64,000 nucleotides of DNA from Archangium primigenium (GTDB taxonomy: Bacteria > Myxococcota > Myxococcia > Myxococcales > Myxococcaceae), in assembly GCF_016904885.1 (NCBI RefSeq), contig NZ_JADWYI010000001.1, forward strand, positions 5,394,001-5,458,000. Reading direction: 5' to 3'. Position 1 is the first letter of the stretch; every line of letters begins with the position of its first letter. A program made the position numbers and the translations under genes. The notes beneath the pieces were generated by a model. It saw only the letters and a program-made list of their open reading frames with translations, had not been told where the DNA came from and searched no databases. Below, one piece after another: positions 1-64,000 of the stretch.

Positions 1-50
1 GCGGAGACGGCGAGCGCCGTGGCCAGGGACGTGACGAACCGTGGAGTCAT
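1..50 (-). CDS. Start of an exported protein (partial, runs off the left edge)
   Basis: The complement of the first 50 bases opens with ATG at 50 and reads MTPRFVTSLATALAVSA before leaving the window. A basic residue followed by a hydrophobic alanine/leucine run is the usual start of a Sec signal peptide, so the product is probably exported. On the minus strand GGCTCCGCCTCTTCCTCCGCC precedes the ATG and contains purine-poor sequence, so no convincing ribosome site is seen. Only 16 complete codons are visible and the family cannot be judged. It is divergent from the TetR gene at 181. Confidence 0.6.
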   Translation of the reverse strand, partial: MTPRFVTSLATALAVS

Positions 51-143
51 GGCGGAGGAAGAGGCGGAGCCAGGTTTTTTCGGGTTTTCTCGGAATTGAA
101 GGCCGGGTCCTCCGGCGCGCAACCGGGAATGACACGGGCGGAT

Positions 144-180
144 GCGTACGTTCGTCCCTATGATATGGACGAGCGTACGC
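144..180. promoter_or_regulatory. Inverted-repeat operator of the TetR operon, with an embedded -10-like element
   Basis: The arms GCGTACGTTCGTCC (144-157) and GGACGAGCGTACGC (167-180) are complementary at 13 of 14 positions, with a 9-base spacer CTATGATAT. The spacer and the base before it give TATGAT (159-164), a good -10 hexamer. The right arm ends at the base before the ATG at 181. A TetR dimer bound here would cover the promoter and the start codon, the usual layout for autorepression. The symmetry is read directly; the regulator that binds is inferred from position. Confidence 0.8.
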
Positions 181-747
181 ATGAACGACACACCGGAGAA
201 ACGAGGGGGGACGCGTCGGTACGATCCCGAGCGCCGCGATCGCATCATCGACGCGGCCCTGGCGGTCATCGCCGAGGGAGGCGTCGCGGGCACCTCGCAC
301 CGCCGGGTCGCGGAGCGCGCCGGGGTGCCGCTCGGCTCGATGACCTACCACTTCACGAGCATGGACGAGCTCTTGCGCGAGGCGTTCACGCGCTTCGCCA
401 CGCGCATGAGCGCGCACTTCACCGCGCGCATCGCGGCGGCGGCGGACCTCGACGCGCTGGCCGAGACCGTCGTCCAGCTGGTGCACGAGGACCTGGCGGC
501 CAGCCCGGAGGATCTCGTGATTTCCCTCGAGCTCTACACGCTCGCCGCGCGCCAGCCCGCCTTCCGGCAACTCACCCATGACTGGATGCGCCAGAGCCGC
601 CAGGCGCTCGAGCGGCTCGTCGACGCCCGGACGGCATACGAACTCGATGCCCTCATCGAAGGCCTGTTCATCCACACGAGTCTCGACTCAATTCCCCGCA
701 GCCGCGCCGTCACCCGCGACGCCGTGCGCCGCATCCTCTCGCTCTGA
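181..747 (+). CDS. TetR/AcrR-family transcriptional regulator
   Basis: 188 residues. Residues about 15-60 form the TetR helix-turn-helix; the recognition part reads GVPLGSMTYHF, followed by the typical DELLREAF. The rest is the variable helical ligand-binding and dimer domain. An in-frame ATG at 142 would put the start upstream of the operator palindrome, so 181 is preferred; GGACGAG seven bases upstream may serve as ribosome site although it lies in the operator arm. The gene is first in an apparent operon with the MFS transporter (11 bases downstream) and an acetyltransferase, so it probably represses an efflux/detoxification unit in response to a small molecule. The ligand is unknown. Confidence 0.88.
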   Translation: MNDTPEKRGGTRRYDPERRDRIIDAALAVIAEGGVAGTSHRRVAERAGVPLGSMTYHFTSMDELLREAFTRFATRMSAHFTARIAAAADLDALAETVVQLVHEDLAASPEDLVISLELYTLAARQPAFRQLTHDWMRQSRQALERLVDARTAYELDALIEGLFIHTSLDSIPRSRAVTRDAVRRILSL

Positions 748-758
748 GCCTCTCCCCC

Positions 759-2018
759 ATGACGACTGATTCTCCTGTTCCGACGCCGCGTCCGCCCCGG
801 GCCGCGCGCCTCGCCGTCGCGGCCCTGTTCCTCACCAACGGCGCGATCTTCGCCAACCTGTTGCCGCGCTATCCGCAGATCAAGGCCGACCTCGGGCTCG
901 GCAACGCCGAGTATGGCCTCGCCGTCGCGGCGTTTCCGTTCGGCGCCCTGGTGGCCGGGCTCACCGCGGGGGCCCTCATCCGCCGCTTCCGCTCGTCGCG
1001 CGTCGCCGTGGCGGGCACGCTGCTCACGAGCGCGGGCGTGCTGCTCGCGGGACTGGCGCCCACCTGGGGCCTGCTCGCCGGGGCGCTCTTCTTCGCGGGC
1101 TGCATGGACGCCATCACCGACGTGGCGCAGAACTCGCACGGCCTGCGCGTGCAGCGGCTCTACGGCCGGTCCATCCTCAACGGGTTCCACGCCATCTGGA
1201 GTGTCGGCGCGGTGTGCGGGGGCCTCATGGGGGGCCTCGCCGCGAGCCTCCACCTGCCGCGCGGTGTGCACCTGGCCCTGTCGGCCGGGCTCTTCGCGCT
1301 CGTCGCGCTGACGGCGCTGCGCTCCACGCTGCCGGGCCCGGAGCCCGTCGAGTCCAGCGAGCGCGCCGAGCAAGGCGCTCGGACGGAGGGCTTTTCCGCG
1401 CGCCTCGGGCTCATGATCGCGGCGCTCGTGCTCATCGCCATCGGCGGCACGCTCGTCGAGGACGCGGGCTCCACCTGGGCGGCCGTCTATCTCTCCGGCA
1501 CGCTCGGCACGAGTATCGCCGTCGCCTCGTTCGGCTACATCGCGCTCGTGGGCGCGCAGTTCGTCGGGCGGCTGCTCGGCGATGGCCTCGTCGACAGGTT
1601 CGGTCAGCGCGCGGTCGCCCGGACAGGCGGCGCGACCCTGGTGGTGGGCATGGGCTCGGCGCTGCTGTTCCCCTCGGTGCCGGGCACCCTCGTGGGCTTC
1701 GCGCTCGCGGGCTTCGGCGTCGCGACGCTGGTGCCCGCCGCGATGCACGGCGCCGACGAACTGCCGGGCCTGCGCGCCGGGACCGGACTCACCGTCGTCA
1801 GTTGGCTGATGCGCCTCGGGTTCCTGTTGTCTCCCCCGGTGGTCGGGCTCGTCGCCGACGCCGTGGGCTTGAGGGTGGGGCTGCTCGTGGTGCCCTTCGC
1901 GGGCCTGCTCGTGCTGTCGCTCGCGGGCGTGTTGTCCGCCACCCGGGCCTCCCCCCGGGCCTCCGGAAAGCGCGGGGATGGCGAGGATTGGAACGCGAAA
2001 CTCGAGGAGGTGCGGTGA
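759..2018 (+). CDS. MFS transporter (YbjJ-like efflux protein)
   Basis: 419 residues with about twelve hydrophobic segments and a hydrophilic central loop near residues 190-210. The N-terminal half carries YPQIKADLGL and the loop AGALIRRFRSSR, typical of the major facilitator superfamily; the asparagine-rich stretch DVAQNSHGL after the fourth segment resembles E. coli YbjJ and related sugar/drug porters. It sits in the inner membrane and probably exports a small molecule by proton exchange. The start is ATG 11 bases after the TetR stop; its stop overlaps the next start (TGATG). Substrate cannot be read from sequence. Confidence 0.85.
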   Translation: MTTDSPVPTPRPPRAARLAVAALFLTNGAIFANLLPRYPQIKADLGLGNAEYGLAVAAFPFGALVAGLTAGALIRRFRSSRVAVAGTLLTSAGVLLAGLAPTWGLLAGALFFAGCMDAITDVAQNSHGLRVQRLYGRSILNGFHAIWSVGAVCGGLMGGLAASLHLPRGVHLALSAGLFALVALTALRSTLPGPEPVESSERAEQGARTEGFSARLGLMIAALVLIAIGGTLVEDAGSTWAAVYLSGTLGTSIAVASFGYIALVGAQFVGRLLGDGLVDRFGQRAVARTGGATLVVGMGSALLFPSVPGTLVGFALAGFGVATLVPAAMHGADELPGLRAGTGLTVVSWLMRLGFLLSPPVVGLVADAVGLRVGLLVVPFAGLLVLSLAGVLSATRASPRASGKRGDGEDWNAKLEEVR

Positions 2019-2575
2019 TGCGGACGGAGAAGGAGAAGATGCTCGCGGGCGAGCTGTATTCCGCGGCGGACCCGGAGCTGGCGGCGGCACGGAGCCGCGC
2101 GCGCAAGCTGCTGCGCGACTACAACCAGACCACGGAGGACGAGCCGACGCGGCGCGAGGAGCTCCTCGCCCGGCTCCTGGGGGCCACGGGCACGGGCGTC
2201 TGGATCGAGCCCCCGTTCTTCTGTGACTACGGCGAGCACATCCGGCTGGGCGCGCGAGTCTTCATGAACACCCAGTGCGTGGTCCTCGACTGCCATCGGG
2301 TGACGCTGGGCGATGACGTGTTCCTGGGTCCCGGCGTGCACATCTACGGGGCCACGCACCCGTTGGATCCGGACGAGCGGATCAAGGGCCCCGAGCTGGG
2401 GCGGCCCGTCACCATTGGAAGCAAGGTCTGGATTGGGGGGGGCGCCATCATCTGCCCGGGCGTCACCATCGGGGAGGGCTCCACCATTGGCGCCGGCAGC
2501 GTGGTGGTGCGGGACATTCCCCCGTACGTCCTCGCCGCGGGAAACCCCTGCCGGGTCATCCGGAACCTGCGTTGA
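2018..2575 (+). CDS. Maltose/galactoside O-acetyltransferase family (left-handed beta-helix)
   Basis: 185 residues. The start MRTEKEKMLAGELY is the Mac (maltose acetyltransferase) N-terminal domain, followed by hexapeptide repeats (for example VTIGSKVWIGGGAIICPG, VTIGEGSTIGAGSVV) and the closing AAGNPCRVIR, all classic for the Maa/LacA/NodL group that moves acetyl from acetyl-CoA to a sugar hydroxyl. The catalytic histidine is in YGATHPLD. The ATG overlaps the MFS stop by one base and is preceded by GAGGAGG seven bases upstream, so translation is coupled. A sugar-like or hydroxylated substrate shared with the transporter is plausible: acetylation plus export. Confidence 0.9.
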   Translation: MRTEKEKMLAGELYSAADPELAAARSRARKLLRDYNQTTEDEPTRREELLARLLGATGTGVWIEPPFFCDYGEHIRLGARVFMNTQCVVLDCHRVTLGDDVFLGPGVHIYGATHPLDPDERIKGPELGRPVTIGSKVWIGGGAIICPGVTIGEGSTIGAGSVVVRDIPPYVLAAGNPCRVIRNLR

Positions 2576-2661
2576 GTGTCCCTCGCTCCCCGTCATTCCA
2601 GGTGGAGCGGGACGCCCGGGGTGGTTAGGGTAGGCGAGGACCCTCAACCCCAGGGAGCGCC

Positions 2662-3360
2662 ATGCGCGCGGTGGTGCTGCAGCACGAGGAGAACGTGGAC
2701 GCGGGCCTCGTGGGCCCGGCCCTGGAGGCGGCGGGCTTCAAGCTCGTCCACCGCTTCCGGGGCACGAAGCGTGAGGACGTGGACGCCGAGCTGCTGGTGG
2801 TGCTCGGCGGCTACATGGGCGTCTACGAGGCCGAGCGGCACCCCTTCCTCGGTGAGGAGGTGGCGCTGCTGGCCGAGCGGCTGGCGCTCGGGCGGCCCGC
2901 GCTGGGCATCTGCCTGGGCGCGCAGATGCTCGCGGCGGCGGCGGGCGCGGAGGTGTTCCTCGGCAAGAACGGCTTCGAGGTGGGCGTGCTCCCCGTGCGC
3001 TGGACGAAGGAGGCGCTCGCGGATCCGGTGCTCGCGGGCGTCCGGCCTCGCACGGCCGTGGCGCACTGGCACCAGGACACCTACAAGGCCGTGCCGGGCG
3101 CCACGCTGCTGGCGTCCACGGATCGCTACTCGCAGCAGGCCTTCCGGCTCGGGGACTCGTACGCGTTCCAGTTCCACCTGGAGCTCACCGCGGACGTGTT
3201 CGACCACTGGCTGGTGAAGGACGCGGAGGAGCTGACCGAACTGCACGAGAAGAACGTGGACGAACTGCGCGCCCAGATTCCGAAGCTCCGCGCGGCCGAG
3301 CCGGAGAACCGCGAGCTCATCGAGCGGCTCGCCCACCACTACGCCCGGATCGCCCGCTGA
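2662..3360 (+). CDS. Class I glutamine amidotransferase-like protein
   Basis: 232 residues, resembling the stand-alone GMP-synthase-type amidotransferase fold. The nucleophile elbow GICLGAQ places the catalytic cysteine at 84; the rest of the triad is in FQFHLEL (His172, Glu174). HWHQDTY is the conserved pre-triad loop. Such proteins hydrolyse glutamine or gamma-glutamyl compounds; no synthetase domain is fused and no partner lies beside it, so the acceptor is unknown. An AGGGAG ribosome site stands seven bases before the ATG. The C-terminal 45 residues are a charged helical extension. It converges on the minus-strand immunity gene with a 17-base gap. Confidence 0.85.
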   Translation: MRAVVLQHEENVDAGLVGPALEAAGFKLVHRFRGTKREDVDAELLVVLGGYMGVYEAERHPFLGEEVALLAERLALGRPALGICLGAQMLAAAAGAEVFLGKNGFEVGVLPVRWTKEALADPVLAGVRPRTAVAHWHQDTYKAVPGATLLASTDRYSQQAFRLGDSYAFQFHLELTADVFDHWLVKDAEELTELHEKNVDELRAQIPKLRAAEPENRELIERLAHHYARIAR

Positions 3361-3377
3361 GCCGACGGTGGAATGGG

Positions 3378-4391
3378 TCAGTCGAGAAAGCGTCTCCACC
3401 AATGCCGCGCCTCGTCCGCGGTGAGGTGCAAGGGTGGTGGTCGCGAGGGAGGCGGTTCGAGCCACGGCTCCAAGAGCCCGGCGAGTTCGCGGTACGAGGG
3501 CAGGGTTTCTCCAGCGGCTGAAGTTCCCGCGTCGGGATGTGGGCCCAACGAGATGACGATGCGCTCCGCGTCCAGCGTCTCCACTGAGGCCCCCGCCAGG
3601 CGGAGTCGGGCACTCAGGACCTTCATCTCCCCGAGCCGAGAGAAGACGGGCGGCCCGATGAAATTGAGCCAATGGACGCCATCGATCCGATCGCCCATCC
3701 CTTCCTCCTGCCCCCAGGCTTCCCGGAGATCGATGCCGGGATGGCGCAGCGCTTCAAAGCGGAAGGCGGCATCCCGAGGGGCAAGTGGTCCCTGGAGCCG
3801 CAAGGCGAGTCCCGCGTGCCCCGAGGAGAACCGGAGAGGAGCGGCCATGTCGAGCGCCAACTGGCGCACGTGTCCAGGTCCATGCGCCTCGAGGTACTTG
3901 AGTGGCAGGGTCGCCGTGAGCAGACTCGCGAAGGGCGCCTCGGGTCGCCACGGAATGCGCGCTTTGTACTCGAGCGCGTAACCATTCTGGATGCCGACCC
4001 CTCCCGTGAAGAGGAGTCCACGCTCGAAGCGCCTCTTCTCGATGGCCTGGCGCTCCCACTCCTCGTAATCGTCCGGGAAGGTCCAACGGCGGGTCTCCAA
4101 GAGAAGACGGCGGACCCAGGTCCACCGCTCCACCGTCAAGGGACCCCCCTCGTCATGAGAGAGACTGACGTGGTGAAGGGTCTTGGGACCTTCTCCCACG
4201 GCACGCACATAACGGTCGATGGCCTGGCTCACGCCCAGGGCGATGTCGGGATGGTCGTGCGGCAGGTAGAAGGCGACACGGAAGACCTCGCGAGCGAGCA
4301 AGCGTCGACGTGGACGCGGAGCACCTCCCGGACGCAACATCCGGAGGTCGGGAACGCCGCGAAGGCGAAGACGCGGGTAGTCTCGCGGCAT
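3378..4391 (-). CDS. Type VI immunity family protein (DUF3396)
   Basis: 337 residues. The pattern FRVAFYLPHDHPDIA near the start, the central SGHAGLALRLQ, then RHPGID and HWLNFIGPPV are the hallmarks I associate with DUF3396 immunity proteins of myxobacteria. A second family member is at 62222-63148 with SGHAGMTLLFPGW, RHPGLDIP and YWLTFLGPTV at the same places. The ATG at 4391 overlaps the stop of the upstream toxin fragment by one base (TGATG), so the two were built as a coupled toxin-immunity pair. The likely role is to neutralise that toxin inside the cell. The upstream toxin is damaged, so the gene may now protect against kin that still carry it. Confidence 0.75.
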   Translation of the reverse strand: MPRDYPRLRLRGVPDLRMLRPGGAPRPRRRLLAREVFRVAFYLPHDHPDIALGVSQAIDRYVRAVGEGPKTLHHVSLSHDEGGPLTVERWTWVRRLLLETRRWTFPDDYEEWERQAIEKRRFERGLLFTGGVGIQNGYALEYKARIPWRPEAPFASLLTATLPLKYLEAHGPGHVRQLALDMAAPLRFSSGHAGLALRLQGPLAPRDAAFRFEALRHPGIDLREAWGQEEGMGDRIDGVHWLNFIGPPVFSRLGEMKVLSARLRLAGASVETLDAERIVISLGPHPDAGTSAAGETLPSYRELAGLLEPWLEPPPSRPPPLHLTADEARHWWRRFLD

Positions 4392-4903
4392 CACGGTCCC
4401 TGATAGGGGTCGAGACCCGCTGGTGTCACCAAGGTCACCCGGCAGCTCTTGGAGAGGTGCTTGTAGCTCTCCAGTTGAGCCACGACGCCTGGAGAATTCA
4501 GCGGATCGAGCCGGTGCCGCTCGAGGCAGGGGAACTTGAACTCGTAGACACACTGCACATTCGTGGCGTTGCGCGTGGCATGCACGACCGCATCGGGTTT
4601 GAGGGATCCACGCTCGGTCTGGGTGAGGCGGGTCCCATTGAGCGCGGGATCTCCCTTGTAGCGAGGCTCGAGAGAGAAATGGTCGCGCAGATCGTCCGGG
4701 AGGCGGGCGTTGATGCAAGCGAAGGTGGCGGCATGCTTCCGGTTGCCCAGTTCTTGCGCGAGGGTCACCGCCTGTCCCCGTTCAGTCATCCGCACGACGC
4801 GCTGGCACTCGGCGTCATTCGGGAACTTCCCATTTTTGAAGGGCGTACCGCCATCTCGTGGATAGGACGCGTTGATGTCCGCGTGAGCCTGCGCGACACA
4901 CTG
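4391..4903 (-). pseudogene. C-terminal toxin fragment, nuclease-like (5' part lost)
   Basis: The frame that ends at 4391 is recognisably a myxobacterial toxin tip from about 4903 on: QCVAQAHADINASYPRDG, then FPNDAECQRVV, RFSLEPRY-like HFSLEPRY, LKPDAVVH and VYEFKFPC. The spacing of the aspartate in KPDAV and the E-F-K of YEFKF looks like a PD-(D/E)xK nuclease core. An ATG at 4795 could start translation but would cut off the conserved first part. Upstream of 4903 the frame is open but encodes nothing sensible, because there the other frame encodes an unrelated exported protein. The piece is therefore probably a recombined or displaced toxin tip with its immunity gene directly behind. Confidence 0.65.
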
Positions 4904-5240
4904 GGAGGACGGGCTCGAAACCGGGCGCTGCCCAACCGCACCGCTCCAGGCGGCGCTTGATCTCGACGAAGTACAACCCCCGTTCTTGTCCCACGGTCAC
5001 GTCCATGGCCTTGGCGGAGTACGAGCAGTCGGTGGCGTACTCTTTCGGAAAGCTCGCCAGCAGTCGTTGAAGCGCGGCATTCGCGGCGATGATGGCCGGA
5101 CCATCCAGGGTGGCGAGCGGCTTCACCTCGTCGGGCCATTTGATCTCCGCATGAGACAGCGGAATGGGAACGAGATCCTCACTCGCGTTGGATGCATTGG
5201 CAGCGAATAGCACCGCCATCATGGCGGATTGGAGTTTCAT
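4815..5240 (-). CDS. Exported hypothetical protein with a recombined 3' end
   Basis: 141 residues. MKLQSAMMAVLFAANASNAS is a signal peptide. The middle (TLDGPAIIAANAALQRLL, then CSYSAKAMDVTV and LYFVEIKRRLERCGW) looks like a small exported family I know from myxobacteria, in which the last part normally runs on into an aromatic segment near a closing strand. Here that end is missing: after GFEPVL, at about 4905, the sequence switches to the toxin tip in another frame, and the residual tail (about 37 residues, RAGSRGHQ and so on) looks like out-of-frame translation. The gene is likely a truncated protein created by recombination. Function of the family is unknown. Confidence 0.55.
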   Translation of the reverse strand: MKLQSAMMAVLFAANASNASEDLVPIPLSHAEIKWPDEVKPLATLDGPAIIAANAALQRLLASFPKEYATDCSYSAKAMDVTVGQERGLYFVEIKRRLERCGWAAPGFEPVLPVCRAGSRGHQRVLSTRWRYALQKWEVPE

Positions 5241-5267
5241 TCGGGCCTCATCAATCAGTTCACGGCC

Positions 5268-5885
5268 TCAGCCGAGCACGCGGCACAGCCCCAGGGCCGC
5301 CTCGACGACCTCGTGGATGGGTTGGGTGTAGCCCTCGGAGATCCACCGCAGGGCGATGTGCAGCACGCCGCCCACCACGCCCGTCCTGAGCAAGGGCTGG
5401 GTGCTCGCGCCGCCCTGGCCGTGGGGATCCATCGTGCGCGTGAGCAGCTCCCCGAACGTGCGCAGCGACGCGACCAACGCCTGGTTCACCGCCGGGCTCA
5501 CCCCGGAGATCTCCACCAGGAACACCCGCGCCGACCGCGGCTGCGTGCGCAGCGCTCCGTAGTACGCGGTGAGCAGCGCCCGCGTCCGCTCCAGCGGTCC
5601 GCCTGGCACCTCGGCGACTCCCCGCGCCAGCTCCTCCAACAGCCGATCCGCCACCGTGTGGAACGTCGCGATGAGCAATTCCTCGCTGTTGGCGAACGAC
5701 TCGTAGAAGTAGCGCTCGGTGAGCCCGGCCGCCTCACACACGGCCTTCACCGTCGCGTGGCGGTAGCCCTTTTCTCCGTAGACCTCGATCGCCGCTTGGA
5801 GCAATTGCTCACGCCGCTGCGCCCGGCGCGCCTCGGCCGAGGTGCCTCGGTATCGCCGCTGCTCGGCCACGGAAGGAGAGGTCAT
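5268..5885 (-). CDS. TetR/AcrR-family transcriptional regulator
   Basis: 205 residues. Residues about 18-65 hold the TetR DNA-binding domain (REQLLQAAIEVYGEKGYRHA, then LTERYFYESFANSEELL). The C-terminal domain is helical. The ATG at 5885 is chosen over longer options because it lies just outside the inverted repeats that separate it from the divergent monooxygenase gene, and because the domain begins normally from there. It most likely represses itself and the monooxygenase, as EthR does for the Baeyer-Villiger enzyme EthA in mycobacteria; the parallel is in arrangement, not proven homology of the ligand site. Confidence 0.88.
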   Translation of the reverse strand: MTSPSVAEQRRYRGTSAEARRAQRREQLLQAAIEVYGEKGYRHATVKAVCEAAGLTERYFYESFANSEELLIATFHTVADRLLEELARGVAEVPGGPLERTRALLTAYYGALRTQPRSARVFLVEISGVSPAVNQALVASLRTFGELLTRTMDPHGQGGASTQPLLRTGVVGGVLHIALRWISEGYTQPIHEVVEAALGLCRVLG

Positions 5886-5896
5886 GCGCCCCTGAT

Positions 5897-5941
5897 TGAC
5901 ACGAAGCGTTGTCAGATTCAAACTGACAATGAACCGTGTCA
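5897..5941. promoter_or_regulatory. Nested inverted repeats between TetR and monooxygenase genes
   Basis: The outer pair is TGACACG (5897-5903) with CGTGTCA (5935-5941). The inner pair is TTGTCAG (5909-5915) with CTGACAA (5923-5929), separated by seven bases. Both pairs are perfect. They share a TGACA/TGTCA core, so the region offers two concentric dimer sites. TTGACA at 5896-5901 is a perfect -35 hexamer for the rightward gene, so a bound repressor would block it. The region lies in the 73-base gap between the two starts. Confidence 0.75.
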
Positions 5942-5958
5942 CTTTCCAGGACGTACGC

Positions 5959-7536
5959 ATGACGGTCTCCCGGATGAACCCCGAGGCTCCCGCCGACGCC
6001 TCGGCCGACAGCACGCAGACGCCCCCCGAGCACCACGATGTCCTCATCGTCGGGGCGGGCCTGTCCGGAATCGGCGCGGCCTACCACCTCCAGAAGCGGT
6101 GCCCGGGGCGCTCCTACGTCATCCTCGAGGGCCGTGAGGCCCTGGGGGGCACCTGGGACCTGTTCCGCTACCCGGGCATCCGCTCGGACTCGGACATGCA
6201 CACGCTCGGCTACTCGTTCCGGCCGTGGACCGAGGCGAAGGCCATCGCCGACGGGCCGTCCATCCTGCGCTACGTGCGGGACACCGCGCGCGAGCATGGC
6301 ATCGAGCGGCACGTGCGCTTCGGCCACCGCGTGCTGCGCGTGTCCTGGTGCTCGCGGCAGGCGCGCTGGACGGTCGAGGCCGAGCGGGGTCCGGACAGGA
6401 CGCCCGTGCGCTTCACCTGCGGCTTCCTGCTCATGTGCAGCGGCTACTACGACTATGCCCAGGGGCACCGGCCCGAGTTCCCCCACGAGGCGGACTTCCG
6501 GGGCACCTTCGTGCACCCGCAGTTCTGGCCCGAGCACCTGGACTACGCGAACAAGCGCGTGGTGGTGATCGGCAGCGGGGCCACCGCCGTCACGCTCGTG
6601 CCGGAGCTGGCGCGCACGGCCGCGCACGTCACCATGCTGCAGCGCTCGCCCACCTATGTCGTCTCGCGTCCGGCCGAGGACCGGCTCGCCAATGCCCTGC
6701 GCCGGGTGCTGCCCGAGCGGCTCGCCTACGCGCTCACGCGCTGGAAGAACGTGCTCTCGAGCATGTTCTGGTTCCGCGTGGCGCGCGGCATGCCCCAGCG
6801 GGCCAAGGCCCACCTCATCGAGGGCGTGCGCGAGCAGCTCGGCGCGGACTACGACGTCGCGACCCACTTCACGCCCCGCTACGCGCCGTGGGATCAGCGC
6901 GTGTGCCTCGTGCCCGACGCCGACCTGTTCCAGGTCCTCAAGGAGGGCCGCGCCTCCGTCGTCACCGACGAGATCGACACCTTCACCGAGCACGGGCTCA
7001 CGCTGCGCTCCGGCCAGCGGCTCGAGGCGGACATCGTGGTGACCGCCACGGGGCTGCGGGTGCAGTTCCTGAGCAACGTCGAGTTCCGCATCGACGGGGA
7101 GCGGCGCGAGCTGTCCCGGAGCCTCTGCTACAAGGGCATGATGTTCAGCGACGTGCCGAACTTCGCCTTCGTGTTCGGCTACACCAACGCGTCCTGGACG
7201 CTCAAGTCGGACCTCACCAGCGAGTACGTCTGCCGGCTGCTCAACCACATGAAGCGGCGGGGCCACGCCATCTGCACGCCCCGGCGCGACCCCGCGGTGG
7301 AGGAGCGGCCCTTCCTCGACTTCTCCTCGGGCTACGTGCAGCGGGCCGCGCACCTGCTGCCCAAGCAAGGCGCCCGGCGGCCCTGGCGGCTGCATCAGAA
7401 CTACGCGTTGGATCTGCTCACACTCCGCTTTGGCGCGCTCGACGACGGCACCCTGGTGTTCTCGCGGGCGGCGTCCGACCCGGCGCGGGAGCCGTCCACG
7501 TCGGCGAGCGACGCGCCCCGGCCCCGCGCGGCTTGA
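5959..7536 (+). CDS. Flavin-containing Baeyer-Villiger-type monooxygenase
   Basis: 525 residues from ATG 5959, which has AGGA seven bases upstream; the longer frame starting with TTG at 5896 would begin inside the operator. The FAD-binding Rossmann motif is VGAGLSGIGAA (31-41). The Baeyer-Villiger fingerprint FxGxxxHxxxWP is present as FRGTFVHPQFWP (180-191). The NADPH motif is VVIGSGATAVT. Length and motifs match the EthA/CHMO class, which inserts oxygen next to a ketone carbonyl or oxidises sulphur using NADPH. It is cytosolic. Divergent transcription from a TetR gene suggests induction by its substrate. The C-terminal 20 residues are low-complexity. Substrate unknown. Confidence 0.9.
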   Translation: MTVSRMNPEAPADASADSTQTPPEHHDVLIVGAGLSGIGAAYHLQKRCPGRSYVILEGREALGGTWDLFRYPGIRSDSDMHTLGYSFRPWTEAKAIADGPSILRYVRDTAREHGIERHVRFGHRVLRVSWCSRQARWTVEAERGPDRTPVRFTCGFLLMCSGYYDYAQGHRPEFPHEADFRGTFVHPQFWPEHLDYANKRVVVIGSGATAVTLVPELARTAAHVTMLQRSPTYVVSRPAEDRLANALRRVLPERLAYALTRWKNVLSSMFWFRVARGMPQRAKAHLIEGVREQLGADYDVATHFTPRYAPWDQRVCLVPDADLFQVLKEGRASVVTDEIDTFTEHGLTLRSGQRLEADIVVTATGLRVQFLSNVEFRIDGERRELSRSLCYKGMMFSDVPNFAFVFGYTNASWTLKSDLTSEYVCRLLNHMKRRGHAICTPRRDPAVEERPFLDFSSGYVQRAAHLLPKQGARRPWRLHQNYALDLLTLRFGALDDGTLVFSRAASDPAREPSTSASDAPRPRAA

Positions 7537-7650
7537 ATCCCTCCGCCCCCTGCCTGCCCTCCCACCCACGGGCCCACCGGGGTCCGCGCCCTCCGGGCCC
7601 GATGCCTAGCTTTCTCCGGCCAACGACGAACGATCCGGAAGGAGAGAGCC

Positions 7651-7917
7651 ATGGGGATGCGCGGCGCGAGGAGGGCCCTGGTGCTGGGCCTGGTCGGCGT
7701 GGGGTGTGGGCTGGTGGGCTGCGACGAGCGGCGTGACGGCGAGGTCCGCGAGGACGCCCGGAAGGCGGGCAGGCAGCTAGGCGACGCGGCCCGGGACGTG
7801 GGGGAGACCACGCGGGAGGCGGTGGAAGGTTTCAAGCAGGGCATCCAGGACTCACGCGATCGGCCCGTGCGACCGGAGACGCCGCCGCCGAGCCCCCGGA
7901 GCGACGCGTCGAAGTGA
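7651..7917 (+). CDS. Small lipoprotein
   Basis: 88 residues. A basic start, a hydrophobic run and the lipobox LVGC with Cys24 mark it as a lipoprotein. The mature part is highly charged and helical, with a heptad-like run of alanine, arginine and aspartate (KAGRQLGDAARDVGETTREA), like small stress-type envelope proteins, and it ends in a proline-rich tail. GGAGAG stands before the ATG. No enzymatic motif is seen. It lies just ahead of the hybrid kinase, 120 bases before that start. Confidence 0.65.
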   Translation: MGMRGARRALVLGLVGVGCGLVGCDERRDGEVREDARKAGRQLGDAARDVGETTREAVEGFKQGIQDSRDRPVRPETPPPSPRSDASK

Positions 7918-8037
7918 GGGGTGTCGGGTGAACGCCCCCCACGCGGGCGGACCGGGGGGGTGCTGCTTTCGGACACGCGTTTTCCCACCACGCGGCTATC
8001 CTCCGAGCGCAAAGAGCCTCGGCCCCGCGTGTCCTCC

Positions 8038-10602
8038 ATGATCGACTCCCAGCAACTGTTCGACTCCGCCCCGGCCCCCCTCATGGTGCTGGATCGCGAC
8101 TTCACGTTCGTCGCCGCCAACCAGGCCTACCTCCAGGCCACCGCGCTGCGGCGGGACGAGGTCCTGGGCAAGAACGTCTTCGAGGTGCTGCCCGAGGACG
8201 AGGCCCCCGCGGAGGCCCCGGGCGCGCGGCGGCTGCGGGACTCGCTCGAGCGGGTGCGCTCCAGCCGGCTGCCGGATCTGCTCGCCCTGGCCGTCCAGCC
8301 CGTCACCCGCCGCACCGAGATGGGCCCGGTGGTCGAGAAGCGGCTGTGGACCTACTCGCACCGGCCCCTGCTGGACGCCTCGGGGGAGGTGGCCTTCATC
8401 CTCCAGCACGCCGTGGACGTGACGGCCCTGCGCGCCTCGGAGTCTCCTGGCGCGCGGCTCGAGGGGGTGTCCTCGGAGCAGATCGCGGCGTTGATTGGCC
8501 AGGCGTGGACCGTCCAGGAGCACAACCAGAAGCTGGACCACGAGCGCCTCTTCCTGCGGCAGCTGTTGGACCTGCTGCCCGGGTGCGTGGGCGTGCTGCG
8601 CGGCCCCGACTTCGTGTTCGATCTGGCCAACGCCAGCTATCTGCCCTACCTCAACTTCCGCAACGTCGTCGGCCTGCCGCTGCACAAGGCGCGCCCCGAG
8701 CTCGAGGGCAACAAGGCCGTCTACGACATGCTCGAGCGCGTGCTCTACAAGGGCGAGACGATCGTCATGCGCGGGTTCAAGGTCCCCGTGCGCAAGACGG
8801 TGGACGGGCCCCTCGAGGAGATCGTCGCCGACTTCGAGTACCGGCCCGTGCGCCTGCCGGGCGGCCCCGTGCTCGCCGTGCTCATCTACGGCCAGGACGT
8901 CACCGAGAAGACGCGCGCCGAGGCGCAGGTGCGCCACTACCAGGAGCACCTGGAGGAGCTGGTGCGCGAGCGCACGCGCGCGCTCGAGGAGAGCGAGGCC
9001 GAGCGGCGCAAGACCGAGGCCCAGCTGCGCCAGTCCCAGAAGATGGAAGCGGTGGGCAAGCTCACGGGCGGCGTGGCGCACGACTTCAACAACCTGCTCC
9101 AGGTCATCGCCGGCAACCTCCAGCTGTTGCATCGCGACGTGGCGGGCAACGAGCGCGCCCTGGCCCGCGTCCAGACGGCCACCCGCGCGGTGGAGCGCGG
9201 CGCCAAGCTCGCCTCGCAGCTCTTGTCCTTCGCGCGCCGCCAGCCCCTGCAGCCGCTCGTCGTCAACTTGAGCCGCCTGGTGCGCGGCATGGACGACATG
9301 CTGCGCCGCACCCTGGGCGAGGAGGTGGAGCTGGAGACCGTGGCCGCCGGCGGGCTGTGGAACACCGCCATCGATCCCAACCAGCTCGAGAACGTCATCA
9401 TCAACCTGGCCGTCAACGCCCGCGACGCCATGAACAGCGCGGGCAAGCTGACGATCGAGGTGGGCAACACCGTGCTCGACGAGCGCTACTGCCGCCAGCA
9501 CCCCGAGGTGCTGCCCGGGCACTACGTGCTGTTGGCCGTGTCGGACACCGGCGGCGGCATGTCCCCCGAGGTGCTCGAGCGCGCCTTCGAGCCGTTCTTC
9601 ACCACCAAGCCCGAGGGCCGGGGCACGGGCCTGGGCCTGAGCATGGTGTACGGCTTCGTCAAGCAGAGCGGCGGCCACATCAAGATCTACAGCGAGCTGG
9701 GGCACGGCACGACCATCAAGCTCTACATGCCCCGCGCCCTGGAGGCCGAGGCCTCCGAGGCCCAGGTGCTCACCGGCCCCATCGAGGGCGGCACGGAGAC
9801 CATCCTCGTGGTGGAGGACGACGCCGAGGTGCGCGCCACCGTGGTGGAGATGGTGGGGGAGCTGGGCTACCGGGTGCTCAAGGCGGTGGATGCCCAGAGC
9901 GCGCTCATCATCCTGCAGAGCGGCGTGCCCGTGGACCTGCTCTTCACCGACGTGGTGATGCCCGGCCCCGTGCGCAGCCCGGACCTCGCCCGGCAGGCGC
10001 GCGTGCTGCACCCGGACATCGAGGTGCTCTTCACCTCGGGCTACACGGAGAACGCCATCGTCCACGGCGGACGGCTGGACGCGGGCGTGCAACTGTTGAG
10101 CAAGCCCTACAGCCGCGAGGACCTGGCCCGGAAGCTGCGCCAGCTCATCAACCACCGGCAACAGAAGCTCGCGGTGCGCGCCCCGGCGCCGCGCCCCGAG
10201 CCGGTGTCCGCGCGCGCGCCCGTGCCGCCCGCGTCACGTCGGCTGCGCGTGCTGTTGGTGGAGGACGACGAGGACGTGCGCTCGTCGGCCTGCGAGTTGA
10301 TGGACCTGCTGGGCCACGAGGTCCTGGCCGTCACCAGCGCCGAGGAGGCCAAGGGCGCCCTGGCCGCCAGCGGCTTCGACGTGCTGTTCACGGACGTGAC
10401 GCTGCCCGGGGCCTCGGGCGTGGACCTGGCGCGCGAGGTGACGGCGCGCAAGTCCGGGCCCCGCATCATCCTCGCCTCGGGCCACGGCAACGTGGCGCTG
10501 CCCCAGGGCGAGGCCCCGCTGGAGGGCGTGGTGGTGCTGCCCAAGCCCTACTCGATGCCGCAGATCCAGCAGGCCCTGGAGCAGGCGGTGGCGCTCCCCT
10601 GA
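8038..10602 (+). CDS. PAS-containing hybrid sensor histidine kinase with two receiver domains
   Basis: 854 residues from ATG 8038; a GTG at 7921 would add 39 low-complexity residues. Order: PAS (about 1-130, APLMVLDRDFTFVAANQAYL), second PAS-like domain (about 180-310), coiled coil, HisKA with GGVAHDFNN (phosphoacceptor His348), HATPase (N box NLAVNARDAM, G boxes DTGGGMS and GRGTGLGLSM), receiver 1 with Asp638 in LLFTDVVMPG, receiver 2 with Asp786 in VLFTDVTLPG. No transmembrane segment, so it senses a cytosolic signal or ligand through PAS. Two receivers suggest an internal phosphorelay. No response regulator gene is adjacent. The stop lies one base from the next gene's stop. Confidence 0.92.
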   Translation: MIDSQQLFDSAPAPLMVLDRDFTFVAANQAYLQATALRRDEVLGKNVFEVLPEDEAPAEAPGARRLRDSLERVRSSRLPDLLALAVQPVTRRTEMGPVVEKRLWTYSHRPLLDASGEVAFILQHAVDVTALRASESPGARLEGVSSEQIAALIGQAWTVQEHNQKLDHERLFLRQLLDLLPGCVGVLRGPDFVFDLANASYLPYLNFRNVVGLPLHKARPELEGNKAVYDMLERVLYKGETIVMRGFKVPVRKTVDGPLEEIVADFEYRPVRLPGGPVLAVLIYGQDVTEKTRAEAQVRHYQEHLEELVRERTRALEESEAERRKTEAQLRQSQKMEAVGKLTGGVAHDFNNLLQVIAGNLQLLHRDVAGNERALARVQTATRAVERGAKLASQLLSFARRQPLQPLVVNLSRLVRGMDDMLRRTLGEEVELETVAAGGLWNTAIDPNQLENVIINLAVNARDAMNSAGKLTIEVGNTVLDERYCRQHPEVLPGHYVLLAVSDTGGGMSPEVLERAFEPFFTTKPEGRGTGLGLSMVYGFVKQSGGHIKIYSELGHGTTIKLYMPRALEAEASEAQVLTGPIEGGTETILVVEDDAEVRATVVEMVGELGYRVLKAVDAQSALIILQSGVPVDLLFTDVVMPGPVRSPDLARQARVLHPDIEVLFTSGYTENAIVHGGRLDAGVQLLSKPYSREDLARKLRQLINHRQQKLAVRAPAPRPEPVSARAPVPPASRRLRVLLVEDDEDVRSSACELMDLLGHEVLAVTSAEEAKGALAASGFDVLFTDVTLPGASGVDLAREVTARKSGPRIILASGHGNVALPQGEAPLEGVVVLPKPYSMPQIQQALEQAVALP

Positions 10603-10603
10603 G

Positions 10604-11533
10604 CTAGAACGCCCGGTTCACCGCGTAGGCGGCGATCTTGTGCTCGGCCAGGTAGGTGTTCTCCCCGGGGATGCCGTCGATGGGGCCGGTGTAGCCGAAG
10701 CTCCGGCCCACCGTCTGCACGCGGGTCCAGTAGATGGAGCCCGGGACACCATCCTCCTGCGCCGAGGTGCGCGGCGTGCCCCGGTTGTTGAGCTCGCGCG
10801 CGGTGATGCGCACCCGCACCTTCTCCGTCGCCGGGCCGGTCACCCCGTCGATGGGGCCCGTGTAGCCGAAGTCCCGCTGGCCCACCGTCTGGATGCGCTT
10901 GTAGTAGATGGTGCCGGGGATGCCGTCCTGCTCGGTGGTCGTCTTGGGCAGCGACGAGCCGCCCCCACCGCCGTCGTCGACGGGCGCGCCGCCCCCGCCG
11001 GAGATGCGGCCGCCCGCGTAGTCCATGGACCAGCCCAGGTAGCGCGCGCCCGTGGCGGCCGAGTACCCGGACACGCTGTTGATGCCGATGGCGTCACCCC
11101 AGGAGGCGGACAGCTTGCGCGTGGCCATGAACACCTGGCGGCCCCCGCCGTTGAGGTCCGCGCCCACGTGGCCGTACGCGCCGATGTCCCACCAGTGGAA
11201 GGCGCCGATGAGCGCCGTGGAGGCGTTGGTCGAGACGATTTTCGAGGCCCGGTAGGCCTCGATGGCGGAGGGGCGGGCGGAGGAATCGGGCAGCTGCCCG
11301 AAGCGCCACATGAGCGAGCCGCACCACTGGTCCCACGAGCCGCCATCACGCTTGGGGTTGGCGGCGGCGTAGGCGCGCGCCCGGTCATAGATGGCCGAGT
11401 TGGCCTCGGCCGCGAGCGAGCCCGTCTCGGCGGCGTCGACGACCGGCGCCTCCTCGGGCCCGCCGCCACACGACGCCAGCAGGAGGCCCGTGGACAAGAG
11501 GGCGGTGTTCCACGTCATTCGCTTCGAGGGCAT
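10604..11533 (-). CDS. Lipoprotein with CHAP-like region and two C-terminal GYTGPIDG repeats
   Basis: 309 residues from ATG 11533, which has GGAG eight bases upstream. The signal ends in the lipobox LLASC. Residues about 50-165 have WDQWCGSLMWRF and later FHWWDIGAYGHVG, a Cys...His layout like a CHAP amidase, though I am not certain it is catalytic. A glycine-rich linker follows. The C-terminus has two related units of about 45 residues, each with DG(I/V)PG, a tryptophan/tyrosine strand, an RVQTVG-type strand and FGYTGPIDG; similar repeats occur in actinobacterial cell-wall lysins as wall-binding modules. A cell-wall-acting or predation role is plausible. It sits outside the cytoplasm, on a membrane. 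Confidence 0.65.
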   Translation of the reverse strand: MPSKRMTWNTALLSTGLLLASCGGGPEEAPVVDAAETGSLAAEANSAIYDRARAYAAANPKRDGGSWDQWCGSLMWRFGQLPDSSARPSAIEAYRASKIVSTNASTALIGAFHWWDIGAYGHVGADLNGGGRQVFMATRKLSASWGDAIGINSVSGYSAATGARYLGWSMDYAGGRISGGGGAPVDDGGGGGSSLPKTTTEQDGIPGTIYYKRIQTVGQRDFGYTGPIDGVTGPATEKVRVRITARELNNRGTPRTSAQEDGVPGSIYWTRVQTVGRSFGYTGPIDGIPGENTYLAEHKIAAYAVNRAF

Positions 11534-11666
11534 TCGGGGGTCTCCAGGGAAGGGCACCGGAGGTTATCGGCGCGAGGATTCCTGGAGTTTCTCGGAAAAT
11601 GAGATCCCCCTGGCTCCCGCGCCATCCTCCGTGAATAATCAGGATTCCCCACAAAGGAGTACCCCC

Positions 11667-12161
11667 GTGCTGAGCAACATGTCCAAGTCCGTGTTCAATG
11701 GTCTGGCGGCCCTGACGGTCGCGATCCCGGTCCTCGCGTGGAGCAACCTCCTGCCCGTGCACAGCGTGCGCGCGCCGACCCTCTACTTCTTCAGCCACTA
11801 CGAGAACGGCCAGGCCAGCAACGCCACGTTCCTGGGGGGCAGCGCGCTGGTGTCCTGGCAGGAGAACTCGCTGCAGGGGTTCGGCAACCTGCGCGCGACG
11901 CTGAGCGACGCGAAGACCGGCGCCGTCGACCAGCTCGAGCTCAAGATGGTGCGCGTCACCTCGTCCAACCTCGACACCATCAATGGCGAGTGGGATGTCT
12001 TCAAGAACGGCGAGCCCACGTGCGCCGGGTGCGTCGGCTCGCTCTACGTGTCCCCTCCGAACTACCAGGGCAACGCGTACCTCAAGGGCTACGTCCAGAA
12101 CACCAAGCGCAGCTACTCGTTCGGGGGCTACCTCGATACCAAGGGCCGCGTCGACTACTGA
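11667..12161 (+). CDS. Exported hypothetical protein
   Basis: 164 residues. The GTG at 11667 is chosen because AAAGGAG ends seven bases upstream; an in-frame ATG four codons later has a worse distance. The N-terminal hydrophobic stretch (GLAALTVAIPVLAWSNLLPV) is a signal peptide or anchor. The mature part is rich in Asn, Ser and Tyr with two cysteines in EPTCAGCVGSLY and looks like a beta-sandwich. I do not recognise the family. It is convergent with the esterase gene, 32 bases apart. Confidence 0.65.
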   Translation: MLSNMSKSVFNGLAALTVAIPVLAWSNLLPVHSVRAPTLYFFSHYENGQASNATFLGGSALVSWQENSLQGFGNLRATLSDAKTGAVDQLELKMVRVTSSNLDTINGEWDVFKNGEPTCAGCVGSLYVSPPNYQGNAYLKGYVQNTKRSYSFGGYLDTKGRVDY

Positions 12162-12193
12162 GCCCCGGGCCCTCCCCGTGAGCGCGCGGTCGC

Positions 12194-13060
12194 CTACGGC
12201 TCGGACACGGGGAAGAGGGCGCGCAGCGCGGTGAGGGCCACGGGGTGGTAGATGGTGTCATGGCGCTCGTCCGGACGCGGATCGAAGTGCCACGTCACGC
12301 CCGCGGGCGGCGCGTCCTTCAAAGCCCTCACGAGGCGGTCGACGGCCGACTGCATCGCTCCGCCCTCGTCGCCGAGGCTCAGCCAGAGGCGCCGACCCTG
12401 GAAGCCCTGGGCGCGCAGGAGGGTCGTGGCCTCGTGGGACAGCGCCTCGCCCTCCCACCAGAGGCTGGGACTGATGGCGATGTAGTCGTCGAAGCTCCTG
12501 GGGGCGCGCAGGAAGGTCTCGGTCACGAACAGGCCCGCCAGGGACTCGCCGATGAGCGCCGAGTGGCCGTTGGTGCGATAGCGCGCCGTCACCCAGGGCT
12601 GGAGCTCCTCCACGAGGAAGCGCCGGTAGGCCTCGGCGCCTCCCGACGTGGGCAACAGCTCGCGGTCGCCGGGCACTTTCGAGGGCGGCGTCAGATCGTG
12701 TTTGCGATCCACGCCCTCGATCCCCACCACGATGAGCTCCTGCGTCCTGCCATTGAAGGCCACGACCTGGGCGAGCCCCGTGATGTGGTGGAAGTCCTCC
12801 GCCTCGCCCCCGTCGAGCAGATACAGCACGGGGAAGCGCCGCGAGGCGTCCGCGTAGCCCGGGGGCAGGTAGACGTTGATCCGTCGTGCGCCACCGAGGA
12901 TGGAGGAGGGGAGGAGTTGGGACTGGCCGATCACGATCGGTCGAGCCGCTTCCGTGGGCAGGCCCGTTCCATGGCCGCAGGCGGCCAAGGCCAGCAGCAC
13001 CCCCAGGGCCCCGAGCCAGCGTCCGAGGGCGCACGAGGGATTCGCGACAGACTCGTTCAT
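12194..13060 (-). CDS. Lipoprotein alpha/beta-hydrolase, esterase family (Fes/IroE-like)
   Basis: 288 residues. The N-terminus has a lipobox ALAAC (Cys28). VYLPPGYAD followed by FPVLYLLDGG is the start of the putative esterase (esterase D/Fes) family. The nucleophile is Ser173 in IGESLAG; PSLWW follows as in siderophore esterases. The catalytic histidine is probably in DERHDT near the C-terminus. Members hydrolyse ester bonds in siderophores, feruloyl esters or acyl compounds; no siderophore genes are nearby, so substrate is open. Being a lipoprotein it acts in the periplasm or at the surface. Confidence 0.85.
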   Translation of the reverse strand: MNESVANPSCALGRWLGALGVLLALAACGHGTGLPTEAARPIVIGQSQLLPSSILGGARRINVYLPPGYADASRRFPVLYLLDGGEAEDFHHITGLAQVVAFNGRTQELIVVGIEGVDRKHDLTPPSKVPGDRELLPTSGGAEAYRRFLVEELQPWVTARYRTNGHSALIGESLAGLFVTETFLRAPRSFDDYIAISPSLWWEGEALSHEATTLLRAQGFQGRRLWLSLGDEGGAMQSAVDRLVRALKDAPPAGVTWHFDPRPDERHDTIYHPVALTALRALFPVSEP

Positions 13061-13115
13061 GCACGCCAGCCTAGCCCGCTTCCCCGCGCGTCACGTATGG
13101 GATGCTCGGGCCTCC

Positions 13116-15332
13116 ATGAGCGTCCTTTCGCGCTGCCTTCGTCATCTCGTCGTGTCCGCGCTGCTGCTGCCCGTTCCAGGCGCGGCGCAATCCCTCGTCG
13201 CCTCACCCGGAGAGGTCATCGGCCAGCTGGACGGCGTGGTGCTCGAGGGCGACCAGTACTTCCTCGACGGGTGGACGTGTCAGCAAGGCGCCGCCGCGTC
13301 CCTGAAGCTGCACGTGTACGCCGGGGCCTCGGCCTATGACACGCCCCAGGGCCAGTTCCTGTTCGAGGGCACCTCGCGCTTCCTCGCCGAGCCCGCGGTG
13401 GACGCGCTCTGTGGCGCGGGCAGTGGTGGGCGCTACCGCTTCCACGTCTCCCTTCCCGAGCAGGTGCTCGCCGCGGTGGGCGGTCAGCCCATCTACGTGC
13501 ATGGGCTCCGCGTCGTCGACGGGGTGCGCAACAGCGCCCTGGTGAACTCGGGCAAGATTCGCTTCCCCCGGCCGCTCGCGAGCGCGCCGCGCGGGTGCAT
13601 GGCCTCGCTCTGGGGCGACGTCGCCGAGCGCAATGCCTATCCCTCCAACAACGCCCAGGGCCACGGCCAACCCTGGGTCTACATGGCCTGGGTGTGGCGC
13701 GAGACGCCCCTGGTGGAGACCAACCACAGCGTCTCCGTGGCGCGCAGCCAGGATCTGGTCACCTGGTACAACACCTGCGGCGAGAAGCTCACGCTGCCCC
13801 TGACGACCGCCTCGCGCGCCGTCGTGGATCCCCTCCAGACGAACCAGGGCGTGCTCAACAACGTGGGCGTCGGCTTCGATGCCGAGGGGCGGCCCGTCCT
13901 GACCTACCAGAAGTACAAGGCCGTCTACTCCGAGACCCAGCGGCCCGTGTGGACCACCCAGGTCTACAACGCCCGGCTCGAGGGCTCCCAGTGGACGATC
14001 CACGAGATGACGGCGTGGAACACCCGGCACGTGCTCGTGGGGGGCGGGTCCCTGCCGCGCACGTCCACCTCGGTGTCCTACTCCGTGCCCCGGGCGACGA
14101 ACACGGGCGCCGTCGTGCAGACCTTCTCCCGCGCCGATGCCGACACCACGGGCTCGCCCGCCTCGGGCAACTGGACCCTGTCGGCCGCGGGGACGGACCT
14201 CGCGGTGACGACGACACCGGGCGCGGGCATCGACTACGACACCTTCACCCGGCCGGTGCCCGCGCTGCCCGCCGAGGCCCAGGTGAAGGAGCCCCGCGAG
14301 TCGGGGTGGGTGACGCCGTTCTCCCTGCGCCTCGTCCGGCCCCGGGTCCAGAAGGAGGCCATCGTCCTGCGCGGCAACTGGGACGGGGATGGCAACCGCG
14401 CGGGCCTCTTCCTGCCCAAGACGCGCACCTTCCTCCTCCAGCGCCGGGACGGGCCCCAGCGCTTCACCTTCGGCCCGGCCTCCACGCCCTTCCTGCCGCT
14501 CGTGGGCGACTGGAACCAGGACGGCCTGTCCACCCTCGGCATCGTGGACCCCGTGACCGAGCGCTACCACCTGCGCGACATCCTGGAGGGCGGCACCGCC
14601 GACGTGTCCGGCACGGGCGGCGTCGCGGCGCTTGGCGCCACGGACGGGCCCACGGCCTGGGACTCGCAGGATCCCACCCTCACGCATTACCTGCGCTGGG
14701 AGGCCCTGCCCACCAACCGGGATCAGCCCTATGACTGCTCGGGTCGGCCGCTCAACGCGTACCAGCCCTCGGAGACGACCTGCCCGGGCAAGTTCCTCAC
14801 GCGGCTCGTCGTCTGGCGCTACGACCCGGCCACCCAGGCCTGGAAGAGCAGCCCGGTGGATCAGGCCTGGGGCGGCAGCTCCGCCGCGTTCGACTTCGTG
14901 GTCTTCAAACGCCACCAGCTCGTCGCCTACTACGACGCCGAGCGGCGGGTGAAGGTCGCCATCCGCAACGGCGAGGGCGCCTGGAGCTACAAGGTGCTCG
15001 ATGATCAATTCAAGGGCTGGGACAGCCACAACTATTTGAACCTGGAGGTGGACGACAACCACGACGTCCACCTGTCCGGCGACCTGCATGGCCATCCGCT
15101 CACGTACTGGCGCTCGCGCGGGCTCGTCCCGTCCACGTTCGCCCGGCAGCCCATGGTGGGTGCCCTGGAGACGCGGGCCACCTATCCGCGCTTCTACCGG
15201 AGCCCGAAGGGGGACTTCCTCTTCAAGTACCGCCAGGGCTCCAGCGGCGATGGCGAGTGGATCATCAACCGCTACGATGTCCGCGACTACCGCTGGTCGC
15301 GCCTCGTGGATCAGCCGCTGTTCGGACGGTGA
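13116..15332 (+). CDS. Secreted BNR-type propeller protein with an inserted FG-GAP-like region
   Basis: 738 residues from ATG 13116. MSVLSRCLRHLVVSALLLPVPGAAQ is a Sec signal. Residues about 35-140 form a small beta domain (LEGDQYFLDGWTCQQG, LKLHVYAG). Residues about 160-330 read like propeller blades (SVARSQDLVTWYN). Near 415-480 two D-rich repeats occur (NWDGDGNRAGLFLP and DWNQDGLSTLGIVDP), like FG-GAP/VCBS calcium repeats. The last 200 residues, with SHNYLNLEVDDNHDVHLSGD, TYPRFYRSPKGDFLF and YDVRDYRWSRL, match the BNR_4 propeller seen in polysaccharide-degrading proteins. Function is probably glycan binding or cleavage outside the cell. It converges on the SRPBCC gene. Confidence 0.7.
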   Translation: MSVLSRCLRHLVVSALLLPVPGAAQSLVASPGEVIGQLDGVVLEGDQYFLDGWTCQQGAAASLKLHVYAGASAYDTPQGQFLFEGTSRFLAEPAVDALCGAGSGGRYRFHVSLPEQVLAAVGGQPIYVHGLRVVDGVRNSALVNSGKIRFPRPLASAPRGCMASLWGDVAERNAYPSNNAQGHGQPWVYMAWVWRETPLVETNHSVSVARSQDLVTWYNTCGEKLTLPLTTASRAVVDPLQTNQGVLNNVGVGFDAEGRPVLTYQKYKAVYSETQRPVWTTQVYNARLEGSQWTIHEMTAWNTRHVLVGGGSLPRTSTSVSYSVPRATNTGAVVQTFSRADADTTGSPASGNWTLSAAGTDLAVTTTPGAGIDYDTFTRPVPALPAEAQVKEPRESGWVTPFSLRLVRPRVQKEAIVLRGNWDGDGNRAGLFLPKTRTFLLQRRDGPQRFTFGPASTPFLPLVGDWNQDGLSTLGIVDPVTERYHLRDILEGGTADVSGTGGVAALGATDGPTAWDSQDPTLTHYLRWEALPTNRDQPYDCSGRPLNAYQPSETTCPGKFLTRLVVWRYDPATQAWKSSPVDQAWGGSSAAFDFVVFKRHQLVAYYDAERRVKVAIRNGEGAWSYKVLDDQFKGWDSHNYLNLEVDDNHDVHLSGDLHGHPLTYWRSRGLVPSTFARQPMVGALETRATYPRFYRSPKGDFLFKYRQGSSGDGEWIINRYDVRDYRWSRLVDQPLFGR

Positions 15333-15347
15333 GGACGCGCGCGGGCC

Positions 15348-15791
15348 TCAGAGCGCCGCCTCCAGGCGGGCCTTGAGGTCGCGCAGCCGCTCCCGCACGT
15401 TGCGTACCAGGATGAATCGCACCAGGGCCGTGAACGGGCGCAGCGGGGCCCTCAAGGTGAAGGCGTAGGTGAACGTGGTGGTCGTCGTGTCGGCGTCCAC
15501 CGCGTCGAACCGCCAGGAGCCCGCGAAGGACGCGAACATCCAGGGCCCCCGGGTCATCTTCACCGCCGTGACGGCGGGCGGGTCGAAGGAGACGTACTCC
15601 GTCTCCATGCCCAGCCCGTACCGTGACACGCACCATGCCCGGACGCCCACGTCCACCCGCGAGGCCCCCTCCACCAGGCGGGCCTCGCGCAGGAACGTGT
15701 CCCAGACGAGCCGCTGCCCGTAGTCCTGCGTGTAGGCGAACACGCGCTCCCGGGGGCAGCGGATCTGGATGCGCTCGATGAAGCGGCTCAT
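15348..15791 (-). CDS. SRPBCC-family protein
   Basis: 147 residues. The start SRFIERIQIRCPRERVFAYTQDY is the typical first strand and helix of the SRPBCC (START/Bet v1-like) fold; an alternating beta pattern follows and the last 25 residues form the long C-terminal helix (VRNVRERLRDLKARLEAAL). These proteins hold hydrophobic ligands in a deep cavity; some act as polyketide cyclases, others only bind lipid. No catalytic set can be named. Its ATG lies three bases after the stop of the kelch-repeat gene, so both may share a transcript. Confidence 0.8.
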   Translation of the reverse strand: MSRFIERIQIRCPRERVFAYTQDYGQRLVWDTFLREARLVEGASRVDVGVRAWCVSRYGLGMETEYVSFDPPAVTAVKMTRGPWMFASFAGSWRFDAVDADTTTTTFTYAFTLRAPLRPFTALVRFILVRNVRERLRDLKARLEAAL

Positions 15792-15794
15792 CGG

Positions 15795-18700
15795 CTACTG
15801 CACCGCGAAGAACAGGTCATCGTGGTCCCGGTAGCTCGCCTGCGCGCAGGCGCTCTTCGTGCCCCCGTAGCGGAACACGCCGCGCACGGCCTGGAGCGCG
15901 CCGCTCGGCAGGGTGTAGGTCGCCGACAGGGTCCGGGCTCCCGTGCCGGGCGGCACGAGCGTGGTGAGGAAGGTCCACGTCGGACTGTTGGCGTTGGGGG
16001 CGGTGTACAGGTCCAGTGCATCCGAGCTGCTGGAGTAGGCCCACACGGTGGCCTCGATGCGCACCGTCTTGCCCGCCGCCAGTGGCGTGCCATCCACCGT
16101 GATGACCTTGAGCCGGTCCAGGGACTCGTCGGAGTGGTAGGTGCCCGAGGAGTTGTCCGCGCAGGAGGAGAAGAGGGTGTTGGGGGCGTTGGACTCGGGG
16201 CCGAGGGCGCCCCGGCCGTTGAGCAGCGCCCCCGAGTCACACGAGGCCTGGCCCGGCGTCAGGCACCCCGGCGCCTTGCGCGTGGAGTCGTAGGTGGCGA
16301 GCGCGCCCTGGGCGGGCGGCGCGTTGGCGACGGTGAGCTGCACGGGCGCGGAGTCCGTCGAGTTGCCCGCGGCGTCATGGGCCCGGAGCACGAGCACATG
16401 GCTCCCGTTCGAGGACGTGGAGGTGTTCCAGGACAGGGAGTCCCCCGCGTAGGGGCCGGTCACGGCGAGCTGGCCATCCACGAACAGCTCCTGGTGGCCC
16501 AGTCGCCGGTTGTCCTGGACGGACACCTGGACGCTCACCGTGCCCGACACCGTGGCCCCCGGGGCGGGGGAGAGGATGCTGGCCGAGGGCGCGACCGTGT
16601 CCGGGACGATGTGGACCGTGATGGGGGCGCCCGTGGTCTCGTTGCCCACGCCGTCATAGACCCGGAGGCTCAGCTGGTACGCGCCGCCCGGGGCGCGGGT
16701 GGTGTAGTGGGTCTCCCAGGTCATGGCGTAGGGCGGCGTGGAGGACGTGGTGACGGGGTTGCCATTGATGAGCAGCACCACCGCCTGGATCTCCCGGTTG
16801 TCCGCCACGTCCACCGTCACCGGCACGAACTCCCAGTCCACGTAAGCCCCGTTCTGGGGCGAGGTGATGAGGGCCCGGTGGGGCGGTGCGTTGTCGATGA
16901 TGAAGGACACGGGCGTCGTCTGGGTGCTGTTGCCCGCGCCGTCCAACGCCCGGGCGTACGCGGTATGGGTGCCCGAGGCGAAGCCGTAGGTGCTCCAGGA
17001 GAAGTCCCAGGACGTGCTCGTCTCGTGGGCGCTGGTCCTGGATTGGACGAGCTGGCCATCCACGTAGAACTCCAACCGCACCAGGCCCTGATCGTCCGAG
17101 GCCGTGATGTTTGTGTCACCCGTGTGGCCCACGTCGTCCCCGTCGCTGGGGCGATCCAGGATCACCACCGGGGGCTGCGTGTCGTTGGCGAGGGTGACCC
17201 GCGTCACGGCGCTCGCCACCTGACCGGACGTGTCGTACGCCTTGGCCGTCAGGTCATACGGGCCGCTGCGCAGGGTCGTGGTGTTCCAGGAGTACTCGAA
17301 CGGCGCGCCCGTCACCGTGCCCAGCAGCGTCGTGTTCGCGTAGAACTCCACCCGGCTCACGCCCTGGTCGTCCGTGGCGTTCACCTGCAGCCGCGCCACG
17401 CCCTGGAGACGGGCGTCCTGCGTCGGTGCGACCCACTGGACGCTCGGCGGCGGGTCCGCGATGCCGGCCACGGGGAAGACGAGGTCATCGTGGTCGTTCG
17501 TGGTGCCGGGAACACACGGGGCCGCCGTGCCGCCCGAGCGGAACACCCCCCGCAGGGCCTGGAGCGTGCCTCCCGAGGGGAGGGTGAGGGTCGTGGAGAG
17601 CGTGACGGCCCCCGAGGCGTTCGGCGTGAGCGTGACGAGGTGCCGCCACTGGGGCGCATCGGCGTGGGGCGCGAGGTAGAGGTCGAGGTTGTCCACCCCG
17701 GAAGAGGTGGCCCACACGGTGGCCTCGATGCGCACCCGCTTGCCCGCGGCCAGGGGCGTGCCGTCCAGCGTGAGGATCCGCAGGCGATCCAACGAGCCAT
17801 CCACGTGGTAGCGGCCTCCGGTGCCGTCCGCGCATGCGCCCAGGAGCGTGTTGGGGGCGTTGGCCTCGGGACCCAGACCGGCCCGGCCATTGAGCAGCTT
17901 CATCGAGTCACACAGCGGGCCGGGCTCGGTGCAGCGGGGGGCCCGGCGGGTGGTGTCATGGGCCGCGCCGCCCGTGGAGGCCGTGCACACGTTGGTGCCC
18001 AGGCAGCTCTGGGTGCTCGAGCAGGTGCCGCACGCCACGGACTTGCCGCAGCCGTCGAACAGGGTGCCGCAGTTCATCCCCTGGCCCGCGCACGTGAGCG
18101 GCGTGCAGCTCGACTCCGTGGTGTACAGCTCGGCGTTGCCGTTGCTCTGCACGAGCGGCCTGCCGCCGGTGAGCAGCACCCGGCCCGAGTTCAACAGCAC
18201 CGCGTCGTGGTTGCTCCGGGTCTTGAGCATCGAGCCCGCCGTGCTCCACTGTTGGGAGACCCCGTCGAACAGCTCGATGCCCGACAGGGGAGACGAGCCG
18301 TTCGGGGTGCCGCCGAACACGGCGACCCGGCCCGTGGCGAGCACCACGCCCGGGAAGTTCATGCGCTCCCGGTTCATCCCGCCGGTGGCGCTCCAGGTGC
18401 CCGTGAGCGGATCGTAGAGCTCCGCGCTGGACATGACGCTGTACGAGAGCGTCGGGTTGTACCCGCCCGCGACGAGCACCCGCCCGTCGTTGAGCCGCAG
18501 CGCCAGGTGCCCGCTGCGCAGCGCCCCCGGGTTGCCCGTGCGGGTCCACGTCTGGGTGGTCGGGTCATAGAGCTCGGCGATCGGGGAGATGTTGCCGCCC
18601 GTCACGAGCACCTTGCCATTGGCCAGGAGCGTGGCCGTGTGGCCCTGGCGCATGTCGCTCAGGGACGCGGTGAGGGTGAACGTGCCCGTGGCGGGATCGA

Positions 18701-19259
18701 ACAACTCACAACTCGCCAGGGGATAGCCGCTGCTGTCCGTGCCGCCCGTGACGAGCACGCGCCCATCCGGCAGCAGCGTGGCGGTGGGCTTGCGCCGCGC
18801 GGTCCGCAGGTTGCCCGTGGTGCGCCAGACATCGGCGGCCGGGTCGTAGCGCAGGCCGTGGGGATGCAAGGCGGAGTCGTCCGGCGCGCCGCCCACCACC
18901 AGCACCTGGCCATCGCCCAGGCGCACCGCCGCGTGATCCTTGCGCGACTCCCAGTTGTTCAGGTCGCGCGTGCGGGTGAAGACGCCCGTGGCGGGATCGT
19001 AGAGCTCCGCGCTGTTGACCACCCAGCGATCGTTCTGGCCACCCACCACCAGCACCCGGCCGTCGGCCAGCGGCGTGGCGGAGCCGTCATAGCGGGTGTA
19101 CGCCATGTCGCCGGTGGCGAGGCTCAACGCCGCCGCGCTCTGGCCCGTGTCTCCGGACGGCCGCGCCTCCGGCTCTCGCGAGGGCACGCAGCCCACCCAC
19201 GCCACCATGCACAACCCCACGAGCGCCCCGGCTCGCGACCTGCTCACTGCCCTGTTCAT
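15795..19259 (-). CDS. Large lipoprotein: kelch propeller, Cys-rich linker, Ig-like domains and a duplicated domain
   Basis: 1154 residues. The lipobox is AWVGC (Cys24). Residues about 50-385 hold seven kelch repeats, each with a DGRVLVVGG-type strand, enough for a full propeller. Residues 390-430 are Cys-rich (CTPLTC, MNCG, DGCGK, CGTC), a linker style common in myxobacterial surface proteins. Two copies of a 165-residue domain follow, at about 440-600 and 1000-1154; both contain LLNGR, GPE(A/S)NAPNTL, D(G/E)SLDRL, DGTPLAAGK, RIEATVWA and DHDDL. Between them are about four Ig-like domains of 90 residues (for example DNREIQAVVLLING). The protein is probably surface-exposed and adhesive. No catalytic motif seen. 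Confidence 0.8.
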   Translation of the reverse strand: MNRAVSRSRAGALVGLCMVAWVGCVPSREPEARPSGDTGQSAAALSLATGDMAYTRYDGSATPLADGRVLVVGGQNDRWVVNSAELYDPATGVFTRTRDLNNWESRKDHAAVRLGDGQVLVVGGAPDDSALHPHGLRYDPAADVWRTTGNLRTARRKPTATLLPDGRVLVTGGTDSSGYPLASCELFDPATGTFTLTASLSDMRQGHTATLLANGKVLVTGGNISPIAELYDPTTQTWTRTGNPGALRSGHLALRLNDGRVLVAGGYNPTLSYSVMSSAELYDPLTGTWSATGGMNRERMNFPGVVLATGRVAVFGGTPNGSSPLSGIELFDGVSQQWSTAGSMLKTRSNHDAVLLNSGRVLLTGGRPLVQSNGNAELYTTESSCTPLTCAGQGMNCGTLFDGCGKSVACGTCSSTQSCLGTNVCTASTGGAAHDTTRRAPRCTEPGPLCDSMKLLNGRAGLGPEANAPNTLLGACADGTGGRYHVDGSLDRLRILTLDGTPLAAGKRVRIEATVWATSSGVDNLDLYLAPHADAPQWRHLVTLTPNASGAVTLSTTLTLPSGGTLQALRGVFRSGGTAAPCVPGTTNDHDDLVFPVAGIADPPPSVQWVAPTQDARLQGVARLQVNATDDQGVSRVEFYANTTLLGTVTGAPFEYSWNTTTLRSGPYDLTAKAYDTSGQVASAVTRVTLANDTQPPVVILDRPSDGDDVGHTGDTNITASDDQGLVRLEFYVDGQLVQSRTSAHETSTSWDFSWSTYGFASGTHTAYARALDGAGNSTQTTPVSFIIDNAPPHRALITSPQNGAYVDWEFVPVTVDVADNREIQAVVLLINGNPVTTSSTPPYAMTWETHYTTRAPGGAYQLSLRVYDGVGNETTGAPITVHIVPDTVAPSASILSPAPGATVSGTVSVQVSVQDNRRLGHQELFVDGQLAVTGPYAGDSLSWNTSTSSNGSHVLVLRAHDAAGNSTDSAPVQLTVANAPPAQGALATYDSTRKAPGCLTPGQASCDSGALLNGRGALGPESNAPNTLFSSCADNSSGTYHSDESLDRLKVITVDGTPLAAGKTVRIEATVWAYSSSSDALDLYTAPNANSPTWTFLTTLVPPGTGARTLSATYTLPSGALQAVRGVFRYGGTKSACAQASYRDHDDLFFAVQ

Positions 19260-19443
19260 GAGTCCCCCGGCGGGTCATGCGCACCCCTCGGTTCTTCCGC
19301 GAGCGGACGATTCCACGCGGGGTGAACTCTAACGGACAGGTGCGGCGAAGGAAACAGGCGAATCCCGACCGGACGCGCCCCCCGGGTCCAGTACCGTCGC
19401 GCCGCCCGTGGCGAGGGGGATGGACCTCCTCCCCTGGCAGGAG

Positions 19444-20286
19444 ATGACCGTGCGGACTCGACTCACCCGGTTCCACCCGCTGTTGGTGCTGGCCTTGTCG
19501 GCCTCCTGTGCTCCAGGCACCCCGAGCCCCACGAGCCCCCCACCGCCCGCCGCCACGGGTTGCGCGGTGCCGGGCACCCTGTGCTGGGACTTCGAGGAGG
19601 GGACGATTCCCTCCGGCTGGACGCCCTTCCGGGACGAGTTCACGGGCCGGCTGCTCGTGGATGACTCGCGGCCGCACCGGGGCCGCTACGCGCTGCACGC
19701 CCAGGGCATGGTGGGCGGCAAGGAAGGCGATCAGGGCGGCCCCAAGAAGACGATCCGCTACAACCTGCCCGAGGGCTTCGGACCCGTGCTCTGGGGCCGC
19801 GCCTACGTCTACGCCACCCCCGAGCGCCCCATGTCCCACGCGGGGCTCTTCAACGCCCGCTATCCCCGGCCGGGCAGCGGCGAGCGCGCCTTCGACACGC
19901 TCGACTGGTACGAGGTCGCCACCTACCAGAAGAAGTACATGTCCATCTGGCACCCGCCCGAGCCCCCCGGCTTCCCCGAGTGGGTGCAGGTGTCCGACAC
20001 GCCCCTGGTGCTCGACGCGTGGACGTGTCTGGAATGGCAGTTCGACGGCGCGAACGGCACCGAGCCCGAGGCGGCCCTGCCGCGCGTGTGGCTGGACGGC
20101 CAGGAGCTCGCCTGGCCCGAGACGTTCGTCTTCTCGGATCCGCCCGCTCCGCCGCCCGTGCGCGAGAAGGCCTCGAACTTCACGGTGCTGGAGACGGGCG
20201 TGTTCCTCTACCAGGGCCTGTCCGTGCCCACCGACTGGTGGATCGACGATCTGGCCGTGGGCAAGGAGCGCATCGGCTGCGAGTAG
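19444..20286 (+). CDS. Lipoprotein with lamin-G/polysaccharide-lyase-like domain
   Basis: 280 residues from ATG 19444; earlier starts at 19408 and 19420 are possible but the ATG at 19444 gives a clean signal ending in the lipobox LSASC. After a proline-rich linker, residues about 45-280 form a concanavalin-like sandwich: LCWDFEEG, the solvent strand RYALHAQGM, then WGRAYVY and a closing WWIDDLAVG. The pattern resembles Cip1-like and polysaccharide-lyase accessory proteins that bind plant or microbial glycans. The AGGAG run touches the ATG, which is too close for an ideal ribosome site, so the start is uncertain. Its stop is seven bases from the convergent nth stop. Confidence 0.65.
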   Translation: MTVRTRLTRFHPLLVLALSASCAPGTPSPTSPPPPAATGCAVPGTLCWDFEEGTIPSGWTPFRDEFTGRLLVDDSRPHRGRYALHAQGMVGGKEGDQGGPKKTIRYNLPEGFGPVLWGRAYVYATPERPMSHAGLFNARYPRPGSGERAFDTLDWYEVATYQKKYMSIWHPPEPPGFPEWVQVSDTPLVLDAWTCLEWQFDGANGTEPEAALPRVWLDGQELAWPETFVFSDPPAPPPVREKASNFTVLETGVFLYQGLSVPTDWWIDDLAVGKERIGCE

Positions 20287-20293
20287 GCTCGGC

Positions 20294-20935
20294 TCACGCC
20301 TCCACGCCGAGCCTCGGGCACACCTCCGCCAGCGCGCAGGTGGGGCACTGGGGCTTGCGCGCCGTGCAGGTGTAGCGGCCGTGGAGCACCAGGGCGGGGC
20401 CGAAGAAGGTCCACTCGGCCTGGGGCACGAGCTTCATCAACTCCTGCTCGATGTCCTCGGGCTTCTTCTTCTTGGCGAGCCCCAGGCGCTGGCTCACGCG
20501 CGCCACGTGGGTGTCCACGATGATGCCCGAGGGCAGGCGGAAGGCCGTGTTGAGCACCACGTTGGCCGTCTTGCGCGCCACGCCGGGCAGGGTGGTGAGC
20601 TCCTCCACCGTTCGGGGCACCTCGCCCCGGAAGTCGCGCAGCAGCGCCTGGCTCATGGCCTGCACCGACTTCGTCTTCTGCTTGTAGAAACCCGTGGGCT
20701 TGAGGTCCTCCTCCAGCCCCGCGGTGTCCGCTTCCGCCAGGGCCCGGGGGCCCCCCGGGTACTTCTGGAACAGCGTCGCGGTGACGCGGTTGACGCGCTC
20801 GTCCGTGCACTGGGCCGCCAGGATGGTGGCCACGAGCAGCTCGAAGGGCGTCGTCCAGTTCAGCTCGTAGCGGGCGTCCGGGTGCGCGGTGTGGAGGCGG
20901 GCGAGCACGGCCTGCGCCGTCTTTGCGGGGGTCAT
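20294..20935 (-). CDS. nth: Endonuclease III (DNA glycosylase/AP lyase)
   Basis: 213 residues, the normal length of the family. The helix-hairpin-helix reads LPGVARKTANVV with catalytic Lys122, and the catalytic aspartate is Asp141 in IVDTHVAR. The iron-sulphur cluster ligands are Cys190, 197, 200 and 206 with spacing 6-2-5. The enzyme removes oxidised pyrimidines and nicks abasic sites in base excision repair. The ATG at 20935 is the start that gives a normal N-terminus (TPAKTAQAVLARL). It stands alone between convergent and divergent neighbours. Confidence 0.96.
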   Translation of the reverse strand: MTPAKTAQAVLARLHTAHPDARYELNWTTPFELLVATILAAQCTDERVNRVTATLFQKYPGGPRALAEADTAGLEEDLKPTGFYKQKTKSVQAMSQALLRDFRGEVPRTVEELTTLPGVARKTANVVLNTAFRLPSGIIVDTHVARVSQRLGLAKKKKPEDIEQELMKLVPQAEWTFFGPALVLHGRYTCTARKPQCPTCALAEVCPRLGVEA

Positions 20936-21025
20936 GGGAGGGGCCCTTATGATGGGGCGGGCCCCGCCGGCAACCGTCCCGCGACTAGGATGGGGCCTCT
21001 TCTCTCGCTTTGGAGTTCCAAGTCC

Positions 21026-22354
21026 ATGGACCGTCGGGATTTCCTGCGCACCGGCCTCGCGCTCGGGGGCGCCGCGCTCGCGACCACCACCGCCCCGGGG
21101 TGTGCCACCGCCACCGCCGCCGTCACCCCCGAGGCGCCGCCCGCCGCGCCTCCGGCCGCCGAGTCGTGGGAGGCCCTGCGCGCCGAGTTCGACCTGACCC
21201 ACGACGAGGTCCACCTGAGCAACTTCCTGCTCGCCCCGCATCCCCGGAGCGTGCGCGAGTCCATCGAGGTGTACCGCCGGGCCTTCGACACCAACCCCGT
21301 CAAGGCGCTCAAGCAGTACTACCCCCAGGCGGACCTGGAGGTGGCCCAGGCCATCGCCCGCTACCTGGAGGTGAAGCCCGAGGAGATCGGCCTCACCGAG
21401 AGCACCACCGTGGGCCTGGGCCTCGTCTACTCGGGCCTGCGGCTGTCCGAGGGCGAGGAGATCCTCACCTCCACCCACGAGCACTACTCCACGGACAAGT
21501 CCCTGCTCTTGCGCGCCGAGCGCACCGGCGCCCGCGTGCGGCGCATCCCCCTGTACACCGAGCCCGAGTCCGTCACCGAGGAGGGCCTGGTGCGCGCGGT
21601 GCTCGACGCCCTCACGCCCCGGACACGCTACCTGGCGATGACCTGGGTGCACTCGGGCTCGGGGGTGAAGCTGCCCCTGCGGGCGCTCTCGGAGGCCCTG
21701 GCCCGGGTGAACGCCGGACGCGGCGAGGCCGAGCGCGTGCTGCTGTGCGTGGACGGGGTGCACGGGCTCGGGGCCGAGGCGGAGAGCGTGGCCTCGCTCG
21801 GCTGCGACTTCTTCATGGCCGGCTGCCACAAGTGGATGTTCGGCCCCCGGGGCACGGGCTTCGTCTGGGGCCGGACGGCCGCCTGGGGCCGGGTGGTGCC
21901 GTCCGTGCCCACCTTCTTCTCGCCCACCGTGCGCATGTGGGCCCAGGACATCCCCGCGCAGGAGGTGGCCCCCGGGCCGCAGATCGCTCCGGGCGGGTTC
22001 CACGCCTTCGATCACCGCTGGTCCATGGGCAAGGCCTTCGAGCTGCACGAGCGCCTGGGCCGCGCGCGCGTGGCGGAGCGGGTGCACGCGCTCAACCGTC
22101 AGGCCAAGGAGGGCCTCGCGGCGATGAAGCACGTGCGGGTGCGCACCCCCATGGCCGATGCGCTCTCCTCGGGCATCACCTGCTTCGAGGTGGCGGGCCA
22201 CACCCCCGCCGAGGTCGTCCACCACCTGGGGGACAAGGGCATCGTCGCCTCGGTGTCCCCGTACGTGACGAAGTACGTGCGGCTGGCCCCCGGGGTGCTC
22301 AACACGCCCGCGGACGTCGACGCGGCCCTGCGGGAGATCCGCGCCCTGGGGTGA
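21026..22354 (+). CDS. Tat-exported class V aminotransferase (isopenicillin N epimerase-like)
   Basis: 442 residues. The start MDRRDFLRTGLALGGAALA is a twin-arginine signal, and APGC at residue 26 could also be a lipobox. The rest is a fold-type I PLP enzyme: TESTTVG, the cofactor Asp243 in CVDGVHG and the Schiff-base Lys269 in AGCHKWM, followed by GPRGTGF. This is the NifS/epimerase branch. Tat export fits because PLP enzymes fold with cofactor in the cytosol. The physiological substrate is unknown; such exported members are seen in several proteobacteria. Convergent with the membrane protein gene, with a hairpin between them. Confidence 0.85.
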   Translation: MDRRDFLRTGLALGGAALATTTAPGCATATAAVTPEAPPAAPPAAESWEALRAEFDLTHDEVHLSNFLLAPHPRSVRESIEVYRRAFDTNPVKALKQYYPQADLEVAQAIARYLEVKPEEIGLTESTTVGLGLVYSGLRLSEGEEILTSTHEHYSTDKSLLLRAERTGARVRRIPLYTEPESVTEEGLVRAVLDALTPRTRYLAMTWVHSGSGVKLPLRALSEALARVNAGRGEAERVLLCVDGVHGLGAEAESVASLGCDFFMAGCHKWMFGPRGTGFVWGRTAAWGRVVPSVPTFFSPTVRMWAQDIPAQEVAPGPQIAPGGFHAFDHRWSMGKAFELHERLGRARVAERVHALNRQAKEGLAAMKHVRVRTPMADALSSGITCFEVAGHTPAEVVHHLGDKGIVASVSPYVTKYVRLAPGVLNTPADVDAALREIRALG

Positions 22355-22383
22355 GGCCCCGGCCCGGGCCGCCGGGGCTCACG
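22351..22383. terminator. GC-rich hairpin between convergent genes
   Basis: GTGAGGCCCCGG (22351-22362) faces CCGGGGCTCAC (22372-22382) with a single bulged G. It overlaps the stop codons of both the aminotransferase and the GT-C-type gene. There is no U tract, so it may act as a bidirectional pause or terminator only with help from Rho. The symmetry is seen; the role is inferred. Confidence 0.45.
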
Positions 22384-24133
22384 TGGCGGCGGGCTCGGGC
22401 GTGAGCGCGCGCAGCGCGGCGAGCACGAAGAGCAACGAGGCGTGGAGCAGCACCCGGTCCAGCGCCGTCATCAGGTGCCACTTCTGCTCGAAGGGCGTGA
22501 CGAGGAACACGCCCAGCACGAACGCCACGCCTACCCCGGGCGCGAGCGCCGTCAGCACCCGGGCCCCCGGCGCGCGCCGCACCCAGGCGGGCAGCACGGC
22601 GAGGCAGACCCCGGCGCCCACGAGCCCCGCGAGCAGCGCGGGTTGATCCCGGGCCGCGGCGGGCAGGGCCTGGACGATGGCCGCGAGCCGCTCGAGCGGG
22701 TGGGCGAGGAAGGCGGCCCAGTTGGGCTGGGCGTAGTCACTGCCCAGGCCGCGCGCGGCGAACCAGCGCACATAGGCCTGGGCGGGCAGGAACAGGCCCA
22801 GGGGCAGCACCTCGCGCACGCGCTGGCGCCAGGAGGACGCGGCGAGCACCCGCGGCGCCAGGTGGAGGAGCGCGAACACCGCCGCGAGCAGCGCGCCTTC
22901 CTGCTTGAGCAGGGCCGCGGCCCACGCCGCGAGCCAGCCCTCCCACCGGAACCGGGCCGAGCCGAGCCCCAGCACCTGGAGCACCAGCAGCAGCGCGAGG
23001 AAGCCATCCGCGTAGCCCCAGGCGCACAGCCGCTGGACGGCGAAGAACAGCCCCACGGTGAGGGCCCCACCCACCCAGCGCCCGAGCTCCTCGCGCGCCA
23101 CGCGCCAGAGCAGAGCCAGGAGCCCCGCCAGCAGCACCCCGAGGGCGAGGCCCGCGGAGCGCTCGTTGAAGACGGGGCCGTCCGCGCCGAAGAAGGCGAG
23201 CCAGCCGGACAACAGGGGCGGGTACTGGGGGTGGGACCAGCGGCTGTCCAGGTTCAGCACGTCCGCGTTCGCGAACATGCCGTGCAGGAAGATGCGCCGG
23301 GCGTGGAAGAGCCAGATGGACCGGCCATCCCAGCCCGTCACGGGCCAGAGCCCCAGGCGCACGGTGAACGCGCCGAGCAGCGCCAGGAGGACCAGGACTT
23401 CCGGCGCGCGGCGCAGGCGCCCGAGCGCGGCGGGGAGCGCCGGCCCCCACACGGCCCGCGTGCGCACGAGCGCGGCGCCGCCCAGGAGCACGCCCCCCAC
23501 GCGCACGGCCGTCCAGGACAGGGGCCCCTGCAGCACCGTGGCCCCGGCGACGAGCAGCGCGAGGACCATCGCGCCCAGGAGCCAGACCGAGGCCAGCGCC
23601 AGGGGCCGACGTGAGCGCCGGGCCACGAGCGCCCACGGCAACAGCCCGAGGCCCATCACGGCCGCCACCGACAGGACGAGCCGGGGCAGGGCGAGCCGCG
23701 TCCGGTCCGCCGCGAGCGTCTCGCCAGGCGGCTCGGAGGGGCAGGGGCCGAGCAGCGCGAGCCGCTGCTCCCCCCGCGTCGCGGCCAACGGAAGCATGCG
23801 CGAGGGGTCGAGCCGCGCGGGATCCATCCACTCCAGGGAGAAGGGGGACGTGGCGTCGATGAGGCGGGGGTAGAGGGCCTCGGTCAGCCGCTGGGACGCG
23901 AAGCCATCCACGAGCGCCTCGGGCCCGAGCGCCACGGCCTGGGAGGTGGGCAGACAGGCATCGAGCCGGGTGCGGATGGCCTCGAGGTCCATGCCGCCGA
24001 AGGCATGCAGGACGCGCCGCTCGCGGTAGTCCCCCGCGGCGCTCCACGCCTCGCGCAGTTGGGGCCCGAAGCCGGACGACACGGCGCCATGGACGGCGAA
24101 GGCCAGGGCGAGGAGCAGGGCGAACCGATTCAC
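22379..24133 (-). CDS. Polytopic GT-C-type glycosyltransferase-like membrane protein
   Basis: 584 residues from GTG 24133; a start further upstream (ATG 24328) would add a hydrophilic stretch with no family character. About 11-12 hydrophobic segments are visible. A large first outer loop (about 25-150) is followed by a membrane bundle with WDGRSIWLFHARRIF and SHPQYPPL; the latter is typical of the PMT/ArnT (GT39/GT83) group, which move a sugar from a polyprenyl phosphate to lipid or protein. The usual N-terminal acidic pair is not clear to me, so activity is unsure. Probably envelope glycan modification in the inner membrane. Confidence 0.65.
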   Translation of the reverse strand: MNRFALLLALAFAVHGAVSSGFGPQLREAWSAAGDYRERRVLHAFGGMDLEAIRTRLDACLPTSQAVALGPEALVDGFASQRLTEALYPRLIDATSPFSLEWMDPARLDPSRMLPLAATRGEQRLALLGPCPSEPPGETLAADRTRLALPRLVLSVAAVMGLGLLPWALVARRSRRPLALASVWLLGAMVLALLVAGATVLQGPLSWTAVRVGGVLLGGAALVRTRAVWGPALPAALGRLRRAPEVLVLLALLGAFTVRLGLWPVTGWDGRSIWLFHARRIFLHGMFANADVLNLDSRWSHPQYPPLLSGWLAFFGADGPVFNERSAGLALGVLLAGLLALLWRVAREELGRWVGGALTVGLFFAVQRLCAWGYADGFLALLLVLQVLGLGSARFRWEGWLAAWAAALLKQEGALLAAVFALLHLAPRVLAASSWRQRVREVLPLGLFLPAQAYVRWFAARGLGSDYAQPNWAAFLAHPLERLAAIVQALPAAARDQPALLAGLVGAGVCLAVLPAWVRRAPGARVLTALAPGVGVAFVLGVFLVTPFEQKWHLMTALDRVLLHASLLFVLAALRALTPEPAAT

Positions 24134-24408
24134 GCGCGCGAAGAGACCCGAGTCCCGGGGGCGGGTCAACGGCGCCGCGAGGCTTTTTTCCCAGGCGGAT
24201 AGGGATAGAGACCTCGAGTCTTGAAACCATGCGTCGTCGGCCCCTGAAAAGTGAGATTTCGAGGACGAATTCCAATCCAGACACGATGTGGCGCTTATGG
24301 ATTGATTAGGACTCAAGAGACATGGCATTCAACGGCAGTCATGTCCCCAGGACGCGGGCGGAGCTGGGCTCTCGCCGGAACCTGGGCTCGTCGAGGAGTC
24401 TTTCCCAC

Positions 24409-27400
24409 ATGTCATTCCGTAGAAACTGGCTGGGAGCGGCCTTGCTGCTCTCGTTCGTCATGGTCATGCCCGCACGCGCGCAGTCCAGCGACGCGCTTCC
24501 CCGAACGGTGCAGAAGGGCATCAACTACCTGGTGCCAGACGTGGTGGCGTTCTCCCGCGTCAATGGCTGTCAGGCGTGTCACCGGCAGGGCGCGGCCCTG
24601 TTCGGGGCGTCCACCGCCAGGGCAGGGGGCTACGCCGTGGATGAAGGTGAGACGGAGGGTCTGGCCTATCTGGCCACTCACGCCGTGACGGATCAAACAG
24701 CCGACGGCTTCTGGGTCTATGAGGGGGATACCCTTCGGGTCAGTAAGACGAGCTACGCCTTCTTCGGGCTCGCGGGCTACGACCAGCACGTGGCCACGCG
24801 CTACAGCAAGGAACTGGTGAAGGCGGCCGAGTGGAGCCTGTCCGTTCAGCAAACCGACGGTCGGTGGCGAGAGGAGCACCACTCCCTGCCCACCACCTAC
24901 GGGGATGTACCCGTGACGGCGCGCATGATGATGGGCATCGCCCAGGCCCATAAGCGTGTGGTCGGGGCGCAAGCCGAGGCGTACTCGGCCAGTCTAGCCA
25001 GGGCCGCCGACTGGCTGCGGGCGAACAAGGACAACACGCATGAGGCGGTCATGGGTCGCAACTACCAGCGGGCCTATGCGCTGCTGGGCCTGATCGCCTC
25101 GGGCGCTACCGCCTCGGATGCGGACGTGCAGACCCTGACGACCGCACTGCTGAATGCCACCTCCAGCTCCGTCGCGTGGGGCGACTACAAGGATGGAGTT
25201 CCAGATGAATTCAACACGGGCCTCGTCCTGTACGCGTTGTGCCGCTCGGGCACAGGCCTGCAGGACGACAGGCATGTGTTCAACGCGGCCAACTGGCTGG
25301 TGAAGCAGCAAGACCCAGATGGCTTCTGGAAGAACGAGCGCTTCGTCACCCAGGACATTCCCACCACCTTTGCCATCCTGGGTTTGTCGTGCTTCGGCGA
25401 GCTGGGGGTGCGGATCGCCCTACCGGAAGATTCTCATCGGATCATCGACGCCAACTCCTCCGACCCCCAGCTCGTGACATTCCCGGTCCAGGTCGAGAAC
25501 ACGGGCGCCTTCGATGTCACCGACACCTATACCCTCTCCGTGCGAGGTGGATTGCCGGGCTGGAAGGCCACGGTGACGCCTCCGACCCTCGCGGTGGCGT
25601 CGGGTACCCACGCGAGTGCCACGCTTCAGATCATCGCTCCGGCCCATCTTCCTCAGGCTCTGCCAGTGCAGTTCACGCTGACGGCGCGCTCCCGGCTCAA
25701 CACCCGCATCACCGCCTCGGCGACGGTCACCGTGTCCACCAATCCGCCGCCCCCCAAGACGGGTCTGGCCACCGCGCTGACCTTCCTCTCCGGGGCCCAC
25801 GCCACCGTGACCTCGCGGCTGGTTCCCCAGACCCTGTCCGTCCAGGTGAAGGAGGCCGTCTCTGGCGCCTCCCTCTTCGCGGACAAGCGCGCCATCACCG
25901 GTCCCGGCAAGGGCGTGGTGACCTTCCATGTCGCGGGCATCGCCGTGGGCTCGGACACCGATGCGGATGGCGATGGCGTCTACACCGTCCAGTGGGTGCC
26001 GGGCTCCACCTGGTCCGCCACCGGCGTGCAGGACTTGCGCGCCATCTACTCGGGCATCGATCTGCCCGCGCCCCAGCAGGACCTGTTGCCCGGCTTCGTG
26101 TCGAGCACCCTCACCCTCACCGCGATCGAGGACCGGGATGGGGATGGCGTCCCGGATGGCGAGGAGGACGCGCGGGGAACGGATCCGGACAACCGGGACA
26201 CGGACGGAGATGGTCTGTCCGACGGGGACGAGGTGATCATCGGGACCGATCCGCTCGACCCGGACACGGACGGAGACGGCTTCGGGGACGGGCTTGAGGT
26301 GGAGGCGGGCTCCAACCCGCTGGACCCCACCAGCCGGCCGCCGCCGCCGCCCACCGTCTGGCTCACCAGTCCCTGGAGCGGCCGTGTCTACACGCCGGAC
26401 CAGGCCGGTGGGGGCGCGGGGTTCTTCACCGTGCGCGTGGAAGGCGGCACCGCCCACCCGTGTGGCTGCATCATCGAGATCCGCGAGGCGGGCAGTGGCA
26501 CGCTCTACACGGCCTTCCCGTCGAGCGGCGGCGCCTGGGCGCGTGACGTGCGCCTGCCCCTGGGCCCGCACACGCTGCGCGTGACGGCCCGCAACGCCCG
26601 GGGCACGGACGTCAGCACGACCCTGGTCATCGGCGTGCCCAACGCGCCCGACCTCCTGTCCCAGCCCCCCGCCATCATCGGCGCCGCCCAGAACACGCTG
26701 TCCTGGACGCTCAAGACCGTGCCCGGAGGCGTGCTGACGGTCTTCCAGAACGATGGCCTGGGGGAGCTTCCCCGGGGCACCTTCACGGCGGACGCCAGCG
26801 GCCGGGTCCAGGTGGTGCTCGCGCGGCCGGACTACGACTGCAAGCCCCGCTACCTCTTCTATCCGTCCCTTCCGGGTCAGCCCGGCCAGGGCCAGCCCGC
26901 CCAGAGCGGGCCGCACATCGTGGACACCACGCCGCCCACCTTCGGCTGCACGCCCGAGTCGATGACCGTGCCCTGGCAGGAAGCGCCGATGGAGTTCGAG
27001 GCCGGGGGCATCGACCACGGCTCGGGCGTCCAGGGCTTCTATTGGCGGGTGGTGTACCCCAACGGAACGGTGAAGGAGTTCAGCCGGCGCGCCTGGAGCG
27101 AGCGCCTGTACCCGGGCACCCACCACCTGCGCGTCACGGTGAAGGACTTCGCGGGCAATGCCCGCTCCACCGAGGCCGTGGTGACCATTCTCCGGCACAC
27201 CACCGCGCTGTCCCTCCACGACTTGACCTTGCCCCAAGGACAGCCCCTCACGATGAAGGCCTACCTGTTCGACTCCACGGCGGGCATGCCGCTGAGCCGC
27301 CCGGTGCGCTACTTCCTCGACGGACAGCCCGTGGAGTCCTTGGACGGTCTGGCCCTGTCCCTGACGCCCGGCGACCATGCGGTGCGCGCGGTGTACGACG

Positions 27401-27465
27401 GCGACGCGCTGTACGTTGCCTCGGAGGCCACCGCCACGCTCACCGTCCAGGCTCAATGCCAGTGA
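24409..27465 (+). CDS. Secreted cyclase-like protein with a CxxCH haem motif, calcium repeats and Ig-like domains
   Basis: 1018 residues from ATG 24409, where the Sec signal [21 protein letters not shown] begins. CQACH at 54-58 is a c-type haem site. Residues about 60-370 are alpha-helical with repeated squalene-cyclase/prenyltransferase-like units ([43 protein letters not shown]). A NEW3-like beta domain follows (about 380-470), then DxDxDG-rich thrombospondin-type calcium repeats near 595-650 ([12 protein letters not shown]) and two or three Ig-like domains with a cysteine-bearing region. The signal and haem imply periplasmic or surface location. Whether the barrel is catalytic is unknown; the QW motifs of true cyclases are weak. 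Confidence 0.7.
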
Positions 27466-27490
27466 GGTGAGCGGCGTGTGAGCGCGCCAA

Positions 27491-27525
27491 GGGGGGCCCG
27501 GGCCACGGGCGGGCCGGGCTCCCCC
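27491..27525. terminator. Possible terminator hairpin after the secreted cyclase-like gene
   Basis: GGGGGGCCCGG (27491-27501) pairs with CCGGGCTCCCCC (27514-27525) with one mismatch/bulge and a 12-base loop. It lies 25 bases after the stop of the upstream gene and 55 before the kinase. No U tract follows, so the call rests on the stem alone. Confidence 0.4.
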
Positions 27526-27579
27526 TGGACTCCAGGCCAATGATAGGCTGGGGGTCCGCTGGATTCCCTGGATTCCCAC

Positions 27580-28908
27580 GTGTCGCTTCCTCGTTTGTCC
27601 TTCCCGTCCAATCCCCTGACAGACGTCCAACGGCGCTGGCGGTTGTCCTGGCTGTTCGCCGTGGCGATGACCCTGCTCTATCCCCTGGACCGCTGGATGC
27701 TCGGGCGCCCGAGCCCGGAGACCCTGGTGCTGCGGATCGCCTGGGGCCTGGAGGTCCTGGCCGTCATGTGGCTGCGGGGACGGCTCCAGGCGCGCTGGAG
27801 CACCTGGGCCGATTCACTCCAGACCGTGCTGGCGTCCGCCTTCTTCGTCGGGCTCATCTTCCTGACGGGCGGCACCCAGAGCCCCTACGTGGGCTCCACG
27901 GCGAGCGTGCCCCTGGTGATCGCGCTCGTCTTCACGGAGACGGCGATGCCCGCCGTGCTCTCCGGCGCGGTGTGTCTGTTGGGCCTGGTCCTCATGGGGG
28001 GGCTGGAGGGCCATCCCGAGGGGCTCCTGGGCTGGTACGTGCTGGTGGTGAGCTCCACCTTCTTCGGCACGCTCGGGGCCATCCGCTTCCGCAAGGCCCA
28101 GGCCAGCGAGGCCCAGGTGCTCATCGAGCGCGCCCGGCGCGAGGCCCTGGAGAAGCTCACCGTGGCCGAGCGGCACCGGACCCAGGCGGAGAAGCTGGCC
28201 ACGGTGGGGCGGCTGGCGGCCAACGTCATGCACGAAATCAACAACCCGCTGGCCTTCGTGCGCTCCAACCTGGACTACCTGCGCGCCGAGCTGCTCGCCC
28301 ATCTGCCCGAGTCCGTGCGGGAGGAGGCCCGCGAGGTCTTCGACGAGACGCACGTGGGCGTGGAGCGCATCCAGCGGATCGTCACGGATCTCAAGGGCTT
28401 CTCGCGCATGGACGGGGAGGAGCCCGCGGAGTGCGTGCTGGCGGACGTGGTGACGGACGCGGCGATGCTGGCGGCGGTGCGGCTGCGCAACGTGGCCCGG
28501 CTGCGCGTGGAGGTGCCTCCGGGGCTGCCCGAGGTGATCGCCGCGCCGCGCCGGCTGGCGCAGGTGGTGCTCAACCTGCTGGTGAACGCGGGAGACGCCC
28601 TGGAGGAGGCGCGGGTGCCCGAGGGCGAGGTGCGCATCTCGGGCGGCGTGGAGAACGGGCGGGTGGTGCTGCTGGTGGAGGACAACGGCCCGGGCTTCGC
28701 TCCCGAGGTGTTGCCGCGGCTCTTCGAGGCCTTCTTCACCACGAAGGGGCCGGAGAAGGGCACGGGGTTGGGGCTGAACCTGTCGCGCGAGATGGTGGAG
28801 CGCTTCGGGGGGACGATCCGCGCGGAGAACCGACCCGAGGGCGGCGCCCGGGTGCGCCTGGAACTGGCCGTCCGTCCATCGGCGGAGGCCCGGGAGGGAG
28901 TGTCATGA
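27580..28908 (+). CDS. Membrane sensor histidine kinase
   Basis: 442 residues starting with GTG. About six transmembrane segments occupy residues 20-190. A short coiled coil leads to HisKA with RLAANVMHEINNPLAF, the histidine being the phosphoacceptor, then HATPase with NLLVNAGDAL (N box), EDNGPGF (G1), and GTGLGLNLS (G2). It lacks a receiver domain. The cognate regulator is not adjacent. It overlaps the next gene by four bases (ATGA), so the small membrane protein is co-translated and may modulate it. The signal is unknown. Confidence 0.9.
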   Translation: MSLPRLSFPSNPLTDVQRRWRLSWLFAVAMTLLYPLDRWMLGRPSPETLVLRIAWGLEVLAVMWLRGRLQARWSTWADSLQTVLASAFFVGLIFLTGGTQSPYVGSTASVPLVIALVFTETAMPAVLSGAVCLLGLVLMGGLEGHPEGLLGWYVLVVSSTFFGTLGAIRFRKAQASEAQVLIERARREALEKLTVAERHRTQAEKLATVGRLAANVMHEINNPLAFVRSNLDYLRAELLAHLPESVREEAREVFDETHVGVERIQRIVTDLKGFSRMDGEEPAECVLADVVTDAAMLAAVRLRNVARLRVEVPPGLPEVIAAPRRLAQVVLNLLVNAGDALEEARVPEGEVRISGGVENGRVVLLVEDNGPGFAPEVLPRLFEAFFTTKGPEKGTGLGLNLSREMVERFGGTIRAENRPEGGARVRLELAVRPSAEAREGVS

Positions 28909-29366
28909 AGACGGAGGGCTCGACCGTGGCCTGGGGCGGCATGGTGCTGGCGGTGGTGATGGCGCTCGGGGCGCAGTGGATCCTCGTGGAGGCCACCGAG
29001 GATCACTTCAAGACGTTCGGCGCGACGGCGGACATGCTGGCGGGAGTCGAGGGCGCCGTGCCGCCTCCGCCCGAGCCCGCCTGGCGGCAGGGGCTCAAGC
29101 GTCAGGCGCGGACATGGATGGGTGTGCAGGCGGTGCTCAACCTCGGGAGCGTGGGGGCCGCCGTGGCCCTGGGTCGCACCGGGGAGGGGCGCCGGCGGGT
29201 GCGGCGCGGCCTGCTCGTGCTCGCGGGACTCGAGGTCGTGCTGGCGCTGCTCCAGGGCGTGAGCGGCTCCGGGGCGATGTGGGGCACGCTCGTGTCCGGG
29301 GTCGGCCTGCTGCTCGCGCGCTGGTGCGTGGAGCCGGAGTCGGCGCCGACCCCCGCGCGCACCTGA
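28905..29366 (+). CDS. Small membrane protein coupled to the histidine kinase
   Basis: 153 residues with four predicted transmembrane segments (VAWGGMVLAVVMALGAQW, then two in the middle, then GTLVSGVGLLLARWC). An outside loop after the first segment is acidic (ATEDHFKTFGATADML). The ATG overlaps the kinase stop as ATGA and is preceded by GGGAGGGA, so production is tied to the kinase. No family recognised. A partner or accessory sensor of the kinase is a reasonable guess from context only. Confidence 0.65.
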   Translation: MKTEGSTVAWGGMVLAVVMALGAQWILVEATEDHFKTFGATADMLAGVEGAVPPPPEPAWRQGLKRQARTWMGVQAVLNLGSVGAAVALGRTGEGRRRVRRGLLVLAGLEVVLALLQGVSGSGAMWGTLVSGVGLLLARWCVEPESAPTPART

Positions 29367-29375
29367 GGCCTCGGG

Positions 29376-30317
29376 TCAGGCGGCCTTGGCCTTGCCACCG
29401 CGCAGCCGCTGGACGGCCATCACCACGCCCAGCGCCAGGCTGCCCGCCACGATGCCCACCACCGCGTTGGCCAGCATCGGCGTGAGCACCCCGAGCAGTC
29501 CGCCCACGCCCGGCACCTCGCCCGCGCGGTGCGCCAGTCCCTCGATGCCATGGTGCAGCACGGCGATGCCGTGGGTGAGGATGCCGCCGCCCACCAGGAA
29601 CATGGCCGCCGTGCCCGCCACCGACAGGCCCTTCATGAGCCACGGCGCGCCCTTGAGGATGAGCGCGCCCACCTTGCGCGACGCCGCCCCGGGCCGACGG
29701 GTGAGCGCGAGCCCCGCGTCGTCCAGTTTGACGATGCCCGCCACCAGGCCATACACGCCCACCGTCATCACCACCGCGATGGACACCAGCACCAGCGCCT
29801 GTTCCGTGAAGGTCTCCACCGCCACGACGCCCAGCGCGATGGCGATGATCTCCGCGGAGAGGATGAAGTCGGTGCGCACCGCGCCCTTGATCTTCTCCTT
29901 CTCCATCGCCACCAGATCCACCTGGGGATCCGCCATGGCCTGGACGCGCTGCTGGTGGTGCGCCTCGGCTTCCTCGTCGCTGTGCAGGAACTTGTGCGCC
30001 AGCTTCTCGACGCCCTCGAAGCACAGGTAGAGACCGCCCACCATCAACAGGGGCGTCACCGCCCAGGCCGCGAACGCGCTGATGGCCAGCGCCGCGGGCA
30101 CCAGGATGGCCTTGTTCACCATGGAGCCCTTGGCCACGGCCCAGACCACCGGCAGCTCCCGGTCGGCCTTCACGCCGGTGACCTGCTGGGCGTTGAGCGC
30201 CAGATCGTCGCCCAACACGCCCGCGGTCTTCTTCGCCGCCACCTTGGTCATCACCGCCACGTCATCGAGGATGGTGGCGATGTCATCGAGCAAGGCGAGC
30301 AGACTGGATCCGGCCAC
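29376..30317 (-). CDS. DUF808 family inner-membrane protein (YedI-like)
   Basis: 313 residues, similar length to E. coli YedI. The start SSLLALLDDIATILDDVA, the AAKKTAGVLGDDLALNA and the sequence GGLYLCFEGVEKL are characteristic of DUF808. Several hydrophobic segments span the membrane; KGAVRTDFILSAEI is another conserved part. Function of the family is not established. It is a single gene, with an inverted repeat GGTAGA...TCTACC about 20 bases upstream of its start. Confidence 0.88.
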   Translation of the reverse strand: MAGSSLLALLDDIATILDDVAVMTKVAAKKTAGVLGDDLALNAQQVTGVKADRELPVVWAVAKGSMVNKAILVPAALAISAFAAWAVTPLLMVGGLYLCFEGVEKLAHKFLHSDEEAEAHHQQRVQAMADPQVDLVAMEKEKIKGAVRTDFILSAEIIAIALGVVAVETFTEQALVLVSIAVVMTVGVYGLVAGIVKLDDAGLALTRRPGAASRKVGALILKGAPWLMKGLSVAGTAAMFLVGGGILTHGIAVLHHGIEGLAHRAGEVPGVGGLLGVLTPMLANAVVGIVAGSLALGVVMAVQRLRGGKAKAA

Positions 30318-30398
30318 GTGGGTGTCCTTGGTAGAGGGAACCCGCGCCTTCTACCCCAGTCCGTGTCCCGTGTCCTTGATTGGACAGGGCCGTCCGCG

Positions 30399-30554
30399 TC
30401 AAGCGCGCAGGCGACCCCGGTTCACCGTGCCGCTCACGAGGCTGGCGACGAACAGCGCCGCCGAGACGATGAGCAGCCACTTGAGCCCCGTGACGAACAG
30501 GCCCACTCCACCAAAAATCAGCGCCAGGACCAGCAGGAGGATGATCAGGTTCAT
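30399..30554 (-). CDS. Very small hydrophobic membrane protein
   Basis: 51 residues: MNLIILLLVLALIFGGVGLF, then a second hydrophobic stretch and a basic tail (NRGRLRA). Two membrane passes are likely. Similar 45-60-residue hydrophobic proteins occur widely in actinobacteria and myxobacteria and have no known role. CCAGGG lies a base before the ATG, so a weak ribosome site is present. Confidence 0.6.
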   Translation of the reverse strand: MNLIILLLVLALIFGGVGLFVTGLKWLLIVSAALFVASLVSGTVNRGRLRA

Positions 30555-30683
30555 GCCCTGGATGTTTGGGACGCCGGGGCGGGGCGACAAGGCACACATC
30601 CTCCCGGCGTGCCCGCCCGGATGCCGGGGCGCGGCGGTTCCCACCGGGGGCGAATTCCTTTCCCACGTGCCCGGGGCGGGGGC

Positions 30684-33600
30684 TCAATGCACCGTGCGTG
30701 TGAGCGGCTCGGCGTCCTCGTCCCGGGCGTCGCGCGGGGCTTCTCCGGCGGCGAGCAGGGCGAGCAGATCCTTCGTCGTGAGCCGCGCGGCCACGTCCGT
30801 GCCCTCCAGCACGCCGGCCACCAGCGCGCGCTTGTCCGTGTGCAGCGAGAGGATCTTCTCCTCGATCGTCCCCCGGGCGATGAGCCGGTACACCGTCACC
30901 GGTCGGGTCTGGCCGATGCGGTGGGCGCGGTCCGTCGCCTGATCCTCCACGGCCGGGTTCCACCAGGGATCCAGGTGGATGATGTAGTCGGCCGCGGTGA
31001 GGTTGATGCCCGTGCCGCCCGCCTTGAGCGAGATGAGGAACACGTCCCCCGCCCCCTCCTGGAAGGCCTGGATGCGCTGGGCGCGCGCGCCCGCCGGGGT
31101 CGAGCCATCCAGGTACTGGAAGCTGAAGCCCCCGCGCTCCAACTCCTCGCGCACCAGCGCCAGGTGCGAGGTGAACTGGCTGAACACCAGCGCCCGGTGG
31201 CCCTCGCTGCGCAGCTCCTCCAGGAGCTCCAGCAGGCGCCGCATCTTGGACGAGGCCACGGCGGACTCCGGATCATGCAGCCGCGGGTGCGAGGCGAGCA
31301 GCCGCAGCCGGGTGAGCGCCGCGAGCACCTGGAAGCGCTGCTGCTCGTCCCGCACGCCCTTGCCCTGCTCGCTCACCTCCGCCACCGCCGCCAGCCGCGC
31401 GTCCTCGTAGAGCGTCCACTCCTCCTCGGAGAGCGCCACCGGGACCTGGATCTCCGTGCGCGAGGGCAGCTCGCGGGCCACCTCGCGCTTGGTGCGCCGC
31501 AACAGGAACGGACTGATGACACGCGCCAGGGCCGCGCTCGCCTCGGGGTGCTTGCCGCGCTCGATGGGGCTGGCGAAGCGCTCGCGGAACTGCTCCCAAC
31601 TGCCAAGCAGGCCCGGGAAGACGATGGAGAAGAGGCTCCACAGCTCGCCCAGGTGGTTCTCCAGCGGCGTGCCCGACAGCGCCACCCGGAAGCCCGCGGT
31701 GAGCTGCCGCGCGGCCCGGGCCCGGCGGGTGTTGGGGTTCTTGAGCGCCTGGGCCTCGTCCGCCACGAGCGTGGCGAAGGCCACCGCGCCGAGCGCCGCC
31801 GCGTCGCGCACCAGCAGGCCATAGCTCACGATGAGCACGTCCTTGCCCTTGAGCTTCTGGAGGCACGCGGCGCGATCCGCCTGGTCCGCGTAGAGCACGG
31901 GCCGCAGCCCCGGGGCGAAGCGCCGCAGCTCCTCCACCCAGTTGAGGGAGACCGACGTGGGCGCGAGCACGAGCGCCGGGCCCAACCGCGCGCGATCCAC
32001 CAGCAGGGCGATGGCCTGCACCGTCTTGCCCAGGCCCATGTCGTCCGCGAGGCACGCGCCCGCGCCCCAGGCCGCCACCCGGCTGAGCCAGGCATGGCCC
32101 TCCACCTGGTAGTCGCGCAGGGTGGCGGTGAGCCCGGCGGGGGGCTTGGGCTTGAGCGACAGCGACGCGGCCAGGCGCTCCGTCAGCAGCCGCCACGCGG
32201 GCGCGGCCTCCACCTCGGCCCCGGCGTCCTCCAGCGCGCGCAGGGCCGGGACGGCGCCCGGTGACAGCTCCACGCGGTTCTTTCCCAGGAAGGCGTGATC
32301 CGACACCGCCAGCAGCCGCTGCCGCAGCGCGTCGCTCAGCTCCACCCACCGGTGCTCGTCCAGGCGCACGAAGCGCTTCTGCCGCCGGGCCGCGTCCAGC
32401 AGCACCGCCAACTCAATCCGGCTCGTCTCGACCTTGAGCTCGCCCAGGACGCCGAACCAGTCGCGCTTGCGCTCCACCTGCACCTTGAGCGCCTCGAGGC
32501 CGCCGGACGACACGACGGTGGGCTTCGCGTCGAGCCACTCCACCTCCAGGCCCTCGGGGGGCGTGCGCAGCGTGGCGACGAGCCGCAGCGCCTCCTCCGT
32601 GTCCGCGAGCCGGAAGTGGAAGGGGGGCCCTTCCTCGGCGGTGGACAGGGGCAGGGGGCGCAGGGCCTCGCGGGCCAGGGCCTCCTCCTTGAGCAACTGG
32701 CGGCGCACGTACCCGCGCTGGCCGTCCCGCGCGAGCAGCACGTCCCGCGGGCCCACCCCCGGGGTGTACAGCGGCGCCCCCGGCCCCGGCCGCACGAGCA
32801 ATTCCAGCTCCAGGGACACGTCGGGCAACAGGCGCAGGCGCACCACGGGCCCCGTCTCCGTGAGGAACTCGCGGCCCTTGAGCGTGGAGGGCACGGACAA
32901 GGGCAGCCGCGCCTCCAGCCGGGACAGCCGCTCGAGCAGCACGCCGTGGCTCTCCGGGGGAAAGCGGTCCCCGTGCTTGTCGAGCACGCTCCACAGCCGC
33001 CGCGCCTCGTCGCCCACGTCGATGAGCAGGCAGCGGTCGCGGTGCTCCTCCACGGTGAACAGGGGCTCGCCCGGCGCGAACGCGCGCAGCAGGGCCGCGA
33101 GCGTCTTGGGGTTGAAGCGCTCGCCGTCCAGGGAGGGCTCCAGCTGGATGTGCTCCTCCGTCTCCAGGGCGTTGAAGCCCAGCCGCACGCGCTTGACCTC
33201 CAGGGGCGTGTCGGGGCGCAACTCCAGCGCGGCGCGGGGGTGGCCCACCAGCGCCAGGAAGGCCCGCGCGGGATAGGTGCCCGCGGCGCGGGAGGCCGGT
33301 GCCCACGAGGCCAGGTGCTCGGCGATGCGCAGATCCGCCTCGCCGAGCAGCTCGCGGTGCTCCTCGAGCAGCCGCGCCGCGGTCATCCGCATGCCCGAGC
33401 TCCACGTGCCCCGGCGCGTCTGCTTCTTCACGAGCGGGGAGACCGTCAGCGCGCCCAGCTCGTGCGCGATGCACCACCACACCTCGATGCCCACCCGGGG
33501 CTTGTCCGCCTCGGCCTCCAGCCACTCCAGCTCCTGGAGCGCCCGGGCCCACGCGGGGCGGAGGATCTCCCCGGCGATCCGCCGGGCCTCGGGGGCGCGG

Positions 33601-34256
33601 GCGCCGTCGTCGAGCAAGTCCAACACCGTGTCCACGAGCGCGAGGACATGCACGCAGCCCTTCTGCCGGGTGAGGCAGCTGCACTCGACCTTGTCCTCGC
33701 CGTCCGGGGTGAACGTCAGCCGCGCCGAGACGCCCACGGTGCCGTAGTCCGGACCGGCGCGCACCACGCGCTCGCGCTCCTTCCACTTGAAGGCGCAGGC
33801 CGTCATGTCGAAGTCCCACGCACAGGCGGCCCGCCAGGCCCGCGAGCGGGGCGCCGCCAGGGGCCGCAGCGCGCGGCGCAGCCCGAGCAGCCGGCTCCAC
33901 AAGGGCGCGAGCGCGGCGTCCGGATGGGACTCCCGGCGAGCCGCCTCCTCGACGAGGCCCCGCGCGACGGAGTCGGCCTCCTGGCGCAGGAAGGCCCAGG
34001 CCGCCTCGGCGAGCGCCGTCTCCAGGCCCGCGCCCCGGGCCCCCACGTGCCGCACGGCCCCCTCGCGCGAGCCCACGTCCCGCACCGCCAGTCCGCTCAG
34101 GGCATACTGCAGGCCCTTGAGCCGCGCCTCGTTGAGGGGCAGCTCCGTGAGGAGCAGGGGGGCGGAGACCGCGAGGGCGTGGCGGACCTGGTGGGCCTCG
34201 GCCCAGCGCTCCAGCTCGCCGCGCGTCGAGAACGGTCCTTCTTCAGGGGACGACAT
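30684..34256 (-). CDS. SNF2-family helicase/ATPase with N-terminal SWIM zinc finger
   Basis: 1190 residues. A SWIM zinc finger is at 192-203 (CSC, six residues, CVH). The helicase core lies at about 710-1170: Walker A DDMGLGKT near 740, DEAQ in place of DEAH (VADEAQALKN), GTPLEN, then the C-terminal lobe with VFSQFTSHL, and motif VI DRAHRIGQ. Family members are DNA translocases that displace bound proteins; bacterial SWIM-SNF2 proteins (RapA relatives) have been linked to transcription and repair. The middle (220-700) is a poorly conserved region typical of this subfamily. Cytosolic, stand-alone. Confidence 0.93.
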   Translation of the reverse strand: MSSPEEGPFSTRGELERWAEAHQVRHALAVSAPLLLTELPLNEARLKGLQYALSGLAVRDVGSREGAVRHVGARGAGLETALAEAAWAFLRQEADSVARGLVEEAARRESHPDAALAPLWSRLLGLRRALRPLAAPRSRAWRAACAWDFDMTACAFKWKERERVVRAGPDYGTVGVSARLTFTPDGEDKVECSCLTRQKGCVHVLALVDTVLDLLDDGARAPEARRIAGEILRPAWARALQELEWLEAEADKPRVGIEVWWCIAHELGALTVSPLVKKQTRRGTWSSGMRMTAARLLEEHRELLGEADLRIAEHLASWAPASRAAGTYPARAFLALVGHPRAALELRPDTPLEVKRVRLGFNALETEEHIQLEPSLDGERFNPKTLAALLRAFAPGEPLFTVEEHRDRCLLIDVGDEARRLWSVLDKHGDRFPPESHGVLLERLSRLEARLPLSVPSTLKGREFLTETGPVVRLRLLPDVSLELELLVRPGPGAPLYTPGVGPRDVLLARDGQRGYVRRQLLKEEALAREALRPLPLSTAEEGPPFHFRLADTEEALRLVATLRTPPEGLEVEWLDAKPTVVSSGGLEALKVQVERKRDWFGVLGELKVETSRIELAVLLDAARRQKRFVRLDEHRWVELSDALRQRLLAVSDHAFLGKNRVELSPGAVPALRALEDAGAEVEAAPAWRLLTERLAASLSLKPKPPAGLTATLRDYQVEGHAWLSRVAAWGAGACLADDMGLGKTVQAIALLVDRARLGPALVLAPTSVSLNWVEELRRFAPGLRPVLYADQADRAACLQKLKGKDVLIVSYGLLVRDAAALGAVAFATLVADEAQALKNPNTRRARAARQLTAGFRVALSGTPLENHLGELWSLFSIVFPGLLGSWEQFRERFASPIERGKHPEASAALARVISPFLLRRTKREVARELPSRTEIQVPVALSEEEWTLYEDARLAAVAEVSEQGKGVRDEQQRFQVLAALTRLRLLASHPRLHDPESAVASSKMRRLLELLEELRSEGHRALVFSQFTSHLALVREELERGGFSFQYLDGSTPAGARAQRIQAFQEGAGDVFLISLKAGGTGINLTAADYIIHLDPWWNPAVEDQATDRAHRIGQTRPVTVYRLIARGTIEEKILSLHTDKRALVAGVLEGTDVAARLTTKDLLALLAAGEAPRDARDEDAEPLTRTVH

Positions 34257-34447
34257 GCGAGGGGCACTCTAACCGCGCCGCGCCGGGGGGGCCGGGCATT
34301 CGGCGCCTCGGGGGCGGGGGTCGCCCGCCTGGTCCCATGTCCACTGCTGAACAGGGCGCCGCGCCCCCCGAAATGCCCCGTGTAGCGGAATAAAAGAAGG
34401 CCCGTACGTCCCGAGCCGTCCCACCCCCCGACCCCCTTGGGAGCCGT

Positions 34448-35836
34448 ATGTCCATGTCCCGGCCGTTGTTCTTGTCCCTGCTCGTGTGCGCCAGCGTGGC
34501 GTGCCAGGGCGGCACCGTCCCCGTCGTTCCGGAGAAGGTGGTGGGCCACTGTGTCTACAAGAACCGCTTCAGTGAGCTGGAGGAGTGCCGCGACTACGTG
34601 GGCGAGTGGACCGAGAAGGCCGCGACGGAGGACTGCGAGGACCAGGACGCCCAGGTGGTGCTGGGCTCGGCGTGTGGGCTGTCGGAGCGGCTGGGCTACT
34701 GTTTCCTCGAGGAGGGCAAGGAGCGCTGGGCCCGCATCAGCTTCCCCGGCACGGAGGCCCAGAAGTGCGGCTCCATGAAGCGCGGCTGTGAGCTGTTCGG
34801 CGGCGGCGTGTTCGATCCCGCGCCCGTGTGTGGCGGCAAGGAGGAGCAGGGCGGTGGGGGAGGCGGCGGCCTGGCCACGTTCCTCCAGCCGGTGCGCACC
34901 TGCAAGGCGCCCCTGGCGGGCGAGCCCCCGGGGCTGTCCGAGGGCGGCCAGGTGTGCACCTGGGAGATGATCTCCGGGGCCACCGAGCCCGGTCGGTCCT
35001 TCGATCAATACGCGAGCTGTGATCGGGTGCGCACCCAGCGCCCGTACTACCCGGTGCCCCCCGCGCCGGACTCCACGCGGGAGGATGCGCGCATGAACGA
35101 TCCCGCCTATGCGGCGGAGGTGAAGTGGGTGCGCTCGCAGATCGAGTCGACGGCGTGCGTGTGCTGCCACTCCACGCGCTCGCCCCGGGGCCCGTCCAAC
35201 TGGTTCGTCGAGTCGCCGGGCAACTTCATCAACTCCTTCCATCCCCGGGGGCTCGCCATGGGCGCGGGGTGGATCGACACGGTGGGCTTTGGCGCCTACC
35301 GGCCCGAGGACAACAACGGCTTCTCGCGCGCCTCGCCCGAGCGGCCCCACGACTCCATCTTCGTCACCACGGACGCGGCGCGCATCGCCCGCTTCTTCGA
35401 GGCGGAGCTGGCCCACCGGGGCTACTCGCGCGGCGACTTCAGCGACAATCCCTACGGCGCGGGCCCCCTGGACGCGCAGCGCTTCTTCCGGCCGGAGGCG
35501 TGTGACAAGGGCGAGGGCGTGGGCGCGGACGGCACCGTCGTGTGGCGGGGCGGTCCGGCGCGCTACCTGTACGTGCTCGAGGCCGAGGCCGCCACGCCCA
35601 CCGTGCCGCCCAACCTGGATCTGCCCGAGGGCACGCGCTGGCGCCTCGACGTGCCCGAGGGTGGCGTGCCCTTCGAGAGCGGCACGGTGCGCTACGGCAC
35701 CGTGCCCGGGGGCCTCGCCCAGCGCTTCCCGCGGGTGGGCGCGCCCCCGGCGCTCGTGAGCGGCCGGGCCTACTACCTGTATGTCCTGGAGGACATCATC
35801 CGCCCGGTCACCCGCTGCGTCTTCACCGCGCCCTGA
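34448..35836 (+). CDS. Cysteine-rich lipoprotein with one CxxCH haem motif
   Basis: 462 residues. MSMSRPLFLSLLVCASVAC is a signal peptide with Cys19 in a lipobox (ASVAC). The N-terminal 190 residues contain about a dozen cysteines, probably in disulphides. CVCCH at 237-241 forms a c-type haem site (Cys237, Cys240, His241). A glycine spacer separates the two parts. A later part is rich in beta structure with paired YLYVLE motifs (568-ish strands ARYLYVLEAE and AYYLYVLEDI), suggesting two beta domains. GGGAG stands a few bases before the ATG; an in-frame ATG six bases later is possible. AATAAAA upstream could be a -10. Electron carrier or sensor is an inference. Confidence 0.65.
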   Translation: MSMSRPLFLSLLVCASVACQGGTVPVVPEKVVGHCVYKNRFSELEECRDYVGEWTEKAATEDCEDQDAQVVLGSACGLSERLGYCFLEEGKERWARISFPGTEAQKCGSMKRGCELFGGGVFDPAPVCGGKEEQGGGGGGGLATFLQPVRTCKAPLAGEPPGLSEGGQVCTWEMISGATEPGRSFDQYASCDRVRTQRPYYPVPPAPDSTREDARMNDPAYAAEVKWVRSQIESTACVCCHSTRSPRGPSNWFVESPGNFINSFHPRGLAMGAGWIDTVGFGAYRPEDNNGFSRASPERPHDSIFVTTDAARIARFFEAELAHRGYSRGDFSDNPYGAGPLDAQRFFRPEACDKGEGVGADGTVVWRGGPARYLYVLEAEAATPTVPPNLDLPEGTRWRLDVPEGGVPFESGTVRYGTVPGGLAQRFPRVGAPPALVSGRAYYLYVLEDIIRPVTRCVFTAP

Positions 35837-35848
35837 GCCGGGCGGGCC

Positions 35849-36799
35849 TCAGAAACCCAGCGCGCGGATCGTCTTGCGGATGGTGTCGGCGCTGTGCCGC
35901 AAGCCCTGGGCCTCGGCGTCGTTCACGGGCAGCTCCAGCACCGCCTCCACGCCGCCGCGGTTGACGATGCTGGGCACGCTCATGCACACGTCGTCGATGC
36001 CCAGGTAGCCCTCCAGGCGGGAGCTCACCGGCAGCACGCGCTGCTCATGGTGCAGCACCGCCTCGAGGATCTGCGCCGTGGCCAGGCCGATGGCGTAGTT
36101 CGTGGCGCCCTTGCCCCGGATGATGTGGTAGGCGGCGTTGCGCACGTCATCGAAGATGCGGGTGCGATCCGCCTCCGTGAGCGCCGGGCGCCCGGGCACG
36201 GACCAGTTGAGCAGGGGCTGGCCGCCCACGGTGGCCGAGCTCCACAGGGCGAGCTCCGAGTCCCCGTGCTCCCCGGCGACGAAGGCGTGCACGTTCTGCA
36301 CGGCCAGGTTCAGGTGGCGCGCCACGAGGAAGCGCAGCCGGGAGGAGTCCAGCACGGTGCCGCTGCCGAACACCCGCCGGGCGGGCAGTCCGCTGAGCTG
36401 CTGCACCACGTACGTCACCACGTCCACGGGGTTGGTGACCACGAGCAGCAGGGCGTCGGGCGCCACCTTCATCAAGGCGGGCACGAGCTTGCGGCACAGC
36501 TCCACGTTCGCGCCCGCCAGCTCCAGCCGCGTCTGTCCCGGCTGCTGCTTGGCCCCGGCGGTGATGACCACCACGTCCGAGTTCGCGCACGCGGCCAGGT
36601 CATCCGAGCCCACCAGCGTGGCCATGGGCATGAATTGCAGCCCGTGGTTGAGATCCAACACCTCCGCGTCCACCTTGGCGCGGTTGATGTCGTAGAGGAC
36701 GAAGTGCTTGGCCACCCCCCGGATCATCGCGGCGTAGGCGATGGTGGCGCCCACCGCGCCCGCGCCGATGATGGAGACCTTGTTCACATGTTCTGGCAT
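35849..36799 (-). CDS. ldh: L-lactate dehydrogenase
   Basis: 316 residues. The NAD fold is IIGAGAVGATIAY. At the substrate-selecting loop the sequence is AKQQPGQTRLEL, with glutamine (86) where malate dehydrogenases carry arginine, and the catalytic histidine is His178 in AGEHGDSE; TNPVDVVTYV is conserved. That combination points to lactate rather than malate. It reduces pyruvate to lactate with NADH in the cytosol. The start at 36799 gives the natural N-terminus; longer upstream frames are unlikely. Converges with the cysteine-rich lipoprotein gene across 12 bases. Confidence 0.9.
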   Translation of the reverse strand: MPEHVNKVSIIGAGAVGATIAYAAMIRGVAKHFVLYDINRAKVDAEVLDLNHGLQFMPMATLVGSDDLAACANSDVVVITAGAKQQPGQTRLELAGANVELCRKLVPALMKVAPDALLLVVTNPVDVVTYVVQQLSGLPARRVFGSGTVLDSSRLRFLVARHLNLAVQNVHAFVAGEHGDSELALWSSATVGGQPLLNWSVPGRPALTEADRTRIFDDVRNAAYHIIRGKGATNYAIGLATAQILEAVLHHEQRVLPVSSRLEGYLGIDDVCMSVPSIVNRGGVEAVLELPVNDAEAQGLRHSADTIRKTIRALGF

Positions 36800-36960
36800 G
36801 GGCGGAAGCCAAACACACCCCGACACGGTGTCGCGTGATGAAAGCCCCGCTGGGACAAATTGACCCAAACCCGGCGCAGGCGGCCTGCATCACCCGATAA
36901 GCCGTGCCCGGGTGCATGATTTGCAAAGGCCCGTGCGGAGTCCAGACAGGAGGCCGTCAC

Positions 36961-37965
36961 ATGGGGGAGCGCCGCATGAAGAAGGGGTGGATCGCCGGGG
37001 GGAGTCTCGCGGTCCTGTGTCTGGGGGGCCTCGCCGCCGGGGTCCTCGAGACGGGGCGCGCGCCCGCCACCGCCTCGGCGCGCGCGTGTACGCCCGTCCC
37101 GGTGGCGCCCGAGCGCCTGAAGGAGCACGTGCGCCAGTTGAGCGAGACCTTCGTGCCGCGCGACCACGCGCATCCGGAGAACCTGGAGCGCACGGCCGTC
37201 TACCTCACCGAGGCGCTCACGCGCGCCGGGGGCCACGTGCGCTCCGAGCCGTACACGGTGGCGGGGCGGCCCTACCGCAACGTCATCGCCCGCTTCGGAC
37301 CGGAGGAGGGCGAGCGGCTCGTCATCGGCGCGCACTACGACGCGGCCGAGGGCGCGCCCGGGGCGGACGACAACGCCAGCGGGGTGGCGGGCCTGCTGGA
37401 GCTCGCGACCTGGCTCGGCGCGCATCCGCCCGCCCTGCGGGTGGACCTGGTGGGCTTCACCCTGGAGGAGCCGCCCCACTTCCGCGAGCCCACGCAGGGC
37501 AGCAAGGTGCACGCCCGGGGCCTGCGCGAGCGGGGAGAGCGCGTGCGCGCGATGATCAGCCTGGAGAGCCTGGGCTACTTCTCCGACGCGCCCGACAGCC
37601 AGGAGTACCCGGTGGCGGCGCTCAAGTGGCGCTATCCCCGCGAGGGCCACTTCATCGCCGTGGTGGGCCGCGCGGACGACGAGGCCCTCGTCTCCACGGT
37701 GCACGGCGCGCTGCGGGCCGAGCCGGGCCTCGCCACCGAGGCCCTGGCCGCGCCGCGCGGGCTCACGGGCGTGGACTTCTCCGACCACGCGAGCTTCTGG
37801 GACGAGGGCTACCCGGCCGTCATGGTCACCGACACCGCCCTGTTCCGCAATCCGCACTACCACACGGGCCAGGACACCTGGGAGCGCCTGGACTACGCGC
37901 GCATGGCCCGCGTGGTCCAGGGCGTCCAGTGCGCCGTGGAGGCCCTCACCGCTCCGGCGCCTTGA
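36961..37965 (+). CDS. M28-family zinc peptidase with signal anchor
   Basis: 334 residues from ATG 36961 with GGAGG eight bases upstream. An N-terminal hydrophobic segment (GWIAGGSLAVLCLGGLAAGV) anchors or exports it. Zinc ligands follow the aminopeptidase M28 layout: GAHYDA (His125), GADDNASGV (Asp136/137), FTLEEPP, and SLESLGYFSD; the last ligand His is in NPHYHTGQDTW near the C-terminus. Such enzymes trim N-terminal residues from peptides, matching nutrient scavenging or predation. It overlaps the 3' end of the convergent LysR gene by 20 bases. Confidence 0.88.
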   Translation: MGERRMKKGWIAGGSLAVLCLGGLAAGVLETGRAPATASARACTPVPVAPERLKEHVRQLSETFVPRDHAHPENLERTAVYLTEALTRAGGHVRSEPYTVAGRPYRNVIARFGPEEGERLVIGAHYDAAEGAPGADDNASGVAGLLELATWLGAHPPALRVDLVGFTLEEPPHFREPTQGSKVHARGLRERGERVRAMISLESLGYFSDAPDSQEYPVAALKWRYPREGHFIAVVGRADDEALVSTVHGALRAEPGLATEALAAPRGLTGVDFSDHASFWDEGYPAVMVTDTALFRNPHYHTGQDTWERLDYARMARVVQGVQCAVEALTAPAP

Positions 37966-38857
37966 GGGGCTCCAGCTCCTGGGTCAGCAGATCGAGGAAC
38001 CGCCGCACGCGCGGTTCCAACAGCCGCCGGGTCGGGTAGAGCGTCACGATCTTCGCCTCGCCGACGTCCCGGTCCGCGAGCACCCGCGTGAGGCGGCCGG
38101 CGGCGAGGTCCTCGGCCACGAGGAAGTCGGGGAGCAGCGCGATGCCCGCCCCGGCCACGGCCGCGTCCCGGAGGGCCTCGCCACTGTCGAGCCGCAGGCG
38201 GCTGCGTCCGGACACCTTCACCCAGGCGCCCTCGTCGCCCCGGACACGCCAGCCCTGCCGCCGGGTGGCGCTGCTGAACACCAGGCAGTCATGGCGCGCC
38301 AGGTCCTCGGCGTCTTCCGGCACGCCCCGCTCGGCGAGGTAGGACGGCGCCGCGCAGAGCAGCACCGGGTAGCGGGCGATAACGCGGGAGACCAGCCGCG
38401 AGTCCGGATCCGTGACCCCGATGCGCACCGCCAGGTCGAAGCCCTCCTCGATGAGATCCACCACGCGGTCGGTGAAGCTCACCTCGACCTGCACGTCTGG
38501 CCAGGCGCGCAGGTACTTCATCACCAGGGGCATGAGCACCCGCCGTCCGAAGGCATCCGGCACGGTCAGCCGCAACACGCCGCGCGGCGTCCCGGCGCGA
38601 CGGGCCACACTGGCCTCGGCGTCCTCGATCTCCGCGAAGATGCGCAGGCCCCGGTCGTAGAAGGCCCGGCCCTCGTCGGTGAGGCTCAGCGTCCGGGTGG
38701 TGCGGTGCAGCAGGCGCACCCCGAGCCGATCCTCCAGCCGCATCACGGCCTTGCCCGCCGCCGAGCGCGTCAGGCCCAGCGCCTGCCCACCGGCCACGAA
38801 GCTGCCGGCGTCGACGACGGCCATGAACACGGAGATGTCGTTGAGGTTGGTGCGCAC
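37946..38857 (-). CDS. LysR-family transcriptional regulator
   Basis: 303 residues from GTG 38857, where GAGG lies eight bases upstream and the helix-turn-helix starts at the normal distance (NLNDISVFMAVVDAGSFVAGGQALGL); the ATG at 38899 would add 14 residues. The effector domain follows (RGVLRLTVPDAFGRRVLMP to ALLPDFLV). It is divergent from a RidA gene with about 90 bases between starts, the typical arrangement for a LysR controlling its neighbour. It overlaps the M28 gene at the 3' ends by 20 bases. Effector unknown. Confidence 0.85.
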   Translation of the reverse strand: MRTNLNDISVFMAVVDAGSFVAGGQALGLTRSAAGKAVMRLEDRLGVRLLHRTTRTLSLTDEGRAFYDRGLRIFAEIEDAEASVARRAGTPRGVLRLTVPDAFGRRVLMPLVMKYLRAWPDVQVEVSFTDRVVDLIEEGFDLAVRIGVTDPDSRLVSRVIARYPVLLCAAPSYLAERGVPEDAEDLARHDCLVFSSATRRQGWRVRGDEGAWVKVSGRSRLRLDSGEALRDAAVAGAGIALLPDFLVAEDLAAGRLTRVLADRDVGEAKIVTLYPTRRLLEPRVRRFLDLLTQELEPLKAPER

Positions 38858-38951
38858 CCCGTGGCCTCGCTCCCGCGTCCCCTCAGTGGGGCCCGCCATT
38901 CGACAATGCCACCGCTAGGGTTCTGGGAACACCTTCCAAGGAGCAGCCCCC

Positions 38952-39347
38952 ATGTCGAGCACCCTCACCACCTACCACCACGGCGTCGAATGGGAGGAGG
39001 CCAACGGCGTCAGCCAGGCCTACCGCGTCGGCGGCACCCTCTACATCGCGGGCCAGTTCTCCCATGACATGAGCGGCGCGTTCATCGGGGAAGGGGACAT
39101 CGAGGCCCAGACCGAGCAGACGCTGCGCAACCTCGACCGCGTCCTGGCGGGCTTCAACGTCACGCGCAACCAGCTCGCCGAGGTCATCGTCTACCTGACC
39201 CACCCCCAGGAGCACGCCGCGAGGTGCATCGCCGTGTGGAAGAAGTACATCGGCGCGCACCGGCCCGCCGGCACGCTCATTGGCGTCACGGGGCTGGCGT
39301 TCCCCCACCAACTGGTGGAAATCCGCGCCGTGGCGCACCTGCCCTGA
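38952..39347 (+). CDS. RidA/YER057c/UK114-family protein
   Basis: 131 residues, typical for the family. GTLYIAGQFSHDMSG is the N-terminal strand pair; NLDRVLAGF and VIVYLTHPQ follow; FPHQLVEIRAVAHLP closes the trimeric fold. True RidA carries an arginine in the final loop (the enamine deaminase site); here the equivalent is in HQLVEIRAVA, so activity is plausible. It removes reactive enamine intermediates or serves another small-molecule role. AAGGAG precedes the ATG by nine bases. The divergent LysR probably controls it. Confidence 0.88.
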   Translation: MSSTLTTYHHGVEWEEANGVSQAYRVGGTLYIAGQFSHDMSGAFIGEGDIEAQTEQTLRNLDRVLAGFNVTRNQLAEVIVYLTHPQEHAARCIAVWKKYIGAHRPAGTLIGVTGLAFPHQLVEIRAVAHLP

Positions 39348-39383
39348 GCGCCGCGGTCCTCCGGGTGGAGGTAGGATGCGGCC

Positions 39384-40121
39384 ATGCGTTCCCCGTATCC
39401 CGCCGTGCTGTTGGCGGTCATCCTCATGATGGCCCCCCTGGTGGTGGCCAATGGGCTGATCTTCCGCGTCCTGGCGCATCAGTACCTCTCCGCGTCCCAT
39501 CCCCGCGCTTCCGGCCTCATCACGCACAGCGAGGTGGTGTCCGAGGGCGAGGAGACCTACACGTTCGAGGTGCGCTACACCTACGTGGTCAAGGGGCTGA
39601 CGTACGAGAGTGACCGATACCGCTACGCCGCGTGGAGCGGGGGTGAGGACAGGGCGCGGGACTTCGCGCGGCGCTTTCCCGTGGGGGCGCGCGTCCCGGT
39701 GTTCCACGACCCGGAGTCGCCGTGGGAGGCGGTGCTCGTCACCGGCATTGATGGGATGTACCTCTTCCTGCTGATGTTCGTGACCCCGTTCAACGCGGCG
39801 ATGTTCATGGGCGTGCGGCACCTGCTGCTCGACAAGGAAGGCCTGTCGGGGATGTTCAAGCGCCCGGACTCCGTCTACGACTTGCCGGAAGAGGACCTGA
39901 GCCCCCTGGCCATGGGCATTGGCACCGTGGGAATCGCCTCCTGCGTGGCGCTCGTCGTGATGTTCATGGCGATGTCGCTCACTTCGTCGCTGATTCCCCT
40001 GGTGCTCATCTGGGGGGCGGTCCTCGCCACGGGCGTGTACTTCGCGAGGAAACAGCACGCGGAGCTCGCGAAAGCCAGGATGAGGCAATGCCGCACCCGT
40101 ACCCGCTCCCGCTCCCCGTGA
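39384..40121 (+). CDS. DUF3592 membrane protein, copy 1
   Basis: 245 residues. A leading hydrophobic segment (MRSPYPAVLLAVILMMAPLVV) is followed by an extracytoplasmic beta domain (about 40-110: EEDYTFEVRYTYVVKG-like strands, RYRYAAWSGG and RFPVGARVPVFHDPESP, the DUF3592 signature) and then two or three membrane segments. Function unknown; DUF3592 proteins are common in myxobacteria. The copy ends in an arginine-rich tail (RTRTRSRSP). Its 3' end overlaps a small frame at 40088. Confidence 0.75.
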   Translation: MRSPYPAVLLAVILMMAPLVVANGLIFRVLAHQYLSASHPRASGLITHSEVVSEGEETYTFEVRYTYVVKGLTYESDRYRYAAWSGGEDRARDFARRFPVGARVPVFHDPESPWEAVLVTGIDGMYLFLLMFVTPFNAAMFMGVRHLLLDKEGLSGMFKRPDSVYDLPEEDLSPLAMGIGTVGIASCVALVVMFMAMSLTSSLIPLVLIWGAVLATGVYFARKQHAELAKARMRQCRTRTRSRSP

Positions 40122-40267
40122 GGCTGTTCCTCGTCGCCGCCATGGGGGTCCCCATGCTGGCGATCGACGCGGTTACCCTCACGAAGTCGGCCTCGCGGCG
40201 CACGCAGCACCAGCGCGCACGGGCCGCCCAGCGCGCATCCGCCGAGAGCGGGCCCTCTGGTTGGTAG
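40088..40267 (+). CDS. Short membrane-segment frame, possibly a remnant of a third DUF3592 copy
   Basis: 59 residues: MPHPYPLPLPVRLFLVAAMG, then VPMLAIDAVTLTKSASRRTQ and a polar tail ending SGPSGW. The hydrophobic stretch resembles the first membrane segment of the flanking DUF3592 proteins, but the rest is missing. It overlaps the 3' end of copy 1 by 34 bases and stops 15 bases before the start of copy 2. It may be a remnant of a broken third copy or a chance frame. GAGG precedes the ATG by a few bases. Confidence 0.35.
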   Translation: MPHPYPLPLPVRLFLVAAMGVPMLAIDAVTLTKSASRRTQHQRARAAQRASAESGPSGW

Positions 40268-40282
40268 AGGTAGGATACGGCC

Positions 40283-40990
40283 ATGCGCTCTCCGCCCCCC
40301 TTGGTTCTGTTGATGGTCGCCCTCGTGGGGCTCCCCCTGCTGGCGGCCAATGGACTGCTCTTCCACATCATGGCGCGTCAGTACCTCTCGGCGTCCCATC
40401 CCGGCGCCTCGGGCCTCATCACGCGCAGCGAGGTGGTGCGCGTCGGCAAGAACTCCCACGGCTTCGAGGTTCGCTACACGTATGAGGTCCAGGGCGTTGC
40501 CTACGAGAGCACGCGGTATCGCTACGCCGCGTGGGGCTCCTCGAACAAGGGCAGGGTGGAGGACTTCGCGCGGCGCTTTCCCGTGGGGGCGCAGGTCCCG
40601 GTGTTCTACGACCCGGAGTCGCCTGGGGAGGCGGTGCTCATCACCGGCGTCGATGGGATGTACCTCTTCCTGCTGCTGTTCCTGAACACCTTCAACATGG
40701 GGATGCTCATGTGGGTGCGGCAGTTGCTGCGCGGCGAGGACGACGAGCTGAGCCCGCTGGCCATGGGAATCGCCGCCGTGGGGGGCGCCTCCTTCGTGAT
40801 GAGCTTCGTGCTGGCGGCCTTGACGTGGGTCGATACGTCCCTGGTGTCCCCGGTGCTCGCGTGGGGGGTGGTTCTCGCCACGGGCGTGTATTTCGCGAGG
40901 AAGCAACGCGCGAAGCTGGCCGCGCGCGAGAGCAGTCAATCCGCGCCGCGCCGACAGACCCACCTCGGCGCGGATGGCCCCCGGCGGTAG
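40283..40990 (+). CDS. DUF3592 membrane protein, copy 2
   Basis: 235 residues with the same plan as copy 1: an N-terminal membrane segment, the DUF3592 beta domain with FEVRYTYEVQG and RFPVGAQVPVFYDPESP, and C-terminal membrane helices. The C-terminal tail is longer and polar (ESSQSAPRRQTHLG). Base similarity is highest in the first 150 and the middle part. No function is established. Confidence 0.75.
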   Translation: MRSPPPLVLLMVALVGLPLLAANGLLFHIMARQYLSASHPGASGLITRSEVVRVGKNSHGFEVRYTYEVQGVAYESTRYRYAAWGSSNKGRVEDFARRFPVGAQVPVFYDPESPGEAVLITGVDGMYLFLLLFLNTFNMGMLMWVRQLLRGEDDELSPLAMGIAAVGGASFVMSFVLAALTWVDTSLVSPVLAWGVVLATGVYFARKQRAKLAARESSQSAPRRQTHLGADGPRR

Positions 40991-40997
40991 CGGGCGG

Positions 40998-41549
40998 CTA
41001 CGGGTTCGCCAGACTCGCGTTGCGCCGCTTCAGGAACTGGAGCAGGCCGTCGATGCCGTGCTGTGCGATCTGTTCGCCGAATTGCTGCCGGTACGCCGGC
41101 ACCAACCACGCGCCCAGCATGTTCATGTCATAGACACGCCAGCCGTTAGGCGTTTTCGCCATCCGGTAATCGAGCGCGGCGACCTGGCCCTGGTCCAGCA
41201 CCTGGGCGTACACGACCACATCGGTCGCATCGTGCGGCACGCGCAGGGGCCCGTACGAGATTTTCGGATCACGCACCCGTGCGAGCGCCCCGGCATAGGT
41301 CTGAATCAGCAACAGTTTGAACTGCTCGGTGATTTCAGCCCGCTGCGTTGGAGTGGCCTTGAGCCAGTTGCGTCCCATCACCAGACGCGTGGTCCGCTCG
41401 AAGTCGCCATACGGCAGGATTTTTTCATTGACGAGCTTGATGATCGCGTTGAGGTCTCCCTTCTGGATGGAAGGGTCGGCCTGGATCTGGCGCAGCACAT
41501 TGGCGGTGAGCTCTTCGAGCAGAACTTCGGGTCCAGTCGTGTCGTCCAT
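40998..41549 (-). CDS. mlaC: MlaC-like phospholipid-binding protein, without signal peptide
   Basis: 183 residues. PYGDFERTTRLVMGRNWLKATP followed by QFKLLLIQTYAGALARV and NGWRVYDMNMLGAWLVPAYR is the MlaC/Ttg2D family, which shuttles phospholipid through the periplasm for the Mla transport system. The spelling is closest, from memory, to betaproteobacterial MlaC. Unusually there is no signal peptide: the frame upstream of ATG 41549 meets a stop within about seven codons, so the protein would stay in the cytosol. There are no mlaA, B, D, E or F genes nearby. Codon use is visibly less GC-biased in places (for example GATTTTTTCATTGAC). Likely acquired and probably non-functional as a shuttle. 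Confidence 0.75.
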   Translation of the reverse strand: MDDTTGPEVLLEELTANVLRQIQADPSIQKGDLNAIIKLVNEKILPYGDFERTTRLVMGRNWLKATPTQRAEITEQFKLLLIQTYAGALARVRDPKISYGPLRVPHDATDVVVYAQVLDQGQVAALDYRMAKTPNGWRVYDMNMLGAWLVPAYRQQFGEQIAQHGIDGLLQFLKRRNASLANP

Positions 41550-41640
41550 GGAGGTCGTCGCGCGCTACGGCGCGAGCTTGAGCAGGAGGGTCTCGAACCT
41601 TTCACGCGTTGGCCGGGCGGCGAGGCGGAGGGCGCGGAAC

Positions 41641-42501
41641 TCAACCCACGGGGCGCCACGCACTGACCAGACGCCCGACCCAGTTGTTCAGGGCCAGATC
41701 ATCGGTGCGGTGCGTGAAGTAGCGGGCGTTGATGCCCTGGCTCCCGATGTCCTCGAGGCCCGTGAAGCCCGCCTTCGTCAGGTGGGCCTCCATCTGCTCC
41801 GGGGTGAAGAATGTCTTGAAGGGCTCGCCCATGGAAGCGACCCGTTCCGACGTCCGCTCCAGGGTGCGCTGCTCCCGCTCATTCAGCCGCTCCCAATCGA
41901 GGATGTAATCGAGGACCAGCCCGCTGCCCGGGTGCCGCGCGGCCAGGAAGGCGAGGGTGTTCTGGAAGGCCTCGAGGGTCAGGTAGTAGGTCACCCCCAG
42001 CCAGCAGAAGAGCGCGGGCTGATCCCACTGGAAGTCCACCGCGCGCAGCCCCTCCTCGATCGTCTGCGACTCGAAGTCCACGGGGGCGAAGGTGAGGTGC
42101 TCGGGAATCGGGATGGCGGCGCTCGCGAGGCGCTCGCGCTTCCACGCCTGGGTGGCGGGGTGGTCGACCTCGAAGACCCGCACGTCGACGAAGGGATTGC
42201 GGTAGGCGAAGGTGTCCAGACCCGCCCCGAGCAGGACGTATTGCCTGACGCCCGCGGCGACGGCCCGCTCGAGCGTGTCCTCCGCGTAGCGGCTGCGCGC
42301 CACCATGTAGGCCCGCATGTCCTGATCGTAGAACTCCTGGTGGATGTCCTCCGAGAGCAGCAGCTTCGAGCGCTGATCCTCGGAGAGGATGCGCACGGCG
42401 AGGGGATCCTGGAGGACGAGCCGTGACTGGTCGCGCACCTGGTGCACCGCGCGCTGACGGGCGACCCACTCCGCGGTCTTGCTGGGCTGGCCTTGATTCA
42501 T
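41641..42501 (-). CDS. SAM-dependent methyltransferase, leucine-carboxyl-type (TIGR00027 group)
   Basis: 286 residues from ATG 42501; AGGA lies eight bases upstream. VLLGAGLDTFAYR is the SAM-binding motif of the group, and VFEVDHPATQAWKRERL binds the nucleoside. It belongs to the PPM/LCM-like O-methyltransferase set common in mycobacteria and myxobacterial secondary metabolism. The substrate cannot be inferred. It stands between MlaC and the small monooxygenase, and is divergent from nothing obvious. Confidence 0.85.
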   Translation of the reverse strand: MNQGQPSKTAEWVARQRAVHQVRDQSRLVLQDPLAVRILSEDQRSKLLLSEDIHQEFYDQDMRAYMVARSRYAEDTLERAVAAGVRQYVLLGAGLDTFAYRNPFVDVRVFEVDHPATQAWKRERLASAAIPIPEHLTFAPVDFESQTIEEGLRAVDFQWDQPALFCWLGVTYYLTLEAFQNTLAFLAARHPGSGLVLDYILDWERLNEREQRTLERTSERVASMGEPFKTFFTPEQMEAHLTKAGFTGLEDIGSQGINARYFTHRTDDLALNNWVGRLVSAWRPVG

Positions 42502-42581
42502 GGTCGTCATCCTACCAGGGACGCCCGTTCCCGCATGGCGGCGACAGGGGGCGCTGACGTCAAGGTGACAGTGCCGTCACC

Positions 42582-42884
42582 TCACAGAGCGATCTCGTGA
42601 ACGCGATCGGTCCTCGGGGAGAAGGCTTGAAGCTTCCTGGAGATTGGAGACACCCTCGCCACGTTCGTCACGAAGGCCTGAAAGGCGTCCGCCGACGCCC
42701 AGGTGGCGTAGTTGATCAAGACGGTGCCTTCTTCGTTGGAATGAAGTTTGGCGGAAATAAAACCGGGAACCTGGCTCACTTCCTTCTCGAAGAACTCCCG
42801 AATCAGGGACACCACCGTGTCGAGTTCTCCCGCCTTCAAGTCGAACCGGACGATGGCGTAGAGCGGACGCATCTGGCTGTTCAT
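42582..42884 (-). CDS. Antibiotic-biosynthesis-monooxygenase (ABM)-fold protein
   Basis: 100 residues. YAIVRFDLKAGELDTVVSLI, EVPGF-type SQVPGFISAKLHS and LINYATWASADAFQAFV give the ferredoxin-like ABM fold seen in ActVA-type quinone-forming oxygenases and haem-degrading proteins. AGGAGG is five bases from ATG 42884 and two from ATG 42887, so the second is preferred. It is followed by the methyltransferase with about 80 bases between; the cyclase-like gene is divergent. Confidence 0.75.
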   Translation of the reverse strand: MNSQMRPLYAIVRFDLKAGELDTVVSLIREFFEKEVSQVPGFISAKLHSNEEGTVLINYATWASADAFQAFVTNVARVSPISRKLQAFSPRTDRVHEIAL

Positions 42885-42998
42885 CATGTCCTCCTGATGA
42901 TCGCGGTGAACTTGCGGCGGTGTTTTCTCGCGGTCAATGGCCCCGCGGGAAGAATCGCGGGGAGCGCTCCCTTGCTTTCTCGTACATTCCCCGTCCCC

Positions 42999-44051
42999 AT
43001 GACCCTCGATCTCGACACCCTCGCCGCCGTTCCCAGCTCCCGCCCGCCCCGGAGCGCGGAGGTCTCGCGGGGGATCTCCGATTCCGTTGCCTACCTCGGG
43101 TCGGAGGCCGCGCTGCACAGCCTCGAGCGCGATCCGTACTGGCCCAAGTGGAACTCCCCGTGGTGGCACATGCTGCTGCTCCACGAGCTGGGCGAAGCCC
43201 GCCAGATTCCCTCGCGCACGGCCGCGACAATGGCCGCGCGGATGGATCGCCTCCTGCACCTCTTCCCCATCCACCCGGGCGATGCACCGGGGGCGGACAC
43301 GCAGCGCGACTGTGCCTGTCATTGCGCGCTCGGCACGATGCTGCCAGTGCTCGCCGCGTGCGGCATCGACGTCGAGCGAACGCTGCCCTGGGTCAAACCC
43401 TGGTTCGTGCGCTACCAGATGGCCGATGGTGGCCTGTCCTGCGACCCCACCGCGTACCTCCAGACCCATGAGTGCCCCAGCTCGATGGTCGGGACGGTCG
43501 CGCCGCTCGAGGCCATGCTGCTCGGCGGCGCCGGAGCGAGCGAACAACAGGCCTTCGCCCATCGCGCCGCGGGCTTCCTGATGGAGCGAGCCCTCATTCA
43601 CGGCTCGCGGAGCGTGCACAACGCCGAGGAGCGCGACGCGGCGGGGGCCTGGCGCGCGCTCACGTTCCCGCGCTTCTACTTCTACGACGTGCTGCGCGGC
43701 CTGGCCGTCCTGGTGAAGTGGGCCGAGGCCACCGACGAGCGGCTGCCAGAGGCCGCGGTCGCCCCGGTCGTCCAGGAACTCGTCGCGCGCTGGCCCGACG
43801 GCGTCGTGTGTGTCGAGCGCCAGGCCCATGCCGGGATGACCACCATCCTCCCCACGGCGGATCGCTCGCCCAGCCCGGGGGCCCAGGCCTCGACGTTCCC
43901 ACTGCTCGAGGCGGTGAGTCGGCCAGGCGAGCCGTCCGAAGCGCTGACGCGGCAGTGGTCCGAGGCCCGCGCGGGCCTGCTTCGGCTCGCCCGCGCGGGG
44001 CGCCTCACAACATCCACGTACAGGGACTCAAGTCCTCGCTCCAATGGATGA
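42999..44051 (+). CDS. Prenyltransferase/squalene-cyclase-like protein
   Basis: 350 residues, no signal peptide. Helical repeats typical of an alpha-alpha barrel are seen (YWPKWNSPWWHMLLLHELGEA, VKPWFVRYQMADGGLSCDP, SMVGTVAPLEAMLL). WNSPWWHM near residue 50 is conserved. The stretch DCACHCALG at about 105 and ECPS are cysteine rich but do not make a haem site. Neighbouring methyltransferase and ABM genes make a small biosynthetic role conceivable. The last 20 residues (TSTYRDSSPRSNG) overlap the start region of the next gene by 8 bases past ATG 44044 and look irregular. Confidence 0.55.
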   Translation: MTLDLDTLAAVPSSRPPRSAEVSRGISDSVAYLGSEAALHSLERDPYWPKWNSPWWHMLLLHELGEARQIPSRTAATMAARMDRLLHLFPIHPGDAPGADTQRDCACHCALGTMLPVLAACGIDVERTLPWVKPWFVRYQMADGGLSCDPTAYLQTHECPSSMVGTVAPLEAMLLGGAGASEQQAFAHRAAGFLMERALIHGSRSVHNAEERDAAGAWRALTFPRFYFYDVLRGLAVLVKWAEATDERLPEAAVAPVVQELVARWPDGVVCVERQAHAGMTTILPTADRSPSPGAQASTFPLLEAVSRPGEPSEALTRQWSEARAGLLRLARAGRLTTSTYRDSSPRSNG

Positions 44052-44058
44052 CCTGGCC

Positions 44059-44722
44059 ATGCGTTTTCGGGCGTGCATCGCACTGCTGCTCTTGAGCCCA
44101 GCCTGCGCGACAACATCGTCAAGCCCAAGAAAACCCGCGATCCGGGACGCGAGGCTCGCCAACCTCCAGCGAGCAGCGACGCTGCCCTGGACGGATGAGG
44201 GGCGGTGCGCCGTCGAGGCGGCCTCCGCGCCCTGGCCCGAGCTGGCGGAACGGTGCTTTCATGCCCTCGACCATGACCGGGTCGAATTTCACGACGCCAC
44301 GGGGCGATGTGCTGTTGCCTCTGCTGGTGCCGCTGCCCTGGGGGTTGGGGTTTGCGTGTTGGCGGCACCGGAGATCATCGTGGGCGCGGTGATTGTCGCG
44401 GGCGTGGTGGTCGTGGGCTTCGCCATCAAAGAAGCGCTGGATACCTACGCGGAGAAGAAGGGCCTTCCCCAAGGAGTAAGGCCCTCGCCTGAAACGCTGC
44501 CCGTGCCTGAAACAGCGCCTGCTCCACAGAACACCGCGCCGAACCGAAGCCTTCGTTCGGCGGATCGAAATTCAAAAGCAGGTGGAGGCGGCGCGGTGTG
44601 AGCGTGATCTCGCAGCGGCCTGCGGCTATCATTTTGTCATCGGCGTTCGCTCCGATGCACACAAGAAACTGTTGGAAGCGCTGTTGCCCGGTTTCAACAT
44701 CGTCCTCATGACGTGGTGCTGA
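44059..44722 (+). pseudogene. Lipoprotein toxin (DUF6310-type) with its nuclease core deleted
   Basis: The N-terminal part is an in-frame lipoprotein: MRFRACIALLLLSPAC with lipobox Cys16, then RLANLQRAATLPWTDEG and a hydrophobic stretch (APEIIVGAVIVAGVVVVGF), matching what I know as the DUF6310 lipoprotein toxins. That frame ends at 44601. In another frame, from about 44556, the sequence is AFVRRIEIQKQVEAARCERD followed by LAAACGYHFVIGVRSDAHKK and a final VLMTWC at 44720, which is the C-terminal end of the same family. The nuclease core between is gone and the ends are out of frame. The gene cannot make the intact toxin, although the lipoprotein part could still be made. Confidence 0.78.
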
Positions 44723-44723
44723 A

Positions 44724-45482
44724 ATGGCATTCACACAAAACACCTTGAGCATTCATGTCTACGCGCCCGCCCTGATGGACGATGACCGCCGTCATGTCGC
44801 CGTTGTTCATGCCATGGAACGCGCGACCCCTGGCTTGCGCCTGGAGTGGACCGTCTCTGACGAGCATGAACTCCTCCCCCTACCGCAGCGCGATACGTGG
44901 CTCGCTCAGGCCAGAAGGAACGGGGGCTTTCCGCTCGTCTGCAACAATGACCGGAGCCATCCCGTGACGATCTTCGGTGTGGCGGAGTCGGCGAGCTTCG
45001 GACCCGGTGGCCAGGCGCTGCTCGAAGTTCACGCGGAACTGCCCCTGGAAGAATCAGGACTCGCGGCGGTGGCGGACATCCTGGAAGGCATCGCGGAAGG
45101 TGCTCGCGCGTTCTGGGGGCATGCGACCCCATTCGAAGCGAGCGTGGAAATCTCGCGGCAAACGAGGGATCCGGTGCGCAAGCCAGGGGTTTCTCCCCGA
45201 GGGCTCCCAGCGCTCAAGCTCCCAGAGCAAATCCCCGCACCTGAGATTCCGCACCGCCTGGGGTGGCTGAATTACTGGTCACCCGCTACCGCGGAGGCCA
45301 TCGGCTTTCCGGACCCGGCCCGCGACACGGAGCTGCTGTCACGCGCTCGGCGTACCGCGACGGGCGCGTGGGTCGTGCAACTCACGGATGCACCGCTTGA
45401 CCTGGACAACCCCGCTCAATTGGACGCGCTCAAAAGGGCCTACGACCGCTTCCCGGAGATTGGCGGGCGCGCAGCCCCTTGA
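44724..45482 (+). CDS. Immunity-type protein (DUF5953-like), partner of the decayed toxin
   Basis: 252 residues. It starts one base after the toxin remnant's stop. Recognised features: NGGFPLVCNNDRS, the middle FWGHATPFEA and a C-terminal PHRLGWLNYWSPATAEAIGF followed by RTATGAWVVQLTDAPLDLD. I associate this set with DUF5953 proteins found behind DUF6310 toxins; the number is from memory and moderately sure. It is intact while its toxin is not, as expected if immunity is kept for protection against toxin-bearing kin. Its stop is two bases from the convergent gene. Confidence 0.65.
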   Translation: MAFTQNTLSIHVYAPALMDDDRRHVAVVHAMERATPGLRLEWTVSDEHELLPLPQRDTWLAQARRNGGFPLVCNNDRSHPVTIFGVAESASFGPGGQALLEVHAELPLEESGLAAVADILEGIAEGARAFWGHATPFEASVEISRQTRDPVRKPGVSPRGLPALKLPEQIPAPEIPHRLGWLNYWSPATAEAIGFPDPARDTELLSRARRTATGAWVVQLTDAPLDLDNPAQLDALKRAYDRFPEIGGRAAP

Positions 45483-45484
45483 CG

Positions 45485-46015
45485 CTACGGTTCGACCGAG
45501 GTGGGCAGCCTGCGCGGCTCGACCAACGGGACGTAACACCGCCCGTCCTGCTCGTAGAAGTCGCCGCACGGGGGGGTGCGCTCGAGCCGATCCCAGCACG
45601 CATCGTTGAGCATCACCTGGGGCGCCTCGCATGGCGGCGCCTTTTGCCCGCGCATCCTCTTGCTCGGCATCTTCTTGGCGATCACCCCCGCGTCACTCCG
45701 GTCGGTGAGGAGCCATTCCGGCACCTGCATCTCCTCCGCCGTGTTCTCCACGCGCGGCGCCGGGCTGCCGCCGTGCATCAGGAGCCCCCACGAGGCGAGG
45801 ACCACGGCGACGACGCCCACGGCCCGGGGAACCCACAGGGGTGGCAGGCTCAACGTCGGCCGAGGCGCCACACGCAGCGCCAGGAGAATGGGAATCGCGG
45901 AGCCCAGCACCCTCGCGCACTCGAAGGAGAAGCGCAGGAGCGTCCACCCACTGAGCCCGTGACGCCGGGCGCTGATGAAGACGCGAGCCCACTGCCGCCT
46001 TTTGCTTGGAGTCAT
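45485..46015 (-). CDS. Membrane protein matching only the outer tail of myxobacterial Ser/Thr kinases
   Basis: 176 residues. A hydrophobic segment (VPRAVGVVAVVLASWGLLM) lies at about 60-80. The C-terminus has QKAPPC, LNDACWDRL, RTPPCGDFYEQDGRCYVPL, with paired cysteines, the style of the extracytoplasmic tail that follows the transmembrane helix in many myxobacterial protein kinases. No kinase domain is present; the first 60 residues are basic and hydrophobic. It may be a shed sensor tail or a truncated kinase gene. No partner gene can be named from the neighbours. Confidence 0.6.
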   Translation of the reverse strand: MTPSKRRQWARVFISARRHGLSGWTLLRFSFECARVLGSAIPILLALRVAPRPTLSLPPLWVPRAVGVVAVVLASWGLLMHGGSPAPRVENTAEEMQVPEWLLTDRSDAGVIAKKMPSKRMRGQKAPPCEAPQVMLNDACWDRLERTPPCGDFYEQDGRCYVPLVEPRRLPTSVEP

Positions 46016-46082
46016 AGGGGCGGGGTGACTAGCGCGTCAGGCGATCCCCTGTCCACCATCCATGGGACGGGATTGCCCACCC

Positions 46083-46613
46083 CTAACCCAACCTCGCCGC
46101 GATCTCGAACCATCCTTCGTCGACCACCTCGACCGAGAGGGCGCGCGAGGCGCGGTCCACCCGCAGGCACACGAAGTCCGCGCCATCCGCTCGCCACAGG
46201 TTGGCGTAGAACACCAGGCCTCGAGCATCCCGTCGCGGGTCCTCCCAGCGGGCCAGGCCCCGTGCTCCGACCGTGCCGCTGTGAATCACCTCGGGTCCCG
46301 GTTGGTCCAACGTGAGGAAGTGCAGGTGCTCTCGCGTCCGGACCACGCGCGCCCCGGTCACTAGTTCGACCAGGTCCATCACCTCCGCGAGGGCCTCCTC
46401 CGAATCCAGGTCCGCCCCGGAACGCTGGAGTGCCTCGTCCAGTTCCTCGATGGGGCGGGGCGGGGGGACGAACCCCTCCCCCCGCGCCAACCACGCCATG
46501 CCACGGGTCCACGCCAGCTGGACGCCCGCCAGCTCCATCCAGTGCTGGGCGCCCAGCGCCTCGAGCCTCGCGCGCAGCTCGGGTTGCGCTTCTCGGGTGT
46601 CACGCTCGTTCAT
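46083..46613 (-). CDS. Hypothetical protein
   Basis: 176 residues from ATG 46613 (a longer frame to 46781 is mostly low-complexity). Acidic, with a helical N-terminal half (LRARLEALGAQHWMEL) and a beta-rich C-terminal half (HLHFLTLDQPGPEVIHSGTV, then DFVCLRVDRA and SVEVVDEGWFEIA). No family recognised. It lies 29 bases downstream of the YcaC-type gene on the same strand and could share its transcript. Confidence 0.55.
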   Translation of the reverse strand: MNERDTREAQPELRARLEALGAQHWMELAGVQLAWTRGMAWLARGEGFVPPPRPIEELDEALQRSGADLDSEEALAEVMDLVELVTGARVVRTREHLHFLTLDQPGPEVIHSGTVGARGLARWEDPRRDARGLVFYANLWRADGADFVCLRVDRASRALSVEVVDEGWFEIAARLG

Positions 46614-46642
46614 GGCCGCCCGGCAGCATAGCCCGGCGCGGA

Positions 46643-47296
46643 TCAGCCCGCGGTGGTCGGCACCGGCGTGTGGAGCAGCTGCTGCTCCCACAGGTAGGCG
46701 ATGCCGGTGCCGGCCGCGTGCTCCTTGAGCACCTCCGTCAGCCGGGCCGCCGTCTCCAGCCGGGCCCAGTCGCGCTGCCATTCGGACGCCACCGCCAGCC
46801 AGGTCATCACGTTCGCGCCGGCCCTGATCATGCGCTGGATGGCGACCTCATGGGCCTCGACCGAAGCGCCCCCCGACGCATCGGTGACGACCGTCACGTC
46901 CCAGCCTTCGCCCAGGGCCTGGATCACCGGCATCGCGACGCACACCTCGGTCCACAGGCCAGCGATGATCAGCTGCTTGCGGCCCGTCGCCTTGACCGCG
47001 TCCACCACCTTCTGATCCTCCCAGGTGTTGACGAAGGTCCGGTCGATCACTTCCTGATCCGGAAACACCTCGGTGATCTGCGGGAAGATGAAGCCGCCCC
47101 GCTCGGCGATGACGCTCGTGAGGATGGTGGGGACATTGAAGGCCTTGGCCGCCTTCGCCAGCCCCGCCGAGTTGTTGACCACCATCTGCGGATCGTGGCT
47201 GTTCAGGTTCGCGAGCTGGAAGGGCTGATGGTCGATCAGCACGAGCACGGAGTCTTCGGGACGAAGAAGCGACTTGAGGCCGTTGCGAAAGGTCAT
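46643..47296 (-). CDS. Isochorismatase-family hydrolase (YcaC-like)
   Basis: 217 residues. VLVLIDHQPFQ supplies the catalytic aspartate, the lysine follows in the middle of the domain, and the nucleophilic cysteine is in IAGLWTEVCVAMP, the cysteine-hydrolase triad layout. Length and the start LRPEDSVLVLIDHQPF match YcaC proteins, octameric hydrolases of uncertain substrate. Its promoter faces that of a LysR gene across 146 bases holding a 19-base palindrome, so the LysR protein probably controls it. The C-terminal extension is variable. Confidence 0.9.
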   Translation of the reverse strand: MTFRNGLKSLLRPEDSVLVLIDHQPFQLANLNSHDPQMVVNNSAGLAKAAKAFNVPTILTSVIAERGGFIFPQITEVFPDQEVIDRTFVNTWEDQKVVDAVKATGRKQLIIAGLWTEVCVAMPVIQALGEGWDVTVVTDASGGASVEAHEVAIQRMIRAGANVMTWLAVASEWQRDWARLETAARLTEVLKEHAAGTGIAYLWEQQLLHTPVPTTAG

Positions 47297-47362
47297 GATT
47301 GTTCTCTGTGGGTTGCGAGTGGGAGGGGCTACCGGGGGCGGGCACGGACCGCGCCGCCACCT

Positions 47363-47381
47363 GGAATGACAGTGTCATTCC
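47363..47381. promoter_or_regulatory. Perfect 19-base palindrome between YcaC-type and LysR genes
   Basis: GGAATGACAGTGTCATTCC is symmetric about the central G: GGAATGACA (47363-47371) and TGTCATTCC (47373-47381). It lies 66 bases upstream of the minus-strand YcaC start and 61 bases upstream of the proposed LysR start. Such centred palindromes with TGACA/TGTCA cores are usual dimer sites. Direct binding by the adjacent LysR is inferred from position. Confidence 0.7.
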
Positions 47382-47442
47382 CATTCATGCGACGGTAGCC
47401 TCGCTCCGGGGTACGGGGTGTTGCACAACGGGGAACGCCGAG

Positions 47443-48339
47443 TTGGATATCGAAGAGCTGAGAACGTTCGTGGAGGTGGCCGATGCCGGGGGGGTTTCTC
47501 CCGCCGCGCGTCGGCTCGGGGTATCCAAGTCGATGGTCAGTCGGCGGCTGGCCCGACTGGAGGAGGGTCTGGGTGTCCAGCTGCTCGCACGCACCACCCA
47601 CGGCGCCGCGCTCACGGAAGCGGGGGTCGCGTTCCGGGAGCATGCCGCCAGGGTCTGCGCCGAGATCGACGCCGCGAGGGAAGTCATCCTCCCCTCCGGC
47701 GACCTTCGTGGCCGCCTGCGGATCGCCGCGCCGCTCTCCTTCGGCTCGAACTCCTTCGCCGCCTTGCTGGCGGACATGGCGCGGCGCCATCCCCGGCTCC
47801 AGATCCACACCAGCTACAGTGATCGCTTCGTCGATCTCATCGCCGAGGGCTACGACTGCGCGATACGGGTCGGCTATCTCCCCGAGTCCAGTCTGCTCGC
47901 CAGGCGCGTGGGAACCTTCAACGGCAGGCTCGTCGCGAGTCCGGACTACATCCAGGCGCATGGCGCACCCGAGACGCCGGAAGACATCCTCGCCCATGAA
48001 GCCCTCATGCAAGGCACCGAGGCGTGGCACTTCGTGGAGGGAGACAAGAGCATCACGATTCGGCCGCAAGGACGCTTCAAGGCCGACAACGGCATCGCCT
48101 TGGCCGAGGCCGCCAAGGCGGGGCTCGGGATCGCCTACCTGCCCGATGGCCTCACCGACGAAGCCATCCGCTCCGGCGCGCTCGTGCCGCTCATGACCCG
48201 GTTCCCACCGCCCCCGGCGGGCGTGTATGTCATTCGTCCGCCAGGTCAGAATCCCGCGAGGAAGATCCGGGTGCTCACCGAGATGTTGAGCCAATGGTGC
48301 GAACACGCTCCGCGTTCCGCGAAGGCCGCCGCTGGCTGA
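47443..48339 (+). CDS. LysR-family transcriptional regulator
   Basis: 298 residues starting at TTG 47443, the point where the canonical LysR beginning (DIEELRTFVEVADAGGVSPAARRLGVSKSMVSRRL) appears; longer frames upstream are not conserved and cross the palindrome. GGGGAA lies seven bases ahead. The effector domain runs from RGRLRIAAPLSFGSNSF to LGIAYLPDGLTDEA. It belongs to the broad proteobacterial LysR set that adjoins small hydrolases. Regulates probably the YcaC-type gene and itself. Confidence 0.85.
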   Translation: MDIEELRTFVEVADAGGVSPAARRLGVSKSMVSRRLARLEEGLGVQLLARTTHGAALTEAGVAFREHAARVCAEIDAAREVILPSGDLRGRLRIAAPLSFGSNSFAALLADMARRHPRLQIHTSYSDRFVDLIAEGYDCAIRVGYLPESSLLARRVGTFNGRLVASPDYIQAHGAPETPEDILAHEALMQGTEAWHFVEGDKSITIRPQGRFKADNGIALAEAAKAGLGIAYLPDGLTDEAIRSGALVPLMTRFPPPPAGVYVIRPPGQNPARKIRVLTEMLSQWCEHAPRSAKAAAG

Positions 48340-48418
48340 GTGAGCTCCTCACTTGAAGGGTCTGGAGCACGAACCGGCGACAGGCGAGGCAGGCGCCCAC
48401 ACCTCGAGGTGCTACGTG

Positions 48419-49444
48419 ATGCGTTGTTCACTGGTGCTGCTCTGCGTGGCCGTGCTGGGGTGTGGCGGTGCCGCGCCACGCGTCCGACCCAAGCCGGATG
48501 AGCAGCGGCGCTGTGTCTATGTCCCGTCTCGTGACGAGGCGGCCAGAGCCTGGAAGAAGGTTCCCTCCGCTCGCGCGGGTGTGCACGTGGTGCTGGTCTC
48601 GGCGACGGCAGGGGCTTCTCCCGTGGCTCCCTCTGCCCCAGGTCCTGCATCAGCCCTGGAAGGGATGTCAGGTCAGGGGTTGGGGGACGGTATGTCCCGG
48701 GGTGTGCTCCGGTTGGTTCCTGAAGGAGGCGCGGGCGCGGATGTAGGGGTTGGCGGTGCCGTAGGGGAGACGGTGGTGGTGGGGGGAGCGTTCGTCGCGG
48801 CCGTGGGCAGTGGGTTGTTGGTCTGCTTGACGGCCCGAGCGGCTCTGGATGGGGAGAAGACCCCTATCGAGATTGCGGACGAGTATTACGGCACACACTT
48901 CGGAGACGTGAAGGGGTGGGTTCAAGGTCAATATCCGGCCCAGGTTCCTCCTCCTGGCGCAGCGCCCAGGTCGAAACCCGACGAGAGCACCGGCAAGAGG
49001 GTAGGGCGCATCTATGTCACCTACACGAAGCTCAATCGGATGACCCAACGCTACTACGCCGGGCGGACCAGCATGGTCGTCGATCTTGCCGCGCCGCTGC
49101 GAGTTCAGGCTGCACTGGCGGTTCTCCTTCGAGATCGGAATCACCACCTGGATGAGAATGCGGAACCGGCGGGCGCCGTGTTCGACCTGGCGCAGACTGA
49201 TCGATTCGATGTCGGCACCGCGGTTGACTATGGCCGGAGATATGACGACATCGCTTATTGGCGGATTCGCGGGAGGGAGCAGCAGTTGATGGACTTCCTA
49301 GGTGGAGCCCGCTCTGACACCGGAGAGCCTTACCGCACCGAGAATGCCGCACGCGGAGTGGCGAAAGAAAATCCACGAGGCAGGCGGTTCCACGCCGCCG
49401 CGACGGAGTCGTGGGGCCAACTTCACCCTTACACGGGGTACTAG
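48419..49444 (+). CDS. SitA-type lipoprotein toxin with GIY-YIG-like C-terminal domain
   Basis: 341 residues from ATG 48419. MRCSLVLLCVAVLGC gives lipobox Cys15. A glycine/alanine-rich transmembrane-like stretch (about 115-150) and a proline-rich linker follow. From about 197 the C-terminal domain reads RIYVTYTKLNRMTQRYYAGR, then LLRDRNHHL and RIRGREQQLMDFLGGARS, which places Tyr, Tyr-Ala-Gly, Arg, His and Glu as in GIY-YIG nucleases. The lipoprotein-plus-variable-tip plan and an immunity gene two bases later match the SitAI kin-discrimination toxins of Myxococcus xanthus, which are exchanged between outer membranes of siblings. GIY-YIG assignment is mine and should be checked. Confidence 0.72.
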   Translation: MRCSLVLLCVAVLGCGGAAPRVRPKPDEQRRCVYVPSRDEAARAWKKVPSARAGVHVVLVSATAGASPVAPSAPGPASALEGMSGQGLGDGMSRGVLRLVPEGGAGADVGVGGAVGETVVVGGAFVAAVGSGLLVCLTARAALDGEKTPIEIADEYYGTHFGDVKGWVQGQYPAQVPPPGAAPRSKPDESTGKRVGRIYVTYTKLNRMTQRYYAGRTSMVVDLAAPLRVQAALAVLLRDRNHHLDENAEPAGAVFDLAQTDRFDVGTAVDYGRRYDDIAYWRIRGREQQLMDFLGGARSDTGEPYRTENAARGVAKENPRGRRFHAAATESWGQLHPYTGY

Positions 49445-49446
49445 GG

Positions 49447-49902
49447 ATGCCGCGAATCTACAAACCGGGCTCGTTCTTGAGAATCCCCCTGGCCGACGGT
49501 TCTTTCGGTTACGGCAGGGTGCTCAAAATGCCGCATGAGGCCTATCACGACTACAGGACCGACACTCCAGATTCAGACCTGGATCGAATCGCCTCCACGC
49601 CCATCCTCTTCAAGATCATGGTTCGCCATATGGAGGAGAGAGCCTGGGAACTCATTGGGTGGAGAAAGCTGGAGGAGCAGTCTTCTCAACCAATCGTCCA
49701 GTTCATGCAGGACATTGGGAACTTCCGCGACTGCACGATCTTCGACACCGTCGGCAATGAGAGAAGCGCGGAGCCCCAGGAGTGTGTCGGGCTTGAGCGC
49801 TCGGCTGTCTGGGAAGAGGTGGGGGTTGAGGAACGCCTGCTCGATGCCTTCACGGGGCGGCCCAACGCCTCGGTGGAGCGCTTGAAGGTGCGCCTGAAAT
49901 AG
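49447..49902 (+). CDS. Imm26-like immunity protein
   Basis: 151 residues starting two bases after the toxin stop. YKPGSFLRIPLADGSFGYGRVL is the start of the Imm26 family, with the GYGRVL strand typical of it. The remainder is acidic and helical-beta mixed. It presumably binds and inactivates the toxin tip encoded just upstream; the pair would be made together. Both are intact, which makes this the only complete cassette of the four in the window. Confidence 0.75.
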   Translation: MPRIYKPGSFLRIPLADGSFGYGRVLKMPHEAYHDYRTDTPDSDLDRIASTPILFKIMVRHMEERAWELIGWRKLEEQSSQPIVQFMQDIGNFRDCTIFDTVGNERSAEPQECVGLERSAVWEEVGVEERLLDAFTGRPNASVERLKVRLK

Positions 49903-49996
49903 GCACGCTCACAGGCGCGGACGCGGCTCAACTTCTGGTACTCGATCTCGACGGACCTGGTGAACTGGAAGATTAGCGGCGCGGATGGGGAGCGAG

Positions 49997-51037
49997 ATGA
50001 CACGGTTGACGACGACACGATGGGCGCTGATGGCGGGCGTCCTGCTCTTCGCACGGGAGGCCCATTTGAGCGGTGGCTACGAGGACTGCTATGCCGATGT
50101 CGAGGCCACGCTCTGCGTGATGAGCGATGTGCGCAAGGCATTCATCGACGACCGACAGGCCAGCGCCTGGTTCGACAAGCGCCGCGAGAATGCCGAGCGT
50201 CACCTCTTCACCGTGATGCCCCTCATGAGGACCACCCTCGCCACGGCGCGCAAGACGCTGCCCCTGGCGGCCGTGGATGACTGGCGGCTGCCCGTGTCGT
50301 CGTCGTCACCGCCGTCGTCCGCGGCGGGCGGCGGCGCGCGGCGCGTGCACCTCACGCTCGGCGACCTCGGCCGCGACCTCGCCTCGATCACCTTGACCAC
50401 CACGCGCGCGCTGCGCGACGACGAGCGCGAGCACCTCGTCACGTCACTGCGGCAGGCGCTGAAGACCCCGGCCTACGAGCCCCGCCGCGAGCGCGAGGGC
50501 ATCTATGCCCCGTCCTTGCGGCTCGCGCGCCCCGAGGACCTCGACGAGGGCACCGTCGACCTCGACGACGGCCGACCGAAGCCGCCGAAGACCCCCACGC
50601 CCCCGGCGCCGCCGCTCGCCGTCGAGGACGTGCGCGCCTGGCAGCCGCTGTTCGTGAGCGAGGGCGACGACGTCGAGATCCCGCTCGCGATAGGCACCTC
50701 GGTGCGCGTGAGCCCGCGGGCCCAGGCGCGCTGGCGGCCGTGGATGCAGGCCCAGTTGAAGGCGCTGCGGTCGGCATGGTCGTCGTCGCTGCCGGAGCGC
50801 GTGCGGGGCGCGACGAAGCGCGACCATGGCTTCGTCGACGTCGCGGGCTTCCGTCCCTGGGGCCCGTTGTTGCTCGGCGACGACATCCAGGCCCGCGTCG
50901 ACGACGGCGCGATCGTGCGCATGGCGCGGACGCACACGAAGACGGCGAAGGAGGCCGAGGCCCTCTACGGCCCGCTCACCGAGGCGCTGCGGACCGCGAC
51001 GACGAAGACGCCACTGCCGCCACCGCCGACGCGCTGA
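49997..51037 (+). CDS. Hypothetical protein with signal-like start, unusual composition
   Basis: 346 residues from ATG 49997, with GGGGAG four bases upstream (a frame from 49985 is also possible). RLTTTRWALMAGVLLFARE looks like a signal or membrane segment. The mature part is Asp/Arg/Ser rich, with a low-complexity serine run (SSSSPPSSAAGGG) and prolines (PKPPKTPTPPAPP). Codons GAC, GTC, TCG and CGC are used even more than in neighbours. No motif identifies the family. It converges on and overlaps the next gene by 62 bases. Confidence 0.5.
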   Translation: MTRLTTTRWALMAGVLLFAREAHLSGGYEDCYADVEATLCVMSDVRKAFIDDRQASAWFDKRRENAERHLFTVMPLMRTTLATARKTLPLAAVDDWRLPVSSSSPPSSAAGGGARRVHLTLGDLGRDLASITLTTTRALRDDEREHLVTSLRQALKTPAYEPRREREGIYAPSLRLARPEDLDEGTVDLDDGRPKPPKTPTPPAPPLAVEDVRAWQPLFVSEGDDVEIPLAIGTSVRVSPRAQARWRPWMQAQLKALRSAWSSSLPERVRGATKRDHGFVDVAGFRPWGPLLLGDDIQARVDDGAIVRMARTHTKTAKEAEALYGPLTEALRTATTKTPLPPPPTR

Positions 51038-51524
51038 CGTCTCCACGGGCGGGAGAACCCGGCTCAGGGCTCAGGGTCGCGAGCTTCCCACGTAGGCGGT
51101 CCGCGAAGGCTCGCAAGGCGCTGGGGGACGCCCCGGCGGCGAGCAACGCCTTGCCTTCGTCGGTGGTTGCATCGAGCTCTTGGTAGAAGAGGCACACATA
51201 GCCGCACGCCACCGCTAGGAGTTGTGCATCGACCGCCCCCGCATCGAGGATCACGCGGAGGATTGAGATTCCTAGCGGAGGAGGCCAGAGCAGGGTCGTG
51301 AACTCCTGCTCGAACAGCACCACCGCCGCCGCGCAGGCCGCCTCGAGTCCCTCGACCGCCACGAGCGCTCGAAGGCCCTCGGGCAGCGCGTCGTCCGCCA
51401 GGGGCTCACCCCGCGTGGGGCCGAGCCTCCGCTCCTCCAGGGCCCGCGCCATGCGTCGTCTCACCTCGACGTGGTCCACTCCGCCTCCCGCTCCAGGTTG
51501 ACCGCGCGACTGGGGGACCCTCAC
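50976..51524 (-). CDS. Alanine-rich hypothetical protein downstream of the FHA-GGDEF-SIR2 gene
   Basis: 182 residues from GTG 51524; GTG 51479 and ATG 51452 are alternative starts. Helical and alanine-rich: RALVAVEGLEAACAAAVVLF, then a possible membrane or core segment LLWPPPLGISILRVILDAGA, and SALRAFADRLRGKLATL. No recognised family. It begins 12 bases after the FHA-GGDEF-SIR2 stop on the same strand, so the two could be an operon, though the overlap with the gene on the other strand weakens the call. The C-terminal 25 residues are low-complexity and lie in the overlapped part. Confidence 0.45.
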   Translation of the reverse strand: MRVPQSRGQPGAGGGVDHVEVRRRMARALEERRLGPTRGEPLADDALPEGLRALVAVEGLEAACAAAVVLFEQEFTTLLWPPPLGISILRVILDAGAVDAQLLAVACGYVCLFYQELDATTDEGKALLAAGASPSALRAFADRLRGKLATLSPEPGSPARGDVSASAVAAVASSSSRSAAPR

Positions 51525-51536
51525 CAGCTGGTGGGG

Positions 51537-54500
51537 TCATGAGCCCTTCGCGTTCGACTGCTGCGCGGCGGCGAGTGATGTGACGAGGTTCACGAGGGGC
51601 TCTCCATGCTCCGCATAGGTCAGCATTTCGAGGGGAAGCCCCTTCAATCGTGAACGCATCCGATCGCGCTCCGCCTCGCGCACGAGGACGTAATGCGGTC
51701 CTCCAGTGCCCTGGAAGGTCTCCTCCAACCACCTGAGCTGATCGCCGAAGCTCGTGTCATCGAAGCTGAATCCGACGAAGAGCAGGGTGTGGGAGGCGAG
51801 CAGGTAGCGCAGCGACGAGAGCGCGGCCTCGTAGTGGAGCACCCTATCCTTGCTGTCCGGGTACAAGCGGCTGTAACCGTCCGGCGTGAGGATCAGGCCC
51901 GTCGAATTCGCGATGGAGCCGTGCAGATGCCAGAGGGTCGGATGCTCGATGGTGCTTTGCAGGAGCTTCATCAAACCGTCGGGCGCCTGGACGTCCCAGT
52001 AGCGCAGGTCCTGCCACTGCGGACACGCCCAGTGAAGGACACGATCGTAGTTCGTGGTCACGACGAGCTTGCTGCCAAGGCTCCAGAGGGCACGGGCGAG
52101 CGCGAGGCTCGACTCCTGCGCCCGGTGACGAGGCGGATCGAACAACTCGCCGAGCATCTTGTACCAGGTCGCCCCCAGGCCCTCCCGCGCGGCCTGGGCC
52201 GCATCGAGGTAGTTGGGCGTCTTCTTGGTCAAGGCGCCACGCACCGCATCCGCATCGCCCTTGAGATTCTCCGCCTCCAGTCGCTGCGCCGCGGTGAACA
52301 GCAGCGACTCCCAACTTGGGAAGAGTCGCTTGCCCGGATGGGCGGAGTCCATGACGGCCATGGAGGCGCCGGCACCGACGAACGGGATGACGCGTCCCGC
52401 GCCGAGCGCCTCCCGCAGACTTCGGGGAATCGAGATGTCCGAAGGGACAGCGCTCGGAGGCGCGAGCGCCGGCGTCCGGATGAACACCGTTTGTGAACTC
52501 TTGGGAAGCGGGCCCACGTGATGCGGAGCCGCGGCGGTGTCCACCGGTGCGGCGGGAGCGACAGGCAGTGTTTTCGGAGGGGCCCCAGCAGGCGCCTGAG
52601 TGGACGTGGTGGCCGCGAAGAACGCTTGCGCCCGCTTGTCGAAGGGAACACGAATCGAGGCGCGATGGTTGGAGGTGACGCCCCGGAGGCTTGACTCCAC
52701 GCCCTTGGGTCCCAGCCAGAGGCCCTCGGCCAGGAATACCTCGACCCGGCCACACTCCTCGCAGGTTCGTGCCGCGACGATGGGCGCGAGGCAGAGCGGA
52801 CCCCGATCCTCGGCGATCAGGTAGCACCAGTCACGCGCGAGACGCGCCTCGGTGCTCCCGTGGTGGATGGGAAAATGTTCGGCGATGCCTTGATGGCTGT
52901 AGAACGCATAGCGGATGTCCTCGTCATCCGTGTCGAGTGACTCGATCTCCGCGACACTGACGAGTGACATGTGCTTCAACGGCCCGAGCATCACGAGAAA
53001 ATCATGGAGGACCTTGCTGAAGAGTCCCTCCTGTTCACGGTAGGCATCGTCGGACAGGGTGACGCCTTGCCCGATGAGCCGCTCTTGTTCGCGAACCGCC
53101 CAGTGGACTCGCTCGGCGACACCGGAGCGCTCGCCATACTGTCGGGTCAACTGACGCAACATGCCGACGAGAGGGGAGGCGGGCACGAGCGCGAGCAATG
53201 GGGCGAGCTGGACGGCCAGTGATTCCCAGGTCTTGAGAGGGAGCGGTCGGCCGGTATGCGGGGCGAGCAGGATCGAGGCCTGGCCGAGGACGCGTGCCTC
53301 GTCACTCTCGCGCAACAGGGCGATCTCCAAGGCCACCACGAAGCGGAGCGCGGACTCCAAGGCGTCCACGATGGCTTTGAAGCGGGTGAACGCCGTGCGC
53401 TGGGCGGCGATCAGCGCACAAGGCGCGGCGAGCGGAAAGGGGAACTCGGGCCGCGCGCCTTGCTGAGTGGCGCGTCCCGCGTCATCCAGGAGTTGAACCG
53501 CGAGATGATCCAAACACCGCTCGCTCAACTTCACGACCTCGTCTCGCGCGACGAACGCCGTGCGCAATGAGCGCGTCAATCTTCCTTTCGCGGCCTCTGG
53601 GATGGGCCGTGAGGTCCATGCGATCCTCACCGCGTTGATCACGTCCTGGGCCGAAGTCGACGTGTCACCGCCGTCCAGCGCCGCGAGGATGTAGCGTTCC
53701 CTCCAGCTCCCGAGCAGCGTGGTGAGCCCAATGACTTTTTCAACGTCCTGTTCCAATTCGAAGAGCCACGATTCAAAGCCCGAGGATCCCAAGATGTCGA
53801 TGATGTCGCGTTCGCCCGCGACCTCGAACGCCAGGACCGGGCCCGGAGTGGCTCTGTTGAGGTTGCGCCGCACCAGCGCCAGTCCACCAATGGGGCGACG
53901 GGGAATCCGTGCGGGCGGGCTCGCGACGGGGCCCGCATCGCTCACGGACGCACCTGCCCCGACGACTCGGTTGCGGCCCGTCTTCTTCGCCTTGTAGAGG
54001 TTGGCGTCCGCCCGTTTGATGAACTGCAAGGGCTCCACCATGTCGGGCATCAAGCCCGCCACCCCCAGGGAGATGGTGACGGGAATTTCCTGATTCTCGA
54101 AGACGAACTGCTTCTGCTCAATGCACCAGCGGAGCTTCTCCGCGAAGAGGAGGGCTCTGTCGCCCCCGTCCTCGGGGATGATGACCGCGAACTCCTCGCC
54201 TCCGTAGCGCGCGAAACACTGATCCTTGCGCATCAGTCGCTTGAGCGTCTGCGCCAGCTCGCGCAGCACGTAGTCGCCCGCCAAGTGGCCGTGCACGTCG
54301 TTGATCTTCGTGAGGAAGTCGATGTCGAAGAGGATCAATGTCAGGGGGCGGCCATATCGATGGCACCGGATCATCTCGCGCTCCAGGTGCTCCAGGAAGT
54401 AGCGCCTGTTGTTGATGCCGGTCAGACCGTCCTGGATGGTGAGCGTGTAGATGGTCTCGTGGTACTGCAGCTCCACGTTGTCGCCGGTGAGGAACTTGAA

Positions 54501-55019
54501 GACCGCACCCCCCACCTTGAGGAGATCGCCACTGCGCAGGAGCGTCGGCTGCATCACTTCCTGATCGTTCAGGTAGGTGCCGTTGGTGGAGCCCAGGTCC
54601 TGCACGAACATCCGCCCCTGATGGCGGAGGATGCGCGCATGCCTGCGCGAGACGTTGTCGAGGTCCACCACGATGTGGTTTCCCTCTTCACGCCCGATGG
54701 AGAACTCGAGGTCGAGGAGCGTGTACTTCTTGCCCAACTCCGGCCCATGGATCTGCACGAGGCAGCATTCCGCGTCGACCGGGGTCACCAGCTCCTTGAT
54801 GTTACTGACACGGGAGTACCTGGTGTTGCGCCCCTCGTCTTGGGTATGCGAGGCATCGGAGTCGACACGCGGTTGGATGGGTTTGGCCGCGGGCGTGGCC
54901 TTGTCGTTGCCTCGGGGCAGTGGGGCGCCGCCGGCAAGGGTGTCTTCAGGACGCCCGTCATCGGACTGGGCCGCATTCACTGTGGCCGGTGCTGTTCCTG
55001 GGACTGAGGGGCGCGTCAT
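51537..55019 (-). CDS. FHA-GGDEF-SIR2 fusion protein, candidate nucleotide-signalling NADase
   Basis: 1160 residues from ATG 55019 (GGAG nine bases upstream; ATG 55034 also possible). FHA: about 84-178, with SIGREEGN, SRRHARI and GSTNGTYL. GGDEF: about 190-353; metal site FDIDFLTKINDVHGH and active-site GGEEF (273-277); the RxxD inhibitory site is absent. Middle: about 390-800, helical, with an odd beta hairpin (GSWRERYILAALDGG) and a CxxC pair at 753-756, the helix plus zinc ribbon look of kinase C-terminal modules. SIR2: 870-1160, with VGAGAS (881-886), VTTNYD (Asn990, Asp992) and HLHGS (His1033). The fusion suggests FHA-triggered cyclic nucleotide synthesis and NAD hydrolysis in one chain; the role is inference. 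Cytosolic. Confidence 0.85.
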   Translation of the reverse strand: MTRPSVPGTAPATVNAAQSDDGRPEDTLAGGAPLPRGNDKATPAAKPIQPRVDSDASHTQDEGRNTRYSRVSNIKELVTPVDAECCLVQIHGPELGKKYTLLDLEFSIGREEGNHIVVDLDNVSRRHARILRHQGRMFVQDLGSTNGTYLNDQEVMQPTLLRSGDLLKVGGAVFKFLTGDNVELQYHETIYTLTIQDGLTGINNRRYFLEHLEREMIRCHRYGRPLTLILFDIDFLTKINDVHGHLAGDYVLRELAQTLKRLMRKDQCFARYGGEEFAVIIPEDGGDRALLFAEKLRWCIEQKQFVFENQEIPVTISLGVAGLMPDMVEPLQFIKRADANLYKAKKTGRNRVVGAGASVSDAGPVASPPARIPRRPIGGLALVRRNLNRATPGPVLAFEVAGERDIIDILGSSGFESWLFELEQDVEKVIGLTTLLGSWRERYILAALDGGDTSTSAQDVINAVRIAWTSRPIPEAAKGRLTRSLRTAFVARDEVVKLSERCLDHLAVQLLDDAGRATQQGARPEFPFPLAAPCALIAAQRTAFTRFKAIVDALESALRFVVALEIALLRESDEARVLGQASILLAPHTGRPLPLKTWESLAVQLAPLLALVPASPLVGMLRQLTRQYGERSGVAERVHWAVREQERLIGQGVTLSDDAYREQEGLFSKVLHDFLVMLGPLKHMSLVSVAEIESLDTDDEDIRYAFYSHQGIAEHFPIHHGSTEARLARDWCYLIAEDRGPLCLAPIVAARTCEECGRVEVFLAEGLWLGPKGVESSLRGVTSNHRASIRVPFDKRAQAFFAATTSTQAPAGAPPKTLPVAPAAPVDTAAAPHHVGPLPKSSQTVFIRTPALAPPSAVPSDISIPRSLREALGAGRVIPFVGAGASMAVMDSAHPGKRLFPSWESLLFTAAQRLEAENLKGDADAVRGALTKKTPNYLDAAQAAREGLGATWYKMLGELFDPPRHRAQESSLALARALWSLGSKLVVTTNYDRVLHWACPQWQDLRYWDVQAPDGLMKLLQSTIEHPTLWHLHGSIANSTGLILTPDGYSRLYPDSKDRVLHYEAALSSLRYLLASHTLLFVGFSFDDTSFGDQLRWLEETFQGTGGPHYVLVREAERDRMRSRLKGLPLEMLTYAEHGEPLVNLVTSLAAAQQSNAKGS

Positions 55020-55124
55020 TTCTAGCGACTCCATCGCGGATGCGACTCCACGATCCAACTCTCGACGCCGAGCATAGCCAGTTGGCGGAGGGCGAAAAAG
55101 CGAGCCGCGGGTCGAACGAGGACA

Positions 55125-55160
55125 AGAAGCCCAGCAACCCCTTGAGATTGCTGGGCTTCT
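55125..55160 (-). terminator. Terminator downstream of guaB1
   Basis: AGAAGCCCAGCAA (55125-55137) and TTGCTGGGCTTCT (55148-55160) are perfectly complementary over 13 bases with a 10-base loop. It lies 18 bases after the guaB1 stop on that strand and is followed there by TTGTCC, a weak U-rich stretch. It also sits 106 bases upstream of the FHA-GGDEF-SIR2 start, so it separates the two transcripts. Confidence 0.8.
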
Positions 55161-55177
55161 GAATTGCCGGGCGCCCC

Positions 55178-56617
55178 TTACCAGCTGGTGCGCACGGGGC
55201 GGCCTTCCTCGTAGCCCGCCTGGCTCTGAGTGCCCACCACCGCGTTGTGGTGGAAGTCCTCCAGGGTGCGCGCGCCCGCGTAGGTGCACGCGCTGCGCAC
55301 CCCCGCGACGATCTGATCGAGGATGTCCTCCACGCCCGGCCGCTCGCGGTCCAGGTACATGCGCGAGGTGCTGATGCCCTCCTCGAACAGCTCCTTGCGG
55401 GCACGCTCGAACAGGGACTCGCTCCGGGTGCGCGCCTTCACCGCGCGCTGCGAGGCCATGCCGAAGTTCTCCTTGTAGAGCCGCCCGTCGTTGTCGCGCA
55501 GCGTGTCCGCGGGGCTCTCGTAGGTGCCCGCGAACCACGAGCCGATCATCACGCTGGCCGCGCCCGCCGCGAGCGCGAGCGCCACGTCCCGGGGGTGGCG
55601 CACGCCGCCGTCCGCGCAGATGTGGCGGCCGAGCTTCCGGGCCTCCTCGGCGCAGTCCAGCACCGCGGAGAACTGGGGCCGACCCACGCCCGTCATCATC
55701 CGCGTGGTGCACATGGCGCCCGGGCCCACGCCCACCTTCACCAGGTCCGCCCCGGCCGACACCAGGTCCCGCGTGCCCTCGCGGGTGACGACGTTGCCCG
55801 CCATGATGGGCACGGTGGGAGAGAGCGCGCGCACGAGCTCCACCGTCTCGAGCATCTTGCGCTGGTGGCCGTGCGCCACGTCGATGACGAGCAGGTCCGT
55901 CCCCGCGCGCAGCAGGGCCTCGGCCTTGCCCTTCACGTCCCCGTTGATGCCGATGGCCGTGCCGATGAGCAGCTGGCCCCGGGGGTCCAGAGCGGGCTTG
56001 TAGAGCGTGGAGCGCAGCGCGCCCCGGCGCGTCACCACGCCCACCAGCCGGCGGCCCTTCACCACGGGCGCGCACGACAAGCGCTTGCCCGCGAGCTGCT
56101 CGAACATGGACTCCAGGGGCGTGCCTTCCTCGAAGGTGAGCAGCTCGGTGGACATCACCCGGTGCAGCTGGGTGAAGCGGTCCACGTCCTGGGCGTCGTT
56201 CTCCGTGAAGATGCCCAGGGGCTCCTCGTGCTCGTTGACGACGATGACGGCGCCATGGGCGCGCTTGTGGATGAGGTTGAGCCCCTCCTGCACGGTGTCC
56301 CCGGGCCGCAGCGTGATGGGCGTCTCGTAGACGGGGTGGCGCGACTTCACGTAGGCGATGTTGCTCGCCACGATGTCCAGCGGGATGTCCTGGGGCAGCA
56401 CGGCGATGCCGCCCCGGCGGGCGATGGTCTCCGCCATGCGCTTGCCCGACACGGCTGTCATGTTGGAGACGATCAGGGGCAGGGTGGTGCCCACCTTGTC
56501 CGGGGGCGTCAGGTCCACGTCCAGGCGCGAGGTCACCTCCGAGCGGCAGGGCACCAGGAAGAGATCGGTGTACGTGAGATCGTAGGTGGGCTTCTGGCCA
56601 TCGAGGAACCGCATCAC
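55178..56617 (-). CDS. guaB1: GuaB1-type IMP dehydrogenase-related GMP reductase
   Basis: 479 residues. The IMPDH/GMPR barrel is split by a pair of CBS domains at about 94-210. Catalytic Cys303 is in GVGPGAMCTTRMMTG, followed by GRPQ, and the flap and Gly-rich loops are normal (CADGGVRHPRDVALALAAGA). Unlike classic IMPDH the length and sequence match the GuaB1 group, shown in mycobacteria to reduce GMP to IMP with NADPH. CBS domains suggest adenine/guanine nucleotide control. Starts at 56617 or 56614 (tandem ATG). It sits alone, with a terminator. Confidence 0.9.
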   Translation of the reverse strand: MMRFLDGQKPTYDLTYTDLFLVPCRSEVTSRLDVDLTPPDKVGTTLPLIVSNMTAVSGKRMAETIARRGGIAVLPQDIPLDIVASNIAYVKSRHPVYETPITLRPGDTVQEGLNLIHKRAHGAVIVVNEHEEPLGIFTENDAQDVDRFTQLHRVMSTELLTFEEGTPLESMFEQLAGKRLSCAPVVKGRRLVGVVTRRGALRSTLYKPALDPRGQLLIGTAIGINGDVKGKAEALLRAGTDLLVIDVAHGHQRKMLETVELVRALSPTVPIMAGNVVTREGTRDLVSAGADLVKVGVGPGAMCTTRMMTGVGRPQFSAVLDCAEEARKLGRHICADGGVRHPRDVALALAAGAASVMIGSWFAGTYESPADTLRDNDGRLYKENFGMASQRAVKARTRSESLFERARKELFEEGISTSRMYLDRERPGVEDILDQIVAGVRSACTYAGARTLEDFHHNAVVGTQSQAGYEEGRPVRTSW

Positions 56618-56703
56618 ACCCTCCGTGTCGGGAGCCGCACCCTACCGTCCCCGGGCGCGCGCGAGGGTGGAAACCCCCGGGGGGGCCGCGTATTTTGTCG
56701 CCC

Positions 56704-57462
56704 ATGAACGAGGCCGGAACGAGGGCGCCGGTGCTGCGCGTGAGCGGCCTGGAGAAGACGTACGGCGAGGTCCAGGCCGTGCGGGGCCTCACCTTCCAGG
56801 TGGCGCCGGGCGAGGTGCTCGGCCTGGTGGGGCCCAATGGCGCGGGCAAGACGACCACGCTGCGGTGTCTGGCGGGCATCCTGCCGCCCTCCACGGGCCG
56901 CATCTGGGTGGCGGGGTATGACCTGGCCCAGACGCCCGTGGAGGCCAAGCGCGCCCTGGCGTTCCTGCCGGACGAGCCCCGGCTCTTCGAGTACCTGTCC
57001 GTCTGGGAGCACCTGAACTTCGTGGCGCGCCTGTACGGCGTGGAGGACTGGGAGGCGCGGGGGCGGGCGCTCCTGGAGGAGATGGAGCTGACGGGCAAGG
57101 AGAAGGCGCTGCCCGGGGAGCTGTCGCGGGGGATGAAGCAGAAGCTGTCCATCGCGTGCGGATTCCTGCACGAGCCCCGGCTCATCATCCTGGACGAGCC
57201 GCTCACGGGGTTGGATCCCCTGGCCATCCGGCGCATGAAGGCCTCGCTGCGTCAGCGCGCGGAGGCGGGCACGGCGCTGGTGCTCTCCTCGCACCTGTTG
57301 CCGCTGGTGGAGGAGCTGTGCCACCGGCTGCTCGTCATCGCCGGCGGCCGGGCGGTGGCGCTCGGGAGCCTCGCGGAGATCCGCGCGCACCTGAGTGGGA
57401 GCGAGGACTCGGGCGCGTCCCTGGAAGAGCTCTTCATCCACATCACCCGCACGGCGCCATGA
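56704..57462 (+). CDS. ABC transporter ATP-binding protein
   Basis: 252 residues from ATG 56704. Walker A LVGPNGAGKTT, signature LSRGMKQKLS, Walker B RLIILDEPLTGLDP and the His switch SSHLLP are all present. It is of the ABC-2 exporter type (CcmA/NatA-like). It overlaps the permease start by four bases (ATGA), so the two form a complete exporter. Substrate unknown; candidates include lipids, antibiotics and other hydrophobic compounds. Confidence 0.93.
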   Translation: MNEAGTRAPVLRVSGLEKTYGEVQAVRGLTFQVAPGEVLGLVGPNGAGKTTTLRCLAGILPPSTGRIWVAGYDLAQTPVEAKRALAFLPDEPRLFEYLSVWEHLNFVARLYGVEDWEARGRALLEEMELTGKEKALPGELSRGMKQKLSIACGFLHEPRLIILDEPLTGLDPLAIRRMKASLRQRAEAGTALVLSSHLLPLVEELCHRLLVIAGGRAVALGSLAEIRAHLSGSEDSGASLEELFIHITRTAP

Positions 57463-59186
57463 GCTTTCCCCGCGCGGCGGTGTTCCTGTGGGTGGCGTCC
57501 ACCCGCAACCGGCTCATTCACCAGGCGCGGCGGCTGCGCCAGCCCAAGTACCTGGTGGGCGCGGCGGTGGGCGCGCTGTACGTCTATTCCTTCCTGCTGC
57601 GGCGGCTGAGCTACCTGGACGCGGGCGAGGCGGTGCCGCCCCTGGCGCGGCACTTCGCCCAGGCGTTGCTCATGGCGGCCGCCCTGGGCACGCTCCTGTC
57701 CGCCTGGGCGCTGGGCCCGGACCGGCCGGCGCTGTCCTTCAGCGAGACGGAGGTGCAGCAGTTCTTCCCCGCGCCCGTGTCGCGGCGGCACCTGCTGCAC
57801 TTCAAGCTGCTGCGGGGCCTGGTGGGCGCCGGGGCGGGCGCGCTCTTCGCCACCGTCTTCACCAGCCGGGTGCTCAGCCCCCAGCCGGCGTTCTTCTTCG
57901 TGGGCACCTTCCTGTCGCTCACCACGGTGAGCCTGCACACCACGGCGGCGTCCTTCACGCGCACGCGGCTCGCGCGCTGGGGGCGGTGGGGGAGCGTGCT
58001 GCGCTGGGGCGTGCTCACCGCGGTCTTCGCCGTGCTGGTGGGCGCGGTGCTGGCGGGGCTCGAGGCGCACCCCTTTCCCGCCGAGACGCGCGAGCGCGGG
58101 GAGCTGCGGGCCTGGCTGCTCACCTGGCTGGACTCGCCCGTGCTGTGGCCGGGGCGGGTGCTGCTGGCGGTGGCCTTCGCGGAGGAGGGCGCGTCCTTCG
58201 CGCGGCGGCTGCCCCTGGCCCTGGGCCTGCTCGGGCTGCACTACACCTGGGTGATGACGTCGGCCGTGCCCTTCGAGGAGGCCGCGGTGGTGCGGGCCGA
58301 GGAGCGGGCGCGGCGGCGCGAGCAGCTGGCGCGACGGGGCGGGGCGGCGCCCGCGCGCGTGGGCCGGCAGCCCTTCCGGCTGTCCGCCCGGGGCCGTCCG
58401 GAGGTGGCGCTGCTCTGGAAGAACCTGGTCGCCGGACGGCGGCTGGGCGGCCCGGGCCGGCTGGTGGCCGCGGGCGTGGTGGGCGGGGTGGTGGCGGCGG
58501 TGGCCTCGGGCGAGGGGCCCGCGGAGATCCTCGGCCACCTGCGCCTGTTCCTCGCGCCGCTGTGCGCGGGCATCGCGGTGATGTTGTGCGTCTTCGGGCC
58601 CTCGTCGGTGCGGGTGGACCTGCGCATGGACCTGCCGCGCCTGGAGCAATTGCGCGCCCTGCCGCTCACGGGGCGGCAGGTGGTGGCCGCGGAGCTGGCG
58701 GCGCCCGCGCTCCTGCTGGGCGGGACCCAGATCGTGCTGCTGGTGCTGGCGATGGGCCTGGCGCTGTGGCGGGGCGGGCCCTGGGCGGAGACGTGGGTGG
58801 CGGGCGGCCTGGCCGCGCTGTGCGTGCTGCCGGCGGTGACGCTGGGCGGGCTCTTCGTGCAGAACGCGGCGGTGGTGCTCTTTCCCGCCTGGCTGCCCCC
58901 GGAGGGGGAGCGGGCGCGGGGCCTGGAGGCCATGGGCCAGCGGCTGTTGACGCTCGTGGGCACCCTGGTGGTGCTGCTGGTGGGCCTGGTGCCCGCGGCC
59001 TTCCTCGCGGCGGTGGTGGGCTTCGCGCTCTACGAGCTCGGCGGGCTGGACGTGTGGGCGCTGCCCTTCGCGGGCCTGAGCGCGGCGGCGGTGCTGGTGG
59101 GGGAGGTGGCCCTGGGCATCGTGGGCCTGGGCCGTGCCTTCGAGCAGCTCGACGTGTCGGGCGAGGGCCGCGGCACCGGAACGTGA
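57459..59186 (+). CDS. ABC-2-type transporter permease
   Basis: 575 residues with about 12 hydrophobic segments in two halves. The first half begins RGAVFLWVASTRNRLIHQARRLRQPKY-like; the loop TEVQQFFPAPVSRRHLL, with EVQQFFPAPVS, is the conserved pattern of the putative ABC-2 exporter permease family. A basic loop (ERARRREQLARRGG) separates the halves. The start overlaps the ATPase stop. Probably dimeric with the ATPase. Confidence 0.85.
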   Translation: MSFPRAAVFLWVASTRNRLIHQARRLRQPKYLVGAAVGALYVYSFLLRRLSYLDAGEAVPPLARHFAQALLMAAALGTLLSAWALGPDRPALSFSETEVQQFFPAPVSRRHLLHFKLLRGLVGAGAGALFATVFTSRVLSPQPAFFFVGTFLSLTTVSLHTTAASFTRTRLARWGRWGSVLRWGVLTAVFAVLVGAVLAGLEAHPFPAETRERGELRAWLLTWLDSPVLWPGRVLLAVAFAEEGASFARRLPLALGLLGLHYTWVMTSAVPFEEAAVVRAEERARRREQLARRGGAAPARVGRQPFRLSARGRPEVALLWKNLVAGRRLGGPGRLVAAGVVGGVVAAVASGEGPAEILGHLRLFLAPLCAGIAVMLCVFGPSSVRVDLRMDLPRLEQLRALPLTGRQVVAAELAAPALLLGGTQIVLLVLAMGLALWRGGPWAETWVAGGLAALCVLPAVTLGGLFVQNAAVVLFPAWLPPEGERARGLEAMGQRLLTLVGTLVVLLVGLVPAAFLAAVVGFALYELGGLDVWALPFAGLSAAAVLVGEVALGIVGLGRAFEQLDVSGEGRGTGT

Positions 59187-59266
59187 GAGTGGTTGCCCAG
59201 CGCAACACCAGACGCGCCGGGAGGCGGTGTCCTGTACCGGACAAAGCCTCGCAAGCGCGCCCGCGC

Positions 59267-59578
59267 TCAGTGGGGCCGCTCGGGCCCGGGCGGTGAGGTG
59301 AGCAGGCGCACCACCACGGTGCGACAGGCCGTACACACGGTGCCGCCACGCTCCCAGTGCACCTGCTCCTCCCAGGCCTCGGCCGAGTCCGGGCTGTCCT
59401 CCAACCGTTTGAGCAGCACCGTGAGTTCCTCCTCGGGGGAGTCGGCGCCCGGCGTGCCCGCGCCGCCGCCGATCACGTCCTGCTCCGCCTGGAGCGTGAG
59501 CGCGAAGCGGTAGTACAGCGCGTCCGGGGCGATGGCGCGGCCACAGACGGCGCACGTCTTGATGGCTGGGATTGGCAT
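59267..59578 (-). CDS. Small zinc-ribbon-like protein with split CxxC pairs
   Basis: 103 residues from ATG 59578. CAVC (Cys9, Cys12) and CTAC (Cys82, Cys85) probably bind one zinc ion across an acidic helical insert (SPEEELTVLLKRLED, EEQVHWERGG). No catalytic motif. Such double CxxC proteins may be regulators or structural. Upstream, the next 228 bases hold an AT-rich stretch with TTTAAAAAG and GGATAAT, which may be a promoter for the gene at 59807. Confidence 0.55.
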   Translation of the reverse strand: MPIPAIKTCAVCGRAIAPDALYYRFALTLQAEQDVIGGGAGTPGADSPEEELTVLLKRLEDSPDSAEAWEEQVHWERGGTVCTACRTVVVRLLTSPPGPERPH

Positions 59579-59806
59579 GGGGGCAAGATGCCCCAGGAGT
59601 TCGTTGCGGACAAAAGCTTGACGCATGCGGACGAAATACCGCTCTCGCTGCTTGAGAGGGCTTTAAAAAGAAAGCTTTACTTCCAGGATAATCCTCTTTA
59701 AATCTGTCCTTGCGAGTGTCTGACATCGCGTCCGGACGCCATCCCGCGCCTCGCGGAGATGCCCCTGATCCGTCGGACGAGCGCTCGTTCCCCCCAGGAG
59801 ACAGCA

Positions 59807-62164
59807 ATGAACAGAAGTCTGGCATCCACGTTGTCCGCGGTGGCCACCGCCGCGGGCCTGTGCGCGACCGGCGCCCAGGCGGCGCCCATCTCCGACGCGA
59901 CCACCAGCATCTTCGGCCCGCGCGTCTACGTCTTCGACCCCACCATGCCGGCGGGGGACATCTCCAGCACCGCCACCTCCATCTTCACCAAGATGGAGTC
60001 CAACCAGTTCGGCCAGGAGCGCTACGCGCTGCTCTTCAAGCCGGGCACGTACAACAACGTGAACTTCAACGTGGGCTTCTACACCCACGTGGCGGGCCTC
60101 GGTCAGAGCCCGGACGACGTGCAGATCAACGGCGGGGTGAACGTCAACTCCCAGTGGATGCCCAACGCCAACGCCACGTGCAACTTCTGGCGCACCCTGG
60201 AGAACTTCGCCGTCACGCCGTCCACGGGCGTCACGCGCATCGCCGTGTCCCAGGCCGCGCCCCTGCGCCGCCTGCACGTCAAGGGCGAGCTGCACCTGTT
60301 CGACTTCGACTCGAGCTGGAACGCGGGCTGGGCCAGCGGCGGCTTCCTGGCCGACTCGCTCGTGGACAAGATCGTGGTGCCCGCCTCCCAGCAGCAGTGG
60401 CTGTCGCGCAACAGCAAGTGGGCCAGCTGGAACAACGCCGTGTGGAACATGGTGTTCGTGGGCAGCGTGAACACGCCCTCGGGCGCCACCTTCCCCGAGC
60501 CGCCCTACACGGTGGTTGATCGCACGCCCATCATCCGGGAGAAGCCGTACCCCTACTTCAGCAACGGCCAGTACTACGTCTTCGTGCCGGCGCTGCAGAC
60601 CAACACCCAGGGCATCAGCTGGGCCAGCGGCCCGACGCCCGGCCAGTCCCTGCCCATCTCGCAGTTCTACATCGCCCGCCCCGAGACGGACACGGCCGCC
60701 ACCCTCAACAGCGCGCTGACCCAGGGCAAGCACCTGCTGTTCACCCCGGGCGTCTACAAGCTCAACGACGCCCTGCGCGTGAAGAACGCCAACACCATCG
60801 TGCTGGGCCTCGGCGTGCCCTCGCTGGTGGCCACCACGGGCCAGCCCACCATCACCGTGGCGGACGTGGACGGCGTGAAGATCGGTGGCCTCATCCTCGA
60901 GGCCGGTCCCATCAACTCCGCGAGCCTGCTGGAGGTCGGTCCCTCGGGCAGCTCGGCGAGCCACTCCACCAACCCCACCTTCCTCTACGATCTGACGGTG
61001 CGCACGGGCGGCTCGTTCGCGGGCCGCAACGACGTGGGCATCAAGATCAACAGCCACAACGTGGTGGCCGACCAGCTCTGGCTGTGGCGCGCGGACCACG
61101 GCGAGGGCGCCGCGTGGACCACCAACCCCACCAAGAACGGCCTGGTCGTCAACGGCCGTGACGTGACCATCTACGGCCTCTTCAACGAGCACCACAACGA
61201 GTACCAGACGGTGTGGAACGCCAACGGCGGCCGGGTCTACTTCTACCAGTCGGAGATCCCCTACGACGTGCCCAACCAGGCGTCGTGGAAGAACGGCACC
61301 GTGAACGGCTACGCCTCGTACAAGGTGGCCAGCAACGTCACCACCCACGAGGCGTGGGGCCTGGGCGTGTACTCCTTCTTCCGGGACGCGCCCGTGAAGC
61401 TGGAGAACGCCATCGAGGTGCCCAACACCTCGGGCGTGAAGCTGCACCACATGACGACCATCTGGCTCAACGGCACGGCGGGCAGCGAGATCACCCACAT
61501 CGTCAACGGCCTGGGCGGCCGGGTCTACGGCAACACGCCCGCGGACGCCATGCGCCAGACCTACAACGAGTACGCGGGCACGGGCACGCCTCCCGCGAGC
61601 GACACCCAGGCGCCCAGCACCCCGGCGAACCTCTCGGCCACGGCCAGCTCCAGCAGCCAGATCAACCTGACCTGGAGCGCGTCCTCGGACAACGTGGGCG
61701 TGACGGGCTACGACGTCTACCGGGGCGGCGCGCAGGTGGGCTCGGCGGGCTCCACCACGTACAGCGACACGGGCCTGTCGGCCTCCACGGCCTACAGCTA
61801 CACGGTCCGGGCGCGGGACGCGGCGGGCAACACCTCGGGGGCGAGCAACACCGCGAGCGCCACCACGCAGGCGGGCTCGACCAACCCGGGCGCCGAGTTC
61901 ACCACCGGCGCGACCAACGTGAGCAGCACCCAGGCGCAGCTGTGGTTCAAGGCCTCGGGCTTCACGGCGAACTACGTGATCCTCCACTACAGCACCCCGG
62001 GCATCGGCCAGCAGAACCTGAACGCCACGTACAACAGCGGCACGGGCCGCTGGGAGTACACGGTGTCGGGCCTGAGCTCGGGCACGGTGCTCACGTACTC
62101 GTTCACCTACAACAAGAGCGGCGCCCAGTACGACACGGCGACGTACACCTGGACCAAGCCCTGA
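59807..62164 (+). CDS. Secreted beta-helix protein with FN3 and CBM56-like domains
   Basis: 785 residues. GGAG is six bases before the ATG; MNRSLASTLSAVATAAGLCATGAQA is a Sec signal. Residues about 30-570 form a parallel beta helix of a family often labelled adenylyl cyclase or coagulation factor 5/8 in actinobacteria: PRVYVFDP, ALLFKPGTY, VAGLGQSP, RLHVKGELHLFD and VVNGRDVTIYGLFNEHH. An FN3 domain is at about 600-690 (TPANLSATASSSSQINLTWS). The last 90 residues (YVILHYSTPG, GRWEYTVSGL, VLTYSFTYNKSG) match CBM56, a beta-1,3-glucan binder. A glucan-acting predation enzyme is plausible; the active site is not identified. Confidence 0.75.
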   Translation: MNRSLASTLSAVATAAGLCATGAQAAPISDATTSIFGPRVYVFDPTMPAGDISSTATSIFTKMESNQFGQERYALLFKPGTYNNVNFNVGFYTHVAGLGQSPDDVQINGGVNVNSQWMPNANATCNFWRTLENFAVTPSTGVTRIAVSQAAPLRRLHVKGELHLFDFDSSWNAGWASGGFLADSLVDKIVVPASQQQWLSRNSKWASWNNAVWNMVFVGSVNTPSGATFPEPPYTVVDRTPIIREKPYPYFSNGQYYVFVPALQTNTQGISWASGPTPGQSLPISQFYIARPETDTAATLNSALTQGKHLLFTPGVYKLNDALRVKNANTIVLGLGVPSLVATTGQPTITVADVDGVKIGGLILEAGPINSASLLEVGPSGSSASHSTNPTFLYDLTVRTGGSFAGRNDVGIKINSHNVVADQLWLWRADHGEGAAWTTNPTKNGLVVNGRDVTIYGLFNEHHNEYQTVWNANGGRVYFYQSEIPYDVPNQASWKNGTVNGYASYKVASNVTTHEAWGLGVYSFFRDAPVKLENAIEVPNTSGVKLHHMTTIWLNGTAGSEITHIVNGLGGRVYGNTPADAMRQTYNEYAGTGTPPASDTQAPSTPANLSATASSSSQINLTWSASSDNVGVTGYDVYRGGAQVGSAGSTTYSDTGLSASTAYSYTVRARDAAGNTSGASNTASATTQAGSTNPGAEFTTGATNVSSTQAQLWFKASGFTANYVILHYSTPGIGQQNLNATYNSGTGRWEYTVSGLSSGTVLTYSFTYNKSGAQYDTATYTWTKP

Positions 62165-62186
62165 GTCCATGAGTCGGGTGTGAGCC

Positions 62187-62218
62187 GGCCCACTTCCGCC
62201 ACGCGGCGGGAGTGGGCC
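62187..62218. terminator. Bidirectional terminator between the beta-helix gene and the DUF3396 gene
   Basis: GGCCCACTTCCGCC (62187-62200) pairs with GGCGGGAGTGGGCC (62205-62218) with one G-T pair and a four-base loop ACGC. It follows the beta-helix stop by 22 bases and is followed by GCTTCATTT; on the other strand it follows the DUF3396 stop by three bases. The stem is strong; the T run is short. Confidence 0.75.
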
Positions 62219-62221
62219 GCT

Positions 62222-63148
62222 TCATTTCAGGCGTTCGTCCTCCAGGAAGCGGCATTGCCAGCGGCGCGTTTCGTCCAGGGTGAGATTGCCCCAGGGCCAA
62301 CGCGGCTCGATGTAGAGCCAGGGCTCCAAGACACGGGCCAGCGCGCGATAGGCGGGAAGCCCGTCCGCGGTCCGCGAATCGCCCAGCTCCGGCCATTCGC
62401 CCAAGGTCACCACCGCGTGCGCGCCATCCCAGGACTCCACGCTGCTTCCAGGATCGCGCAGTCGTTCACGCAATCCCACCTCTCCGCCCAGGGCCGCGAG
62501 GACGGTGGGGCCCAGGAAGGTCAACCAATAGGCGCCCTTGAGCTTCATCCCCAAGGAGCGGGCGAGCGTGGGTTCGGGAATGTCCAGGCCCGGGTGTCGG
62601 AAGAAACGATCGCGGAGGAGCGGGGTATTGCGCGGGGTCCAGCCAGGAAACAGCAGGGTCATTCCCGCGTGGCCTGAGTCGAAGGGAAGGGTCCTGGCGA
62701 TGCGGAGTGCCAGGTCCCGCACCCGATGGGGTCCTTGTTGCTCCAGATACTCGGTGGGCACCGAGAAGGACAGCTCACGGGTTTCCTCGGACGCTCCGGC
62801 GGATTCATCGAGGGCCCGCCCTTGGTAGCGCCAGGCATGACCGGTGAGCGCGTCAGGACTCCTCGACAACTCGATCCGGGCCCCTCGCGGGTTCAGCAGC
62901 TTCTGGCGGATGTCGAGCCATCCCACCGTGTCCAGCTCTCGCCAGTCGCCCTCGGCATCGAAGTATCCGCTCAATGCCTGCGGGCCCACGGTGCGAAGGT
63001 AGAGTTCCAAGGCGCGGAGGACCGCGGGGGCCAGGTGCTCGTGAGCGCACCGCGTGTAGAAGGAAAACGACACCCCCTCGCGGACCAACGCCAAGGGTTG
63101 GCCCTCGAAGAATTCCTGGAGCCGGATTCGCGGGTAGCGCGCGCTCAT
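62222..63148 (-). CDS. Type VI immunity family protein (DUF3396), second copy
   Basis: 308 residues with the same landmarks as the gene at 3378: SFSFYTRCAHEH, SGHAGMTLLFPGW, RHPGLDIPEP and YWLTFLGPTVLAALGG. Its start overlaps the stop of a short lipoprotein stub by four bases (ATGA), so a toxin gene once stood in front of it. Identity to the other copy is low in the middle, so it is likely to guard against a different toxin of the same kind. It is intact. Confidence 0.72.
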   Translation of the reverse strand: MSARYPRIRLQEFFEGQPLALVREGVSFSFYTRCAHEHLAPAVLRALELYLRTVGPQALSGYFDAEGDWRELDTVGWLDIRQKLLNPRGARIELSRSPDALTGHAWRYQGRALDESAGASEETRELSFSVPTEYLEQQGPHRVRDLALRIARTLPFDSGHAGMTLLFPGWTPRNTPLLRDRFFRHPGLDIPEPTLARSLGMKLKGAYWLTFLGPTVLAALGGEVGLRERLRDPGSSVESWDGAHAVVTLGEWPELGDSRTADGLPAYRALARVLEPWLYIEPRWPWGNLTLDETRRWQCRFLEDERLK

Positions 63149-63264
63149 CGGGATCGCGTCGCGGAGTCCGTCGTCTGATTGGACAATCCGGGGAGGGGAC
63201 TTCGTGCGGCACAGCCCGAGAGCAACGAGATCCCGATCCAGAGGATCTGGACGCCACGGGCCAT
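63145..63264 (-). pseudogene. Lipoprotein toxin stub in front of the DUF3396 gene
   Basis: 39 residues from ATG 63264. MARGVQILWIGISLLSGC is a lipoprotein signal with lipobox LSGC (Cys18) and then only AARSPLPGLSNQTTDSATRSR before the stop, which overlaps the immunity start by four bases. The size, position and signal fit the front end of a SitA-type toxin whose middle and toxic tip have been deleted. An upstream frame of 79 residues is not supported. The stub may still be made, but has no toxic part. Confidence 0.55.
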
Positions 63265-63287
63265 GCGCGCCTCATTCACCGCGGCGG

Positions 63288-63638
63288 CTACTCCGGATCG
63301 GGCTCGACGGCCGCGTCCCCGCGCTGCACGCCGAACACGTTCGCCTCGGACATCTCCTTCGTCGTGCGCTTGTACGTGCGCCACGCGAAGGGCGCCGCCA
63401 CCGAGAAGCAGATCACCGCGAGGCCAATGGCCTTCCAGGGAATGGGATCCTGCTTGATCTTGATGTCCTTGCCATACTCGTTGACGTTGTACTTGGGACG
63501 CGAGCGCAGGGCATCGCGCTCCTGCTGCGTCGTTCCGTCACGCTGGAAGGACTGGAGCTGTCGGTGTTGGGCGAGGGAGGCGCCTCCGGAGACGAGCGCG
63601 AGGACCGCCAGCAGACGCGAAGCACGGGCGAAGGACAT
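63288..63638 (-). CDS. Exported protein with one C-terminal membrane segment
   Basis: 116 residues from ATG 63638. MSFARASRLLAVLALVSGGASLAQ is a signal peptide. The mature part is polar (RPKYNVNEYGKDIKIKQDPI) and then has a hydrophobic segment IPWKAIGLAVICFSVAAPFAW with a basic stop-transfer YKRTTKE. A bitopic inner-membrane protein with a short periplasmic domain is likely. Family not recognised. It is divergent from the SppA-like gene. Confidence 0.6.
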   Translation of the reverse strand: MSFARASRLLAVLALVSGGASLAQHRQLQSFQRDGTTQQERDALRSRPKYNVNEYGKDIKIKQDPIPWKAIGLAVICFSVAAPFAWRTYKRTTKEMSEANVFGVQRGDAAVEPDPE

Positions 63639-63719
63639 GGGCGCGCAGCCTATCACGACCCGACATCCGCGCAGAACAGGGCTTGCGTCCCCCAGCGGGG
63701 TCCACTAGGCGCCCGAGGT

Positions 63720-64000
63720 GTGCGCCTCCTCCTCGTCCCCGTACTCAACCTGCTGACCCTGATCCGCACCCTGCTGGGCTGGCCGCTGCGTCTGCTCGCC
63801 GCCCGCGACCGCTCCCCCTACGTGCGCTTCCGGCTGTCCGGAGACCCCGCCTACCGCGAGCGGCCACGCGCTCGGCGCCTGGGCCTGCTCTCCGGGCAGG
63901 CACGCCCCGAGCCCGCCACCGTCACCTCCCTGGAGTCCTTCCGCGAGGCGCTCGCGCTCCTGGCCCGGGATCCGCGCATCCAGGGCATCCTCCTGGAGCT
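63720..64000 (+). CDS. SppA/S49-family signal peptide peptidase (partial at the right edge)
   Basis: The frame starts with GTG 63720, with GAGG directly ahead, and reads MRLLLVPVLNLLTLIRTLLG, a hydrophobic start, then VRFRLSGDPAYRERPRARRLGL and SLESFREALALLARDPRIQG before ILLEL at the edge. The pattern of a membrane segment followed by a scan-type FREALALLARDPRIQGILL is the opening of the S49 peptidase domain of SppA-like proteases. The active-site part lies beyond the window. Confidence is limited by 93 visible residues. Confidence 0.7.
   Translation, partial: MRLLLVPVLNLLTLIRTLLGWPLRLLAARDRSPYVRFRLSGDPAYRERPRARRLGLLSGQARPEPATVTSLESFREALALLARDPRIQGILLE

What the first reader, a model, noticed from the sequence alone, without database searches (positions are those of the whole stretch)
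51537..55019. Single protein fusing FHA, GGDEF and SIR2 domains
The three domains, read in one uninterrupted frame with catalytic residues in place, are not a combination I know as a described system. FHA reads phosphothreonine, GGDEF makes cyclic dinucleotides (established), and SIR2 domains in defence proteins destroy NAD to abort infection (established for DSR and pAgo-SIR2 systems). A chain in which a phosphorylation cue switches on a cyclase and a toxic NADase would be a self-contained signal-and-kill device. The GGDEF part keeps GGEEF but lacks the RxxD inhibition site, so product feedback may be weak. The opposite reading, that SIR2 senses NAD and tunes the cyclase, is equally open.
Basis: partly seen in the sequence, partly recalled or inferred. 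Interest (0 to 1): 0.9.

Follow-up and report, generated by a model that had tools for sequence, protein, structure and literature searches.

The report
Sirtuin protein wearing host signalling-protein copy
A myxobacterial protein joins a sirtuin domain of the kind that destroys NAD in anti-phage systems to a near-copy of the cell's own phosphorylation-reading cyclase (DgcB), and in the three species that have it the copy comes from that species' own DgcB, which suggests a built-in bait that guards the cell's signalling; no function has been tested.

Summary
The fusion is real: one open frame on the minus strand (51537-55034, 1165 aa) with FHA, GGDEF and SIR2_2 domains at strong E-values and key residues in place. 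The same order occurs in two further genomes (one intact, one with a single frameshift), so it is not an assembly error. Homologues of that block without fused SIR2 exist. In Hyalangium a separate SIR2 gene lies just upstream, beside a Septu system; in a MAG an alpha/beta-hydrolase gene takes that place. This looks like a sensor with exchangeable effectors.

The main surprise: the FHA-GGDEF half of each fusion is closest to the stand-alone DgcB orthologue of its own genome. Monophyly of the three halves is rejected (p-AU 2e-6), and their synonymous divergence is about half that of the rest of the gene, which is older and compositionally foreign. The half has thus been re-copied from the resident gene at least twice.

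Best reading: a SIR2 effector carrying an integrated copy of a host signalling protein as bait or sensor, probably for phage defence (inferred). A cyclase-driven 'signal-and-kill' device is possible but less favoured.

The parts
51537..55034 (-). whole gene, FHA-GGDEF-pseudoGGDEF-helical-beta/CxxC-SIR2 protein, 1165 aa (alternative ATG at 55019)
   Evidence: open frame
54837..55034 (-). N-terminal extension, residues 1-66, absent from stand-alone DgcB, predicted disordered
   Evidence: alignment; pLDDT about 30
53955..54830 (-). DgcB-derived half (residues 69-360): 85.6% identical to the resident stand-alone FHA-GGDEF protein (G000:C1:8107608-8108489)
54510..54701 (-). FHA domain, residues 112-175; pThr-binding residues R115, S129, R130, S149, T150, N151 match those of DgcB (R61, S75, R76, S95, T96, N97)
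   Evidence: Pfam; residue roles from PMC6733907
53967..54437 (-). GGDEF domain, residues 200-356
   Evidence: Pfam; TM 0.95 to 3ign
54189..54203 (-). GGEEF active-site motif, residues 278-282
54219..54230 (-). RKDQ at the I-site position, residues 269-272 (RxxD absent)
53475..53903 (-). second, degenerate GGDEF-fold domain, residues 378-520 (no GGDEF motif)
   Evidence: structure model; VIA-align Z 11.8-13.5 to GGDEF domains
52971..53438 (-). helical block, residues 533-688; HEPN-like R-x4/5-H motif in relatives (RNRVTH, RNQQAH, RDRLIGH), lost here (QERLIGQ 650-656)
   Evidence: no Pfam HEPN match, so HEPN membership is unproven
52650..52967 (-). beta-rich block with C758xxC761, residues 690-795
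52437..52601 (-). low-confidence Pro/Ala-rich linker, residues 812-866
   Evidence: pLDDT about 30
51564..52436 (-). SIR2 domain, residues 867-1157
52362..52385 (-). PFVGAGAS nucleotide-binding loop, residues 884-891
52050..52052 (-). Asn995 of TTNYD, predicted catalytic
51921..51923 (-). His1038 of HLHG, predicted catalytic
55125..55160 (.). perfect 13-bp inverted repeat with 10-nt loop between guaB and this gene, terminator-like

Best explanation
It is a sensor-effector conflict protein, most likely an anti-phage abortive-infection protein. The output is the C-terminal SIR2 domain, predicted to break down NAD. The older sensor core is the degenerate-GGDEF/helical/CxxC block, which in relatives is paired with separate SIR2 or alpha/beta-hydrolase genes. 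The N-terminal FHA-GGDEF is a copy of the host's own DgcB, renewed from the resident gene in different lineages. I propose that it works as a bait or docking module: it reads the same phosphorylation event as DgcB, or dimerises with DgcB through GGDEF and FHA, and when that signalling state is disturbed (for example by an invader that attacks DgcB, its kinase or its product) the SIR2 domain is released. Shown here: the domain order, its conservation in three genomes, the fold of the second GGDEF, the copying from resident DgcB, and exchange of neighbouring effector genes. Inferred: NADase activity, defence role, and bait/guard logic. Unknown: trigger, ligand, and whether the copy still makes c-di-GMP.
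For: Copying: each fusion's FHA-GGDEF is nearest to its own genome's DgcB (85.6, 93.9, 91.3% identity against 79-85% between fusions). Fusion monophyly is rejected: p-AU 2.4e-6 DNA and 7e-4 protein, and again for codon positions 1+2 (1e-4), position 3 (5e-4), FHA half (2e-3) and GGDEF half (7e-4). Genus-diagnostic sites split 17:2, 4:13, 3:16. dS between fusions is 0.53 in FHA-GGDEF against 1.18 and 1.04 in the middle and SIR2 parts (window against G007), and 0.27 against 0.55 and 0.64 (G007 against G006). GC3 is 0.89-0.90 in FHA-GGDEF but 0.71-0.83 in the rest, in all three genomes. Effector logic: the SIR2 domain is nearest to anti-phage SIR2 families, and a same-genus relative at 46% identity is the N-terminus of a SIR2-NACHT/STAND protein. 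The same sensor module in Hyalangium has a separate SIR2 gene 33 bp upstream, next to divergent PtuA/PtuB (Septu) genes, and in G088 an alpha/beta-hydrolase gene about 50 bp upstream. Cyclase not required in the module: GGDEF motifs are degenerate in all three non-fused relatives. Patchy distribution: 6 of 195 genomes of the phylum, with unrelated flanks for the three fusions.
Against: No phage, NADase or interaction data. In the window itself no neighbour tested hits a PADLOC model. Gene conversion between a gene and its near-copy can be neutral. Only three fusion sequences exist, and the two of the second genus may share one capture (p-AU only 0.04; 7 of 7 shared derived bases). The FHA-GGDEF half keeps GGEEF and evolves under purifying selection against its DgcB (dN/dS 0.13-0.39), which an active-cyclase model also predicts.
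Confidence: 0.4

Rival explanations
1. Self-contained signal-and-kill device: phosphorylation read by FHA switches on the cyclase, and c-di-GMP made in place activates or accompanies SIR2 NAD destruction.
For: GGEEF, DID and the guanine-site N and D are intact in the three fusions; FHA activates the GGDEF domain of Bdellovibrio DgcB (PMC6733907); the degenerate second GGDEF could be a nucleotide-binding relay.
Against: GGDEF is degenerate in the three relatives that lack the DgcB copy; an invariant DgcB lysine (K177) is lost in two of three fusions; the cell already has many GGDEF proteins, so c-di-GMP alone would be a poor private signal.
Confidence: 0.2
2. Regulatory, not defensive: SIR2 acts as an NAD sensor or protein-modifying sirtuin that tunes DgcB-type c-di-GMP signalling in the myxobacterial life cycle.
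For: DgcB is vertically conserved in every myxobacterial genome examined; c-di-GMP controls development in Myxococcus xanthus (PMC4877007); no known defence gene adjoins the window gene among those tested.
Against: Very patchy occurrence (3 fusions in 96 family genomes), atypical GC3, different genomic places, SIR2 of the anti-phage type, neighbouring effector genes that differ (SIR2 or hydrolase), and a Septu neighbour in Hyalangium.
Confidence: 0.17
3. Guard of the c-di-GMP pool (Panoptes-like): cyclase product keeps SIR2 silent, and phage proteins that soak up cyclic dinucleotides release it.
For: Panoptes shows that a cyclase of the related palm fold can repress an effector through its product (PMC12657218); here cyclase and effector share one chain, and the second GGDEF could bind nucleotide.
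Against: Relatives with degenerate cyclases; c-di-GMP is abundant and made by many enzymes; no known nucleotide-binding output domain was identified.
Confidence: 0.1
4. The re-copying from DgcB is a neutral by-product of sequence similarity (gene conversion) and says nothing about function.
For: The copies are 89-93% identical in DNA, close enough for recombination; mosaic site patterns in the G006 and G007 copies.
Against: The direction is always resident gene to fusion (short DgcB branches that follow the DgcB phylogeny, long fusion branches). Conversion would have had to recur in at least two lineages, and the copied reading frame stays open and selected.
Confidence: 0.25

Closest known systems
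DgcB (FHA-GGDEF diguanylate cyclase, Bdellovibrio Bd0742, PDB 6hbz/6hc0/6hc1; FHA:GGDEF proteins of M. xanthus)
   Same: Residues 96-357 align over the whole FHA-GGDEF chain of 6hbz (E 9e-51); pThr-binding residues and GGEEF kept; the own-genome orthologue is 85.6% identical.
   Different: C-terminal 800 residues with a second degenerate GGDEF and SIR2; no RxxD I-site; N-terminal extension; the conserved tail is altered (TRVTK to TRYSR).
Anti-phage SIR2 NADases: ThsA (Thoeris), DSR1/DSR2, SIR2-type LmuA (Lamassu); human FAM118A/B
   Same: SIR2 domain with GAGxS, TTNYD and HxHG; PADLOC LmuA 3e-20, ThsA 1e-12, Dsr2 4e-7; PDB FAM118B 9e-10, ThsA 6e-5.
   Different: SIR2 is C-terminal and joined to FHA and two GGDEF-fold domains; the partners of those systems were not found among the neighbours or in the chain.
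Panoptes (OptS/OptE)
   Same: Pairs a palm-fold cyclase relative of GGDEF with a lethal effector (PMC12657218).
   Different: Two proteins, another cyclase family (mCpol) and a membrane effector; no FHA and no host-gene copy.
Integrated-decoy immune receptors of plants (NLRs that carry a copy of a host target domain); from general knowledge
   Same: An immune-type effector protein carries a copy of a host protein.
   Different: Not homologous; bait function here is inferred only from the sequence history.
Conflict systems of multicellular prokaryotes with FHA and cyclase-type domains (PMC7159879, PMC8195603)
   Same: These surveys report FHA, GGDEF and inactive cyclase domains, and SIR2 as one of the effectors, in modular conflict proteins.
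   Different: The passages read describe no FHA-GGDEF-SIR2 chain and no copying from a host DgcB.

Membership tests
DgcB-type FHA-GGDEF diguanylate cyclase | N-terminal FHA followed by GGDEF, collinear with 6hbz | tested here: met
   (96-357 to 9-275, 9e-51)
DgcB-type FHA-GGDEF diguanylate cyclase | GG[DE]EF, metal Asp, guanine-site Asn and Asp | tested here: met
   GGEEF 278, DID 237, IND...GHLAGD 244; the nearby invariant Lys is Thr here
DgcB-type FHA-GGDEF diguanylate cyclase | RxxD product-inhibition site | tested here: not met
   RKDQ; also absent from 17 myxobacterial orthologues
DgcB-type FHA-GGDEF diguanylate cyclase | Self phospho-tail bound by FHA | tested here: inconclusive
   The first Thr of TRVTK is kept, the second is Ser; which one corresponds to Bdellovibrio T14 is not settled
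DgcB-type FHA-GGDEF diguanylate cyclase | c-di-GMP synthesis | not testable with these tools
   needs enzyme assay
Anti-phage SIR2 effector (SIR2_2 type) | SIR2_2 domain with GAG loop, catalytic Asn and His | tested here: met
Anti-phage SIR2 effector (SIR2_2 type) | NAD hydrolysis and phage protection | not testable with these tools
   needs assay
Lamassu (LmuA/LmuB) | LmuB SMC-type partner gene adjacent | tested here: not met
   Neighbours scanned have no PADLOC match; flanking genes are guaB and small ORFs
Thoeris (ThsA/ThsB) | TIR protein ThsB adjacent and SLOG-type C-terminus of ThsA | tested here: not met
   SIR2 ends at the C-terminus of the protein; no PADLOC match in the neighbours scanned
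HEPN domain (helical block) | R-x4-6-H motif | tested here: not met
   QERLIGQ in the window; RDRLIGH in G007, RNRVTH in G103, RNQQAH in G088; no Pfam HEPN match
Integrated-decoy receptor | Domain copied from the host's own protein | tested here: met
Integrated-decoy receptor | Invader acts on the copied domain and this triggers the effector | not testable with these tools
   needs infection or interaction experiments

The most novel reading that the evidence does not exclude
A bacterial immune protein with an integrated host decoy: a SIR2 killing domain guarded by a full copy of the host's DgcB that is kept matched to each host by repeated copying from the resident gene, so that an attack on c-di-GMP/phospho-signalling sets off NAD loss.
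Probability: 0.33. Interest if true: 0.92.

Novelty: new variant of a known kind. Interest (0 to 1): 0.74.

Why it matters
If the bait reading holds, bacteria use the integrated-decoy principle known from plant immune receptors, with an observable mark: an effector protein whose sensor half keeps being overwritten with the host's own gene. That mark is searchable genome-wide and points to host proteins that invaders attack, here the FHA-GGDEF cyclase DgcB that in Bdellovibrio gates prey invasion. Even without the decoy reading, the module (FHA, two GGDEF folds, helical and CxxC blocks) with exchangeable effectors (fused SIR2, separate SIR2, hydrolase) appears undescribed in the papers searched and can be tested in laboratory strains.

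Tried and rejected
Assembly error or chance frame: rejected, same order in G007 and G006. A first scan of genome contigs with the whole protein found nothing; a second with the middle alignment found only Hyalangium versicolor and one MAG. No relative in viral contigs; in plasmids only a distant SIR2. Filing it as Lamassu or Thoeris because of PADLOC hits: rejected, partners not found. HEPN RNase as a second toxin: not supported, motif lost in the window and no Pfam match. Foldseek/VIA on the middle model mainly tests residues 378-520; no match was listed for the helical and CxxC parts, which leaves their fold open. The full-length model is poor overall (pLDDT 63, pTM 0.36; the SIR2 part is weak), so no inter-domain claim is made from it. 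Mobile island: in relatives guaB is followed directly by nth, whereas in this genome about 34 kb lie between them, but that block looks like ordinary chromosomal genes and no tRNA is present, so I do not call it a phage or integrative element. Literature searches for FHA+GGDEF+SIR2 found no described system of this kind.
Full report
OBSERVATION. The gene lies on the minus strand, 51537-55034. One frame encodes 1165 residues. Pfam finds FHA (112-175), GGDEF (200-356) and SIR2_2 (990-1130) far above cut-off. Catalytic motifs are present: GGEEF, DID, IND/GHLAGD; GAGAS, TTNYD, HLHG.

WHAT LIES BETWEEN. A model of residues 378-836 made from six homologues (pLDDT 78, pTM 0.68) shows that 378-520 is a second GGDEF fold (VIA Z 11.8-13.5 to many solved GGDEF domains) without the motif. 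A helical bundle follows (533-688), which in relatives carries an HEPN-like RNxxxH-type motif that is lost here, then a beta block with CxxC (690-795). The fold of these last two blocks was not resolved by the searches.

RELATIVES. Among 96 family genomes and 195 phylum genomes only six carry the middle module. G007 has the full order intact (1132 aa) and G006 has it with a single frameshift near residue 775 (pseudogene or sequencing error). Hyalangium versicolor (G041; name), a MAG (G088) and G103 from another family carry FHA - degenerate GGDEF - middle module. In Hyalangium and G088 the protein ends there; in G103 the contig ends inside the gene. Their GGDEF sites have lost both metal motifs (FMLE/DGSVF, VELD/PAG-F, TSLD/GGGAL instead of FDID/GGEEF). 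In Hyalangium the gene 33 bp upstream on the same strand encodes a SIR2 protein, and beyond it lie divergent PtuA and PtuB (Septu) genes (PADLOC E 3e-44 and 9e-40). In G088 the gene about 50 bp upstream encodes a DUF676/PGAP1-like alpha/beta hydrolase. One sensor module is thus found with fused SIR2, separate SIR2 or a hydrolase beside it, a pattern typical of modular conflict systems (themes in PMC7159879 and PMC8195603). The nearest same-genus SIR2 domain (46% identity) heads a SIR2-NACHT/STAND protein.

WHERE THE FHA-GGDEF COMES FROM. The own genome has a stand-alone 294-aa FHA-GGDEF protein, 84-86% identical to the fusion's N-terminal half. It is the orthologue of Bdellovibrio DgcB-type proteins (6hbz) and an orthologue is present in every myxobacterial genome examined. 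In a tree of these proteins each fusion pairs with the DgcB of its own genome. Identities: 85.6, 93.9 and 91.3% to the own DgcB, 79-85% among fusions. Forcing the fusions into one clade is rejected by AU tests on DNA (2.4e-6), protein (7e-4), codon positions 1+2 (1e-4), position 3 (5e-4), the FHA part (2e-3) and the GGDEF part (7e-4). At sites that separate the two genera the fusions carry their own genus's base (17:2, 4:13, 3:16). Synonymous divergence between fusions is half as large in FHA-GGDEF as in the middle and SIR2 parts of the same genes (0.53 against 1.18 and 1.04; 0.27 against 0.55 and 0.64). GC3 shows the same border: 0.89-0.90 in FHA-GGDEF, 0.71-0.83 downstream, in all three genomes; resident DgcB genes of these genera have 0.92-0.96 and guaB has 0.97. 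The flanks of the three genes are unrelated apart from a 152-bp stretch upstream in G006 and G007. The simplest history is an older, horizontally moving middle-SIR2 gene whose N-terminal half was replaced by, or converted with, the resident DgcB in at least two lineages. The two copies in the second genus share 7 of 7 derived bases and look mosaic, so they may share one capture followed by partial conversions.

MECHANISM. Shown: architecture, conservation, copying, exchange of neighbouring effector genes. Inferred from family knowledge: SIR2_2 domains of this type hydrolyse NAD in anti-phage systems; FHA reads phosphothreonine; DgcB is switched by its own phosphorylated tail (PMC6733907). Inference: the DgcB copy is the input, the middle block transmits, SIR2 kills. 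I favour bait/sensor use of the copy over use of its cyclase product for three reasons: relatives work with degenerate cyclases; a lysine invariant in 17 DgcB orthologues is lost in two of three fusions; and repeated matching to the host's own DgcB is what a bait or docking partner would need, whereas a product-making enzyme would not need it. None of these is proof. The copied half stays under purifying selection (dN/dS 0.13-0.39 against its DgcB), and neutral gene conversion remains a serious alternative.

KNOWN OR NEW. FHA-GGDEF and SIR2 effectors are each known. I found no described FHA-GGDEF-SIR2 system in the held literature; subscription papers and preprints were not searchable. I file it as a new variant of SIR2-effector conflict proteins, with an unusual host-copied sensor.

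LIMITS. Three fusion sequences only; G041 has 7% estimated contamination and G088 is a MAG; the SIR2 part of the full-length model is low in confidence; the HEPN label is only a motif resemblance; no functional assay.

Noticed in passing
window 20940-55177: In four relatives guaB is followed directly by, or lies near, the endonuclease III gene (nth), while here about 34 kb of mostly ordinary chromosomal genes separate them, with this gene at one edge next to guaB.
   Followed up: partly
window 49447-49902 (+): Immunity protein 26 (Imm26) homologue (E 6e-13) two genes away from the fusion, without an evident toxin partner identified.
   Followed up: no
L041:6083-7639 (+) and L041:3126-6010 (-): Hyalangium versicolor: SIR2 protein with an N-terminal stretch resembling a PD-(D/E)xK nuclease pattern (D...ExK), upstream of the FHA-degenerate GGDEF gene and divergent from Septu PtuA/PtuB.
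   Followed up: partly
L049:2643-3713 (+): DUF676/PGAP1-like alpha/beta hydrolase about 50 bp upstream of the FHA-GGDEF-middle gene in a myxobacterial MAG: candidate alternative effector of the same sensor.
   Followed up: partly
L042:9541-14532 (+): Same-genus SIR2-NACHT/STAND protein (1664 aa) whose SIR2 domain is the nearest same-genus relative (46%) of the one in the finding.
   Followed up: partly
L040 about 9817-9820 (-): The G006 copy of the fusion is broken by a single frameshift in a GC-rich stretch near residue 775; pseudogene or sequencing error undecided.
   Followed up: partly
L039:7571-7722 and L040:12145-12296: A 152-bp stretch upstream of the fusions is conserved between G006 and G007 (76%) and reads as a short ORF (ASDQQxHSLA) out of frame with the FHA start.
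   Followed up: partly
window 51537-57236 (-): The same minus frame stays open for 1899 codons, through the region antisense to the ABC transporter gene and out of frame through guaB: a GC-rich artefact, not a longer protein.
   Followed up: yes
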